The notes beneath the pieces are model-generated. The model was not told where the DNA came from. It searched no databases and saw only the letters and a list, made by a program, of their open reading frames with translations. 64,000 bases of DNA from Hericium rajendrae (Eukaryota > Basidiomycota > Agaricomycetes > Russulales > Hericiaceae), in the NCBI GenBank assembly GCA_033439255.1, contig CM065888.1, forward strand, positions 992,001-1,056,000, in the 5' to 3' direction. The translations under genes were made by a program, and so were the position numbers. Below are positions 1 to 64,000 of the stretch, in pieces (the stretch's first letter is position 1; each line of letters starts with the position of its first letter).

Positions 1-510
<510 letters not shown>

Positions 511-711
511 GGCGGTGTGTGCAGAGGAGATGTGTAGTTGTAGGAGGATCGAGATGGTTGTCTTTGTCTATGTTCAGCCCGCAGACGGGCACAGTGTATC
601 GCGGTGAACAGCCGGCAGAAAGTCTTTGCTTACGTCAGACACGCGTTGCTTGACTTCGACCCAATCCGCGTCGAGTTCATTGAAATTCAGACTCGACTCG
701 CATCTCGAGCG

Positions 712-1334
712 ATGTCAGCCAAGGTAATTTGGCACAGTATCTCTAACGGGCATTACTGACCAGTTGCGTCGCATGAATGTCCAGGATAAAGCAGATCCGA
801 ATGAGGAGTGGGTGCGTATCGTCAGCAACGACGGCTACTCCTTCCTCGTGAAGCGCAAGGTAGCGTTGCGGAGCGGTACTCTGAAAGCCATGTTGAGCGA
901 GGACGGTAAGCATCCACACGTATAGTCATGTCGCCTTCGGATGCGAGTCTCTTTCAGTAAACTTCGCCGAGGCCGCAAGCAAGACCTGCGAGGTCCAAGA
1001 GCGGTGCGTTTCATGCTAGCTCCTTCCCATTTCGTGCAAAGCCAAACTGCACTGCACCGGTATCTTCAGTGCGGCCGTCACCCAGTTATTCGTGGAGTAT
1101 CTGGTGCACAAGACGACATACGAGGGCGCCCCGCCGAAAGAAGAAATCCCGGAGTTCATGGACCGCATCCAGCCACAGATGGCACTCGAGCTGTGAGTGT
1201 CCTTTTCGCTCTTGCCTATCATAGACTCAGATCTCCACGCGACGGACAGCCTGGTCGCTGCGGATTATCTCGAAGGTGCGTATTACATGACCGTGCGACC
1301 GGCCGTCGCTGAATGCAAGTGCTTTGCAGTATAA
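712..1334 (+). CDS. ELC1: Elongin C (Skp1/BTB-POZ fold adaptor)
   Basis: Small BTB/POZ-fold adaptor that links BC-box proteins to cullin E3 ligases and, in animals, to the Elongin complex. The reading after splicing contains EEWVRIVSNDGYSFLVKRKV, LRSGTLKAMLSEDG, NFAEAASKTCEVQER, VEYLVHKTTYEG, APPKEEIPEFMDRI and LELLVAADYLEV, the whole family signature. Two starts are possible. The ATG at 712 gives MSAK, then a 40-nt intron, then an in-frame LRRMNVQ; the ATG at 773 starts directly at MNVQDK. The exon ending in CTCGAGCT must join the acceptor at GGACAG to give LELLVAADYL. The last exon supplies only TA plus the stop TAA at 1332-1334. The gene is convergent with calcineurin A. Confidence 0.92.
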
Positions 1335-1748
1335 TCCGGGATTCTTTCTCCTCCCTTTCTCCTCCTTGTATCACAATGCACTCTTTCTACTGCTTCGCTA
1401 TCAAGAAGCAATCGATGTTGTAACGTCAACGAAGTCTCTGTCGTCGACGGGGCGCTCGTGATTGAACGGGTGCGGTGTCTATCACTGCCGCTTATTCCTC
1501 CCTGCCGCGTTCCTTCCCGCGTCACGTCAACGTAAAAAACATGGTCTGGTAAGACATGACAATGTGAGAACAACAGACACAACAGCCAGCTCCAATACAG
1601 GGTAGTACAGTATATGCAACGCAGGGTATACATCAGCGTGTCACTGTCCCTTCCGATCCGTTCCCGATCCAGATCCATTGCCACAGGCCACACCATGCCC
1701 TCTATACCATCACAATCGATGCAATGCCACTCCAGGCAGGCCTCGGTC
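1335..1748. other. Convergent 3' intergenic stretch
   Basis: Space between the 3' ends of Elongin C and calcineurin A. It presumably holds both 3' UTRs. Short frames on either strand show no family resemblance and I see no repeats. Confidence 0.6.
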
Positions 1749-4256
1749 CTACGCCGTCTCAAACCTCTTCAGCGGCCTGGGCCGCCCCGTGGGCTTGCGC
1801 CCGCGCGCAATGCGCTCCGCGAGCCGCTCGACGACGCCGCCGTCGCCCTCGTCCTCCTCGAGCGTGCGGCGGATGAGCGCCTCCATCTCCATCTGCTGCG
1901 GGGGCCACGCGCCGGGCAGCCGCTCGGGCTCCGTCTGGGCGTCCTCCTCGAAGCCGTCGGCCGTGGGCGTCGTGCTGCCGCTCGCGTAGCCGCGCGAGAG
2001 CTGCGCGTGCAGCGGCTGGCGCATGGACGGCACGGGCACGAGCGGGATCGACGACGGCGCGTTGTAGTCGAACTGCGGCAGCCGCTCGTTCGCGATGTCG
2101 AAGCGGCGTCTGGGAAGTATGTTAGTTTCGGCATTAAGGCACGGTGGGCGAATACGCACGCGTCGTCGAAGCTGTGGATGTAGTGCCGGATGCGGTTGCC
2201 CTGCACATTGAGCGCGTCCTCGCCGAGCCGCACGCCGACGGCGGACAGCCCCATTTCTTCGCCGCCCGTGGTGAGCTCCGTCGCGTTCTCCGACTCTTCT
2301 CTATAATCGCAGGCACGTTAGAGGCGCACTCCCGGCGTGCAGCGTGTAGCAATTGCACGCACCGAAGCAGCTGGAACATGCGCTGCATCTTGCCGACGAC
2401 GAGAATCTTGTTCTTGATCTGTTGTCTGCGCGCCGAGATCTCGCTGGGCGTCAGTGCCGAGTCTGTAGCCGTTGATCGCGTCCCGTCTTCGTCGTCTGAG
2501 GACGAGTCCTCCAGCTCTTCATGGGAGCATATGCTCAGGATGGCGAGAAGGGCCTCAATCACTGCAGCCGGGTTAGCCGTTAATCTCCGCGGGGTGTCAT
2601 CAGATGGAGCACGCACTTTTCGCACCGACGAATGGCAGACTCCACGTGAAGGCGTCCATGAAGTTGGGTAGCCAATACGGATGTGGACGCGCGTGGTACT
2701 GGCGGATGGTGATGTTTTTGTTCGCATACTTCAGCACGGCGCCCCGGTTGTGGTATACGTCGAGGTAGTTCGGGGCTGAAAATACGGTGATAACAGACGG
2801 GAATTTCTTCGTAGGTGTTTTGCGGAACATGACGTATCTGGGTGCAGGGGAGTGCAAAGTCAGAGAGATCCGCATGCTCCACATGTGAACGGCGCTTCGT
2901 ACCCAGCATCCTGCGCTTCGTGTCCCCGGATGACACCGAGCAAATCGTTGCGCTCCAGGAACTTGATAACGGCCTCATAGCTAGGACAGGACGATGAGGG
3001 AGCGGTCGTCGCGGAAATGAAAGCGCGTACGTGTAGAAGAACGAGCAGCCGCGTGTGCCGTTGTGCTCCCATAGCCGCCCTGGCGGAAGCCCTGGTCCAT
3101 GTACAGAGGGCTCGTTCTCATGACCGAAGTTGGGTATCGGGTCTGCCCATAGCAGATCGCACAACAGACCGAACGAACCTGGCTCCTCGAAGCGATTCAT
3201 CTGGAGTAACGCGCTCGTTAGCTATGCTGGATGACCATAGAGTTTGAGACTCACTCGCTCTATGTCCGCGAGGGTATTCAGTTCCGGCGAAATTCCGCCA
3301 TGAACACAGAAGAATTTTCCGTCGAGAAGGGCTACAACCGGAAGGGCATTGAAGGATTCGATACATGCATTATACACCGTCTCAGAATATTTATGTAAAC
3401 CTACACACGGTCAATGTGAGTGAGAATGACAAAGAAGGTGAAGAAGGACTAAGACACGCACATTCTCGCTTGAACGTGAAATATTCCGTAAGATGTCGGC
3501 ACTCGTGATTTCCACGAATCAGAAAGAGACGATCGGGCCACCATAATTTCAATGTGTAGAGATACAGCAAGCACTACAAAAAAAGAGATGAGGGAAATGT
3601 GCGCAAAAAGAGATGGGAAAACTGACTTCAATACCAAAGCATCCCCGGTCAACGTAGTCTCCGAGAAATAAATAATTCGTGTCGTTCAGGGAACCACCCA
3701 CTTCAAATATTTTCATCAGGTCAAACTAATATCACGGCCGGCGCATTAGCACCGTCACTAGAGACAAAGCACCCAACACCCACATATTGTCCGTGGATGT
3801 CTCCCACCACTGCGAACTCCCGACATCAGAAGTGTGCTACACGGCAGCAAGCGCCAACATACATACCTGTAACAGGACTCCGCACTTTCAAGATATTCGG
3901 CTCGATAGCCAACATGTCGCTCGTCTGCCGAATGATCGTCAATGCCTGCTCCTCCGTGAGCCTGCCCTCCTTCAGAAAATGCTGGCGCAGAAAATCCGGG
4001 TTGGGCTTCCTCCGCCCATGCTGATCAATCTTGAAGAACTGCTCCTCGGTCGGCTTGAATGTGGCGGGCTCCGGAACCTGGGTGGCCGACGCTATCAGCC
4101 AGCAACCCAGCCGACACGGAGCGACAGACGCACGTTCGGCACCTGGCGTCCTTGGGTTACCGCGAGATCTTCCTCGGGGAGGCCGCCGGGCGGGTATGTA
4201 GTCTTTTCCTTGATTTGGTAGAGTGCGTTCTGCAGGTACGTTGGATCGTCCGACAT
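1749..4256 (-). CDS. CNA1: Calcineurin catalytic subunit A (Ser/Thr phosphatase PP2B)
   Basis: Calcium/calmodulin-dependent protein phosphatase acting with the CNB1 regulatory subunit in stress and cation signalling. The start ATG at 4256 gives [18 protein letters not shown]. About ten introns follow. Catalytic motifs in order: [67 protein letters not shown] and [16 protein letters not shown]. Next come [20 protein letters not shown] (calcineurin B-binding helix), the calmodulin-binding helix ([18 protein letters not shown]) and an autoinhibitory segment ([18 protein letters not shown]), so the regulatory tail is complete. The tail ends in a low-complexity Pro/Glu-rich segment (stop at 1749). 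One oddity: the loop between NFGHEN and RGCSFFY is about ten residues longer than in animal calcineurin. Confidence 0.95.
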
Positions 4257-5122
4257 GCTGGACAATGAAGGGTATAGGCAGATGGAGAAGGGAAGGCCAG
4301 GAGTGGCCGAGACGCAGATACAGGGATCTCGAGGATAGGTAGAAGACTATGGCGCTCATAAGCTCGGAATTGACGTCCGCCCAGGGCTCAACGTCAATGC
4401 TCACCTAAGTACAGACTCTCTCGAGGCCGTCCCTGCTCACGAATACCAGCTATAGCAGGGCGCAAGACGAGAGTCAAGGGTTGGTCGGGACTGAGGATAC
4501 AGCGATCAGCGGCACGCCCTCTGTCACCCGAGCGCTAAAGCTCCTTCGATAACCAAGGGCCTCGTTATTTGATCTCGGGGCAGGGCGTTTTTGATAGCTT
4601 AGCAACGGCAGGCGAGGTGTCGAGATGTTAGGTTCGAGAGATCGAGGATCTGAATGTCGCGGTCGAGACGAACGGGGATATGGAACGCGCCACACGTCAG
4701 TGGTATGCACGAACGAAGTTGGAGAAATGGAGGAGAGAGGTGGGCACTTCTGCGTCAGGGTCAGCATCCTTGAATTTTATATGGTCTGTTTGATAGTAGA
4801 CCCGCTAGCTGTGCCAGTACAGCCAGGCTTTGAAAGAGAAAGACCACAAAGAAGTTGACTCGACGCTGTACCGCCCCGTGCTTTCGGCAAAGAGCACGTT
4901 GCGGTGCACAGCGTGGATTATTTAAATTACGCATAAAATGGAAATCGCAGTGCCGTTGCTGGTTAGATTGGAGAGAACATGGGGTATGAACGAAAGGGCT
5001 ACAAAGGGACCACACTATATATTTTAAGATATCTATCGGCTGCAAGGGCTGATGTCCAATATCCTCCATGAAGTGATCGAGTTTACTGTACTTAAACTGG
5101 TGCGCCAGATGGTCGCTGAAGT
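4257..5122. other. Intergenic: calcineurin A promoter side and ARG5,6 3' flank
   Basis: About 870 bases without a supportable gene. It lies upstream of the calcineurin A start and downstream of the ARG5,6 stop. Only short, family-less frames are present and I found no clear repeats. Confidence 0.5.
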
Positions 5123-8263
<3,141 letters not shown>

Positions 8264-9132
8264 GGTGGATGTGGTGAAGGGGGAATGCTGGCAGATGCTG
8301 GCGCTGTACAGAAATAAAGGCCGAGTCAGGCGCCAACAACATTGCCTCGGAAAATATAGGCGCCACGTGAGCGCTTGCGCGGGGAAGATAAGATGATCTA
8401 AGAAGCAAAGATAAGATCCCGCGACCTCCCGCGAGGCCGACTTTTCCTCAGTGAGTTGTTTCTGCTCATGGACTCCCATGAAGATGTCCTTGTCTTTCAT
8501 CCGAGTCTCAGGGCAGGCCTTGTCGTTCTATTCATGATCGAACGTCAACTGCGGGGGACAGCGCCCTCCACGGGGAGGCAGTGCCATGGCCGTGCTTTGA
8601 ATCGCCCGGTGAGCGCTTCGTATGACCTTCTCCCAAAAACGCCGGTTCCGCTGTACAACAACTGTAGTACTTGGTTGGTTCAAGAGTAAGTTTTCGCGTA
8701 TCTACGCCGTGAAGCTCGGATGATTGCTTCGGGCAGGTATATTCCTATGTCATCTCCCATCTAATTTCGTTTTCCTCGTTCCTCACAGCACAGCGCCAGG
8801 CTGAATCACGATAGAACTCTGCTGCTCTGAACTCACCGCAGCCGTTTCATATGTCCATTCTCGGGAACCAGATGAGACGATGATTTTTTGCCCTGTCCTG
8901 CATGTTCCTCCCCTCTGGCTGCGAAAATATGACAGGCAGGTCGATCATGTTTCAAGTGAGACAGACCCACGGACTCGCTCATTCAGTCACCTCCAGTCAT
9001 TTATCTATTCCTGGTTTATAATTGCTTCTAACATGCAGGTGGCCATGCAGGAAACAAGTACGATGAACCTCGGAACAAGCTATTAAATGCCTGTCGAGCT
9101 GACTAGACATTGGTGCAAGCTGCAGTGTCGTC
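8264..9132. other. Divergent intergenic region
   Basis: Shared upstream region of ARG5,6 (-) and the membrane-protein ORF (+). Short frames only, no recognised element. The bases next to 8263 would be the ARG5,6 5' UTR and promoter. Confidence 0.5.
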
Positions 9133-9990
9133 ATGGCATCCAGTTGTCTCCACGATCCTTCCAGTCCAGCGTTTCAAGGACCCAGCCGATGCATATTGGT
9201 ACTCCTCTTGGGCACATTCGGCGTGTTAGCTGCACCAATCACGGAACCCATAGAGAATCTTCGTGTGACGGGATTGCCGTTCACAAGAACGTGCGTGGTA
9301 TTTGCCATACGTTTTCTCCTGTTGGACATGCCAAACATTGATGGTTGCTTTTACGTCGACAGAGATACCGACGTAGACAAAGTTGAGTCCCGGAGTATCA
9401 GGCGCAACTTGGAAGAAACACCTACAACGATTTCAGCCAAGTGCGATGATCCTCGAGACGTCATATGTCAGTCCACCATATATGAAAACCCTGTAGCAGA
9501 CGCCGACGATGGCAATGCATCATTCGCATGTGAGACATCAAGCGCGACGCTTTCTCAGGCGACCGCGGAGACTATTGGTTCCGGTGAGAGTCTGGCTAAG
9601 CGGTTCCTATCCCCGTCTCAGGATGGGTATTGGGCAGGGTACGTACTCGAAGTTTCGGCGCCATGTACGTTCTTGACGATCTGCCAAGTTAGGTCTGGAG
9701 CAACGCCATTACTTTTGCCACAGGAACATACTACGAGGGACGATCGCTCGACCCTTGTCGACCATCCCCTTCTGCTGGCGTTCTCCTTGGCGTCGAGTCT
9801 GCTGTTCGCGCTCGGTTTTTTTATCCTCTTATACAGAAGAAGAGGCAGGTCCAGCGTTGTGTTGATTGATCGATTTCTCACTCTATTCACACGTACAGCG
9901 CCCGCGGCCCCTACTGTCAGGCTGAATATTTCGATTACTGTTCGGGACCACGGACACGTCAAGAGCTGCCATTTTTCGCCGGAATTTTGA
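9133..9990 (+). CDS. Hypothetical one-span membrane protein with signal peptide
   Basis: Uninterrupted 285-codon frame from the ATG at 9133. Residues about 19-33 (CILVLLLGTFGVLAAP) look like a signal sequence with a cleavage site. A hydrophobic segment near residue 220 (LLLAFSLASSLLFALGFFIL) is followed by RRRGRSS, a stop-transfer pattern implying a type I topology with a short cytosolic tail. No family recognised. Two internal stretches look like introns (GTGCGT...ACAG near 9291-9361 and GTACGT...ACAG near 9640-9722), so the true protein may be shorter. A real gene is likely but the model is uncertain. Confidence 0.45.
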   Translation: MASSCLHDPSSPAFQGPSRCILVLLLGTFGVLAAPITEPIENLRVTGLPFTRTCVVFAIRFLLLDMPNIDGCFYVDRDTDVDKVESRSIRRNLEETPTTISAKCDDPRDVICQSTIYENPVADADDGNASFACETSSATLSQATAETIGSGESLAKRFLSPSQDGYWAGYVLEVSAPCTFLTICQVRSGATPLLLPQEHTTRDDRSTLVDHPLLLAFSLASSLLFALGFFILLYRRRGRSSVVLIDRFLTLFTRTAPAAPTVRLNISITVRDHGHVKSCHFSPEF

Positions 9991-10362
9991 CGTAGACTTA
10001 CTTCCTGTTCTTTCCCGAGCATGCCTGGCTATAATGCATTGCTCTCAGCTGGCCTGAGATGTGGATATCGATGATCACGACCCAAACGTAGGCAGTGTTG
10101 TGCTGTGCTCCGAACTTATTGTTAGCATGTCCGAAGCTGATCCAGCGCTATGCCTATGGTCCTCTATGTACTGGAATAATAATAAGAGTCGTCGTAGCTA
10201 TGTTGCCAGTGAGGTCGAAGAGAGAAACGTGTTGGAGAACAAAAAGACGGCAGCAGGGTGCCGTAAGCAGGGATGTCGCGGCAAATGCCTGCAGCTCTCT
10301 CAAGACCTCCATGAGGCTCCTCTTTCAAATCTCAGGCCGCTTCTTTATCCTTCACAACCACC
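9991..10362. other. Upstream region of the RING-H2 gene
   Basis: About 370 bases between the membrane-protein ORF and the start of the large RING gene. A pyrimidine-rich stretch precedes the ATG context CCACCATGTC. No other feature seen. Confidence 0.4.
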
Positions 10363-13300
10363 ATGTCCTCGACTGACCCTCCGCAGATAAACATCCCTCT
10401 CCCTTCAAATACAACGTCTTTCAAGCGTTCTTTCGAGCAATACGGGTTCGACCTGGACAGTCCCGTCGATACCAGTCTTTCTACTGCGTCCTCGAGCGCC
10501 AGTGGAAGTCACGATTCCCCAGCAGCGGGTTCTGTCAATGAGTCGGGCGAGAGGAGCAAGAGGGTGAGGAGTGACAGCTTCTCTTCCGACAGCGTCGGCA
10601 CCTCTTCCTCGTCGCAAAGAATGAGCCGAATGACCAGCTTATCCGGACATGCAACAAGCTCGAATGTTCGTTCGCCCGCCAGGTCCACACCCTGCCCCAT
10701 CCCTGTACCCAACGATCTGTCATCGTCTTCATCACCACACCCTCTTTCGAATGAAGTACTGAGTGAGTCGTCTGACATGGATATCGACATGGCGGATGCC
10801 GCGCCGCAACTTGAGGACCGGCCGGCACGCCCCCGAGGAGATTGGACAGCTGCAGGGCCGCCATCATCAGCGGGGTCAGAGTACAGCGAGCAGTTCAGAC
10901 TATCGATGGAGCGATTCAGCGCCTTCGATAGCGAAATATCGTCCCTGCGGCAGAGGCAATCCTCCCCTGCGCCCGCGCGTGCGGCGAGCCCCCCACCCAT
11001 CCTTCCCCCACTCGCCCTCCCATCACCAGACCTCGAGGGTGGACATACCCGAGATCGCCCTGCCTCTCTTCTTCCTCATCGTCCACCAAGTACGCACACT
11101 CTTCCATCCATATTTAGCGCGTCTTCGTCGCAACCATACGATCCTCCACGTCTGTCCCTGAGCAGCACCAGCTCAACGCCCGTAGACGAGCCAGGCCATC
11201 GCTTTCCGCTTGATCTGAGCGAAGGCCCAAGCGCAATCCGCAGTGATGCTTCTCCCGTTCCCACATTTCGTAAGTACAAGGGTCACCCGTCTTGTTCTTT
11301 AACTCTATTTGACAACCGCCGTAGATACCCTTTCATCTCCCTTACCGCGAGCCTCCTCAGAGGCGGCCCCTTCGCGTGCCTCCCAGAGACTTCGGAGTCT
11401 GCTCGGCCCGCCGCCACAGCCACTGCGTTCCCGCGTCGCTCAGCCGAGTGATCCGCGGCCTTTCTTACCCTCCCTCGACTTTGAGGAAGCCCGCGATTCC
11501 TTCTGGTCCGACTTGGATGACGACGCTTCTGAGTCGGCGCCATACCACCAGCTGCGCGACGAAATTCGGCGGCGCATCAGCAACCGAGACCGGCGTGCCG
11601 CAGCTGCTCTAGAAACCAACTTCGGTCTCCGCACCGCCATGGAGAACGAGCGCGAACACCGGCGTTTTGTGTCTCGTAGCAGAGACACACGGCAACCGAG
11701 ATCCGATAATCTATGGGACTTCCTCGATTCAACGGAGGTCGGAGGCCCGGGTCGCGCGCCGTCGCCAGCCGACCGCAATCGCATGGAGGTGGACGACTTC
11801 GATGAAGACTGGCGTCGTTTCCGTGAGGAAATTCGTGGCCCAATGAGCTCGTTGTCGCATGGCCCTCCAGGACCATCCAGCGTGAGCCGCCCGGCACACG
11901 AAGATGACCGCCGGAGCAGCAATGCCGGACGTGACATGGGCGGTATCACCATTGTGGAAGTTGGCGCGTCCGGTGATCCCATCCGTCCTCCTATCGATTA
12001 CAGTCCTAGACTAAGAGGGACCGATCTTGACCTGTTTTCGGATCTCAATCTTATCCCAGCAAACTCCTCCGGTACCAACAACCTTGACTTCTTGTTCAGC
12101 TCCGAGGAGGCTCAGCCCTTGCTACCTACAGGCGATGGGCATGGTCGGCCCAGCGCCGGCACGGAACGTGATAGCTCTCGGTCCGGCTATGGATACCCCA
12201 CTACGAGGTCAAGGCCGCCCTCTTTCTCTTCGAGACATCCGGACACCTCGAGGAGTATGGACGGTAATTTAGACCCTACATTGGCTCGTCGTGAGTGCAT
12301 GCAAATATCTCCACTTCACTTTCATGATCTCATTGTTTGCTGCTTCAATGTCCTCAGAGCTTCTACGAGGAAGTTATGACGATCTCCTCACGCATTGGGG
12401 GCCAGGTCCACGACGTCCTGCTCCGCCATCTAGAAGCGAAGCCAGCGAATTGAATACCAGGATGGGAAATCGTAGGTACCCTCTTTTGAAGATGACCTGC
12501 GTAGGCTGATACCGTATCAGCTTTTTACAGAGTCCAAAATTTGTCTGGCAGCGATAACGAAGCTCCGACCTTCTCTTGTGAGTATGCAACGTTCCGCTTA
12601 TGGCTGTAGCTGAACTGTATGCAGCTTTACTCCCCGAAATCGAGCCTGGCAGCCCGCTGCTGTTGGATAGGCACGAGCCTCCGGTCTCAGGTCTGTTCTA
12701 GCTCTGGTCAACTCGTAATCGAAGCTAATAGACGTCATCTATCTCCAGAGCATCGAGACCTACCTCCCGGCTGGGCAGGTCCTGGCTCCACGCGGACGCC
12801 CTCCACCGCCTCATGGCGACAGTACTACAACAGCTCCCTTTATGAACGCACAGTAATGAATGAGGAGGGCGGCATCCGACCTCGCTACCCCCCTCGTCCT
12901 GCTGACCAGCCGTCAAATCGCAGTCCTTCCACCAATCTCTCGGATGTACCTACAACGTATGGATCCTTGTCAAGATGGGATCGGCCGACCAGTAGCGATG
13001 ACCCTGGCAGCACTATGCCTGCACGGCGCTCATGGGACTGGATGAACGAGGATATCCCGCCTCCGACACCAAGGTACCCATGGCGCTCCGAAATTCCCAG
13101 ACCACCATCGCCCGAGTCGAACATGGAGAGCACCTTTGCGCTGCGCTCGCGCGTGATGGAGATGCGTCGTGCGTCAGCTGCGACTGCACGCGTTCGGCTC
13201 GCCCGATCGGCCCATCTGGGGAACAGGGCGTCGAGTCCTAGCTCAATGTCGGCGTTTCCCCATGGGCGGCGCGGAGAGGACGTCCCATTCTCCGACGAAG

Positions 13301-15386
13301 CCGCGGCGCTATTTGCCTCACGTTCGACGTCGCCTCCGCCGTCCGGTGGTCTCGGTGATATATCAGGCGGCGAAGAGCCTCGCGGGCGGGATGGCCACCG
13401 CAGTATGTCCTCGATGTATGCTCCTCCACCGTCGGTCGGCATGTCGACTGCGCCCACTTGGCACCGCCCTTCTTCGGCTTCGTTGCACGGCCCGCAAGAC
13501 CTTCCGCTTCCGTCGTCTATGGCTTTTAGACGACGGCCCAATGCGCAGGGCCTCACCACCGACGGTCCACATGAGCACTCGGCTCCACCTTCGTCTTCGG
13601 CCTTCGGGAGAGGTATGCCGCCGCGGGTCGAAGAGTTACCGGTGCCCATGCGGAGGCCAGCGCGCGCGACCGAGCGCGAACGCTCAACTGTGGATCCGGC
13701 CCGAGACAGGCCTCCTAGTGGTGCCTACAGGAATATCGATCTTGATGCATACCATGAGGGGCCCTTCAGGGCTTCGTTGGAACGGCTGGTCGAGATTGAT
13801 CGTCTCAGAGCGAGACGGGAAGCACTGCTCATGTCAAACGAAGCGCCTCGGCGCTCTCGGCCGCCGACCATTCCTCCTCTGCAGTTCGACAACGATCACG
13901 AAGTATGGCCGTTTGGCAACAGGCCAGCACCTGTGGTGAGTCCCTTGAGTGTATTTCGATCGGTATGGACTAACGCGTGGTGCAGTCTGCGACAAATGGT
14001 ACTTCGTCTTCTCGCCCGCATGGCGCACATGAGGATGCTCGGCCTCCTAGCAGTGGCCATCAGCACCGATTCTATTCGCCAGGCCCAGACAACGTATCGC
14101 ATCCTCCTCGCCCTATGTATCGCCACCAGCCACCGCCGCCCGAACATATCCACGCGCATCGGCGCAGCCCGAGTCTCGCCAGCTTTGCAGCCACAGCACG
14201 CGCGGAGCACAACGACGCCCGGGAGCGCAGGCAGATGCACACGCTCTTCTCGCGCAGAACGCGCGTGGAGGGTTCGCGCATCGGCGGGGACGACACATCG
14301 CCAGCCGAGGGCGACGAGGAGGGCTTTTCGCAGGCCATGGCACTTCTCCGCGCCGACGGGCGGCAGCAGCAGCTCATCGACCGCTTCCAGCGCGAGCGCA
14401 GCACGGAGCGCCGGCGCTCCTCGCTGCAGTGGGGCGACATCGAGGGCGAGCACGACGCGCCCGAGCCGCCGCGCGCGGAGCAGCGCCGGCGCTCGGCGTT
14501 AACGGGCTTCGCGGGCTTTTCGTCGGCGTTCTTGGAGCCCGTCAGCGACAACGAGAATTCGGCGCGCGCACGGCGGTACCGTCTGCCGTCGCTGCGGACT
14601 GCGGCGCAGGCTGCGCGCGAGAATGGGCCGGGCGCGCGCGAGCGAATCGAGCGGATGATTGCGCGCACGGGGCGAGGGCGGGATATGCCGCTCATGTTTG
14701 GGTATGGTCCAGGCAGCCTGCGTACGGGGCGCCCGGGAGACTTTATGGTTAGTGCATCCGTGGTTCTGCGCTTGTCCAAAGTGCTGATGCCATCTTCCGC
14801 AGCGAGACGAGGACTTCGACGGGTCGTATGAGAACCTCGTGACATTGGCGGCGACGTTAGGCGATGTCAAGCCCCGTTGCACACCCGATCATGTCATCGC
14901 TGCGCTTCCCAGAGGCACGTATCAAGAGTGGGCGACGCCGGACTGCGACCAGCGCTGCCCAATCTGCTTGGACGACGTACGTGTGCTTCTTTCGTTGTGC
15001 GTTCATGTTGCTCATCTATGCTCCTGTAGTATAAACCCGCGGATCCCGTAACGAGGCTTACGGATTGCTCGCACTGGCTGCACCAGGAATGCTTGGAGGT
15101 TCGTCGGCTCTTTCTCTTTTGATGTGATAACTTTGGTTTACTCTTCCGTCTGCAGCAATGGCTGCGCAGCGCGACAACTTGTCCCGTCTGTCGCCATCAG
15201 GTCCGTGGACCTCGAGTGGAATTGGAGCAAATTGCACCGTCAACGAGCGGTGCTGCTGCTGGGCCCAGTTCGATGCGACTCGAGCTCGATGATGACGACG
15301 ACGATGACGAGGAGGACGAGCTGATGGGGATGCCGCACACTTGGACGTCGCCTTGGACGTACCCGCCGCCTGACCATGATGATTGA
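10363..15386 (+). CDS. Large RING-H2 E3 ubiquitin ligase with long disordered N-terminus
   Basis: Multi-exon gene, roughly 1,400-1,500 residues. From the ATG at 10363 (MSSTDPPQINIPLPSNTTSF) the protein is Ser/Pro/Arg-rich and apparently disordered, with acidic SSDMDIDMAD and repeated PPS runs. Introns include 11272-11324, one after LDPTLARR near 12291, one at 13935-13985 and one at 14747-14802. The C-terminus is conserved-looking: YENLVTLAATLGDVKPR, TYQEWATPDCDQRCPICLDD, then (after an intron) YKPADPVTRLTDCSHWLHQE and CLEQWLRSATTCPVCR. This gives C-x2-C...C-x-H-x2-H-x2-C...C-x2-C, a complete RING-H2. An acidic run and a short Trp/Pro tail end at the stop 15384-15386. Substrate unknown; family known among Agaricomycetes only as RING finger proteins. 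Confidence 0.85.
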
Positions 15387-15869
15387 TTTCGCATCGAGCA
15401 TGTTGTCCAGTCCTTCATTGCATCATTGTTTCTTTCTTGATGTCTTCCTTGCATATCATACAAGACAATCTTTTCGAGGCGTAGGTGTTGTATTGGGAGA
15501 CGTTGGAGACGTGTTGAGTTTGTGATGGATCCGCATTCTGTATATAATTTGTAACCATAGAAAATATTATATTACGTGCATGAAGCAGCGTGATTATCAA
15601 TAACTTTCCAGAACACTTGCTGCGACGTGTTTTGTGCTGCCCAGACAGAGATATCGCTCAGTCGACGGGGAGGGGGAGAGCTAAGGACGTCATGTGACCC
15701 GACGCGCATTGTTTACTGGCGCGTGTCTCGCACGCGTCTCGCGTATCTCGTTCTCCACTCTCCTCGTCCCGGACGTATACCTTCAAACGCTCCTTTCTCC
15801 TACCCACGACCGCTCTTTCGTATATCCATCAAGGTGTAACCGAGACTACTGTGTCTCTACTCTTGCGGC

Positions 15870-16763
15870 ATGGCATCTGTGGCCGTCGACACGGAGGGCT
15901 GCGCCGTAGCTGCCGCCATCTCCGGCCTCCCGCGTCTCACCCTGGAGCAGATCTCGAACCTGGAGGACTCGTGTCCCATTTGTTTGATCACGTTTCGCGC
16001 TATTTTTGAGGATGCTGAAGGCGGAATGTTGGGTGAGACGAGTAAAGGGGTAACGAAGGTAGACGGGTGCGGGCACGTCTTCTGCATCGAAGAGTAAGAT
16101 ATCTGCGTTGTTCCTTGGTTTTTGGCTCATCTTGCCTGTCGTGCAGCCTATCTGAGTGGATACGAGGGCGGGTAAGCTCAGATGCGATTGAGCCTTTATA
16201 CGGCTTCTAATTTTGCGCTTGGAATACAGCATGGGACTTGTCCGACCTGTCGACATCCCTTTCTCCCTGCACTGCGGCCCGTAGACTCCGACGCCGAAGA
16301 GTCCGACGGCGGCGAATACGTGCCTACGGAGTACGACGCCGACACCGACGTGGACTCGGACTTTGAAGACGGGTTCATGGATAGCGATGGATTCGATATC
16401 GAGACTATGGACGTAGAACCAGCCCAGGGCCTCACTGCTGAGGTTGCCAATGGCTCGACTGAGGACGATATCGACGAGAGCATGGCGGACACAGAGGCGG
16501 CGGATGCTCTAGAGGCATTTGGGGGCCAGCGGGGCTGGTGGGACGCAAGTACACACGAGTGGGGTCTTACGGACGGCGACTCGTTGAGCGCGAGCGAAGG
16601 GGAACTGTCACTCACGGATCCTTCCCCAGGTGGGTATTTAGTACCTACTATTGTACTGACTGCGCTGACATGAAGACATTTAGATATGGAAGGAGATATT
16701 CAGATCCGACTAGGCTCTGAAGGAGAATATGCGGTCGAGGAGGCCAGGCAACCCAAGACTTGA
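15870..16763 (+). CDS. Small RING-finger protein with acidic tail
   Basis: ATG at 15870, MASVAVDTEGCAVAAAISGL. Four exons. The RING is split by two introns: SCPICLITF in exon 1, then CGHVFCIED, LSEWIRGRHG and TCPTCRHPF after splicing at 16094 and 16172. This gives C-x2-C, C-x-H-x2-C and C-x2-C, probably an E3 ligase. The loop between the first two cysteine pairs is long (about 30 residues). The rest is highly acidic (SDAEESDGGEYVPTEYDA and onward) with a WWDASTHEWG motif. The last exon begins after GTGGGT...TTTAG and ends EEARQPKT with the stop at 16761-16763. It follows another RING gene by under 0.5 kb on the same strand; the two RINGs are not close in sequence. Confidence 0.8.
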
Positions 16764-17039
16764 ATGGTGCTCCAATTCCGGCACATCTTGCCTTTCAACT
16801 ATTTATTGGATATCATATCCCTGCAACTTTTCATGTATCTATACTGGATGTATATCTAAGCCATGTTGAATCATACTGCATTCTTCAGCGACAGCCTCGG
16901 TATAGGGACTGGTGAATTGACTACCGGGCTGAAGTCTGCGCGGAAAGGTGAAAGCTCGCTCTGTGATCCTTGTACAGTATTCTAACGATGCTGCGAACGG
17001 TTCATAGCTCCCCACTGCAAGCAATCATCACAAATGTAC

Positions 17040-18963
17040 CTTCTTTCCTGGAAAGGCACTCATCTCTCCGCATTGCCGTCAAAAGAACTGTCACTCTTCT
17101 TCCGAGCTGGCATCGTCGTCGTCCTCTTGATCGGACTCATCGTCTTCGTCTTCAGAATCATCTGAATCCATGTCAGACTCATCCTCGACATCGTCAACGT
17201 TAGGCACAGCGACCAGCCGCGCTGCAGGAATATCGTCGGTACGTCAACCACAAATCCAGATCTTAGCCGTACATCTTACACTCACCAAGTTTCTCCCGTT
17301 CCTTCTTCAACCACTGGTGCAGACGCCTGTGCATCACCTCCGTCAAACATCCTAAGCACAACCACCGCAGAGACTTGTGGAGACACAGGCTCTCATCTTC
17401 CAGCCCTAGGACGGCATAGATGACGAATCTCAACGGGCATTGCTTGTCCTCCAACAGCTTGACGAAAGTTACGAAGTCGTCCTGCTCGTCCGGCGAGAGA
17501 TAAGGCTTCAGAAACTTGGTCGCCATCTCGGTCGGTGTGCCCCATAAGTCCCCAGTCCAAGCATAAGCTAGTCGAAGTCAATCCAGATACTTTGTGATGA
17601 CGAGAACGGTGAACTGACTAGCTGGGGACCATATATCCTTGCCCTTCTCATTACAGTGGTGGCCTGATGTACCATGACAGTCAGTCCCAACACACTGGAC
17701 AGATGGAGGTGCAAGACGACGTACAAGCTATCTCCGACATGCGATCGCCATTGAGAATGAGCGCGTCCACATACATGTCGTCACGTATATTGACAGGGAT
17801 AGCACCTCGGAGGAACCCCCGGTTCTCGATGAACTGATTATCATATCCCTCCTCAAACTCGTCCTGCACATTGCAATCCAACATCGTATCAAAGATCGCC
17901 TGCAGCTCGGACGAAATCAGCTCTCGTGCGATACTGCGTCCTAAGCAGCGCACGCGTCAGTGTCACCCGGTTCAACGCATGAAGACGAGGGCCAACGTAC
18001 CAGTCTCCTTCGACATCCCCTTTTCCTCCGCCCAATAGCATATCGACTTCTGCAGGAAGTGGTGCACGACGTCGATCTCGGCGCGCTCGCGCGCAGGAAA
18101 GGCATCGAGAAACTCCTGTCGCTCTCGCACGAGCGTCTTCATGCCGCGGTCGCGCCGTCGGAGAAACGCGCGATTCCACCGCTTCCCGAACAAGGCCTGA
18201 TAGAGCCAGAGACGCAGGAGCGCGCGGTGCACCACAAATGTCTGCGCCTCGGTGAGCTTGCCGCCCGCGTACCTGCATGACTGGAGTTAGTTGCGCGGGG
18301 GCCGCGCAGGGACTTTCGAGCCTTACCTCTCTGCGAAGATGTCGGTGGCATCTTTGACGACCAGAGCCGGAAGAACGGTGTTTCTCGTGGAACCCAGCTC
18401 AAAAAACGACAGGTCCGCGGCGACGGTCTCGTCAGGGAGGAGCACACGGTGAGACTTGTAGTACGCGAGACGGGCGTGCTGCGGCCAGTTCTCGCCCGCC
18501 GTGTTCTGGGCAATGGCCGTCATAATCGAGTCTTGGTATTCGTCGAATGTCTCCTTCATTTTGCGGGTAGAGAACATTGCGGAGACAGTATCTAGAAGGC
18601 TTGGGACGTGGATGAGGATGCGGTAGAGGATGTCGGTGGGAAGGCGGTCAAGCATGGTGTAAAAGGCTGCGATGAAGGGAAGTCTGAAGTCACAGTGGAT
18701 AGTAGACGGAGGTTAGAAGCGATGGGGAAAAGGACAAGTTGCGAAGACAAAAAGAAGCCCCTGTAGGATTATAACGACGTGCATTTTCCCGAAAAAGTTC
18801 GCTGCTTCAGAAGAGAAGGAACAGGGTCCGACGGTGGAGGGTATTGATCTGACAGTGGACGAGTGATGAAAGACGCGTTCGACATCACCTGACCGCGTTG
18901 CATCACAGACCTGAAACAGTAACTTATTAATGGAGCGATATCACGCAGAGGGACTTTGTGCAA
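17040..18963 (-). repeat. Inverted segmental duplication, arm 1
   Basis: This block and 23905-25885 (opposite strand) are near-identical over the whole subfamily-A F-box gene, including introns. They also match over about 250 bases of 5' flank; shared on the coding strand are GTCTGTGATGC, ACGCGGTCA, TCGAACGCGTCTTTCA and CACTGTCAGATCA. About 5 kb separates the arms. Boundaries are approximate. Confidence 0.75.
17091..18655 (-). CDS. F-box-like protein with C-terminal paired C-x2-C motifs (subfamily A, copy 1)
   Basis: ATG at 18655: MLDRLPTDILYRILIHVPSL is an F-box-like start, so the protein may be an SCF substrate adaptor. Following exons encode the helical blocks YAGGKLTEAQTFVVHRALLR, FLDAFPARERAEIDVVHHFL and LISSELQAIFDTMLDCNVQD. 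A short exon gives ACHHCNEKGKDIW, then TGDLWGTPTEMATKFLKPYL and RWLCLGCLTEVMHRRLHQWL. The two C-x2-C pairs about 75 residues apart suggest a zinc ribbon. The last exon is an acidic tail (DDSEDEDDESDQEDDDDAS) ending at 17091-17093. Nearly every exon is matched by the copy at 24221-25885, but here the tail ends earlier because of a frame change. Zinc binding and SCF role are inferences. Confidence 0.8.
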
Positions 18964-19139
18964 CTAGCTGAGTGGAGGGTCAGATCTATTCAGCAAAAGC
19001 AGGTGGATGACAAGCCAACTGCACGCAACATGCGAAATGAGTGGAGAAGACAGATGCTCATGACATCGTGCTGGGAGCGGCTCGGATAACTCGGCTTCTC
19101 GTTCGTGCGCCTGAGCACGCCCTTGAACAGCACCACTCA

Positions 19140-20310
19140 GTCGAAACGGCGGATCCTGCAGCGCGCGCGCAAGTGCTTCTCGCACGCGCCGCCACTTAAG
19201 AACTGGTGTGTCGTGTCCGCCGGGTCTTCCCAGACGCCATGCGCGAGACGCCAGTCTGGCTGAGGGTCAGCGTGGTGAGCGTGCGTCGGTGCAACCAGAG
19301 ACGTACTGGAGTTCGACCAGAGCAGTGCGCCGCTGCAGTTGCAGCAGTAGCCTGAGCAGCGGAGCGTTGGCGAACGGGAATAGATAGACAGGAGCACGAG
19401 CGTACATTTAGCTTCGAGATACAGTCGTCGCCGAGAATCTCCTCGATAGAGCAGCGCACCGGACATGAATTAATCGTTCGGCTTCCACTCGTCGACGTGC
19501 GCGTCTCCGCACGCGTCCACTTCCTAGCATGCGGTCGCCACGAAAGCATCCTCATTCTCGGCCAGGCCACGTATCTCAAACTTGTCACGTACCTCCAGCC
19601 TATCATTCATCCTGATCATGCCGCATTCATCATCCAGCTCTAGCACCATCATGCTGCGCGCAAGCCCTGCACCAACATCAGTCCTCCCGGCCTTTCCGCA
19701 AAACCGCAGCACATACCGTCCGCCTCCTCCCGCGCGCACGCAAGCCCAGCATCGTACCTCCTGCAACAAAAAAACGATTCACAACACGACCTCGCGCCGT
19801 TCAGCCTCCAGAAACGTATCGAGAAACACGCGCCTTTCGTTGGGACAGCCATAGGCGGCACAGCGCACGCGCCAGCACCGTGCGCTGCCCGCACGCGTGA
19901 ATCTGCCCGCCCATCCCGCGGCATCAGCATCAGGCTTTCCATCGGCGCGACCAAAATCCGTATTCACCGCTGCGCAAATCGCTCGACCGCCCATTCCATG
20001 ACGTGCACGCATTTCCATACGGTCTCGATGTCCAGCTGCGCGCTGTGCGCCGTGTTCTTGCTCAGCAGCTCCCCCGCGGTGCGGAAGCGCACGAGGCGCG
20101 CGTGCGCGCGGCGACCGCGGTCAGGATCGCGATTGGGTGCGCGAGGAATGCGGCGCGCACGTGCAGGGAGGCGCGGTACGCGCTGAAGAGCGTGCGCAGT
20201 CGGCGGGGATGCGGCCGAGGACGTCGAGCGGCAGACGGCTCGGGCTGGGCGGCCGGGGTGGCCAGCACGCGACGTCGCGGCGGTGGAAGCAGAGGACGAG
20301 AGGCATGACG
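19140..20310 (-). pseudogene. Decayed member of the F-box / C-x2-C family
   Basis: Reading the minus strand from 20310, pieces of the family appear in order but in different frames. SRLPLDVLGRIPAD (F-box start) is followed after a frame change by LRTLFSAYRASLHVRAAFLA, then VLARALCRLWLSQ and RVFLDTFLEAERREVVL (compare FLDAFPARERAEIDVV of the intact genes). Near 19350 comes GYCCNCSGALLW (compare CHHCNEKGKDIW) and near 19250 HGVWEDPADTTHQFLS (compare GDLWGTPTEMATKFL). Frame changes and missing blocks make a functional product unlikely, though a very diverged gene with unusual introns cannot be excluded. Base composition is more GC-rich than in the intact paralogues. Confidence 0.5.
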
Positions 20311-21146
20311 GCCTGGAAATGGTACGAGATTAGCAGGGATGCGGTGAGCTCAAAGTTACGAGAGGATGATGGGCGAGGAGAGGATCAGAAGCAGAAAATG
20401 GGCGTGTTAATGCTACAAGCCGTCATTATAAGTCCATTCAAAGTGGTCGTATGGGTCATGAAGGTCGCCTGTAGAGAAAGCAAACATGTTGTTGATTACC
20501 GTTGTGGCCTAACGGGCCCCCAGCCGCCTGCGTCCAGCGACATGAGCGCGCTGCGATTGATAGAAAGAACGTCGTTCTCATATATATATAGCTTCGTCGA
20601 CAACCGGGGTCCAGCACTAGCATTATTTGGTTGTATTTGATCGCCAAATTGGAAAACATATCATCGCCCAACAGATGCCAGCTTGGACCAAGTATCCCAT
20701 ACAAAAGCGGTGTCGATCCAAGGATGTACAGTCTGATTCTGTTTCCGGTTTCCAAGCCGTCTTCCAGCCTGAGAGGCGAACAATCTTGTCCGTTGCTGCC
20801 GCTGATCGACCACTACCCTATTCAGTCCCTGATTTCGACAAGCACCGCGGTTCGTGCGTTCTTAATACTTGTCTGCTTTATATTGCGGTTTGCATGTCCT
20901 CGCAGTCAGACAGGCCATCCAACGTGGCATCTATGCAGTCGGATAGGTCATACATCTTCGTGGCGAGAGCGGCAGGCTCCAACACAAGATCAGGTACGTC
21001 TCAGCCGCATCGAACTTTGAATGAAACTGCTACTGAACTGCTTTTGTACTATCACCGCATCACACACAACGAAAACTGCATAGTCGATACACGAACAACT
21101 ACTTGCCAAGAGAGCTCCCATCGGAAACCGACTCCATCCGTCCTCA
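20311..21146. other. Intergenic, no supported gene
   Basis: Sequence between the decayed F-box copy and the 3' end of the secreted-protein gene. A TATATATATA run lies near 20580. Overlapping frames up to about 200 codons run through 20627-21229 on the plus strand but look like non-coding sequence (mixed composition, no motif). Confidence 0.4.
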
Positions 21147-22265
21147 TTAATCTTCCATCCCCGAGAGCACGCCCAACACGCTCAGCACCCCGAGCAGCAC
21201 GCCTGGGACACCGCCAGCACCCAGCCTGAGCACCGTTCTCAGCACGCGCGCCGCCCGCGCGTCCAGCGGCCTGCCGAGCAACTCGAGCACGACTCGCACG
21301 AGCACCTCGATTCTACGCATTGCATCATCAGCCTTCCGCGGCGGGGCGCCACCAAAAAATATAGACGCACTCGTCCGGAGCGACGCGACACGGCGCCAGC
21401 TCCGCATCCGCATGGGCGAATGCTTCCTCTATGCGCCTGAATGCAGTTTCTATGCGCTCGACCGCGTCGTCCGTGCCATTGAACGCACCCCGCATGGCCT
21501 CCGACACGTCCTCGAGGACACGCGGTGCGCCGCCCGCCACGTCTTCCACAGCCTACGCCGCCCACTCGCCGTCAGTCTCGCGGCAACGGAAACGGCACCG
21601 AAATCGCGCACCTCGCGCATGTCCTGCAATGCGCTCGCCACGTCCCTCCACGCAGCCTCTGCGCCCCCGCGGATGTCGTCCAGGATCTTACCGCCCGGTT
21701 TGTCGCCCTTGGATTTGTTCTGCACTATCCCGCGCAGGATCGCGTCGAGCTGAACCTTGGTGGTGGCATTCCCCGCCTGTCTGATGAGTGCGTGCGCGAG
21801 AACTGACAGCGACAGGGTGCCCGCGTCGCGCGGGGCATCTGCAGCTAGGTCCATCGTGAGTCCTCAATAGACCTGAAAAAGAGTCGCACCGTGAACGCCT
21901 TCATGCTGTCCGGCGTCAGTCCTCCCCGGCACCACCTCTGCGGCATCGGCAAACGGGCTTTCCAAAGCATGGGCCGAGGCCGTTTGGATCTTCTCATCTG
22001 CACCTTCGGGAGGGAGGGAAGCAAAATCTTCGAGGAGGGTACCGAGGCTCGGGGTGAGCACATACGTGCTTTGCAGGAGGCCGTCTTTGGCCAGGACGAC
22101 TGCTTCATCTTTTGCGGGTACAATGATGTCAGTCGCAATAGCCAAATCTCCGATCGCACGCATATACGCAGCCTTACCAATATCGTTGGCACCTGGGAGT
22201 GAAATTGCGAGGATGCAAGGGAGAGCGAAGAGGCCGAGGCCGACGACGGATAGGAAGGAACGCAT
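21147..22265 (-). CDS. Putative secreted helical protein
   Basis: ATG at 22265: MRSFLSVVGLGLFALPCILA is a clear signal peptide. Exon 1 continues through LPGANDIGKAAYMRAIGDLA to about 21890. A 45-nt intron (GTGCGA...CCTAG) restores the frame to ADAPRDAGTLSLSVLAHALI and VQLDAILRGIVQNKSKGDK. Two further frame joins near 21590-21550 and 21380-21330 connect to EDVSEAMRGAFNGTDDAVER and to MRRIEVLVRVVLELLGRPLD, ending VLSGMED at 21147. The product, roughly 300 residues, is predicted to be mostly amphipathic helix without cysteine pattern or catalytic motif. No family recognised. The first exon and signal peptide are solid; the 3' splice choices are tentative. Confidence 0.6.
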
Positions 22266-22347
22266 TGTGCGATTAAACAAATGAACAGCGTGCAAGTGGG
22301 TGGAGGGGAGATGGGGGCATGGTCGGGGGACGGGGAGACAAACAGGT

Positions 22348-22354
22348 TATATAT
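22348..22354 (-). promoter_or_regulatory. TATA-like element upstream of the secreted-protein gene
   Basis: TATATA on the minus strand about 85 bases upstream of the ATG at 22265, at a plausible distance for a core promoter. Position only; no experimental support. Confidence 0.35.
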
Positions 22355-22546
22355 CAAAGGACTGGCAAGAAGACGTCCACCCATCTAAATCTGGCAGGTC
22401 ACTTGTCGTTTTCGGCCTTGTCGACCATCTTCAGGATAAGTTGGAAAGAAGTCGCCCTGCGGATCCATGTTCCTCGTCTTTTCCCCGCTGATCTCTTCGT
22501 TAGGCAGTCATCCTCGACTCACCAACACCGTAATATTCTATCCGAC

Positions 22547-23820
22547 ATGTATAACGAACTCCCGCTTGACGTCCTCGACCGTATCCTCACGCATACACCC
22601 GACTTCTGGATTATGAGAGCTGCCTTCTCCGTATCAAAGCTCACGTACAGTGCATTCTCAGCACATCCCCGGTTCATCTTCAAGGCAGTCCTTCAGAATC
22701 AATATCCAGCCGCGTGGCCCTCGGTTGCTTGCCTGCTTCACTACAAGGTCACTGGCGGGATTGTCGAAGAATCGCAAGCCGGGGACATCCTGCTGGATAA
22801 GACCGAAATAGCGCACTATCGTGCCTACAACTGCGACGTGATAGAGTTCATTGACAGGTTTGAAACGAGGTCAGAATGTGTAGCGCTGATCTTGTATAGC
22901 AGCTCATGACTTCGACCGCATACATGCAGGTATACCGTTCGGCGCACGTTGACCGACGAGCAATTCAACCGCGTCTATCGCGCGCTTTATCGTCTCTGGC
23001 TCCATCAAGCCCAATTCAGAGCCGACTGGAGCTGCTGGATGAGGACGTTGTCGGTGCAGAGGATGCATGGCTCACGCACGTCATACCTTCTCCGGACAAC
23101 CCGCCGCCGCCGCTCCCCACGCTCGGATCAGTCTCGCTGGTCACTGGATGAGCGCACTTCCTCGCAGGACTGCTGCACGATGAGGTGGTAGAGCTTCTAG
23201 TCGCCTTTCACTTCCTCCGGAAGGAGATCGTGCAGTGGCTTGGCTGCGGCGCCCACCATATCGTGCAGTGCAACATGACTGACGAAAGTACGGCAGTGTT
23301 GGTAGGGCCCGTTTATCCAGCATCTGCTTGACTAACTGCGACCACGGTCAGGCGGACTTTGCACAGAAATCGGCTGGTAGCTTTGGCATGGTACAGCTTT
23401 CCCCCTTCTTGATGTGCTGCGACTGACCAGCGGTCATTTCGATCAGATGCGCAGGATGTTGCAGGATACTGGGGCTCGGCGTTCGAATTTGCGAAAACGT
23501 TTTTGTCGCCGGGTACGTGGGACGATGAGAATATCCGCGGCCCTTTCATCGAAGAAGCTGCTTATATGCTACCGGTGCATGCAGACTTTGCTGCGCCGCC
23601 ACGTTACGTCATGCTGGCTCGAGGAGAGGGCCAACTTGGATTGGTATGTGTCAATTGGTTGTCTTGGATAGAGTCACCCTCTTATACTTACACTTTTCTG
23701 ACCCGTGTCTAGAATGCAGAATTGCTCAGAAGAGCAGCAAATGAGACCGACAAGAGGAATAAACCATATGCCCCTGCACCAAGCGTAGATTTCCAAACGG
23801 CTTCCGGCACGATGTCATGA
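22547..23820 (+). pseudogene. Broken F-box / C-x2-C family copy (subfamily B, copy 1)
   Basis: Exon 1 is intact: ATG at 22547, MYNELPLDVLDRILTHTPDF (F-box), to about 22870, then a normal intron and YTVRRTLTDEQFNRVYRALY. Compared with the intact paralogue at 26577-28161, the frame then shifts after WSCWMRTL, and a TGA stands where the intact gene has CGA (before AHFLAGLLHDEVVELLVAFH). The whole exon corresponding to MDGVVRELVAHELPDILW is deleted, as is part of the last large exon (the stretch between PFIE and LLICDRC). Degraded matches continue to AELLRRAANETDK near 23750. A truncated F-box-only product could still be made from exon 1. Confidence 0.75.
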
Positions 23821-23904
23821 GCATCTGTCTTCTCCACTCATCCTGCATGTTGCGTGCAGTCGGCTACTCATAAGTCTACTTTCACTGAGTGGATTTCAAA
23901 GTTG

Positions 23905-25885
23905 ACCCTCCATGCAACTACTTGCACAAAGTTTCTATGCATAATAACGATATGCAAAAGCCTCGCTCAATTAGTGCTGCAGTGTTTCAAGTCTGTGATG
24001 CGACGCGGTCATGTGATATCGAACGCGTCTTTCACGTCTTTCATCACTCGTTCACTGTCAGATCAGTACCCTCACTGTCGGATTTTGTTCTTGGTCTTCG
24101 ACCGGCTTGCCTTTATAACCCTGCCGCGGCTTCACTTGTCTTTGCAGCTTGTCCTTTTCCCACTGCCTCGAAGCTTCGTCTATTATCCACACTCCAGACC
24201 TCATCGCAGCCTTTGATGCCATGCTCGACCGCCTTCCCACCGACATCCTCTATCGCATCTTCATCCACGTCCCAAACCTACTAGATATTCTTTCCGCAAT
24301 TTTCTCTACCCGCCAAATGAAGGAGACGTTCGATGAATACCAGGACTCGATCATGACGGCCATTGCTCAGAACACGACGGGCGAGAACTGGCCGCAGCAT
24401 GCCCGTCTTGCGTACTACAAGTCCCGGGGCGTGCTCCTCCCCGACGAGACTGCCGCCACAACCTTCTTGTTCGACCTCGGTGACGTGAGAGACATCCTCT
24501 TTCCGATCTTGGTCGTCAAAGACGTCACCGATCTCTTCGCGGTGAGGTAAGGCCAGAAAGCCCCTGCTCGGCCCCCGCGCAACTAACTCTATTCACGCAG
24601 GTACGCGGGCGGAAAGTTGACTGAGGCGCAGGCATTCGTGGTGCGCCGTGCGCTCCTGCGTCTCTGGCTCTATCAGGCCTTGTTCGGGAAGCGGTGGAAT
24701 CGCGCATTTCTCCGACGGCGCGACCGCGGCACGAAGACCCTCGTGCGCGAGCGCCAGCGGTTCCTCGATGCCTTTCCTGCGCGCGAGCGCGCCGAGATCG
24801 ACGTCGTGCACCACTTCCTGCAGAAGTCGATATGCTACTGGGCGATGGACAGGGGGATGTCGAAGGAGACTGGTACGTTACGCCGTCGTCTTCGTGCGTT
24901 GAGGGCCGGGTGACACTGATGCGTGCGCTGCTCCAGGACGCAGTATCGCGCGAGAGATGATTTCGTCCGAGCTGCAGGGAATTTTTGACATGATGTTGGA
25001 TTGCAATGTGCAGGACGAGTTTGAGGAGGGGTATGACAATGAGGTCATCGAGCACATAGGGTTCGTCCGAGGCGCGACCCCCATCTTCGTGCGCGACGAC
25101 GCCTACGTGGATGTGCTCATTCTCAATGGCGATCGCCTATCGGAGATAGCTTGTATGTCGTCTTGCACCTTCACCGGTCGAGTGTGCTCAGACTCACTAT
25201 CACGGTGTACCAGGCCACCACTGTAACGAAAAGGGCAAGGAAATATGGTCCCCAGCTAGTCAGTTCGCCGTTTCCGTCATTATTAAGTTTCCGGATTGAC
25301 CTCCGATTAGCTTACGCTTGGACCGATGGCTTATGGGGAACACCGACTGAGATGGCGACCAAATTTCTAATGCCCTACCTCTCGCCAGACGAACAGGATG
25401 ACTTCGTGATCTTCGTGAAACTATTGGAGGACCAGCAGCACCCTTTCAAATTCATCATCTACGCCATTCTAAGGCTGGAAGACGAGAGCCTGTGTAACCA
25501 CAAGACTCTGCGGTGGTTGTGTGTGGGATGTTTGACGGAGGTGATGCATAGGCGCCTGCACCAGTGGTTCAAGGAGGAACGGGAGAATATCGGTGGGTAT
25601 GGCCGCAGCCTCAGATCTGGGCTTATGGTTGACGTACCGGTAATATTCCTGCAGCCCGGGCGGTCGCTGCGTCAGACGCTGATGACGTTGAGGATGAGTC
25701 TGACTTGGACTCGAATGATTCTGAAGCCGAAGACGACGATTCTGTTGGTGAAGACGATGAATACGGTCAGGGGGACGATGATGATGATGATAGCGACGGT
25801 TCTTTTGACGGCAATGCGGAGAGGTGAGTGCTTTACCGTGAGGGATGCTGCATCTCTGATTATTTCTTGCAGTGGGGAGCTGTGA
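23905..25885 (+). repeat. Inverted segmental duplication, arm 2
   Basis: Partner of 17040-18963 on the opposite strand. It covers the subfamily-A gene and about 250-300 bases of its 5' flank (GTCTGTGATGC at about 23991, TCGAACGCGTCTTTCA at about 24020). Shared introns as well as exons indicate DNA-level duplication rather than retroposition. Confidence 0.75.
24221..25885 (+). CDS. F-box-like protein with C-terminal paired C-x2-C motifs (subfamily A, copy 2)
   Basis: ATG at 24221, MLDRLPTDILYRIFIHVPNL. Six introns restore one frame: RYAGGKLTEAQAFVVRRALL, FLDAFPARERAEIDVVHHFL, GRSIAREMISSELQGIFDMM, ACHHCNEKGKEIW, TDGLWGTPTEMATKFLMPYL, LRWLCVGCLTEVMHRRLHQW, then an acidic tail (DDVEDESDLDSNDSEAEDDD through DDDDDDSDGSFDGNAES) closing with GEL and the stop at 25883-25885. 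All splice sites are GT-AG. The organisation is exon-for-exon the same as 17091-18655, so each model supports the other. Role as an SCF adaptor is inferred from the F-box-like N-terminus only; the target is unknown. Confidence 0.82.
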
Positions 25886-26576
25886 ACCCTTTTCGCTCTG
25901 ACCAGAATACTGTCTAGATATCATAGAGTGAGCTCTGACCTGTGTACCGTGACTTCAACTCGTGTCTCGACCAAGTCGCGACGACATGCTGGCAGTGGCA
26001 AGGCAGAAACGATGCGTCTGTCACGCTCTGTCACGACGCGTCCGCGTTATTTGGCCTTGTTGTCCGAGGCACGTTGGCATCCTCTGTTCCTCACGTTCAA
26101 GCTTCGAACTTTACTCCCGAGTGGAGATGTTCATTATTCTGAAGTCAACGGTGTTTCTGCCTCAGTTTGTGCCACGGGAATTACCTAAATTACGTCGCTT
26201 CAGCTCGGCTCAGCCTCCTACTGCTCATAAAGTCATTGCTATGCTAACCAATCCATGACCGCAGCTTTCGCCCAACCAAATTGGAAGTCGTTCAGGAAGG
26301 AAGTCCCTAAACAAATAACTTTATCTCTTTTTAAAGCCTTTCGGCAACCCATTCCTTGTATTCTTTGTGTCTGTCAGATTCTGCTCCCACAGGTATGCTT
26401 CTTTCCTTTTGTGAGACAAAGAACGTAGACGCCGCGGTTGCGCCGCGGTATAGTATGTAAGTACTTGGGTTACCTGCACCGACACACCTCGTCTACACCA
26501 TCTCTTTCCCTCGCTGATATATTTTCCCGAACAGCCGTCCTCTATCTACCACCGTCATAACATCCCTCAATCCGAC
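25886..26576. other. Intergenic between two F-box family genes
   Basis: No gene supported. It is the 5' flank of the subfamily-B gene at 26577. Frames here are short and in mixed composition. Confidence 0.45.
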
Positions 26577-28161
26577 ATGCATGCCGAACTCTCTCTTGAC
26601 GTCGTCGACCATATCCTCACGTATATAACCGACTTCTGGACTCTGGGAGCTGTCTTCGCCGTATCAAAGCACATATACAGTGCATTCGCGGCCCGTCCGC
26701 AGTCTATCTTCAAGGCAGTTCTTCAGAATCAACACCCAGTGACGTGGCCCTCGGTTGCTTGCCTGCTTCACTTTAAGGCTACTGGCAAGGTCGTCGAAGA
26801 AGCGAAAGCCAGGGACATCCCTCTGGACAGGACCGCGATTGCGTATTATCGTATCTACAACGGCGATGTGATCGAGTTTGTTCAAAAGTTTCAGATGAGG
26901 TAAGTAAGTTATTATATTGCTGGTCTTGCATAGTAGCTCATGACCCCGGCCGCATATATGCAGGTATACTGTCCGACACATGCTGACCGACGAACAGTTC
27001 AACCGCGTATATCGCGCGCTGTATCGCCTCTGGCTTTATCAAGCCCGATTTGGAGCCGAATGGAGTGGGTGGATGAAGACGCTGGAGGCTGCAAAAAGTT
27101 CAACTCCGGCCCACATGCCCATGCCAGAATCGCTGGCCCTTGGACGAGCTCTATTCCTCGTAGGACTGCCGAAACATGAAATGATAGATATTCTAGTCGT
27201 CTTCCACTTTCTTCAGCAGGAAATCTTGCAGTGGCTTTGCACACATCACATAGCCACGTTCAACGACATCGACGAAAGTACGTGACACTGCTGTCGTGGA
27301 GATAAATCTATCTTGGTATTTACTCATTTTTTGGTGCAGTGGATGGGGTAGTACGAGAGTTGGTCGCCCATGAACTGCCCGACATCTTGTGGACCATGAT
27401 GTGGGAACACGATCTAAACCCCGTCTATTATGACGAGAATTTTGCCGAAGAAACCCAGGAAACCGAGGGAATCGATGTCAACCAGTTCCTGTTGGCAAGC
27501 CTGCCTTATAACCAGGAAGGACTCAGCTACCCCGAGGCATTGATTTTAGGGCGGGATCACATGTGTTATTCGCAGTGTCAGTATTTATATACTTTCATGT
27601 AGTCAGTGGCTGTTTGACTGACTGTGACCACGATCAGGCGGGCTTTGCAAAGGAGCCGGCCGACATCTTTGGTATTGTACGGCGTCGCCTTATCATCATT
27701 CCATACAACTGATCAATCATCGTCTCGATCAGACGGGCTGGACGTGGCGGGATACTGGGGCTCGCCGCTCGAATTCGCTGAAGCATTCTTATCAGCGGAT
27801 CCATGGGACGATGAAGACGTCCTTGTTCCATTCATCGAAGCCTTCAATAGTCGTTCGTACTATTACCCTGAATTGATAGACGACGTTCTCAAGCGCGAAG
27901 GCATCAACCAAGGAAGGGAGTCACTACAGAAGTTGCTTATATGCGACAGATGTATGGAGACTCTGCTACGCCGTCATGTCACATCATGCTGGCTTGAACA
28001 GAAAGCCTACTGGGATCGGTACGTGGCAATCGACCATATCGAATGAAATCACCCTCTTATGAAGCATTTTTGCACTCGCATATCTCGAATTCAGGCTTGA
28101 ACAAAAGAGAAGAGAGCCAGACGAAGATGATATCTGTACCACTCCCACTCCGGTGTCTTGA
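26577..28161 (+). CDS. F-box-like protein with C-terminal paired C-x2-C motifs (subfamily B, intact copy)
   Basis: ATG at 26577, MHAELSLDVVDHILTYITDF (F-box-like). After an intron: RYTVRHMLTDEQFNRVYRAL, MIDILVVFHFLQQEILQWLC. Next exon: MDGVVRELVAHELPDILWTM to SYPEALILGRDHMCYSQ. Splicing then gives CGLCKGAGRHLW, GLDVAGYWGSPLEFAEAFLS, and LLICDRCMETLLRRHVTSCW. The final exon RLEQKRREPDEDD ends at 28159-28161. CGLC and CDRC are equivalent to CHHC and CLGC of subfamily A, and GYWGSPLEFAEAFL to DLWGTPTEMATKFL, so A and B share one fold despite low identity. There is no long acidic tail. No frameshift or internal stop found. Confidence 0.78.
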
Positions 28162-28322
28162 GCAATACAAGAAGTGGCATGCTATCTCTATCTTTTTTTA
28201 ATTTCATGCGCCATGCTGGCTGAATCCGATATGCCTCACGGCGCAGCCCATCAAATGAAAGGAGGTCAGATTACAATACAGTTACAGGCATCGGTATGAG
28301 CATGTCACTACATCCTCAATCC

Positions 28323-29295
28323 TCACTCAGCATCAAACACCAAGCATCTCACCTCAATCGACTGCCTCCTCGGCTTATCCGCCCCAACACTCTCATCCAA
28401 AAACGAACTATGCGGAATCGCGCGCGCGACACTATCACCCTCCTCCGAGTCATAGCACTTGACGAACAGCACCTCGTCCGGGCGCTGCTCGGACAGGTAG
28501 TACCACCGATGCGCCGGGTTGTGGCGCACGTTGAACGTCGCGCCCTCGAAGTCGGGGTAGATGTACTTCGTGTGCACGAGGTCGCGCGCGGGGTCGACCG
28601 TGCGCCAGTCGACGACCGCGAGCGGGTTGTGGTACGCGGGGTGGCCGATCGGCCGCCAGACGTTGATCAGGCGCACGCGCGACTGCAGGAGGCGGTCCGC
28701 GTCGTCGGGGAGGTGTCGCCGCACGCGTCCGCGCGCGGCGTCGTACGTTTGGTCGACGTGCACGCGGAGCTGCGATATGTATCGGTGAGTGGGGATGCGT
28801 TTGCACGGCGTGGCACGTACCACGGGGCCGCGCGCGTTCCGGTCGCGGATGACGGGGTCCTTATCATTGCGTCTAGCGAGGCATCATGCGTCACCATGCC
28901 CTGTTCAACGAGACGAGTCGCACAAACCTGATCGTGTGGTCAAAAATGTGCACCCTCTTCGCGCCGGGCACGGCCTCTTTCAGCAGCGCCTCGATCTCGG
29001 GGTAATACACCGCCTTGACGCGCTCCTCGTCGACGAACTCCGTTTCCGCGCTGGTGTGTTTCCCAAACTGGAAGCCCTGCACATCGAGCGATGCGTCCTG
29101 CTCGAGCGGCGTCCCGCGCGCATCATGCACGGTCGCGGGGCAGGACTCGAGCCCGATGTTCGTCTGCAGGACACCGGGCGGCGGCGCAAAGATGTAGTTG
29201 TAGGGCGGGTTCGCGTCGAGCGGGGTGTAGTAGTTCAGGACGGTGGGAACGTCGTGCGGGGCCGGCACTGGAGGGAGGACAGCTGCGGTCGCCAT
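28323..29295 (-). CDS. AsaB/CmcJ-like hydroxylase/desaturase (GA4-desaturase family)
   Basis: ATG at 29295 (an in-frame ATG nine codons upstream is outside the usual family start). Family hallmarks in order: VLNYYTPLDANPPYNYIF, FQFGKHTSAETEFVD, YYPEIEALLKEAVPGAKRVH, IFDHTIR, then after splicing DPVIRDRNARGPV, RVHVDQTYDAARGRVRRHLP, LINVWRPIGHPAYHNPLAV, HRWYYLSEQRPDEVLFVKCY and SIEVRCLVFDAE (stop at 28323). Two introns; the first acceptor is CGCTAG, which keeps HTIR-RNDKDPV in frame. Members take part in fungal secondary metabolism (aspergillic acid AsaB, gibberellin DES) as iron-type oxygenases; the substrate here cannot be told. No scaffold synthase lies nearby. Confidence 0.88.
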
Positions 29296-29791
29296 GATAG
29301 AATGGGCGGGTAAAAGCAAGTAAGTGTCGACCGAGCTTGTGTCTGCTCACAGTAGCACTTAGGACGAGCTTGCAGAGAAAGCGGTTCTCATGCCGGTATA
29401 AATGCGAATGCGGATGGGCTATATTTACCACCTCGGTGATATGGTCAGGCTTTGTCAACGATGAGCATCCCTGTTTGCGCTTTGCGTGATATGTGGGACC
29501 TATGAGAACATCGCGCGGGGACCAGTACGACATCTGTGGAAGGATATGCGTGTCAGGTGATGTCCAGAAGCCAGATACTGGCAGCGATGAAGTCACGTTG
29601 AGGACGACAAACCACTCGAAGACGGCCTTCCGTAGTTGCCGTGCCCGAACGAGGAGCACAGAACTTACATACAGTACGTACGGAGTCGAGAGCTTCAACT
29701 TGGGTTCAGAGACATCGACGAGACGTGTGCGTGAACCAGCACTGTAATTGACTTAGTTCGTCATTAAATTGAAGCTCAATTTGTGCCAAAG
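29296..29791. other. Upstream region of the AsaB-like gene
   Basis: About 500 bases with no supported gene, up to the tRNA-like sequence. Confidence 0.4.
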
Positions 29792-29882
29792 TCGGTTATG
29801 GTTTAACGGCTAACATTACCGCCTCTCATAATTCCTGTCTGATTCGGGCGCGGTAGCTCGGGGTTCGACTCCCCAGTAGATC
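29792..29882 (+). tRNA. tRNA-Glu(CUC)-like sequence with intron, acceptor end degenerate (pseudo-tRNA?)
   Basis: TCGGTTA-TG-GTTTAACGGCTAAC resembles the acceptor strand and D arm of fungal tRNA-Glu. TACCGC and GCGGTA form the anticodon stem around CTCTCA, giving anticodon CTC with an apparent intron of about 20 nt after it. The T arm is GGGG-TTCGACT-CCCC. The 3' strand (AGTAGATC) does not pair with TCGGTTA, so the acceptor stem is broken. A second, 5'-truncated copy sits at 30022 because of the tandem duplication. Confidence 0.45.
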
Positions 29883-30243
29883 AACAAAGGCCTTCTTTTT
29901 CTTTCTTCTTTGCTGGAAATCTAGGTAAATGTTAAGTATGCTACGATTCACAAGCATGCATCGGCAGCTTTGAAGTTTCGAGTCGCTCAACAATTGACTC
30001 GCCCTGTTCCGCATCAGAATCGTTTAACGGCTAACATTACCGCCTCTCATAATTCCTGTCTGATTCGGGCGCGGTAGCTCGGGGTTCGACTCCCCAGTAG
30101 ATCAACAAAGGCCTTCTTTTTCTTTCTTCTTTGCTGGAAATCTAGGTAAATGTTAAGTATGCTACGATTCACAAGCATGCATCGGCAGCTTTGAAGTTTC
30201 GAGTCGCTCAACAATTGACTCGCCCTGTTCCGCATCAGAATCG
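29801..30243. repeat. Perfect 221-bp direct tandem duplication
   Basis: Two head-to-tail copies, about 29801-30021 and 30022-30243, look identical base for base. The unit starts at GTTTAACGGC inside the tRNA-Glu-like D arm and ends at CCGCATCAGAATC. It includes a CTTTTT/TTTCTTTC stretch after the tRNA-like T arm that could act as a pol III terminator. Confidence 0.9.
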
Positions 30244-30595
30244 CATTCCCACACTGGCAGACTCCATCATGAGGCAAAGAGACGCGACGCAAGGCAGCAA
30301 TAATATACACCAGCGGATACAGCGCGTATCGAGACAATCCACCACCACGTATATGTATGCTACAACAACATTCACGAGCACTGTGCAGGAACCGACGAAA
30401 TCAAGCGAGGCGAGCAGAACGGAAGCGGGAGATAGGCTGGCGCGGGAACGTAAGAGTAAAGAATAATTAGGGACAGGTACAGTAAACACTTTCCACAACA
30501 GAACGAGAAATAGAAGCGTAGGTATCAATATGCAGCACAGAAAACAGAGAAAATGTATACGGATAGAAAAGAGTCCAGAGAGCAGCGAGCACAGC

Positions 30596-31627
30596 TCACC
30601 GCCCCTTGAGCGCGCGCAGCTCGCGCTGCACCGTGCGCATGTCCTTCCGGTTCCACTCCCCAACCCACCGCTCACCGCGCGGTGCCCGGGCGCCCGACGC
30701 GACGCCGAACACCGCGCGCTTCTTCGACGCAGGCCCGGGCGCCTGCAGCGCGCCGAGCGACATGCTGCGCCGGCGGTGCTTAACGAGCACGGGCGACGGC
30801 GCGCGGCTGCCGGGCGCGGAGCCGCCGCTCGTGTACACGTCCGTCGTGACGAGCGGGGACAGGGCGCGCGCGCGCGCGAACGCGAGGAGCTCGTCGGGCT
30901 GCACGGTGTCCGTCTCTGGCGCTTGCGGGGGGAAGACGAGCTCCTGCGGGAGCTCCTCGCCGAGCGTGCGGATCAGCTTGGCCATTTTGCGGCGGCGCTG
31001 CTCGGCGAGGTCCGCGGGCGTGGGCGTGCACGGGGTCGGCGGCACGGCGGGGAGGGAGTTGTGCGGTGCGGGGGTGGTGGGCGCGGCGAGGCGCGGGTCG
31101 CTTGGCGAGAGCGGGACGGACGTAAGGTGCAGGACCAGCGGGCGGGGCGGGGTCACGGGCCGGCGCTGCTTCCCGAAGCAGGGGCGCTCGGAGAGGGACT
31201 CGAGGGAGGTGCGGGGCGTGGAAGCGAGGGAAGTCGTGGAAGATGCGGCGGAGGACGTGGATGAGGAGGATGGGGAGTCTGCGCGAGGGAAGGCGTCTGC
31301 GGGCAGGTTGAAGATGGACCCCTGGCGGCGCTCGCGGCTCGCGTGGTACGGGCGAGGGTCGCGGAGGTGGGTTGGCGCCTTGGGCGTCGAGGGCACGGAG
31401 TGGGAGTGGGAGTGGGCGTAGGGCGAGGCGGGGTGTGCGTGTGCTGGAAGAAGTGTCGCAGGGATGTGCACACCGGTCTCGTCGAGGAAGAAGGGGACTG
31501 TGCCGAGGACTCTTCCAAGCTTGCGTGCGGAGCGGATGAGGCGCATGCGCTGGTCGGCGGGTAGGTTGTTAAGTGTTGCGGGCGGGGTGGGGTAGCGCAC
31601 GATCGAGGGAGCGGTCATCGAAGACAT
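30596..31627 (-). CDS. Conserved-looking protein of unknown function, Ser/Pro-rich
   Basis: Single-exon 343-codon gene, ATG at 31627 (MSSMTAPS; a second in-frame ATG follows three codons later). A hydrophobic/basic N-terminal block (RMRLIRSARKLGRVLGTVPF and FLDETG) is followed by a long Ser/Pro/His low-complexity middle. A basic block comes next (EQRRRKMAKLIRTLGEELPQ), and the C-terminus is RWVGEWNRKDMRTVQRELRA. The ordered N- and C-terminal blocks framing a disordered centre resemble a fungus-specific family, but I cannot assign a function. GC content is high and biased at third positions, which supports coding. Confidence 0.75.
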   Translation of the reverse strand: MSSMTAPSIVRYPTPPATLNNLPADQRMRLIRSARKLGRVLGTVPFFLDETGVHIPATLLPAHAHPASPYAHSHSHSVPSTPKAPTHLRDPRPYHASRERRQGSIFNLPADAFPRADSPSSSSTSSAASSTTSLASTPRTSLESLSERPCFGKQRRPVTPPRPLVLHLTSVPLSPSDPRLAAPTTPAPHNSLPAVPPTPCTPTPADLAEQRRRKMAKLIRTLGEELPQELVFPPQAPETDTVQPDELLAFARARALSPLVTTDVYTSGGSAPGSRAPSPVLVKHRRRSMSLGALQAPGPASKKRAVFGVASGARAPRGERWVGEWNRKDMRTVQRELRALKGR

Positions 31628-32941
31628 GATTGATCGTTGATGGACTAGCCAAATGAGAAGAAGGGAATAGGATGTTCAGAAGGGTCAAGGCAAACGGGCT
31701 TTGGATGGAGGGGATGCAAGAAGTGCAAGACAAGAAGGTCAGAGCAGGAAGGACGGGGATATAAGACTGGGAGAACAAAACGGTTGATCTGCGGAGGCAC
31801 TATTGATCATAGCGCTATAGTCCACGCTGTAGTCCATCACTTCGCTCGTAACCATGCCTGCACTATTGTGTTGGACGACTGGTGTCTAACAGCGAAAACA
31901 ACAATAGCCGTCCATTGTTCCCTTCCAATTGTCCTTACCCGAGCACGTGGCCGCGTCGAATACAACGTTTACCAAATACGCGTTCATTATGTAAGCAGGG
32001 TCTGCCCTCCTCCTGCCCCTCGCCATTGGAAACGTCGCATCGCCTTCATGAAAAAGGTGCGTCAAGCACGTCTTCGAAGGGCGGATCATTTCATACTGCT
32101 GATTCTCACCATGTAGGGCAGATTCTCCGGAATCACCGCGTCTAGCATTGTCTGCTACGATACCAGGTAGCAGCTCGCGCTTTGCTGTACAGTCGTACTT
32201 TGCCACTGCCATGACTTTGTACGTCAAATCTCCAACCTCGCTCGGCGAAAAACTCAAGCGAGTATGTACATGCACTAGCCACGAGCTCGCCTGCCACATG
32301 GTACCAATAGCCTAAGCGCACAACGGCTTCTCCATCGCTGATCCTCGCTGAGCCCCAATTGCCCCACGGGGATCCAAGGACAACGCCTCCGGACGACGAG
32401 CATCGTCATCAAGTCCTTTCATTTACGCTCATGTCCTTTCCCAGATGAAGCTTCCATAGCTATTGCGTAGAATTTCTTTCATGGATCGCTCGGACATCAC
32501 AGTCTCAGTCACAGCACGTCGCGAAGGCGTTCGCTAGTGTCAAAGTACATCCAGGCGCAAGGGAGATGTGAGCTTTTGCATGAAAGGCCCGCAGAAGCAA
32601 CGGCTGTGAGCACGTTGCTTTGTTTCACTGAGTGACCTGTGTCGTTGCCGAACCTGCCCCAGTACCTGTGGGAAGAAGTGATAAGTGCGCTTTACAGTGG
32701 TAGCTATAGCCACCGAGCATCATCACCACCATCCCACGAATGCATTCACCCCCAGTCTATTATGTCATGCAATGCGCGGTATACTAAGTGTAAGTGTACG
32801 CTACCAAACCCAAACCAAAGCGAACATCCATGCCCGCCCCGCGACTATACTCGCGAGACATGGATGCATGTCAGGATATACAGGAGAGAGGAGGGTGCGG
32901 AGGGTAACATCATGCGGGTATCCCTATATGTCGTCGTCCGC
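31628..32941. other. Intergenic, no supported gene
   Basis: About 1.3 kb between the 30.6-31.6 kb gene and the MFS transporter 3' end. Frames are short and unremarkable. Confidence 0.45.
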
Positions 32942-35433
32942 TCAGCGCGCATGGCGACTCGCCTGCCGGATGCGCTCGCCGTACTTCCAGAACAGAAATG
33001 GCCTGCCGCTCGTCAGCACGCTGCCCACTTCGAAGTGGAGAGGATAGAAGGAAACACTCACGCAGGCCCTCCGATCGCGATCGCCACGCACGCGAGGATC
33101 GTGTCGCCCTTGCCGTATCCGAGCGCGCTGAACATCGCCGGTGCGAACAGCGGGAAGCCAAAGCCCGCGCATGAGCGCAGGAACGTCGTCGCCGCCAGTG
33201 CTGTGCATCCATACATCGTCAGATTTCGTCCCGCGACAAGGGTATACAGAAGAGGGACGCACCGGACGCAGCGTGCAGCGCGAACGCGTCGATGACGTAG
33301 GTCGTCACGCTTTGGAACGTGAGGATCACGCCGGCGCCGACGAGGGCGATGCCCTGCGGATGGGTGAGCGGGCGAGTAGAAGTGAGAAGGGGAGTAACGC
33401 ACGATATCGGGGACAAGCCAGAACACGTGGTTCTGCGCCGTCCAGCCCGTGATGAGCAGGCCCGCCGGGAGCAGGAACGTCGCCGGGAACATCGACGCTG
33501 CACAAAATCGTCAGCACATGCTCAACCCACCGCAACAGGACAACACGGGAGAAACGCACGCAGTCGAAACTCGGGCTTGCCGATGCCGCCGTTGCGCTCC
33601 TTGAGCGTCACGTAGACCCGATCAAGCAGGCGCGCGTTCAACTGCGACGCGCCGCTGAGCCCGATGCCGAGCGCGAGGTAGTGCAGCCCCGCGATGCCGA
33701 CGCGCTCGTGGTATATGTTCTCGAAGATGTCCGGGATCGTCGTGATGAAGACTGCAGCGCGAGTAAAGGCCGGTGAGCTGCGCAGGGCCAGGCGAGAGGG
33801 GGAAGGACGCACGGTACAGGAGCCCGTACACAAACGCCATGTACAGGCCGAGCAGCTGCACGATCGGCTCGTACACCCACATCAAAAACGGGCGGAACAG
33901 CGCGTGCTTGACGAACTCCGACCAGCTGCATGCGCGTCAGCCGCTATTCTTACCACGAGCCGGGAGGAAGGGATAGACGCACTCGCGCTCCTCGGTGCTG
34001 TACACCGTGCGGAGGACTATGTTTTGGCGCTGCTGCGCCTTCTCCACGTCCTTCTCTGCCTCGGAAGGCGATTGATTTTCGCTCTTGCTCAACGTCGACG
34101 ACGGGTTCTTGTCGGACGCGGACAGCCCGAGCTCCTTCCGCAGGCGCCTCGTCTTCCACTCGAGCAGAATTGGCGCGTACGCTGCACGAGCACTCAGCAC
34201 ACGACCACAGACACCATAAAGGCAAGATACGCACTTTCGCGAAGGTATAGCAGCCCGAAGCCCTGCACGACCGCATCCGCGATCGTCGTGCTCCAGAACT
34301 GCACCACGGCATGAGCACGCAGACGGCAGGAAATTCGGGAAATACGCACCACCCAGCGCCACGTGCTCTTCTCCGCAATCCAGCCGCCCGCGATGGGCCC
34401 CACGACGGGCCCGAGGAGCGGCGCGAGGCTGTACACCGCGATGGCCTGCCCACGCTGCTCCGGCTTCCACACGTCGCTCAGCACGCCGCCGCCGATCTGT
34501 ACAGATGCGGAAGTTCAATACATGGGCCCAGGTCAGTACGGAGAGACAGCGCACGGAGAGAGGGGCGCTGCCGCCGAGGCCGGCGAGCAGGCGGAACGCG
34601 ATGAGCTGGCCTTTGTTCTGCGCGAAACCGCAGCCGAGGTTCCATGCTGGGTAAAGTGTCAGTGTTGGATGGTGCGGCGCAGTGGGAGGGAAGACGCACC
34701 GAAGTACCACATGTTGGCGAGCTGCAGGACGCGCGAGCGGCCGAAGATCTCGCTGAGCGGGCCGAGGAACAGCGGGCCAAACGCTATGGCAGACAGTGAG
34801 TTGGAGTGAACGCGTGAAGGTTAGCAGAACGCACCGTATCCGAGGACGAACACGGAGGTCATCATGGCGATGATGGCGGTGTTGTACTCGTTGAATTGGT
34901 CTGCGACCTGCGTGGACGCGGGGGCGATCATGGAGGACGAGACGGGGGAGATAAACGTAAACGCGGAGACGATGGCGGTCGCGCCCCACTTTTTGCGGAA
35001 CGACCAGCTGCGTGAGGTGAATTCGTCAGCATGCCTGTGGGAGGGGAGTGACAGCTGCTCTCAGAACGTCTGTCGCGATTATTTCTGATTCCGACTGGAT
35101 AGACGGGATGGGATTACTCCCTGCACGCGGTGCCTCACAGCCTCGCGTAGCTCAATCACCCTTTTGAAGCGAGGCGACCACAAAATAATCTGACGTTCTG
35201 ACAACAGGTAGAATGGCAGCGTACTTTCTCGGGTTGGCAGGATCGTCGGGGCCGTCCCAATCTACCAGGTAGACATTGTCCTCGTCCTCGCTCGGCCTGA
35301 TGCCGGGTATACCATCGAACGGTCCTTTAGAAGATGGCACTTTCAAAGCCGGCTTGTCCGCCAGAGTGTCTGTAGACGGTGCGGGGTGCACGAGATTCGC
35401 AGGTTCGACGTCAGACGGAGACGCCGAGGCCAT
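32942..35433 (-). CDS. MFS transporter, DHA1 drug:proton antiporter type
   Basis: Twelve-helix major facilitator, probably plasma membrane, exporting drugs or metabolites. ATG at 35433: an acidic cytosolic N-terminus with VDWDGPDDPANPRK, the standard DHA1 lead-in, then WSFRKKWGATAIVSAFTFIS. Helices follow with the family motifs FGPLFLGPLSEIFGRSRVL, AWNLGCGFAQNKGQLIAFRL, SDVWKPEQRGQAIAVYSLAP and GPVVGPIAGGWIAEKSTWRW. The central loop (RRLRKELGLSASDK) is charged, and later helices include FLMWVYEPIVQLLGLYMAFV, MFPATFLLPAGLLITGWTAQ and FLRSCAGFGFPLFAPAMFSA. It ends FLFWKYGERIRQASRHAR at 32942. It is cut by about a dozen short introns. Family assignment is firm; the substrate is not known. Confidence 0.88.
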
Positions 35434-38227
35434 GGGTCGAAACGGGGGGAATTAAGGCTCTCGAGTGGCTAGCTCGAGCGTGTTCGTTGGTGGTCGTCGC
35501 GGTCGTCGCGGCCGCGAATGGTGGGGGAAAGAAGGCAACAGTTTTGAAACCGGGTGGCAGCTATAATTATATGCATCTGCATGGGAGCGGTGCATGTTGG
35601 TGGTATGCGTCATGAGAGTCCTCCGTCGGAACAATGTTCGTCGTTCTGCTGCAGCGCTCCGTCGGCATTTCGGTGTCGCCTCTCTCCCGGCAAACGGCCC
35701 TGTTCCTTCCACCTTTCCGCGGCCTTTGCCTCCGTCAATAAACTCGATCGCAGCAGCTAGTCACTACCCACTGCATCACCTCGCACGACCTTAATTTTCC
35801 AGCTGCTCCAGCTGACACAAATTGACAGAAAAAATCCGAAAAAAAATGCATACACACCGTGTGCCTGCCCCGCAACAGGCTGCCAGAGCGCGGGCCGCGG
35901 TTTGCCGCGGTATGTGGAATCGGCGAAGGTGTCCGATCATGTTAGCATCGTCCAATTAGTCAGCGGCCCTGCTGTCCACAGCGGCCGCCACCGCGCGCCA
36001 TTCGTGCTCCCCAGGAGTATCGACTGCCTTCTACTCACCGACTCTACAGTCTCGCCACAGTCAGCGGCGTCGCGGCGCCCGTGTACCATCCCCGCGCGAT
36101 GATGGATCAGCCTGTTGCACGCGAAATTCGAGCCCATCGCTGTCAGCACGTCCGTTGTCGACGGCGACGGCCATCTACGAGCGCCCTCGACATCCGACGC
36201 GTCTCGAATGGTATCCGTGTCCGGAAAGGTCGCGATATCGATGACCACGCGCTGGCAATGAAGTCTATTTACTGAAACTTCGCCTTGTCTTCCCGTGATG
36301 CTAGCTTCGGTTTGCGGCAACACGACCTCATGCTGATCTGAAGATCGACGACAGCCAGTTCTGGGAGGCAGTCCTCGGTACTTAATGGGCACTGACATAA
36401 CTACGGTGAGTGGGCTCCACGCCGTTTCTCCTCGCTCCTCCCTCGCTCCTCCCTCGCGCCTTGGGCCGAATATCACCGTGCTTGGTGTGCAGATGAGGGT
36501 AGTGTTCTAGATGAGCAGAATCTCGCTTTGTGATGTCTCGGGCATCATCTCCGTTGCTGACTTCACGTAGCAGAGACTACCTCGTTAATAAACCAGATAC
36601 CAGGCTCCAAAAATAACACAATGATCCACCAGCTGGAGAGCTGACGGAGACTACCAGTCATACATGAACTCCTTCTAGTTTCATCGCGTCTCTAACCAAG
36701 GGTCTGCACGCCCGGGCATGCATGTGGGGCTAAAAAGGGTAAGGATGTTACTACTTATTATTATTTTCTTACGCGGTTGCGTACAATGTCAGCCCGCGCC
36801 CTGTCAGCACGAAAGACAGTCGCCTCAAATCTGGCTTATTCCCCATGCCCCACAGCCAAGGACTAACATGATCAAGCGTCCAGGTAACGGGATAGCACAA
36901 GTAAGTAGATTGTTTTCTTTCGTTCATGTCCCATATCACATCGTTGTTGACCTCATGCGGCAGACAGGCACTCGTTCCAGGCCCCGACCAGATTCAGCGT
37001 ACACGCATTGGAGGCACGCTATCCTCAGTTCTCAAGATAAATGCATGAGGACTTTGTGCCAGAGGCAGCGGATGCTCGCCTGCCTCCTCATCGCAGGTTC
37101 CGTTCATCCCTTTCTAAATATAAAGAGCAACGCGAAGGCCTCGACTTTCTCCATTTAGAACGGGGATCAGCCGTGGTCCATAAAGTCGGCATCGCGCCTT
37201 GAGCTACGACTGATGCGAACGAGCGTGTAAGAGCCCGGATGGACACAGGTACCCAGACGACTGCTTTCTATGCCCATCATTCACAATTTCTTTTGATAAC
37301 TTCGCGCAGGAGGCAGTCGTCTTGTATCTCGAAGTCATGCAAGCCTATCGAGCATGCAGGGGAGGGGTTAGCACGTGGCGGTAGATGGCTACTTTTTTGG
37401 AGGTCACGCAGACACGTGAAGGCTGACTAGGTACCAGTACTTTTCCTTCGGGAGACTAGGCCACGCCATCCAGAGCGTCGATGCAGCTGCTATACCCTAG
37501 CGTGGTCTGCATTGCGTACGACGTGTCGTGCCGTTACGTCTCAGCTCCAAAGCAAAGCGCAGAGCGGAGGCCTCGGTTTGTTTGCATAGCAGTTATTCTC
37601 CGCTCTTGGTGTGCGGAGCCGCTGGGTATGCCCTTCAGCTGCCTGCCGCCGCCACGATCCCTTTGCAGCTGCGTCGCCGGCTGTCATACTGGCGCCGATG
37701 TCGCCACCTCGCGATGATCAGGCTCGATGTTCTGGACGTACCATCTCAATCGACCAACTGTCCTGGCCAAAGGTCGAACCTAGCTGATTCGGAATTGTAT
37801 CGGAGACGTCACGGGCGGGGATCTACCCGGACAGAAGGACAGGCGACGTATTCCTTCGGTGAGTCACTGTCTTCTCAGGCATCTTCAGACATCCGATATA
37901 TCATGTGCAGCGCTATACAGTTATCAATATATCAATAATCTTTCCATTAGAACCACCGCGTTCTTCCCTACCAAGAAGCCTCTTGCTAGCAGGGAGGCGG
38001 TTGACAGTGCTAATCTATCGATCTTTCTATGTTGGTCCGTCAGCGAAGCAACCCAATTCTTCTTCCCGAGCATCACCTGAGGGTGCAACTACAGGTGTTT
38101 TCGTGTCGCCGCATTCGCTCTTCCACGCATGTGTGTTAAACGTCGGTCTCTGTTTCCGAGTTGTCTTCGATGCCAGAATTTCAGTCACGTTTGGTCTTCA
38201 GTCAAATAGGCGCTGGAATGGCGCAGG
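35434..38227. other. Gene-poor region
   Basis: About 2.8 kb upstream of both the MFS transporter (-) and the DUF5648 gene (+). The longest frames (35937-36476 minus, 36718-37158 plus) lack recognisable motifs. A short TCCTCCCTCGC tandem lies near 36425-36455, and there is an A-rich run near 35827. No transposon ends seen. Confidence 0.45.
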
Positions 38228-38233
38228 TATAAA
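38228..38233 (+). promoter_or_regulatory. TATA box of the DUF5648 gene
   Basis: TATAAA 56 bases before the ATG at 38284, a strong match in sequence and spacing. Confidence 0.5.
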
Positions 38234-38283
38234 TTCAACGACAACCTTCATGGATCCATAGGTCCCCAGCCCTTTGCCCTAAC

Positions 38284-38914
38284 ATGAAGTTCCTCGTCGC
38301 CATCTCAGCAGCAGTCCTTTTCGTTTCTGCAGCCCTTGCGACGCCTGTCCAATATCGGCGCGCAGGCAACCTCCAGGTAAGTCCCCATAGCATGGGCTAT
38401 GTTTGCATGCGGTGTGTTTCGCTGACCGGACCCCTTCTTACAGGCGCGGCAAGCAGATTGCGCAGACCCAAACGCGGCCGTTGCACTGTTGCGCGCCCTG
38501 AACCCGACCTCGGATGACCACTTCTACACGACCAATGCAACTGAGATGGAGGCATTCGTCGCTAACGATGGCTACAGCGCACAAGGCATCACCGCCTTCG
38601 TGTTCCCCACGCAGCTCGGCACGACGGTCCCGCTCTACCGCCTGTTCAACCCGAACGCGGTGGACCACTTCTATACGGTCTCGGAGTCGTCGCGCGATGC
38701 GGCGGCATCGCAGCACGGGTACGTGTACGAGGGCATCCAGGCGTACGTGTATCCGCCGACGGACCAGGTGTGCGGGAGCATCGCGCTGCAGCAGGCATAC
38801 AGCTCGGCGGTGGAAGACCATTTCTACACCACGAATGCGACGGAGATGGAGTATGATCTGACGCACCACAACTATACTGAAGAGGGCATCTCGGCATTTG
38901 TGCTCCCGCCGTGA
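38284..38914 (+). CDS. Secreted DUF5648-domain protein
   Basis: ATG at 38284: MKFLVAISAAVLFVSAALAT is a signal peptide. One intron (GTAAGT...TTACAG, about 38376-38443) joins RRAGNLQ to ARQADCADPNAAVALLRALN. The mature protein is three tandem repeats of about 45 residues, each with the DHFYT motif: DDHFYTTNATEMEAF, VDHFYTVSESSRDAA and EDHFYTTNATEMEYD. Each is followed by a Gly-Tyr/Asn-Tyr turn and a strand (GITAFVFP, GIQAYVYP, GISAFVLP). This is the DUF5648 pattern, found free in basidiomycetes and attached to secreted hydrolases in bacteria. Two Cys may form a disulfide. A carbohydrate-binding role is possible but unproven. Stop at 38912-38914. Confidence 0.88.
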
Positions 38915-39088
38915 AGGTAAGAGTGCACTCTTGCGTTGTGTGGACTTGCAATGACGGTGAAAAGATCGTAGCTCGGAGGCATTTCTTGGCCGTTTCGGTG
39001 ATGCAGGGAGCGGGGAACCAGAGGGGGGATATTGCGTTCCCGGCTCGATATTTTCCATTATGAAAACTCAAGTGTTCTTCATGTCATC

Positions 39089-39176
39089 CCTTCGATAGCT
39101 CAGTTGGAAGAGCGTGAGACTGTAATTGGTTACCCAGGTCATCTCAAGGTCGCTGGTTCGATCCCGGCTCGAAGGA
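39089..39176 (+). tRNA. tRNA-Tyr (GUA), intron-containing
   Basis: Acceptor CCTTCGA pairs with TCGAAGG. The D arm is GCTCAGTTGGAAGAGC, the anticodon stem TGAGA/TCTCA with loop CTGTAA (anticodon GTA), and the T arm GCTGG-TTCGATC-CCGGC. An intron of about 16 nt follows the base after the anticodon, as is usual for eukaryotic tRNA-Tyr. All stems pair. Confidence 0.93.
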
Positions 39177-39604
39177 CTAGATGCAATGTTGTACAACTCA
39201 CTGACTGGAAGCGAGTTGATGTAGCGAACGATATCGGACGGTTCCAAACCCTTGAAGCAGGCAAGGATGATGAGTGTGCAGTCCGTTTGTCTTGATGGAC
39301 CTATCGTTCGTAGGTAGGACTATGAATTTTTGTCCAAGGTCATTCCAAATTTCAGCCCAAGTTTCTATCATTGGCAACTGAGGCATCTGTATCGTAGCCG
39401 CTGTGGCTTACAGTTACTTGAGCTCGAAATTTCGAAGACCCGCCGAAGCGAGGTTGTACCTGGCGGCCTGCCAAAACGATCGGCATTCGCCATGCACTTT
39501 GTTCACGGATCCAGTGTCGATGACGGGGACAGTTTTTTTTGAACGATTCAGCAATTCTTTCTCTTTGATATCCCTGCAAGATGTCATGAATCGCCCATTG
39601 GTCT

Positions 39605-39778
39605 TCTTCATTCCCTTTGTTCCCTATATGGACACTCCCTTGTTATGTCCCCTTGTTCCCTGTTAGGATATCCCTTGTTCCCCTTTAGGATATTCCTTGT
39701 TCCCCTTTGGGACATCCCTTGTTCCCCTTCCCCTTGTTCCCCTTTCAGGATATCCCTTGTTCCCCTTTGGGCTATCCT
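39605..39778. repeat. Minisatellite, about 22-bp unit
   Basis: Six to eight imperfect copies of CCCTTGTTCCCCTTTAGGATAT, with the last bases varying (GGGACAT, GGGCTAT). A TATATATAGGG run follows at about 39785. Confidence 0.8.
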
Positions 39779-40349
39779 TCCAGTATATATAGGGCTACCT
39801 TTCTGACTGGCTTCCTCAGTTTGTCCACTTGACTCTCCAGTCCCATTGTACCCTGACATTTTCATGCTGTCCTTACTCTCTATATCATCCTCTGCTCTTT
39901 GATCCTTGATCCCTTGGGGTGACTTGGATGGCTTCACTGTTCCCCTGAACCCAGTCTTGACACAAGACACCATGTCAACTGAAGCAGAAGGCAATCCATA
40001 TCATAGAAGGAAGGACAAATGATTTCTGTCCAAAACTGCATTACCTGTGACCGTTTGCTGCCTGAGAATGCGCAAGTCCCAGCGTCGTCGCTAGCGACAT
40101 GTATATATCCAGATTTGTGGTTCGTCTCTTTTGTGAATCTGACAGACTGTTTGACTATTGAATCACATGCAATTCAGGTATCACCCAGGATGAAGATGAT
40201 CAATGGTCAAGCACTGCCGTGTGAACTTTTGACACACAGGTCTTGCCACAGGCCAAAGTGCAGGGCAAACTGTGGCTCCACCTCTACGTGGAAGATGTAC
40301 TAACTCATGAAAGGGACTAGATGCATTGTTTTGTGCCCATGCCGTGCCT

Positions 40350-40553
40350 ATGGCCATGTCACAGCGATGCACCTCTCCCCAGGCCCATACCTGTCCGAGG
40401 TGCCAAGGGAAACTTTCTTGTGGGGATGCGACCAAGAGGCACCTAGAAAAATGCTGCAAATGCGAGAAGTGTGGTGTGCAGTACGACAGCGTGGAGGATC
40501 TTGACGATCATGCATGCCCAGGCTTGGATGCCGGCTCCTCTGGTGACAAGTAA
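40350..40553 (+). CDS. Small tandem C2HC zinc-finger ORF (possibly a last exon)
   Basis: From the ATG at 40350 (MAMSQRCTSPQAHT) the frame holds two zinc-finger-like units. CPRC...KRHLEKC is C-x2-C-x12-H-x3-C; CEKC...LDDHAC is C-x2-C-x12-H-x1-C. A pyrimidine tract and CAG precede GCCCATACC, so this may be the 3' exon of a larger gene starting upstream near 39972 or 40019, but I could not connect a continuous model. It may be a gene fragment next to a repeat. Function not assignable. Confidence 0.35.
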   Translation: MAMSQRCTSPQAHTCPRCQGKLSCGDATKRHLEKCCKCEKCGVQYDSVEDLDDHACPGLDAGSSGDK

Positions 40554-41067
40554 TCGCGACAGGAGTCAGGGCTGGTGAAGGACTAACTATCGGCTGCTGT
40601 TATACATATCTTGTGCTCTTGTGTTGTCTCATTCATTACTACTGTACTGTGTACAGTGTCTCGCTCATTACAATACTAGTGCTATTTAAAAGGGTTATAC
40701 AAAAATATAGAAATTGATGCACTCTATTCCTGCTGTGCATGCGAGGAACATTCGAAGACGGAGAGGACATTACTTGTCTGGAAAATAAACCATCAAAGAT
40801 TTGGACTACTCTACATCGTTTCAAGCCAACATCAACGAATCTTATCTTATCTCCTCCTCGGCTACGAATCATCCACCCGCAAGGCAGCCATAGGTAGCTC
40901 ACTCACTCTCCTCCACCCGCAAGGCAGCCATAGGTAGCTCACTCACTCTCCTCCACCTTGTCATTCGCCCGAGGCTAAGTATACAAGCTTTTGATTGTAG
41001 TCTAAGTGCCCCATGGTATCGTATCCTGCATAGAAAGTAATAACCAACATCCACGCCCACGACCATC
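40554..41067. other. Upstream region of the GATase gene with a 40-bp direct repeat
   Basis: No gene. It contains two adjacent copies of a 40-bp unit (AAGGCAGCCA starts at 40881 and 40921, followed by TAGGTAGCTCACTCACTC in both), spanning about 40872-40956, 110-200 bases before the ATG at 41068. Confidence 0.7.
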
Positions 41068-42012
41068 ATGTCTGCAGCTCCTCCTACTCGTCTTGCACTG
41101 ATAGTTTGCGATACACCCCCACCTCCGATCGTCAACGCTGACGGGGACTATCCCCACATCTTCACCACTCTTCTGCGCGCCTCGCTCCCAGATGGGCTTA
41201 CGGACTTTGTTCTCGACACCTATGATGTCAAAGACAAGATGGAGTATCCCTCCGACGAGGCTCTCGACACCTATCGCGGCATAATCATCACTGGTTCAGG
41301 TGCGTAATTATCTGACATTGCGTCAGCTGAGCATCTCACAAATCACTCCAGCTGCGTCCGCGTACGAGGACGTTCCGTGGATAAACAAGTTGGTGGAGTG
41401 GCTTGCGCGCGTCGCAGACTCTAAACCCCAGCTGAAGATAATAGGTACGTCGGCTTTGCACGCAAGTCATACCACTCATCCGACCATATCCACAGGAATC
41501 TGTTTCGGCCATCAGGTCATCGCTCGCGCCCTCGGAGGGTCCTGCGTCCGGAACAGCGAATGGGAGATCAGCGTCACCGAGCTCGACCTCAACGACCTGG
41601 GCCAGCGCATCTTCGGCACCAACACCCTCGTACGTGCCTCTTGATATATCAGACATCTCGCTCACCGCGCTCCCAGAACATCGAACAAATGCACCGCGAT
41701 CACGTACCCACGGTCCCGCCATCCTTCCACCTCCTCGGCTCGACCCCAATAACGCTAGTCCAGGCCATGGTCCGCTTCGCAGGGCCTCCATCGCCCCCAC
41801 GCGCCGACGAGCCGCTCCCGCCCATCCAGATTCTGACGGTGCAGGGCCATCCGGAGTTCACGAAGGAGATCGTGGACAAGCTCGTCGACGTGCGGAGTGC
41901 AGCGGGTCTGTTCGATCGGGCTATGGCGGAGGATGCGAAGCGCAGAGGTAGCTGGCGTAATGACGGCGTGCCGGTTGTGGGGAAGGCGATCTGGGAGGTG
42001 CTTAAAACATGA
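41068..42012 (+). CDS. Class I glutamine amidotransferase-like protein
   Basis: ATG at 41068. Four exons: MSAAPPTRLALIVCDTPPPP, IFTTLLRASLPDGLTDFVLD and YRGIIITGS; then SAYEDVPWINKLVEWLARVA; then GICFGHQVIARALGGSCVRN; then NIEQMHRDHVPTVPPSFHLL through VQGHPEFTKEIVDKLVDV to the stop at 42010-42012. The nucleophile Cys (GICFGHQ) and the His-Glu pair (GHPEF) of the class I triad are present. The small stand-alone form resembles GMP-synthase-like amidotransferases and gamma-glutamyl peptidases. No synthetase domain is fused, so it probably acts on gamma-glutamyl compounds or with a partner; the substrate is unknown. Confidence 0.88.
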
Positions 42013-42309
42013 TGAGCGCGATGGTCAATTCGGTCCTGTCGCTTTCAACAGGACTTCATCATTTAGAGGGCTCGAATCCTCATGCAGGCAGTACGTAGGT
42101 CGTAAATTGGGCTTTGAACTTGTCTCATCTGGGGATGTTTCTGAAGATTTTCTCGGGTTCTCTTGGACCAGAGTCAGATTCTGCATCTAGAAAGCAATTA
42201 TACAACGCGGCCGAGTGTCTATAGCGTGTATGGACTACCCGAAGGCGATCATGATCAACACTATCGTAGTTCACTCCTACCCGTCTGGATGGAACTGTAA
42301 ATGCAGCGT

Positions 42310-42361
42310 GACATCTTAATCGTAGGCCGGATAGACATCTTAATCGCATATCCGGCCTACG
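42310..42361. repeat. Hairpin plus direct repeat
   Basis: Perfect 13-bp inverted repeat CGTAGGCCGGATA (42321-42333) / TATCCGGCCTACG (42349-42361) with a 15-nt loop. The 13-mer GACATCTTAATCG occurs at 42310-42322 and again inside the loop at 42334-42346. It lies about 300 bases downstream of the GATase stop. Confidence 0.8.
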
Positions 42362-43103
42362 AACCTCTACGAGCAGTGAGCTCAGTATCTCCGAGGATAA
42401 AGTGCAGATTTGCACGATATTCTACCGTTGTATAGTCGGTGAATGAGGCTCCAAGCCTTGTCCAAGGGTAAGCTCCGACGCACTCACACGCCGGCCACTC
42501 GCCGCCCAAACAAATCTCACATCCCTCGTCGGCGTTCAAATAAACACGCCTTAAGATCCCACCCATCACACACAAGAATGTGTAATCGTGTAATTAACGG
42601 TATGCTATCGAACAGCCAACCACACCACCGCACTCCAACGGCGCCGAAAGTCAAGAATAATATATGTATGTACGGCCAAGCGTCACACCGGCGGCGAGTC
42701 AAAGTGCAGCAAGCGTAACGCAACGCAACGAAAGTCAGGGCGGGGCGGCTGTACGGCAGATATGGTAGCACATAAATCGAGCGTGGCAATGTGCGGAGGC
42801 ATGCGATGGGCGGGATGGATGGGGTGAACGTGAGGAGCGATCGAAGGGCGGTCGGGAGGGATGGGCGGGGCGGGACGGGACAATGTATGCACTGCTGTAA
42901 GGGATGAAAATAAGATAAACTACGGAATGAATGGTGCCAGAGAAGAAATGAAACAATAAAAAACCAAGTTCATGCAGAAGATTAAAACCTTGCAAAGTGT
43001 ACGTATGCGCGCGGCGTGCAAGCCGGCCATACGGGTGAGAAGGCATTAGCGAGTATCGCAGGTATCTCGGGGCGGAGGGGGAGATCGCCCGCGCGAGTGT
43101 ATG
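42362..43103. other. Intergenic, no supported gene
   Basis: Stretch between the hairpin and the stop of the 43.1-45.4 kb gene, convergent 3' flanks. Purine-rich low-complexity sequence near 42790-42890. Confidence 0.45.
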
Positions 43104-45392
43104 CTATCCACCTTCAGCGTCGAGCGCTGCTGGCTGTCCATGGGGTTCTGAGAGCAGCGCAAGGGGAGCATCCTCATTCGTGCTGACCACAGCGTCGGCA
43201 CCTTCAATCTTGACGTCTCCAGTAGCAGCCTCCAGGTCACCCTCGGCCTCCTTTTCCTTATAAATATACGGATTGCCTAGGTCCGAAATCGATGGAAAGA
43301 CGAACGCATCGACTTCATCCCCGCTGCCCTCCATCTCTCTCGATGTGCCCGCCTCGGCTGAATTCGATCCTTCAGCATCAGTTCCAGTACCGACCGGTAT
43401 ACTGCGCTCGCCCAGCCTGCGCGTCTTGACCCGCAAGCTGTCAGGCCGCTTCAGGATCGCCCCCGCCACCTCATCACTCAGATGGAATCCCTCTTCATCG
43501 GAGTCGTCCTCCTCGCCTGCATCCTTCGCAACTTCTCCTTCCTGTCCCTCTGCACGTTTCCGCTCCCTCCTCCGCCCGCGATCGGGGCTGCGGGAGCCGG
43601 AAGAAGTGGGACCAGGGAAGAAGGTCGCAAGCGTCTGGTGCTGCGTGGGGTGCTGTGGCGGGTACGAATACGGCGGGAACGACTGGCCCACCGGCGAGAA
43701 TGGAAAGGGCGTGCCGGACGGGGAGAGCGGGGAGAAGGGAAGCGGCGGGAGAAACGGTGGGATCGACAGCGGGAGCGGTGCCAGCCCGGGTGCAGGTGTC
43801 GCTGGATGTGAGGGCGGCTGCGGCAGTTGTTGTGAGCCTGGTGGTTGCTGTGCCTGAGCGGATGCCGACGCGTACATATGCAGGTTATGCACCAGGTACT
43901 GGATGTAGTTATTCATCTGTTGCCAAATCAGTTAGCGTGCAGCCACAGCACGAATCGCGCGCATACATACCTCCATCTCCCGTCGCCGCCAGTTTCCCGC
44001 GTCCTTACTCCACCGCCACTTCGCCATCTCGACGTCCTTTGCCAGTCGTTCCGCCTCCAGACGGTTCTTCTCCTCCCGCATCTTTGATGCTTCTAGCGCG
44101 CCCTTTAACGACGCGATCTGCGTATGCGAGGATAACGCAACCCCCGGCGTAGATGGCGGTGGCGTCTCGTTCTGTCCTCGACCTACGCGTGGTGTCGGTG
44201 TGCGTCGTGGGCGCGATGGTCCAGGTGAGGGAGAGGGAGATAGAGGAGCGGGAATGGGAAGCGGCGAGTTTAAAAGGGGTAGAGGTGACGCCGCCGACGC
44301 GGAAGCCGACGTTGAATTCCGATTAGCGTTGTTATTGGCATTATTGAACTTGGCGAAGCGAGGAGGTGGATCGCGATAGAACGTCGACTGCCCGTCCCAA
44401 TCCCATGATCCGCCGGAACTGGACTTGCCGCGCGCTGCGCGGGAAGTGGATGTAGGCGACGTACTTGCGGTAACTGTGTTGGACGAGGGGATAGAGATGT
44501 CGGCGAAAGACGACGAAGATGACCAGTCTTGAGTCTGTGAGGAGCGGGAGGACTGAAGGAGCGATGACGCTTGCGATGCCTCAGAGGAGGGGGAAGAGGA
44601 CGTTGTGGGGCCGTTCACGGATCCTGGCGGCGGCGTCAATGGCCGTCCGTGGGAGGGCAGCGAGGTTGGTAACGACGGTGAAGGTCCGTCTGGAGTGATG
44701 CTAGGGGCACGACTGGTCGAGGCTGCGGGTGAGTCGTCCTCCTGAGATTGAGACCTCGACGGGCGGCCGGCCGAGTCCGTCTGGCGAGACGAGGGGGATG
44801 CCTTGGGCGTCGTTGCATCCTCCACGGCGGAGCGTGCGGACGAGTATCGTCTATCCTCCTCACCAGCAGACCCGGATGACACTGACGCTGCAGCGCCTGC
44901 AAGGTCAGACTTGTTGTCCATCGGCGGCAGAGTGGGTGAATCGTCCGAGGAGGCAGTGGTCGACCGCTTCGTCTGGGCTCTGAGGATGTCCTTGAGCTTC
45001 TTGCTGGACAGATCCTTCAAGGGATCCTTGCCTCTGCGGCGGCGCTCCTTGGAGCGGGAATTCTTTGGATCTTTCGCGAGGTTGGCGTTCCCACCCTCCT
45101 GGAGAGCGGTATTCGCCGTCGCCGGAGCGTGATCGGACTCACCATCCCTCTCCCTCGATGCCCGCGACGCAAGGCCAGATAGATGAAGAGCAGAGAGCGT
45201 GGACTGAAGGAAGGAGAAGCGACCTGTGCCAGGGTCGGGGTCGGTGTCGGGGAGTTCGATGGCCGCCCGCCGCTTGCCGCGCCAGAGGAGAACTGAGCTG
45301 GTCGCGAGCGTAAGGGTCGCGAGGGTCGCAAGCAGAACACGGTTGTCGTCGTGCAGCCAGGGATTGGCTTGCTTGCTGTCGACGTCTGCCAT
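43104..45392 (-). CDS. Membrane-anchored low-complexity protein with coiled coil
   Basis: ATG at 45392: MADVDSKQANPWLHDDNR, then a hydrophobic segment (VLLATLATLTLATSSVLLW) followed by RGKRR, a likely N-terminal anchor. A long Ser/Pro-rich middle follows, with a basic patch (SKERRRRGKDPLKDLSSKKL). A charged helix (SLKGALEASKMREEKNRLEA and ERLAKDVEMAKW) is a coiled coil. One intron (donor near 43973, acceptor CAACAG) joins RRREMEV-type sequence to MNNYIQYLVHNLHMYASASA. The C-terminal part is Pro-rich and acidic and ends AALDAEGG at 43104. About 750 residues. No catalytic motif; the architecture suggests an organelle or ER-surface scaffold, which is inference. Confidence 0.75.
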
Positions 45393-47538
45393 GTACGCTC
45401 GCCGCGGTTGACGACGTCGAGATTCGCAAAGTCAAGCGGACCCAGATCCCGTCTCTCCACTTTTGATCTTCAATCTCCGCCCCCCAATAGGGGATGCAGC
45501 TCCCACGCTGCGGGCCTGGTACCTTGGCGTCTGTTCCTTTGCCTTGCTGGCAAACGTTCGACGTCGACGCTGACCACGCTGTTCCACCTTCGTGCCTCCA
45601 ACGAGTACCATCTGCTGGTTTTGATAAGGTCGCATGTGCTGCGCTCGGATCATCCTGGAGAGCCGTTTCTCACCACCTGAGTCCGTGTTGTTCTTCACTG
45701 TCCGTTGCGCGGTGGGAATTATTCCACAATGACTGCGCCTCCATTGGACCTGATCTTGTTCTCGATGGAGTAAGTCCTTGTGCAAGACACGTACACCTCG
45801 TTGAGATGTGTACATCGATACTTTCCCGACAAGCACGATCAATGTGAATCGCTGCAGATGAGCTTGATATAGCCTTCCTTGTGCCCCCACGCGGCAGGCG
45901 CTCGAAGACATCAAAAGAGAATGTTCTGGTTTATGGATGTCCACGCTGGTATGTAGACTGCAATGTTTCTCTTGATCTGTAGGCATACTCCCCACCATCC
46001 ATACTGAGCATGTAAAGCGTCCGGGTAGATCCTGACGATCGGAATCTTGCTGATCTTATAGACCCCAGGATCACGGTCACGGAGATCAGAGTTTAATCTC
46101 GTCAAATCCTCAAACTCTGTTAGCTCTTGGCAAGTCCTAGCGCCCTGCACTAGATCTGCTATAATGACAGACACCAATTCGTTTTAGCAATCATGTATTC
46201 GCTTGCCTACCGAGTAGGCATAGTCTAACATTCTACTTTGTCTCACTCTCTGCGTTGCAGGAATCCGATAACGTGGACCAACAATCAATCTCAAAAATCC
46301 CCAAGGTTTAGTATTGTTTTTTTTTTTTTTTTCGACATATCTGCCCTCAGCACCTAGAGCCTATTGCCGGATCGGTATCTTAGCGAATTCCCCGCGCGCC
46401 GGGAAGATATGCAGTCCTGTCGACACGCATCCGGTCGGAATGGAACGCAGTCTTGTCGCGCAGATATCAGTTCAAATCTCAGAGGTGAATCTGATACCGT
46501 TTCCAATGTTCGTTGCGCGTACTGAATCCATGAAGTTAATCGCGCAGTCTGGTTTGGGTATCATTCGTACAAGATCGACCTGTGTGACCGTACATCCTGT
46601 CTGAAGATTCAGAAATCTCCGCCTTCCCTCTTTTTTGGACCTGCGTGTCCTCTGCGCGAACAAGAGAACAGCGCCAGCTGCATGTTGTGGCTAGCAATTT
46701 TCGCTCGCATGCCACAGGGCCAATCCAAACCACGCCTTGATTGGCATCCACGACTCTCGTTATTCAGTAAGTCTCCACAATACTAGGACGGTCAGTAGCC
46801 ATCCCGGATCTACTAGTCGATTAACCCTTGTAGAAGGCCAAATGCGCCGGGCCGTTGAAATGGATAGTGCAACACGTGGCCATTTACGACGTCGAGTCTC
46901 GTGTCAGCCTATTCCAGGACTTCACCGAAGTCTTTGCGCCCAGGTCACGATCTAGGACGTATTGCATATCAAGCTTACGTCGACCAGTCAGACTGCGACG
47001 CGTTGAGGGCGGCCTTCGCCTCGGTTCCGATGGAGAATTGTTGATTGACTTACAGTAGCAACATCGGAAACTTCGACGTGGTACCGCTGCTGGCGCGACC
47101 CTTGCACGACGGTCTGCAGGATCACGTTGTGAAGTCAACGGGGCCCGATGCCCGCATACACTGCCATGTCCTCCGCGAGTCCACTCCTACCGAGAGAAGA
47201 ACAATCGAGCTCGATTCACATACCTTTCAGTCCTGCCTCTGCGCATGCATGCACATATTTTCTCTAGGACGTAGGATTCGTATTGGACCCGAGACATATC
47301 GGAATCGGCGGCATCGGACATGATCATTGACACGAACGTGCATGCCGCTCGACACTTGCGCTGTTGCCTCGAGTCCCTTCGTTAAGGTGCCCGGAAGCCT
47401 CGCACATAGCCGTCGACAACAATACTCAATTTAAATACTAGTTAGTCTGTGGTGCAGTTGGAAACACGTACTAGTATGGGTGTTGTAGCGATTGACGTGC
47501 CTGCGGCCTCTCCAGTGCAGCAAGAAAAAATGACAAAA
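45393..47538. other. Gene-poor region
   Basis: About 2.1 kb without a supportable gene. It holds a T16-type homopolymer at about 46317-46332. Plus-strand frames at 46855-47323 show no family resemblance. Confidence 0.45.
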
Positions 47539-47666
47539 TGACAACGAGGGGATTCGAACCCCTGCCTTCTTTCGAAGATGAGAAACCCGCGTTGCAGGCA
47601 AGTCGCTATGTGATGAATCACATGCTAACTTGAGTCACACGCCATAGACCGCTCGGCCACGTTGCC
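47539..47666 (-). tRNA. Probable tRNA-Leu (CAA), intron-containing
   Basis: On the minus strand GGCAACG pairs with CGTTGTC, the D arm is GTGGCCGAGCGGTCTATGGC, and the anticodon stem TGTGA/TCACA encloses CTCAAG (anticodon CAA) with an intron of about 14 nt. The T arm is AGGGG-TTCGAAT-CCCCT. The region between anticodon stem and T stem is about 45 nt, far longer than a usual leucine variable arm, although it contains a TTTC/GAAA stem. The Leu identity and arms are clear; functionality is less certain. Confidence 0.65.
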
Positions 47667-47913
47667 ATGTTTATATTTATAATACATATGATCTAATATG
47701 TCGAAGAGAAAGTTGAAGAGAAGGGGACGACTTCAAAAATAGCCTCAGGAGAGTTAACAGGTTACAGAACTAGTTAGTTACAGCAATATCTGGTACAATT
47801 GCTACTACAGTCACGGTCAGAGAACCGATCATCATACATATGGGACTGATTGCGATGCCCTCGACAGCATTTTCACCGTCTACTCCAGCCGAGAGCCACG
47901 CACCGCTCCTTCA

Positions 47914-49944
47914 CTATGCTCCCACAAACTCAAAGCACCTCAACCCATTCCCCTGTTCCACCCGCGAATAGCACAGCTGCTTCACCAACACATCCACATG
48001 TGGGCGGAAATCTCGCGAGCCGGACACGGTCAGCTTAGAGAGCAGCGGCAGCAATGGGTCCTTGCTGCCCTCCAGGGCCCCGCGGAGCTGCGCCTCCGAC
48101 TCGCCGACTATCAGCGCCTCAAGCACGCCGCGGACCGCGTCGCCCGAAAGCGTGAGGTGCGCCGCCCGGGAGAGCTGCGCCAGAAGGGGCTGCCACACGT
48201 CCGCGACCATGCCCGGGTCTGCCGCCGGCCAGACGTCGTTCCCCGCTCCGAGCCGGCTTTGAAGGGGCGTGGAGATGTGCAGCGCCTGTGGCTCGGAGAG
48301 GAAGTCGTGCCATGGGCGTGACCAGACGGCGTCCGCGAGCGCGGTGAAGTCGTCGGCGGTGGAGAAGATGGGTCGCGGCTCGGCGAGGATGAGCGCTTCG
48401 CGGCGTAGTTTTGTTTCGTCTCTGTCGAGGGAGCGCATGCGCATGAACCACAGGACGAAGGACGGGGAGTCGATGGCATCGGCGGTATCGAGGGATGCGT
48501 CGCATGGCGGTGACGCACCCTCGCGCGCGACGGACAGCTGGGCGGTCTTGTGTGCGCAGACAAGACGGATGTGGTAGAAATTGTCTTCCGTTTCCCCGTC
48601 TTGCCCTTCCGCGGCCATGTCGAGAAAGCGGGCCGACAGGGCGTCGATGAAATGCACGCACTCTGCGAAGCGCGGCGCGTCGTCGCGGATCCGCACGTCC
48701 ACCTGGGCAGTCTTTGGGAGGAGCATGGCACCAAGCAAAAGTTTCACATCGCGCGCACGACCGGACACGCGCAGATGGACAAGCTTGTCGAGAAGGACCG
48801 CTGGCCAGTCGGAGGACGCGTGTACCCGTGCCGGCGATGCGCCCAGTGGCAGTTGGAGGGAAAGCGTCTCGAGATTTGGCGTGCGATATAGAAGGTGCAA
48901 GAGCTGCGGGATGGATGACGTCCAGGCCAGATGCGCCTCTCGAAGATCATGAAATGTCGGTATCAGGTGCCAGACATCACCTCCCTCCTGAGGGGACCGG
49001 GCATTGATCCTCCCCGCGAAGCCCTGCTCAACATGCAGAGCCTGCACGTGTGGCATCCAGCAGAGCAGCGTCACCAGGTCCCATATATGATACATGCTCT
49101 GGAGCCGCAGGTGTGTCAGCTCGTGCAGAACCGGCGTGCGCACGTTCGTCGTCTCATATAGCTCCATGAAGCCGCCTCCGAGTTCCAAAGATCGCAGATG
49201 CGGCGCGGCTTTGAGCAACCAGTGCAAGTGCACGCCGTCCAGGCAGAAGCCCCCCAGACGCAAATGCCGCAGTGCCAGAGGTGTCGACACGAAAGGGGTG
49301 TAGATGCCTTCGGATAGAGCGAGGCGGCGCACCGACGGGACGCGGTCCATGTTCAGAGGCAGGCCGATGAGGCTCGATCGGAGGCCTTTGGAGACGTTCA
49401 GCACGAGGGTGTGCAGGCCTGGTGTCTCCATCTCCTCCACGAGACCAATTAGCGTCTCCACTACGCCCATGAACGCCACCGTGGACGAGTTCGAGCTGCT
49501 ATGGTTTGCAGACAGAAGGAGCGAGCGGACACGGTGCATATTCCGTATGAGGAGCTCGAATCTGGACACATCGTGGGCCCAACGAGATACAGAGATCTCG
49601 ATGGAGACGGCCGCCGGATGCGAGCGCCGTAGGGACTCTGCAAACCAGGGCACGGAGACGCCGGCGGGGTTATGCGTCCAGAGCATGGGCGTTTGCAACG
49701 TGATGAGGCGCCAACGTCTGCAAACGTGGGAGAAAGGCATGCAGGTCGGCGAGCGTTGGTCCGCCAAGGGCATCCCGTCTTGCAGCAATAGATCCAGATT
49801 GAGTTGCTCGCGCTCACAGACGCACATCCATAGTATGCCTACTAGGAGTTCGGGAAGAAGACGGGATATCGGGGCGTCGGATGCGGGGGTATGATTATCT
49901 TGTTGCAACCTTGATCGGGTAACGCCGGCGGTTTGGATGTCCAT
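47914..49944 (-). CDS. F-box protein of the agaricomycete LRR-like type
   Basis: Single exon, 676 codons, ATG at 49944. An F-box-like segment lies at residues about 27-95: ISRLLPELLVGILWMCVCER then CMPFSHVCRRWRLITLQTPM and LWT, the pattern seen in very large F-box families of mushroom fungi. The remainder is an irregular leucine-rich series (LRHLRLGGFCLDG, LRSLELGGGFMELYE, LTHLRLQSMYHIWDL, LETLSLQLPLGA) ending CFEFVGA. It probably serves as an SCF substrate receptor. It is unrelated in detail to the F-box/C-x2-C cluster at 17-28 kb and has no introns. Gene borders are clear. Confidence 0.85.
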   Translation of the reverse strand: MDIQTAGVTRSRLQQDNHTPASDAPISRLLPELLVGILWMCVCEREQLNLDLLLQDGMPLADQRSPTCMPFSHVCRRWRLITLQTPMLWTHNPAGVSVPWFAESLRRSHPAAVSIEISVSRWAHDVSRFELLIRNMHRVRSLLLSANHSSSNSSTVAFMGVVETLIGLVEEMETPGLHTLVLNVSKGLRSSLIGLPLNMDRVPSVRRLALSEGIYTPFVSTPLALRHLRLGGFCLDGVHLHWLLKAAPHLRSLELGGGFMELYETTNVRTPVLHELTHLRLQSMYHIWDLVTLLCWMPHVQALHVEQGFAGRINARSPQEGGDVWHLIPTFHDLREAHLAWTSSIPQLLHLLYRTPNLETLSLQLPLGASPARVHASSDWPAVLLDKLVHLRVSGRARDVKLLLGAMLLPKTAQVDVRIRDDAPRFAECVHFIDALSARFLDMAAEGQDGETEDNFYHIRLVCAHKTAQLSVAREGASPPCDASLDTADAIDSPSFVLWFMRMRSLDRDETKLRREALILAEPRPIFSTADDFTALADAVWSRPWHDFLSEPQALHISTPLQSRLGAGNDVWPAADPGMVADVWQPLLAQLSRAAHLTLSGDAVRGVLEALIVGESEAQLRGALEGSKDPLLPLLSKLTVSGSRDFRPHVDVLVKQLCYSRVEQGNGLRCFEFVGA

Positions 49945-50906
49945 GATTACCCTGCTGGAAAGATATTTCGGTCAACCACGCTGGACGACAGGAACACTGG
50001 AGGAATGAGAGATCTCTGCGCTCGGTAACGCAAGTTAACGACGGCACACTGCTGGCATTGGCGTAGTTGCCCAGTGTCGATGATATATAAAGCCGAGCAG
50101 GGCGAAGCACTCACTGTAATGATGTGAAGGCCTTTCCTCCGTCCATCGTCCGACAGTCAAGAAATTGTGCGGGGTATGGGGGTAGGGTCGAAGACCGGTC
50201 GAGATACTGGCCTACTCTGGGAGAAGTCGGTACGGTCTTCTTAGTGGAACCCAAGCGTCAAATCATAATGCTTCCCCGGTGGCAGACAGCCTTTCTGTGG
50301 CCATTGTGAGTGTGTAACATGAAGTAAGCGGCGAGTTACGTGTCCACCTGATCAGTATCTTGACATCAGAATGTAAACTGCAAAGGCGTGGAATTAGGAT
50401 GAACCATAGCTGACGCTTCGTCCGGTGGAAATATACATTTGTAAAAATAGAATCTACGCCCGACCAAACGGGGTTGTTCTGTGTTGGAAGGCAGTCTTCT
50501 GTACTTGTTCATGTCGCTTTAAGTACAGGCGTAGCGTCGCGCATGTTCATTGGTCGGGTGCGCAAGGAATTTTGATCGTTCTGATACAGTATCGCGCACG
50601 GAGACTGCCGCAAACACTGAAATGGACATAAGCAAATGCCATGCCTTCCACCAATAGCATGAGACCAGAAGGCGCCGGTGCGGACGCCGGACGAAGTGCA
50701 CGTTTCTTGCTCCAAACAGATTCGAGAAGTGAGTGAACGTCAGTCATTGGAGCGGTGAGATACAAAAAAGCCGGCAAGATCACTACATAATAAGATAGGC
50801 AGCAAAACACACCGACCTCGCACTCCCTCAACCCGACGACTTCTCGGCCTGTTGCGCAAGCAGCCGTCTGAGAAAGCAAAAGTCAGGCAAACAAATTATA
50901 GAAGCG
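49945..50906. other. Intergenic, no supported gene
   Basis: About 960 bases between the F-box gene start and the CUE-protein stop. A TATATAAAG element at about 50081-50089 lies 137 bases upstream of the F-box ATG on the other strand. Small frames only. Confidence 0.4.
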
Positions 50907-51700
50907 TTATGCGACGCACTGTCGTGCAGCAAGGATCATCTTCGCCTTGCGCTCGCGGAGACTGGCCTCGCGCTTCTCTGCCGTATCCTCCCATACCGCG
51001 CGTCCACCTGCGTCGGCTTCGGCTGCCATTTCTTCGGCCGTCGCTGCGCGCTGCTCAAGCTGGAACCGTGAGATCAGGCTCTCGGATTTCTTTGCCGCTG
51101 AGGTAGAAGCGCCGGTTGGTCGTGGGGGGACTGCAGGTGCAGGCGCACGGGCGGTAGCAGAGCGAGGATAAAGCGTGAAGTATGCCGGAGGCGGCTGCAT
51201 GAACGTGATGCGAGTTCAGCAGCAAGTGAAAAGCAAGTCAACGAGCCAACGTACTGCCTCCAGGAATCCACGCTCTATGATCTTATCCGACGTTTGCTGG
51301 ACAGATCCTGTCCGCAAGAGGTCATAATGTATGTTTTCCCTATATTTTGAAGACAATCAAAATATACTTGCTCTAGAAAAGAATGATACGGACCTTGGCA
51401 TGTCGGGAAACATTGCGCTAATGGTTTCGGTCTAGTATGGCGTGACCTCATTCGCCTTCAGCTGCCCTGAAGTGAAGGATGAGGCAGACGCACCATGTCG
51501 GGTGTCACCTTCTTAGGCCTAAATCGCAAAGCCCGGGCAGCTGCCTGCTCCTCGGAGGGCTCATTCTCTAGAGAATATACATTCCAATGGTTCACGCGAG
51601 GGAAGTGGTATCTGCATAAGCACTTACTGGATGTGGTCGCCCAGCGAACGATAAAGACGATGACGGCGAAGGCAACAAATGCGTTGACGACTTCTCCCAT
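50907..51700 (-). CDS. CUE1: CUE-domain ER membrane protein, Cue1-like ERAD factor
   Basis: ATG at 51700. An N-terminal membrane anchor (VVNAFVAFAVIVFIVRWATT) is followed by a spliced linker (NEPSEEQAAARALRFRPKKV). A CUE domain is spread over three exons: VTPDM, AMFPDMPR, then ENIHYDLLRTGSVQQTSDKI and IERGFLEA. The last exon reads PPPAYFTLYPRSATARAPAP and SESLISRFQLEQRAATAEE, ending AARQCVA (stop 50907). Order and size match Cue1, which anchors the E2 Ubc7 at the ER and stimulates ubiquitin chain growth in ER-associated degradation. The CUE signature MFP...DLL is present. The C-terminal helix could be the E2-binding region, by analogy. Confidence 0.85.
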
Positions 51701-53884
51701 GGACGGTATTGCGAGAGATGGGCAGTTGGTGGCGACGTGTGGTGGTCGGCTTCAAGGGGGTAGGATGGCGGTGACTCTGCCGCTGTGACAGCGGAGCGCT
51801 CGTATCATGTGATATCGGCGCATCAAGCGCGCGTCGGGAGTGCGTCGGGCTCGTCGTCGTTCTTGTCGTCGACGACTCACGACCATTTTCTGTTCATAGT
51901 AGCGACAGTCACCACGATGCCCAGTCTTCTTTCTACACTTTATACAGGATGAATGGACTAGATCCCGCTCATGTTCAAGGTAAGCGACGTATCAAGTCAT
52001 GTTATCATTGATGCGTTTTATGCACTGTAGCGACAAATCTCCTTCGTCTAGCGTCTGTTCTTTCCATCTTCCAAATCATGGGTATTCATGCCTCAGACTA
52101 TGTGTCATTGGCGACATATACCTTGCCGATCAGTTTTATATCTAATTAACGCAGGTACTCGTTGAGAAATATTGAAGGGACGATGACATTGAACATGTCG
52201 CATTCTCCTGAGCAACGGGACGAGGACTAGGCGCTGCGAATAAGGCATCACAGAAGCATACAGTCAAAAAAGCTGGAGGAAAGAGATAGTTGTACGGCTC
52301 TTCCTCTGAAGATCAGACGTTGGGAAGCTCATGGGAAGCCCATCCACGTCGGGAAGTAGCGCCAAGCTGGTACTGGTGAGAAAAGGTAGGCAAACGAAGC
52401 AGCTGTCGACCAATCGACTCTGCTGGAGACCTCACCTGCATTTTTGAATCCATACAGAATGCTACACCTGCTTCACGAATACACGACCTTGACGTACATT
52501 TGTTACTGCCGAGAAAAGGGCTGTACTTGACTGCACGCGCATGTCTAGTCGGGTGCGGGTTCTCTGCCCATTCAATAAATGCACGTCGAAAGGGCTGCAG
52601 GAGACGCAGCCACCGAGACGAAGGGTACGTCGCCTTTGACTCTGTTATCCGACACATGAGGGAAAGCGAGAGCAATGGCGAGCGCATTTGACCATCAGCC
52701 AAGGAAGCCAAAACCATCGAGCACCCACAGCTTAGCAATGACGAACGAGAGCAATTGACCACTCTATTGGCCCGTCATCATACTTTCAGAATCAGTTGCG
52801 GGGCTCGCCACGGTGATGCATCGGGGCTGCTGGAAACCTGTTCTGAAGAGGCCGACAGGGCCAACAGGGCCGACAAACTCTGGCCCGGGTACCTCTGCGT
52901 GGACCCATCGAGGAGAAGCCTTGACGTGTTCCGCGCACTTTGTTTGGAGCAGACACTCTCGGATTCCATACGTTCTCGAGACTGAAACATGACGCGGGAC
53001 TTGCACTTACGGCGGTGGCGACACAACCGAAGTGCAGCGAAGATGGAAGCAGCTGGCGTATCTCCGGTCGATTTCGTCCTGTCGTATGGCAGGTCGAATC
53101 ACGAACCTCCTCAGCGCACGAAACGGTCTGGAATGCAGTTTGGAAGATGCATGCGCCTTGAGATCGATGCAGCACGGCGGAGGCGACCAAGAGGATACGG
53201 GCGTCATTTGTCATGGACACTACAAAATACGAGCCAGAGATAATTGAACGTCCAGAATTCAGTACGAAGACCGATCCTCGGCGCTGGGAAACCCGTCATG
53301 CGTCACAAAGCGCACCAATGTTATTTTGGGCGCGCAGGAGGACCCAAGCGAGGCAAAGACCGCGTACTGTAATCGAGGCGAAGTCTGTGAGCATCTGAAA
53401 CTCAGCACGAGCGTCCAGACCTGTGTCGAACTCTTGTCAGAGAAATTGCAAAGTCTCGCCGCGGGGAGGCGCATCCTGTGAAGTAACCACATCAACGTTT
53501 GGCTTCAGACAATGCAAGGGGTAAAATCGCAGCTAACTGACTCTGCACCAGATACAATGCGAGTGCACTGGAGGTTGGCATGCAGACGGAGAGAAGTAGG
53601 AGTGGACACTTGAACGGTAGGAGGCAGGGGAGTATGAAAACAAAAGGAATGGATTGCTGGAGGTACAGTACGTGATGCAGCTCCGAGAGCTCAGTAATCT
53701 ACATAAAGGAAGGGATTGCTGGAGGTACAGTATGTGACGCAGCTCTCAGAGCTCAATAATCTACAAGTCTATGCAACGCATCGTCGCGACGCGGCTGCGG
53801 AAGCTTACAAACGCGACAGTCAATTACTTCGAGCAACATCATAGCAAAGAAGCCAGTCAATGCACACTGAGTCTATCAGCGCGT
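51701..53884. other. Intergenic with duplicated segment upstream of the FRE block
   Basis: No gene supported. From about 52721 the sequence is a diverged copy of 56396 onward (shared: GAGCAATTGACCA, GTTGCGGGGCTCGC, GAGGCCGACAGGGCCAACAG). The two copies do not keep the same open frame, so this part is judged non-coding. A 62-bp unit is present twice at about 53653-53776. Confidence 0.55.
53653..53776. repeat. 62-bp direct repeat, two copies
   Basis: GATTGCTGGAGGTACAGTA begins at about 53652 and again 62 bases later, each followed by TGCAGCTC/CGCAGCTC and AATCTACA. The corresponding place in unit 2 (about 57550) has a single copy. Confidence 0.75.
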
Positions 53885-56046
53885 CTACCATCCAAACACC
53901 CTGTATACAAATCCCATGATTAGTTTCCTCAAACCACGAACGAAGCGAAAATAAAATACGCACTCTTCATACGTCTCAACGCCCCCACAAGCATTCCAAC
54001 TTCCCCAATCCATACCGCCTACAGCCTGCGAGGATGCATCAGCCATTTCCACCGGCCCACACGTCGCGATCACGACACCGCACGGCTTGCCGCCGGCATC
54101 AACGGTCCTCCCACTCTTGTACGCCGCCCCCACATCATCGGCCGTTGCGTTCAGCACGGCAGGGAGATTAGGCCGGCCAGGTTGGAGCATGATCCCGGCG
54201 GGAAGCGCGGGGACCGAGGGCGAGGTCGGCGCGCGGGTGTAGTGCACCGTCATGCGGAGCTGCAGCGTCGGCGTTCTGGCGGCCGGGTGTAGGAGAAGGG
54301 AGATCAACGTCGGGAGCAGATCGCTGATTGCGGCTGGTGTGACGGAGTCAAAATTAGGGCGCAAAGGGAGGGGAGAAGTAGGCTTACAAGGCTGCGAGAC
54401 GGACCAGATTACCTCGATGGTGCAGAGCCTGCTCTGCCCTGCGACGTGACGCTGAAGGAGGTCCTCGAGAACCGAGAGCACGAAGGTGATCCCGCTGCCG
54501 CCAGCAACGAGCACCGCACCGGAGTAGGATGCCAGCACGGTGTATCCCGGACCGCCTGGTATAATGCCCCTCCGTCAAGCTATATGCTAGACAAGATTAA
54601 GGGGAAAGACTGACCGTATGGTCCCTCGACGATCACCCTTGCCCTCCGTCCCGGATTCGCTTCCTCTTCAAAGGAACTTGAATCTTTCTCTGACAAGTTC
54701 CCCCACTTCGAATCCCCCTTCGCAACGCCATACAACCAGCTTGTCCACGGGCCCCCTCTCTTGACAACGAGCTCCAGACCCGCACCGCTTCCCGCGGCAG
54801 TCGCGATCGTGAACGGCTTCATCGTGCCCGTGGTCAGGCGCAGCGCCGTCTCCAGCCACGCGAACATGCCGGACGACGGGGGCAAAACGGCGAGGCGGAC
54901 GTGCTGCCCCGCGCGCCAGCCCGTGCTGATGCCAGGCACAGTGACCAGCGTGCTGCCGACGGACGAAAGCTGCGTGAGGGTTGCGGTCTGGGTGCGCGTC
55001 TTGAGCAGGCGCAGGAGGCGGTCGAAGGCGATCAGGGCGACTGCGGCGAAGACGTAGTTGTGGGTCAAGGGGAAGTGATAGTATGCCTGGCGGATGATGT
55101 CGTGATGAGCACCTGAAGCAGATTAAAAAGGGGAGGTACATACCGCGACCAGAAGGCCGGTGAAGCCTGCGACGTGGCTTGTCCAGAAGAGAGTGTACGA
55201 TCTCTCGCGGACGTACCGAGTGGAAAAGAGCGCGAGGATGTCGAGCGATACGAGGCCTGTGAGACCCCACCTGACGAAGGGCTTTGCAAATGACGCAGCC
55301 ACGGTACCGGCACTTGACCATTCATAAACTAGCAGCGCAATTATTCAGTAAGCGTGAAAAAGCTGAAGCGAACGGGCGAGCTTGAGGAGACGTACTGTAT
55401 CCCATGAAATGGATATTGATTGCGAGGACAACGATACGACCAGCGAATCGGTGGATGAAATTCAACTGTACAAGCGTTCATGAATTCCTGCCGTTGCGTG
55501 GCACACGAGGAACTAATAGATAATACTTACCTTCTCATACGGAATGCCGCTCAGCAGACTTAGCACATTGTTCTTGTTCGCAAGAGCGACCACAATAGGG
55601 ACCTGCGAGATCGCGACGAAGCCCTCGCGCGTGCTGTCCGTGAACGGGTCAGACTTGAACGTTCCAGCATACAACAGGATGCCAAAGTAGGCCCCTAGGA
55701 CACAGAGCCGGCCGAACGAGAATCCCGGCGCGACGCGGTAGTGGAGGACGCAGCCCACGAACGGGTGGATGTACGTCGACCAGCGCCGCGCACGGATGGG
55801 CAGCTTCGGCGTCCTAACGTCGGCGGAGTCTGGGGCGGCTTTGCTCTGGGACAGGCCGCGCGAGCGTAGCATCCACCCGCTCCCCGGGACGTCGATAAAG
55901 CGGGAAAGGGCGCGAGGGAGGGTCGTCAGGACAAAGAGACCGAAGAGCGCGAGGAGCAAGGCGTCGATGTGAAAGACAAAGTCGACATTGTTGAACTTTG
56001 GAGGCGGGGGTGCGGCCGGCGCTGAGCTTGCAGAGGGCGCGGACAT
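53885..56046 (-). CDS. Ferric-chelate reductase (FRE family), copy 1
   Basis: Plasma-membrane flavocytochrome b reducing extracellular ferric (or cupric) chelates with NADPH for iron uptake. ATG at 56046. The N-terminus has an early helix (DALLLALFGLFVLTTLPRAL), then FGRLCVLGAYFGILLYAG and SQVPIVVALANKNNVLSLLS. Haem-binding His pairs stand in FIHRFAGRIVVLAINIHFMG and SHVAGFTGLLVAAYYH. The FAD-binding site reads MKPFTIATA, where the family normally has HPFT. NADPH motifs are VLVAGGSGITFVLSVLEDLL and CGPVEMAD. About eight introns; the final exon encodes only VFGW (stop 53885). Regulation by iron is expected from the family, but I saw no convincing GATA-type operator. Confidence 0.9.
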
Positions 56047-56395
56047 CTCTGTAGATAACCAGATCTAGAGCAGAGTGAAAGGTGATGATCTGAAATACGC
56101 ATCCTCGATATATACCAGCAGGCGATCTAACACGTGGAGAAGATGCAGGCCGCCGAGTCTGTTATCAAGCCGACAGCTGGACGGCACAACCGATGGTCGG
56201 AGACGCAGTATCGCGGATGTGGATCGATAAAACTTCATGCTGTAACAATGGTAACGCATTGTCTTTTGCAGCTCAAATAATCTAGACGAATCTAGATCGT
56301 TGTAGGGGGAAACGGCGCTCCAACTGCCAGATTACTGTTACAGCTTGTTACAGCTGCTGTGATGCGATCTTCGGGGCGGTCAGTTCTTCCTCCAT

Positions 56396-59300
56396 CGAGC
56401 ACCTCAGCAACGACGAACCAGAGCAATTGACCAATCTGATGACCGCTTCGCAATACTCTCAATACCGGTTGCGGGGCTCGCTACGGAGATGCGTCCGCCG
56501 GAGCCGCCCAAAACCTGTTCTGAGGAGGCCGACAGGGCCAACAGAGCAGATAAACTCTCGCCTGGGTACATCTGAGCGGACCTGTAGAGAAGAAGCCGCA
56601 CAGGCGTTCTCGAGACTGGAACATGACGCAGCATCTGCACCAGATAGCCGCTCGAAGTGCAGCTCCACACCTCAGGCCGGCATATCTCTGGTCGAAGTTG
56701 TCCCGCCGTGCCAGCAGGTTAAACTTGTTAAACTACCGACGTTTCTGAGACAAAAAAGGGACTGAAAGGCGCTTTGGAAGACGCGGCCGCCTTGGGATCG
56801 ATGCAGCACAGCGTTGGTGACCAAAAGGAGCTAAAAGAAAGGTGTGTTTTCATCGTGGATGCTGCGGCCAAGAAACCCAAGATCATCGAGTTCCAAGAAT
56901 CCAGTACGATGACCGATCCTCGGGGTTGGCAAACCTGTCCACGTCAAAGCCGCAACAACATTATCGCAGAAGGGCCAATAGCGAGACGAAGATGCGTAAC
57001 CAAGGCAAACCCCAAGAGGATCCAGACCTCAGGCCTCAGCGCTCAGCAGGAGCACCCCGGCCCATGTTGAACCCGTGTCAGAGAAGTCGCGAGGGCTCGC
57101 TGCGGTGCAAAGGCCGCCGCCAAAGCTGCTATGCCGCCGCCCCAGATACGTTTGGCGGGTGTGCTTGGAATCGGCGCGCGCAGCAATGTAATTTAGGATA
57201 AACGAAGATTATGAGCCGGGGGGCTGAGACATCTTTTTATGCGGTGTACTATCTCCCCGAAATGGGGTGACTGCTTTGTACTATTCACATCCTTCCTACC
57301 ACCAGGACGCCTCGAGCATGACGACGCACTACTTGTCTTGTGCCCGAACAGGAATTGTCATCGTATCTGTTTCTCTCCTTCAGTGCATGATCAAATAGCG
57401 TCTTTTCATTGGTTTTCTAATCTTCGCCTATAGGAGGCTTTTTTCTAAGGATGCGAATTGATGCATAAGGGCGCTCGATATCTAACTAGCGGTAAAAGTT
57501 CAAGTCCTAGGTTCTAATTGTAATCTCTGGGTATGAAAAGTAAAGGAAGGGATTGCTGGAGGTATGTATGTAGTGCAGCTCATCTGAGCTCAATAATCTA
57601 CAAGTCTAAGCCACTATGCAACGCGTCATTGCGACGCAGCTGCCAAATCTTACAGATACAGACACGACAGTCAAGTCCTTCCGGCGAGAAAGCACAGCAA
57701 AGCAGGGATCAGTCTATCAGCGCGTCTACCATCCGAACACCCTGTATGCAAATCCCATGATTAGTCTCCTCAAATCACCAACGAAGCCAAAATAAAATAC
57801 GCACTCCTCATATGTCTCGACGCCCCCGCACGCCTTCCACCGTCTCCAATCCATATTGCCCACAGCCTGCACGGATGCATCGGCCATCTCCACCGGCCCA
57901 CACGTCGCGAGCACGACACCGCACGGCCGGCCAAGCGCATCAACGGTCCTCCCGCTCGCGTATGCCGCGCCCACAGCATCGGCCGCCGCGTTCAGTACGG
58001 CGGGGAGATTTGGCCGGCCGGGCGCGAGCGTGATCTCGGCGGGGAGCGTTGGGAACGAGGGCGAGGTGGGGGCACGGGTGTAGTGCACGGTGGTGCGGAG
58101 CTGCAGGGTCGGCGTCCTTGCGGCCGGGTGTTGGAGGAGAGCGGCTAAGGTCGGGAGGAGATCGGTGATTGCGGCTGGCGAGATGGAGTCAAAATTAGGG
58201 CACAGAGGGAGGGGGGAGGCGGGCTTACAGGGCTGCGAGACGGACCAGATTACCTCGATGGTGCAGAGCCTGCTCTGCCCCGCGGCGTGACGCTGCAGCA
58301 AGTCCTCGAGAACCGACAGCACAAATGTGATACCGCTTCCACCAGCAATGAGCACTGCACCCGAGTAGGACGCAAGCACGGTGTATCCCGGTCCGCCTGG
58401 TATAATGCCCCTCCGTCAAGCTATATGCAAGACAAGATTAAGGGGAAAGACTGACCATACGGCCCCTCAACGAATACTCTTGCCTTCCGTCCTGGGTTAG
58501 CTTCCTCTGCGGATGGACCCACTTCTTTCTCCGCCACATTCCCCCGCTTTCCGCTCCCCTTCGCAACGCCATACAACCAGCTTGTCCACGCGCCCCCCTT
58601 CTTCACAACAAGCTCCAGCCCAGCACCGCTTCCCGCGGCAGTCGCGACCGTGAATGGCTTCATCGTGCCCGTGGCGAGGCGCAGGGCCGTCTCCAGCCAC
58701 GCCAGCACGCCGGACGATGGGGGGACGACGGCGAGGCGGACGTGCTGCCCCGCGCGCCAGCCCGCGCTGATACCGGGCACGGTGATCTGCGTGCTGCCGA
58801 CAGACGAAAGCGGTGTCAGGGTTGCGGTCTGTGCGCGTGTTTTGAGCAGACGCAGGACGCGATCGAAGGCGATGAGCGCGACTGCCGCGAAGACGTAGTT
58901 GTGAGTCAAGGGGATGTGGTAGTAAGCCTGAGCGAACGATCATCATGATGAGCATCTAATGCAGATTTAAAAAAAGGAGGTACGTACGGCGATCAGAAGG
59001 CCGGTGAAGCCTGCGATGTGGCTTGTCCAGAAGAGGGTGTACCACCTCTCGCGGACGTAGCGGGTTGAAAAAAGCGCGAGGATGTCGAGCGATACGAGGC
59101 CGACGAGACCCCACCTGATGAATGGGTGTGATAGTGACTCAGCCACGATGCCCTCGATTGACCAGCGATAGACTAGTAAGGCATTTTTTCAGCAAGCGCG
59201 AAGTAGCTCAAACCAAAATGGGCGGGCCTATGAAGACGTACTGAACCCCATGAAATGGATATTGATTGCAAGGACAACGATGCGACCAGCGAATCGATGT

Positions 59301-60290
59301 ATGAAATTCAACTATGCAAGCGTTTGTGAATATTTGCTGTAAGCGGCGCACGAAAAACTGACCTTTTCATACGGAATGCCGCTCAAGAGACTCAGCACAT
59401 TGTTCTTGTTCGCAAGAGCGACAACAATAGGGACCTGTGAGATCGCGATGAATCCCTCCCGCGTGTTGTTCGTAAACAGGTCAGATTTGAACGTCCCCGC
59501 GTACAGGAGAATACCAAAGTAGACCCCTAGGACACAGAGTCTGCCGAGCGAAAACCCCGGCGCCACGCGGTAGTGTAGGGCATAGCCTACGAATGGATGG
59601 ATATACGTCGACCAGCGCGGCGCACGGATGGGCAGCTTCGCTGTTCTGGCATCGGCGGCGACTTTGCTCTTGCACGGACCGCCTGAGTGTAGCATCCACC
59701 CGCTCCCCAGAGAGGAGACATCGAAGAAGCGGGCAAGGGCGCGAGGAAGGCTCGTCAGGACATAGAGACCGAACAGCGCGAGGAGGAGGACGTCGATGTG
59801 GAAGACAAAGTCGACGGTGTCGAACATTGCTGGGGCGGGCTGAGATGCGGCCGACGCTGAGCTTGAGGCAGAGCTAGGCCCCGTAGCAGAGGGTGCGGAC
59901 ATCCCTGTATAAATAACCAGAGATCGGAGTGGAGGGTGCTAACCTGAAATGCGCGTTCTTGATATATACCAGAAGGCGGTCTTACACGTGGAGAAGACGC
60001 AAGCCGAGTCTACATCAAGCCGACAGCTGGATGACACCACCGATGGGTCGAAGAAGCGGCGTCGCGGACGTGGATCCAATGGGATCATCCAAACCCGTCT
60101 ATCAGGCAGGCCATTACCAATACGCTGACAATGAGCGCATGACTGCTGGAGATAACGCAAAGAGTACAGCATGAAGGATATCATATCATACCGTCATGAA
60201 CTTGCAATGGTGACGCATTGAGTTAATGACCGAAGGAAAGGAGCAACTTCCGCGGGCGACTATTACAACCTGTGGTGCGGCGGTCAGTAC
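56396..60290. repeat. Tandem segmental duplication, unit 2 (ferric reductase block)
   Basis: Second unit of the block described at 52721. It is slightly longer, with about 80-100 extra bases in the FRE2 upstream region near 60085-60180. Right boundary approximate. Confidence 0.75.
57726..59902 (-). CDS. Ferric-chelate reductase (FRE family), copy 2
   Basis: Paralogue of the gene at 53885-56046 with the same exon-intron plan. ATG at 59902; its N-terminus has an insertion (ATGPSSASSSASAASQPAPA) compared with copy 1. Conserved parts: SQVPIVVALANKNNVLSLLS, NFIHRFAGRIVVLAINIHFM, HNYVFAAVALIAFDRVLRLL, LIAGGSGITFVLSVLEDLLQ and CGPVEMADASVQAVGNMDW, ending VFGW at 57726. The same Lys replaces His in MKPFTVATA. 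Both copies look functional: no stop or frameshift seen. Differences cluster in the N-terminus and in the loop after the FAD domain (SGKRGNVAEKEVGPSAEE here versus SKWGNLSEKDSSSFEEE), a sign of divergence after duplication. Confidence 0.9.
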
Positions 60291-61242
60291 TTCCTGGAGA
60301 AAATATGAGAGATCGCTGCCTCAGGGAGATACAGGTGTGTACTGCTTCAAGGCTAGCGCTGCAGAGAAGCCGCCAATCGGCGTGACCGAGCTGACCGAGG
60401 AGCGAGAAGCACAAAGGAACAGGCGTCGTCCGTCATGCATTCATGATCGGAAGCTGTACATAGAAGTACTGCGGAGTGCAGGCCCAAAGGTGGCTGTGTA
60501 GCACGATGTGGTCACTGATGCCATCGAAGCAAAGAACTTGCAGTAGATAGAACGTTTCTTCCGAATACCGAGAACTTGATTTGCGACTGTCGGCATGAAC
60601 CGGTCGTAATATATCTCGATGACGCATGGCACAGAGACTAAACAGAGGCTGTAGCATCTGGACATCTCCTGTCTATCTTGCATTGGGCATGAGGGAACTT
60701 GAAAGGCCTGTCATAAGCGATACAGCACCGATCGGACCAAGGCTGAGTCCGTAATGTGCGTACTGCGCAGCAGGGTCCAGCCCCAGCGAGAATCGGCGCG
60801 AATGAGATCGAATGAGACCGAATGTCAGCGTCAACTTCGATCTCATTCGAACTTTTGGACTATATATCGATGTCATTCGATGTCGCGCCGGAGCGTGGCA
60901 AAGCGCATCGATTGACGTCGGTTCTCTTATAGGCCGATTTCGAATCACATCGAATCAGGTCGGTGGTGCAGTAGCGGTTGCATTTATTCGATTTTAGGTA
61001 CATATTTTGTTTGTAGCTACTGCCCCAATCGCTGTCAATCGATACCATTCGCCTTGCTCCTATCTGAATCGCTGGCAATCGGGCTCGTTCAATGCAAATA
61101 CAGCCGATCTGAATCGCTCTCGTCCATGCTCGTCCGTTGCAAGTGGCTGCTGTCCGTGGTCTTGCGCGCTGTGCGTACATGTTACTAGAATATACACAGC
61201 GTCAAGATGTGTCCGAAGTCGAAATTGACCACTTACTGCGTA
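60291..61242. other. Gene-poor, repeat-like stretch
   Basis: No gene supported. From about 60790 to 61130 the sequence is unusually rich in ATCGA, CATTCGA and CAATCG words. It contains a perfect 14-bp inverted repeat CGAATGAGATCGAA (60799-60812) / TTCGATCTCATTCG (60836-60849) and two copies of ATCTGAATCGCT (about 61063 and 61098). Confidence 0.6.
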
Positions 61243-63592
61243 CTAACTCTCCAGTGCGTCTTTCTTCATTTGAAGGCTCTTCTGCTCGTATTCCTGTAGA
61301 TAATTAGTACACCAGCTATGAGAAGAACGTTAAGAACACACCTTTTTTGTCTCCTCATCCAGATTATCCCATACAAGCGCAAAGTCTTGAACGGTAACTT
61401 CATGATCGCGGGTGTATACCTGGCCAAATAAGTTCCTGGATATGTCGATTGAGCTATCAGAAGGAAGGTAAATGAATAAGCTATGCACCTGGCGGTAGTT
61501 GACGCTTTGCTCGGGCGATACTTCTTCGCCTTCGAATCTGATTGCGACCGGGCTGCCTTAGAAGGAGGAGGAGCACCAGAGCTAGCCTCAACGTGGCATG
61601 ATTGGGAGGCAACCTGCGGCTGCCGTACCAATGGAGAGGCGCCCTTCGAGGACTTGAACAGGCTCGCCCTAAGAAATGTCAGCGATCATAAGTAGAGTTA
61701 TGCAGATATTACACTTACAGGGGGTTAACGAGCTGCACGGCCACCACGCACCTCAAAATCAGCACGCCGACGCTGCAACAAGGGACAAAATGTGCTTACC
61801 TTGAGAGGCTGCGCCATCAACTTATCAATGGCGCCAGGCTGTCCGGAGTTGTCGACAGCAGCAGGCTCCTCAACCGTAACAGGCTCCGTGGCGTTATCAA
61901 CAAGGAGAGGCTGAGCATGCGACTGGTCTTCTGCGATGAGCGCTGAGGAATCAGACTCTGGCTGAATCTCTTTCCCCTTCCCCTTTCTGTCCAGACTGTT
62001 GTCGATAGCAGCGTCCTGCGATTTATCTTGATCGAGCAAGCCAAGGCCAGATTCCATGTGCGAAACAGGCTCAGAAACTGAAGCAGACATGTCACCACCA
62101 GAAAGCACAAGATTAGAGTCTGAGTCGAAAGTGTCTTGCAGTCCTTGAGAGTCGTCTGAGCTAGCTGCCTGCCGAGAGTCAGAGCCAGATGCAGCAGAGC
62201 CTGAGATATTATCAACCAGAGTAGCCGCTAAAGAGAGTGACTGCAAGCCAGAGGAAGGCTTCATCGGTGAGACTGAGCGCCTGGAAGCCAAAGGACGTGG
62301 GCGTGGTTGTGGCTTGACTGCAGATGGCAATGAATCCTCGGTAGGGCCAGTATCAGATGTAGCAATCCTCTTGCACGGGTGCTCGCTAGCGTCAGTCGGG
62401 TGTGTTGTGCGTTTCTGGGGCAGATCGGAGAGCAAGCCTACAGTATCCGCGTCCGTTCCTCTAGCTTCTCAGATTTGATGGTCTTGCCCTCGCAATTCTG
62501 CTTGTGCCACGATACCACTGCGAGTAGGTTGCTGTGGCGATCTCGGTGACCTTCCAAAAATCATCACAGAAAGCCAGCATGGGATGTTCGTGACACATCT
62601 GATCGCGAAAAAAACGCTTAATCTCAACATCACCATCGCTCCATGAGGCCGGGGCAATACCGCGGTTCCAGATGGTGATGTAGAGATCACGAGCAGTAGC
62701 ACGAATGGCATTAGCCTTGTGACCGTCCAGGGATTTACCATTTTCATCCTCGATGAACGGCATGCTGGCGTTCTCACCCTTTGAAGAGCGGGTAGGACCA
62801 CGCTTACTCTCGCGAGAGTTCGAAGAGACCATGCCTTTGTCTGCACTCTTGCCACCCCAGTCTGCTCGGCGCCAGAACCGCACCTGTGGGAGCTTTGTTC
62901 GCTCATGAACAGGTGCAGGAGGTATGTTCATGGAGAGCGCTAGGAGGGATGACAGAACTGGCATACTGCCATTAGAACTGGGAGTACTTGCCAGGCCTTT
63001 GGAGGAATCAGCAGCAACCAGAGTAGGAACAGCCTGGATGAGACGCTGATTGATATTTCTGCGAAGCAATAATTAGTAAGGCCATCGAGTGCCTGGTAGT
63101 CACTTACTGGTACGTTTCCAGCTTGGCACGCAGTTCGTTGTTCTCTTGAAAGAGCACGTTGTACGCCTCATTCCCGACTCGTAAGAGATCGGCCTTTGTC
63201 GCGCATGCCAGTACCTGCAGTAAATACCCGGGTCCTGCTGGCTCACGCAGTGCAACCTAGCATAAATACCATCAATTGTCTGCAATATAAATAAAGGAGA
63301 GTGATACCGGTGACTGAAGAGCAGGCTGTAAGCCCAAAGTCGTAGCCAAGTCTGGCGTGGAACTCGAAACCCGAGGATTCAAACCGGAGAGCTCGGGATG
63401 GCCACTGAATCTAAGACTTGGGCTCAGGCTGGGCTGGGCGCCGCTCTCGGTTGCCTTTTCAGAGCTGCCACTCGATAAAAGTGATGAGAGAGATTCTGTG
63501 GGGGAGCCAAATTTCGTGCGGCTGTTGTCCTGAGGAAGGGATCCGGAGAGGGAAAGCTCGTTGGACTGCAGCCAGTTGAACACAGAGTCCAT
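61243..63592 (-). CDS. Multi-exon gene of unknown function with coiled coil and WKVTEIAT-type block
   Basis: Proposed ATG at 63592: MDSVFNWLQSNELSLSGSLP, a Ser-rich exon, then VALREPAGPGYLLQVLACAT and a coiled-coil piece (YNVLFQENNELRAKLETYQ). Next is the best-conserved part: VRFWRRADWGGKSADKG, MPFIEDENGKSLDGHKANAI, RATARDLYITIWNRGIAPAS, MCHEHPMLAFCDDFWKVTEI and ATATYSQWY. A Ser/Pro/Glu-rich exon (SDLPQKRTTHPTDASEHPCK onward) is joined by a weak donor (GTGGCA), so the gene could instead stop at 62461. A phase-0 intron leads to LVNPLASLFKSSKGASP, NLFGQVYTRDHEVTVQDFAL and KKDALES (stop 61243). I recall similar repetitive agaricomycete proteins but cannot name a function. Confidence 0.6.
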
Positions 63593-63850
63593 CGCCAGGC
63601 AAAAGATACAAGTTGATACGAAAACAAGGAAAAGTGGGAAGAGCAAGACTGTACGTCGTCGTGGTCAAGAAACAAGGTGGGCAAAGGGTTTTTGCCTCCG
63701 GTGTTGCCAGGAGCATTTGGAATGCATCTTCCAGCTTGGGTACTGGCCGCGAAATCCGGTCATTGCAATTATAAAACGGCAAGACTTACAACAATAAAGT
63801 ACATGCTGAGGCTACAGGACTATAAGTACATGATTCTGGTCCCTTCCTGC

Positions 63851-64000
63851 TTACTCAGTCTTTGCTGGAATACCCTCCAAGTCACCGTCTTCCTCCGGTT
63901 CCGTATCGCTCTCAGTCATCGAGGTCGGGAGACTGGCTGCCCTTGCAAGGAACTCGTCGTAGTGAGACTGGCTGATGTAGAGGCTGAGATCATCGGGTGG
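63851..64000 (-). CDS. C-terminal end of an unrecognised gene (truncated by window edge)
   Basis: Open on the minus strand from 64000 to the TAA at 63851-63853. The visible tail is acidic (PPDDLSLYISQSHYDEFLA, then MTESDTEPEEDGDLEGIPA and KTE). It lies about 260 bases upstream of, and in the same orientation as, the gene at 61243-63592. Too short to classify. Confidence 0.5.
   Translation of the reverse strand, partial: PPDDLSLYISQSHYDEFLARAASLPTSMTESDTEPEEDGDLEGIPAKTE

Follow-up and report, generated by a model that had tools for sequence, protein, structure and literature searches.

F-box and F-box-like proteins (PF00646, PF12937) are the substrate receptors of SCF (Skp1-cullin-F-box) ubiquitin ligases. 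Several animal F-box proteins also carry zinc-binding pieces, as in FBXO5/Emi1, FBXO11 (UBR box), FBXO40 (TRAF-type) and KDM2 (CXXC), and these pieces have other, known folds. The co-occurrence of UBR-box and F-box is recorded in PMC4506424. In fungi, 210 F-box genes have been annotated in Flammulina, 80 of which are developmentally expressed (PMC7567395), and PMC8893723 places protein-ubiquitination genes, including F-box genes, among the gene groups tied to complex multicellularity. Expanded families of F-box adaptors in nematodes undergo local duplication and decay (PMC8665587), a behaviour shared by the genes described here.

The window (the whole stretch of DNA analysed, 64,000 nucleotides, C11:992001-1056000) belongs to a genome of 46.8 Mb in 19 contigs. 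This genome contains eight matches to the class II peroxidase extension PF11895 in seven separate places (two are adjacent in one place), and we read this as pointing to a wood-decaying basidiomycete. Within the window we found three intact genes (A2, A1 and B1) and two broken copies (Table 1), whose products resemble F-box and F-box-like proteins in having an F-box-related, predicted helical N-terminus with a distinct C-terminal part behind it, and differ from them in scoring below the Pfam cut-off and in having a C-terminus with chance-like Pfam matches only. The gene models were built manually and by means of a script for spliced alignment, with introns taken as GT-AG, and the three spliced models are unbroken from start to stop.

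Table 1. Features of the gene family (positions in the window unless a contig is given; exons in order of transcription)
Feature	Position	Strand	Description
A2	17091..18655	-	intact, 424 aa, 6 exons; ATG-to-stop open; acidic C-terminal tail
A2 exons	18655-18327, 18272-18001, 17940-17725, 17663-17619, 17567-17286, 17221-17091	-	
A2 first Cys pair	17653..17725	-	CHHC; codon split
A2 second Cys pair	17347..17358	-	CLGC
Relic	19100..20240 (limits approximate)	-	heavily decayed family copy; N-terminal and middle parts, CCNC-like stretch
B2	22547..23685	+	B-type copy, broken: open exon 1, stop codon within exon 2; CYRC kept at 23567
A1	24221..25827	+	intact, 437 aa, 6 exons; acidic tail; inverted duplicate of A2
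A1 exons	24221-24546, 24601-24872, 24937-25152, 25214-25258, 25311-25592, 25655-25827	+	
A1 first Cys pair	25152..25224	+	CHHC; first Cys codon split by phase-1 intron
A1 second Cys pair	25520..25531	+	CVGC
B1	26577..28047	+	intact, about 408 aa, 5 exons; splicing of last few residues may differ
B1 exons	26577-26899, 26964-27277, 27340-27576, 27638-27676, 27733-28047	+	
B1 F-box-like segment	26577..26700	+	about the first 40 residues; in A1 and A2 the corresponding segment is the first 120 bases
B1 first Cys pair	27576..27648	+	CGLC; codon split
B1 second Cys pair	27942..27953	+	CDRC
C1	C11:629783	+	intact model
C2	C11:643165	-	intact model
C3	C11:647861	+	intact model
C4	C11:649917	+	intact model
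Broken chimera	C11:973986-975494		B-type 5′ part joined to stretches that resemble exon 4 and the tail of A-type genes
C5 relative	C5:3114587	+	distant, 19-25% identity; model partly by eye, one exon boundary uncertain

The preliminary description of this DNA had pointed to five loci sharing one plan, and all of them are present as described. The existence of the relic is supported by a spliced-alignment score of 81 (maximum 52 among 120 control windows), the 19.1-kb coordinate given for it earlier being that of its 3′ end. The VVHHFLQ/VVFHFLQ core of the helical middle is likewise present, with Phe as the only residue invariant across the eight intact models now known.

The A1 and A2 genes form an inverted duplication of approximately 2.2 kb with 80% DNA identity (homology 23781-25941 vs 19097-16946), and their proteins are 83% identical upstream of the tail, which is encoded by an additional exon outside the region shared with the B genes. 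In the B subfamily, B1 and B2 are copies in direct orientation. In B2 the aligner placed two frame breaks and three stops, one of them in exon 2; the other two stops may fall inside introns that the aligner missed. B2 also has no counterpart of B1 exon 3, since its repeat blocks skip from 23244 to 23324 where those of B1 span 27240 to 27610. The four introns common to the A and B genes have phases 2, 1, 1 and 1, identical in the C models. The third of them (phase 1) splits, after T, the codon of the first Cys of the first C-x2-C; the split codon was found in the A-, B- and C-type models, and in the C5 relative it was read by eye.

Six-frame searches of the whole genome, which score the best candidates only and thus give a lower bound for the size of the family, revealed four intact genes at 630-651 kb of contig C11, where a broken chimera also lies (974 kb), and a single distant relative on C5. 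The composition of the chimera suggests that A- and B-type genes have recombined. The C5 relative, which was matched by a blended C-terminal query at 3.8e-5, has an F-box-like start, CARC-x4-G-x3-W (with the split Cys codon), CTDC and then a basic helix. A wide spread of the family through the genome was rejected, as the searches (best candidates scored) yielded the C11 copies and the single one on C5; a match on contig C1 with E=1.2 was taken as chance. Among prokaryotes and viruses 0/130 and 0/68 pattern matches were confirmed, which says little, the collections being non-fungal. Apart from two close pairs (A1/A2 and C1/C2), identity among the eight intact models is 19-44%, and a tree of the family supports these two pairs only.

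These two pairs were also the only ones close enough for a test of selection by the method of Nei and Gojobori. The dN/dS ratio was 0.254 for A1/A2 (dS 0.45, dN 0.115) and 0.261 for C1/C2 (dS 0.58), and the family, as tested in these pairs, is under purifying selection. The introns of A1 and A2 differ at 53 of 288 sites (Jukes-Cantor distance 0.21), and dN amounts to approx. 0.54 of this intron divergence; as dN is thus about half of it, selective constraint on A1/A2 exists, though dS makes it look stronger than it is. The small duplicating family itself is real, and the local birth and death proposed for it earlier is borne out by the inverted A1/A2 duplicates, the broken copies, the relic and the chimera at 974 kb. 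Since 3 of the 11 recognised copies are broken, one might regard the whole as a decaying gene cluster with no present function; this is very improbable, given that the seven C11 models are open and have the same intron phases, and that dN/dS is about 0.25 over a dS of 0.45-0.58 in the two pairs.

The family shares a C-terminal module. When the eight intact models (A1, A2, B1, C1-C4 and the C5 relative) were aligned over 445 columns, 24 columns proved invariant. Four of these are the Cys of the two C-x2-C pairs, and in any other column Cys occurs in at most 4/8 proteins. When the cysteines of each protein were placed at random, the best column reached 5/8 (5,000 trials). A regular expression for the second pair, derived from the family itself, matched the six frames of the window at 17358 (-), 23567 (+), 25520 (+) and 27942 (+), with a mean of 0.0 in 60 block shuffles. 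The expression for the first pair gave one unrelated match (0.7 expected) and tells nothing when applied to unspliced DNA, in which an intron interrupts the codon of the first Cys. Chance Cys pairs were excluded by the random-placement trials and by the motif counts in shuffled DNA. The selected paired module recognised at first in subfamilies A and B extends to five further genes, and the four candidate metal ligands in two C-x2-C pairs that a treble-clef-like site would need are found in 8/8 models.

The plan of the module is C-x2-C-x3/4-G-x3-W, a WG turn (YG in the C5 relative), a helical stretch, C-x2-C-[LM] and a helix with R/H/K; the second and third Cys are 71 to 82 residues apart (hand count on the alignment). 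A single four-Cys site is the natural reading of this plan, and the C-x2-C pattern suggests that the piece probably binds zinc. With the knuckle in front and the second pair where a predicted helix begins, the order of elements would fit a treble clef better than a zinc ribbon, the term used in the preliminary description.

In the two tested pairs the first C-x2-C lies in or just before the most constrained stretch of the gene. In sliding windows of 45 codons (step 9, the settings of the nematode study PMC8665587), the lowest dN/dS in both pairs fell at codons 280-324 (0.05 in A1/A2 and 0.09 in C1/C2). In C1/C2 this minimum contains the first Cys pair (codons 287 and 290) and the WG turn; in A1/A2 it begins just past the first Cys pair (codons 272 and 275) and contains W283 and the WG turn, and the preceding window, from codon 271, has a dN/dS of 0.06. 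Exon 4, which encodes most of the first Cys pair, has a dN/dS of 0.09 in both pairs.

Comparison of the C-terminal part with Pfam, NCBIfam and PDB gave chance-like matches only (best Pfam E 0.028), and the remainder of the protein beyond the N-terminus has no PDB relative. General-word searches of the open-licence literature returned no description of the four-Cys module, which does not prove its absence. AlphaFold was applied to contiguous single-exon pieces; the model of the last exon of A1 (3 sequences) places the second Cys pair in a predicted helix (64-92), with a mean pLDDT of 56 that is too weak to rely on, and the first pair is encoded in another exon. The family thus resembles the animal proteins mentioned above in joining an F-box to a zinc-binding (here predicted) piece, and differs from them in having one possible four-Cys site with no sequence relation found in PDB. 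In Emi1/FBXO5 the F-box precedes a two-zinc region. The same order here, F-box first and zinc piece last, might indicate an inhibitor of this type, which would use its zinc piece to bind a different ubiquitin ligase and block it, with no presentation of substrate. We consider this highly improbable, since four invariant Cys provide for one possible zinc site rather than two, and no sequence match was obtained in PDB.

The relation of the N-terminus to the F-box emerged from comparison of profiles. A profile of the first 68 family columns was aligned by hhalign with 20 F-box segments from the same genome, mostly from the top of 151 PF12937 matches, and gave a probability of 86-90% over residues 3-37, with or without the C5 relative (74.9%, across just 18 columns, when the profile was limited to A1 and A2). 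The controls remained far lower: six other slices of the family peaked at 1.6% and 80 column shuffles at 6.5%, and reversed profiles stayed below 1%. The C5 relative matches PF12937 over residues 3-32 with E=2.5e-4, just below the curated score, and PF00646 over residues 4-38 with 0.035. At the profile level, and as far as sequence can tell, the N-terminus is therefore homologous to the F-box, as the preliminary description had held.

The Pfam cut-off for an F-box is reached by no member of the family. The seven full-length C11 proteins gave no F-box match at E up to 10, and among four N-terminal fragments scanned (blended, B2, the 974-kb copy and C3) only that of C3 matched, with 0.03. An ordinary F-box-like gene (C11:631565-633037), which adjoins gene C1 and is duplicated along with C1/C2, shares the F-box-like N-terminus and also misses the cut-off (19.1 vs 24.3 bits, E 0.0011), so that this threshold is not decisive for the family; unlike the family members, it has no C-x2-C in its open frame. 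A PF12937 search of the genome gave at least 151 matches (150 of 441 candidates scored), which makes F-box receptors a large class in this genome. Every match listed is above the cut-off, and the family loci are absent among those listed. In PDB the N-terminal profile found no F-box protein, its sole match (E 0.28) being STU1, which is not an F-box. The model of B1 exon 1 (4 sequences) has helices at 7-16, 20-39 and 41-50, with a mean pLDDT of 47 that is too weak for claims about an F-box fold.

As the F-box match is incomplete at its end and stays below the Pfam cut-off, and as a basic helix follows the second Cys pair, the proteins might instead bind DNA or RNA in a zinc-dependent manner, or have some other role, with the F-box persisting as a relic that does not bind Skp1. 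We regard this as rather unlikely, because the dN/dS of exon 1 (0.26-0.29) shows purifying selection and A1 and A2 end in acidic tails.

The preliminary description had also envisaged an undescribed system, perhaps for the recognition of self, non-self or foreign proteins. Such receptors would tag foreign or non-self proteins, and their copies would diversify in an arms race. The local birth and death of the genes and the A/B chimera would be in keeping with this, as would the proposal, made in the nematode study, that foreign proteins are the targets of fast-evolving F-box copies (PMC8665587). In the same study, however, C-terminal dN/dS peaks above 1.5 are reported for 73 of 95 C. elegans pairs, whereas in our two testable pairs a dN/dS above 1, as expected in the recognition part of a diversifying receptor, was reached in none of 81 windows of 45 codons (0/43 in A1/A2 and 0/38 in C1/C2; maxima 0.44 and 0.51). 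With 40-codon windows the maxima were 0.77 and 0.59, respectively.

The copies are moreover few (eight intact-looking genes among the best candidates scored), and the two C11 clusters have no partner gene in common: comparison of 230 and 520 open frames of at least 80 aa, at E up to 1e-4, produced no non-family pair matches, and a many-gene system was ruled out, the family members alone recurring. Neighbours of other function are duplicated too, so that duplication is a habit of the region and not a mark of the family; tandem or inverted duplicates nearby include ferric-reductase-like genes in the window and GDSL-like genes at 964-971 kb. A defence or self/non-self receptor is consequently quite improbable, the idea of recognition having met one negative test and no support; the wider notion of an undescribed system is likewise unsupported.

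The most likely reading, with a probability of about 0.62, is that the family comprises substrate receptors of SCF ligases whose C-terminal domain is undescribed and probably stabilised by zinc. According to this reading, Skp1 would be docked by the first 40 residues, and substrate would be bound by a part made up of the helical middle and the C-terminal domain. One predicted structural zinc, bound by the two C-x2-C pairs, would hold this part together, with the first pair followed by G and W and the second heading the basic helix, in treble-clef-like order. The docking on Skp1 and the ubiquitin-ligase role we infer from sequence. The family persists through local duplication and decay, nearly all of it on one contig.

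A bolder form of this proposal is a new C-terminal fold in fungal SCF receptors, in which a single treble-clef-like zinc site is split by the 71-82-residue helical insert; the insert would form a degron pocket, perhaps loosened by a change in zinc or redox state, that gates the disposal of targets. We put it forward as unlikely.

The family appears to be a minor new offshoot of a known kind of protein rather than a new immune system. Mushroom-forming fungi have many F-box genes and, to our knowledge, what their receptors bind is mostly unknown. The four-Cys module, which has no significant match in Pfam, offers a handle on them: it defines a family that can be searched for and predicts a zinc site that could be checked in one protein preparation.

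Upstream of the window lies a broken chimera of the two F-box-related subfamilies, in which a B-type 5′ part is followed by stretches resembling exon 4 and the acidic tail (the extra last exon) of the A-type; no match to A-type exon 5 was present between these two stretches. The intact family members C1 and C2 are held by a 3.7-kb inverted duplication, which also includes an ordinary F-box-like gene.

Coordinates of the features described (contigs C11 and C14, or the window)
Feature	Position	Strand
Inverted duplication with C1 and C2	C11:629358-633336 / C11:639624-643685	
GDSL-like array	C11:964208-971087	
B/A chimera	C11:973986-975494	
Multidomain open frame	window 5961-7625	-
Tandem repeat	window 29798-30243	
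Ferric-reductase-like genes	window 53704-56225 / 57541-60076	
Class II peroxidase genes	C14:971330-991420	

Approximately four GDSL-like lipase/esterase genes form a tandem array, the single scanned fragment of which falls below the Pfam cut-off. Within the window, the ferric-reductase-like genes represent a direct 2.5-kb duplication (81%), both copies exceeding the PF08030 cut-off, and a 225-bp tandem repeat has copies 99.6% identical. On C14, class II peroxidase genes (PF11895) form one cluster, made up of five places. The multidomain open frame carries an amino-acid kinase domain together with NAT and semialdehyde dehydrogenase domains, an arrangement of the arginine-pathway fusion type.
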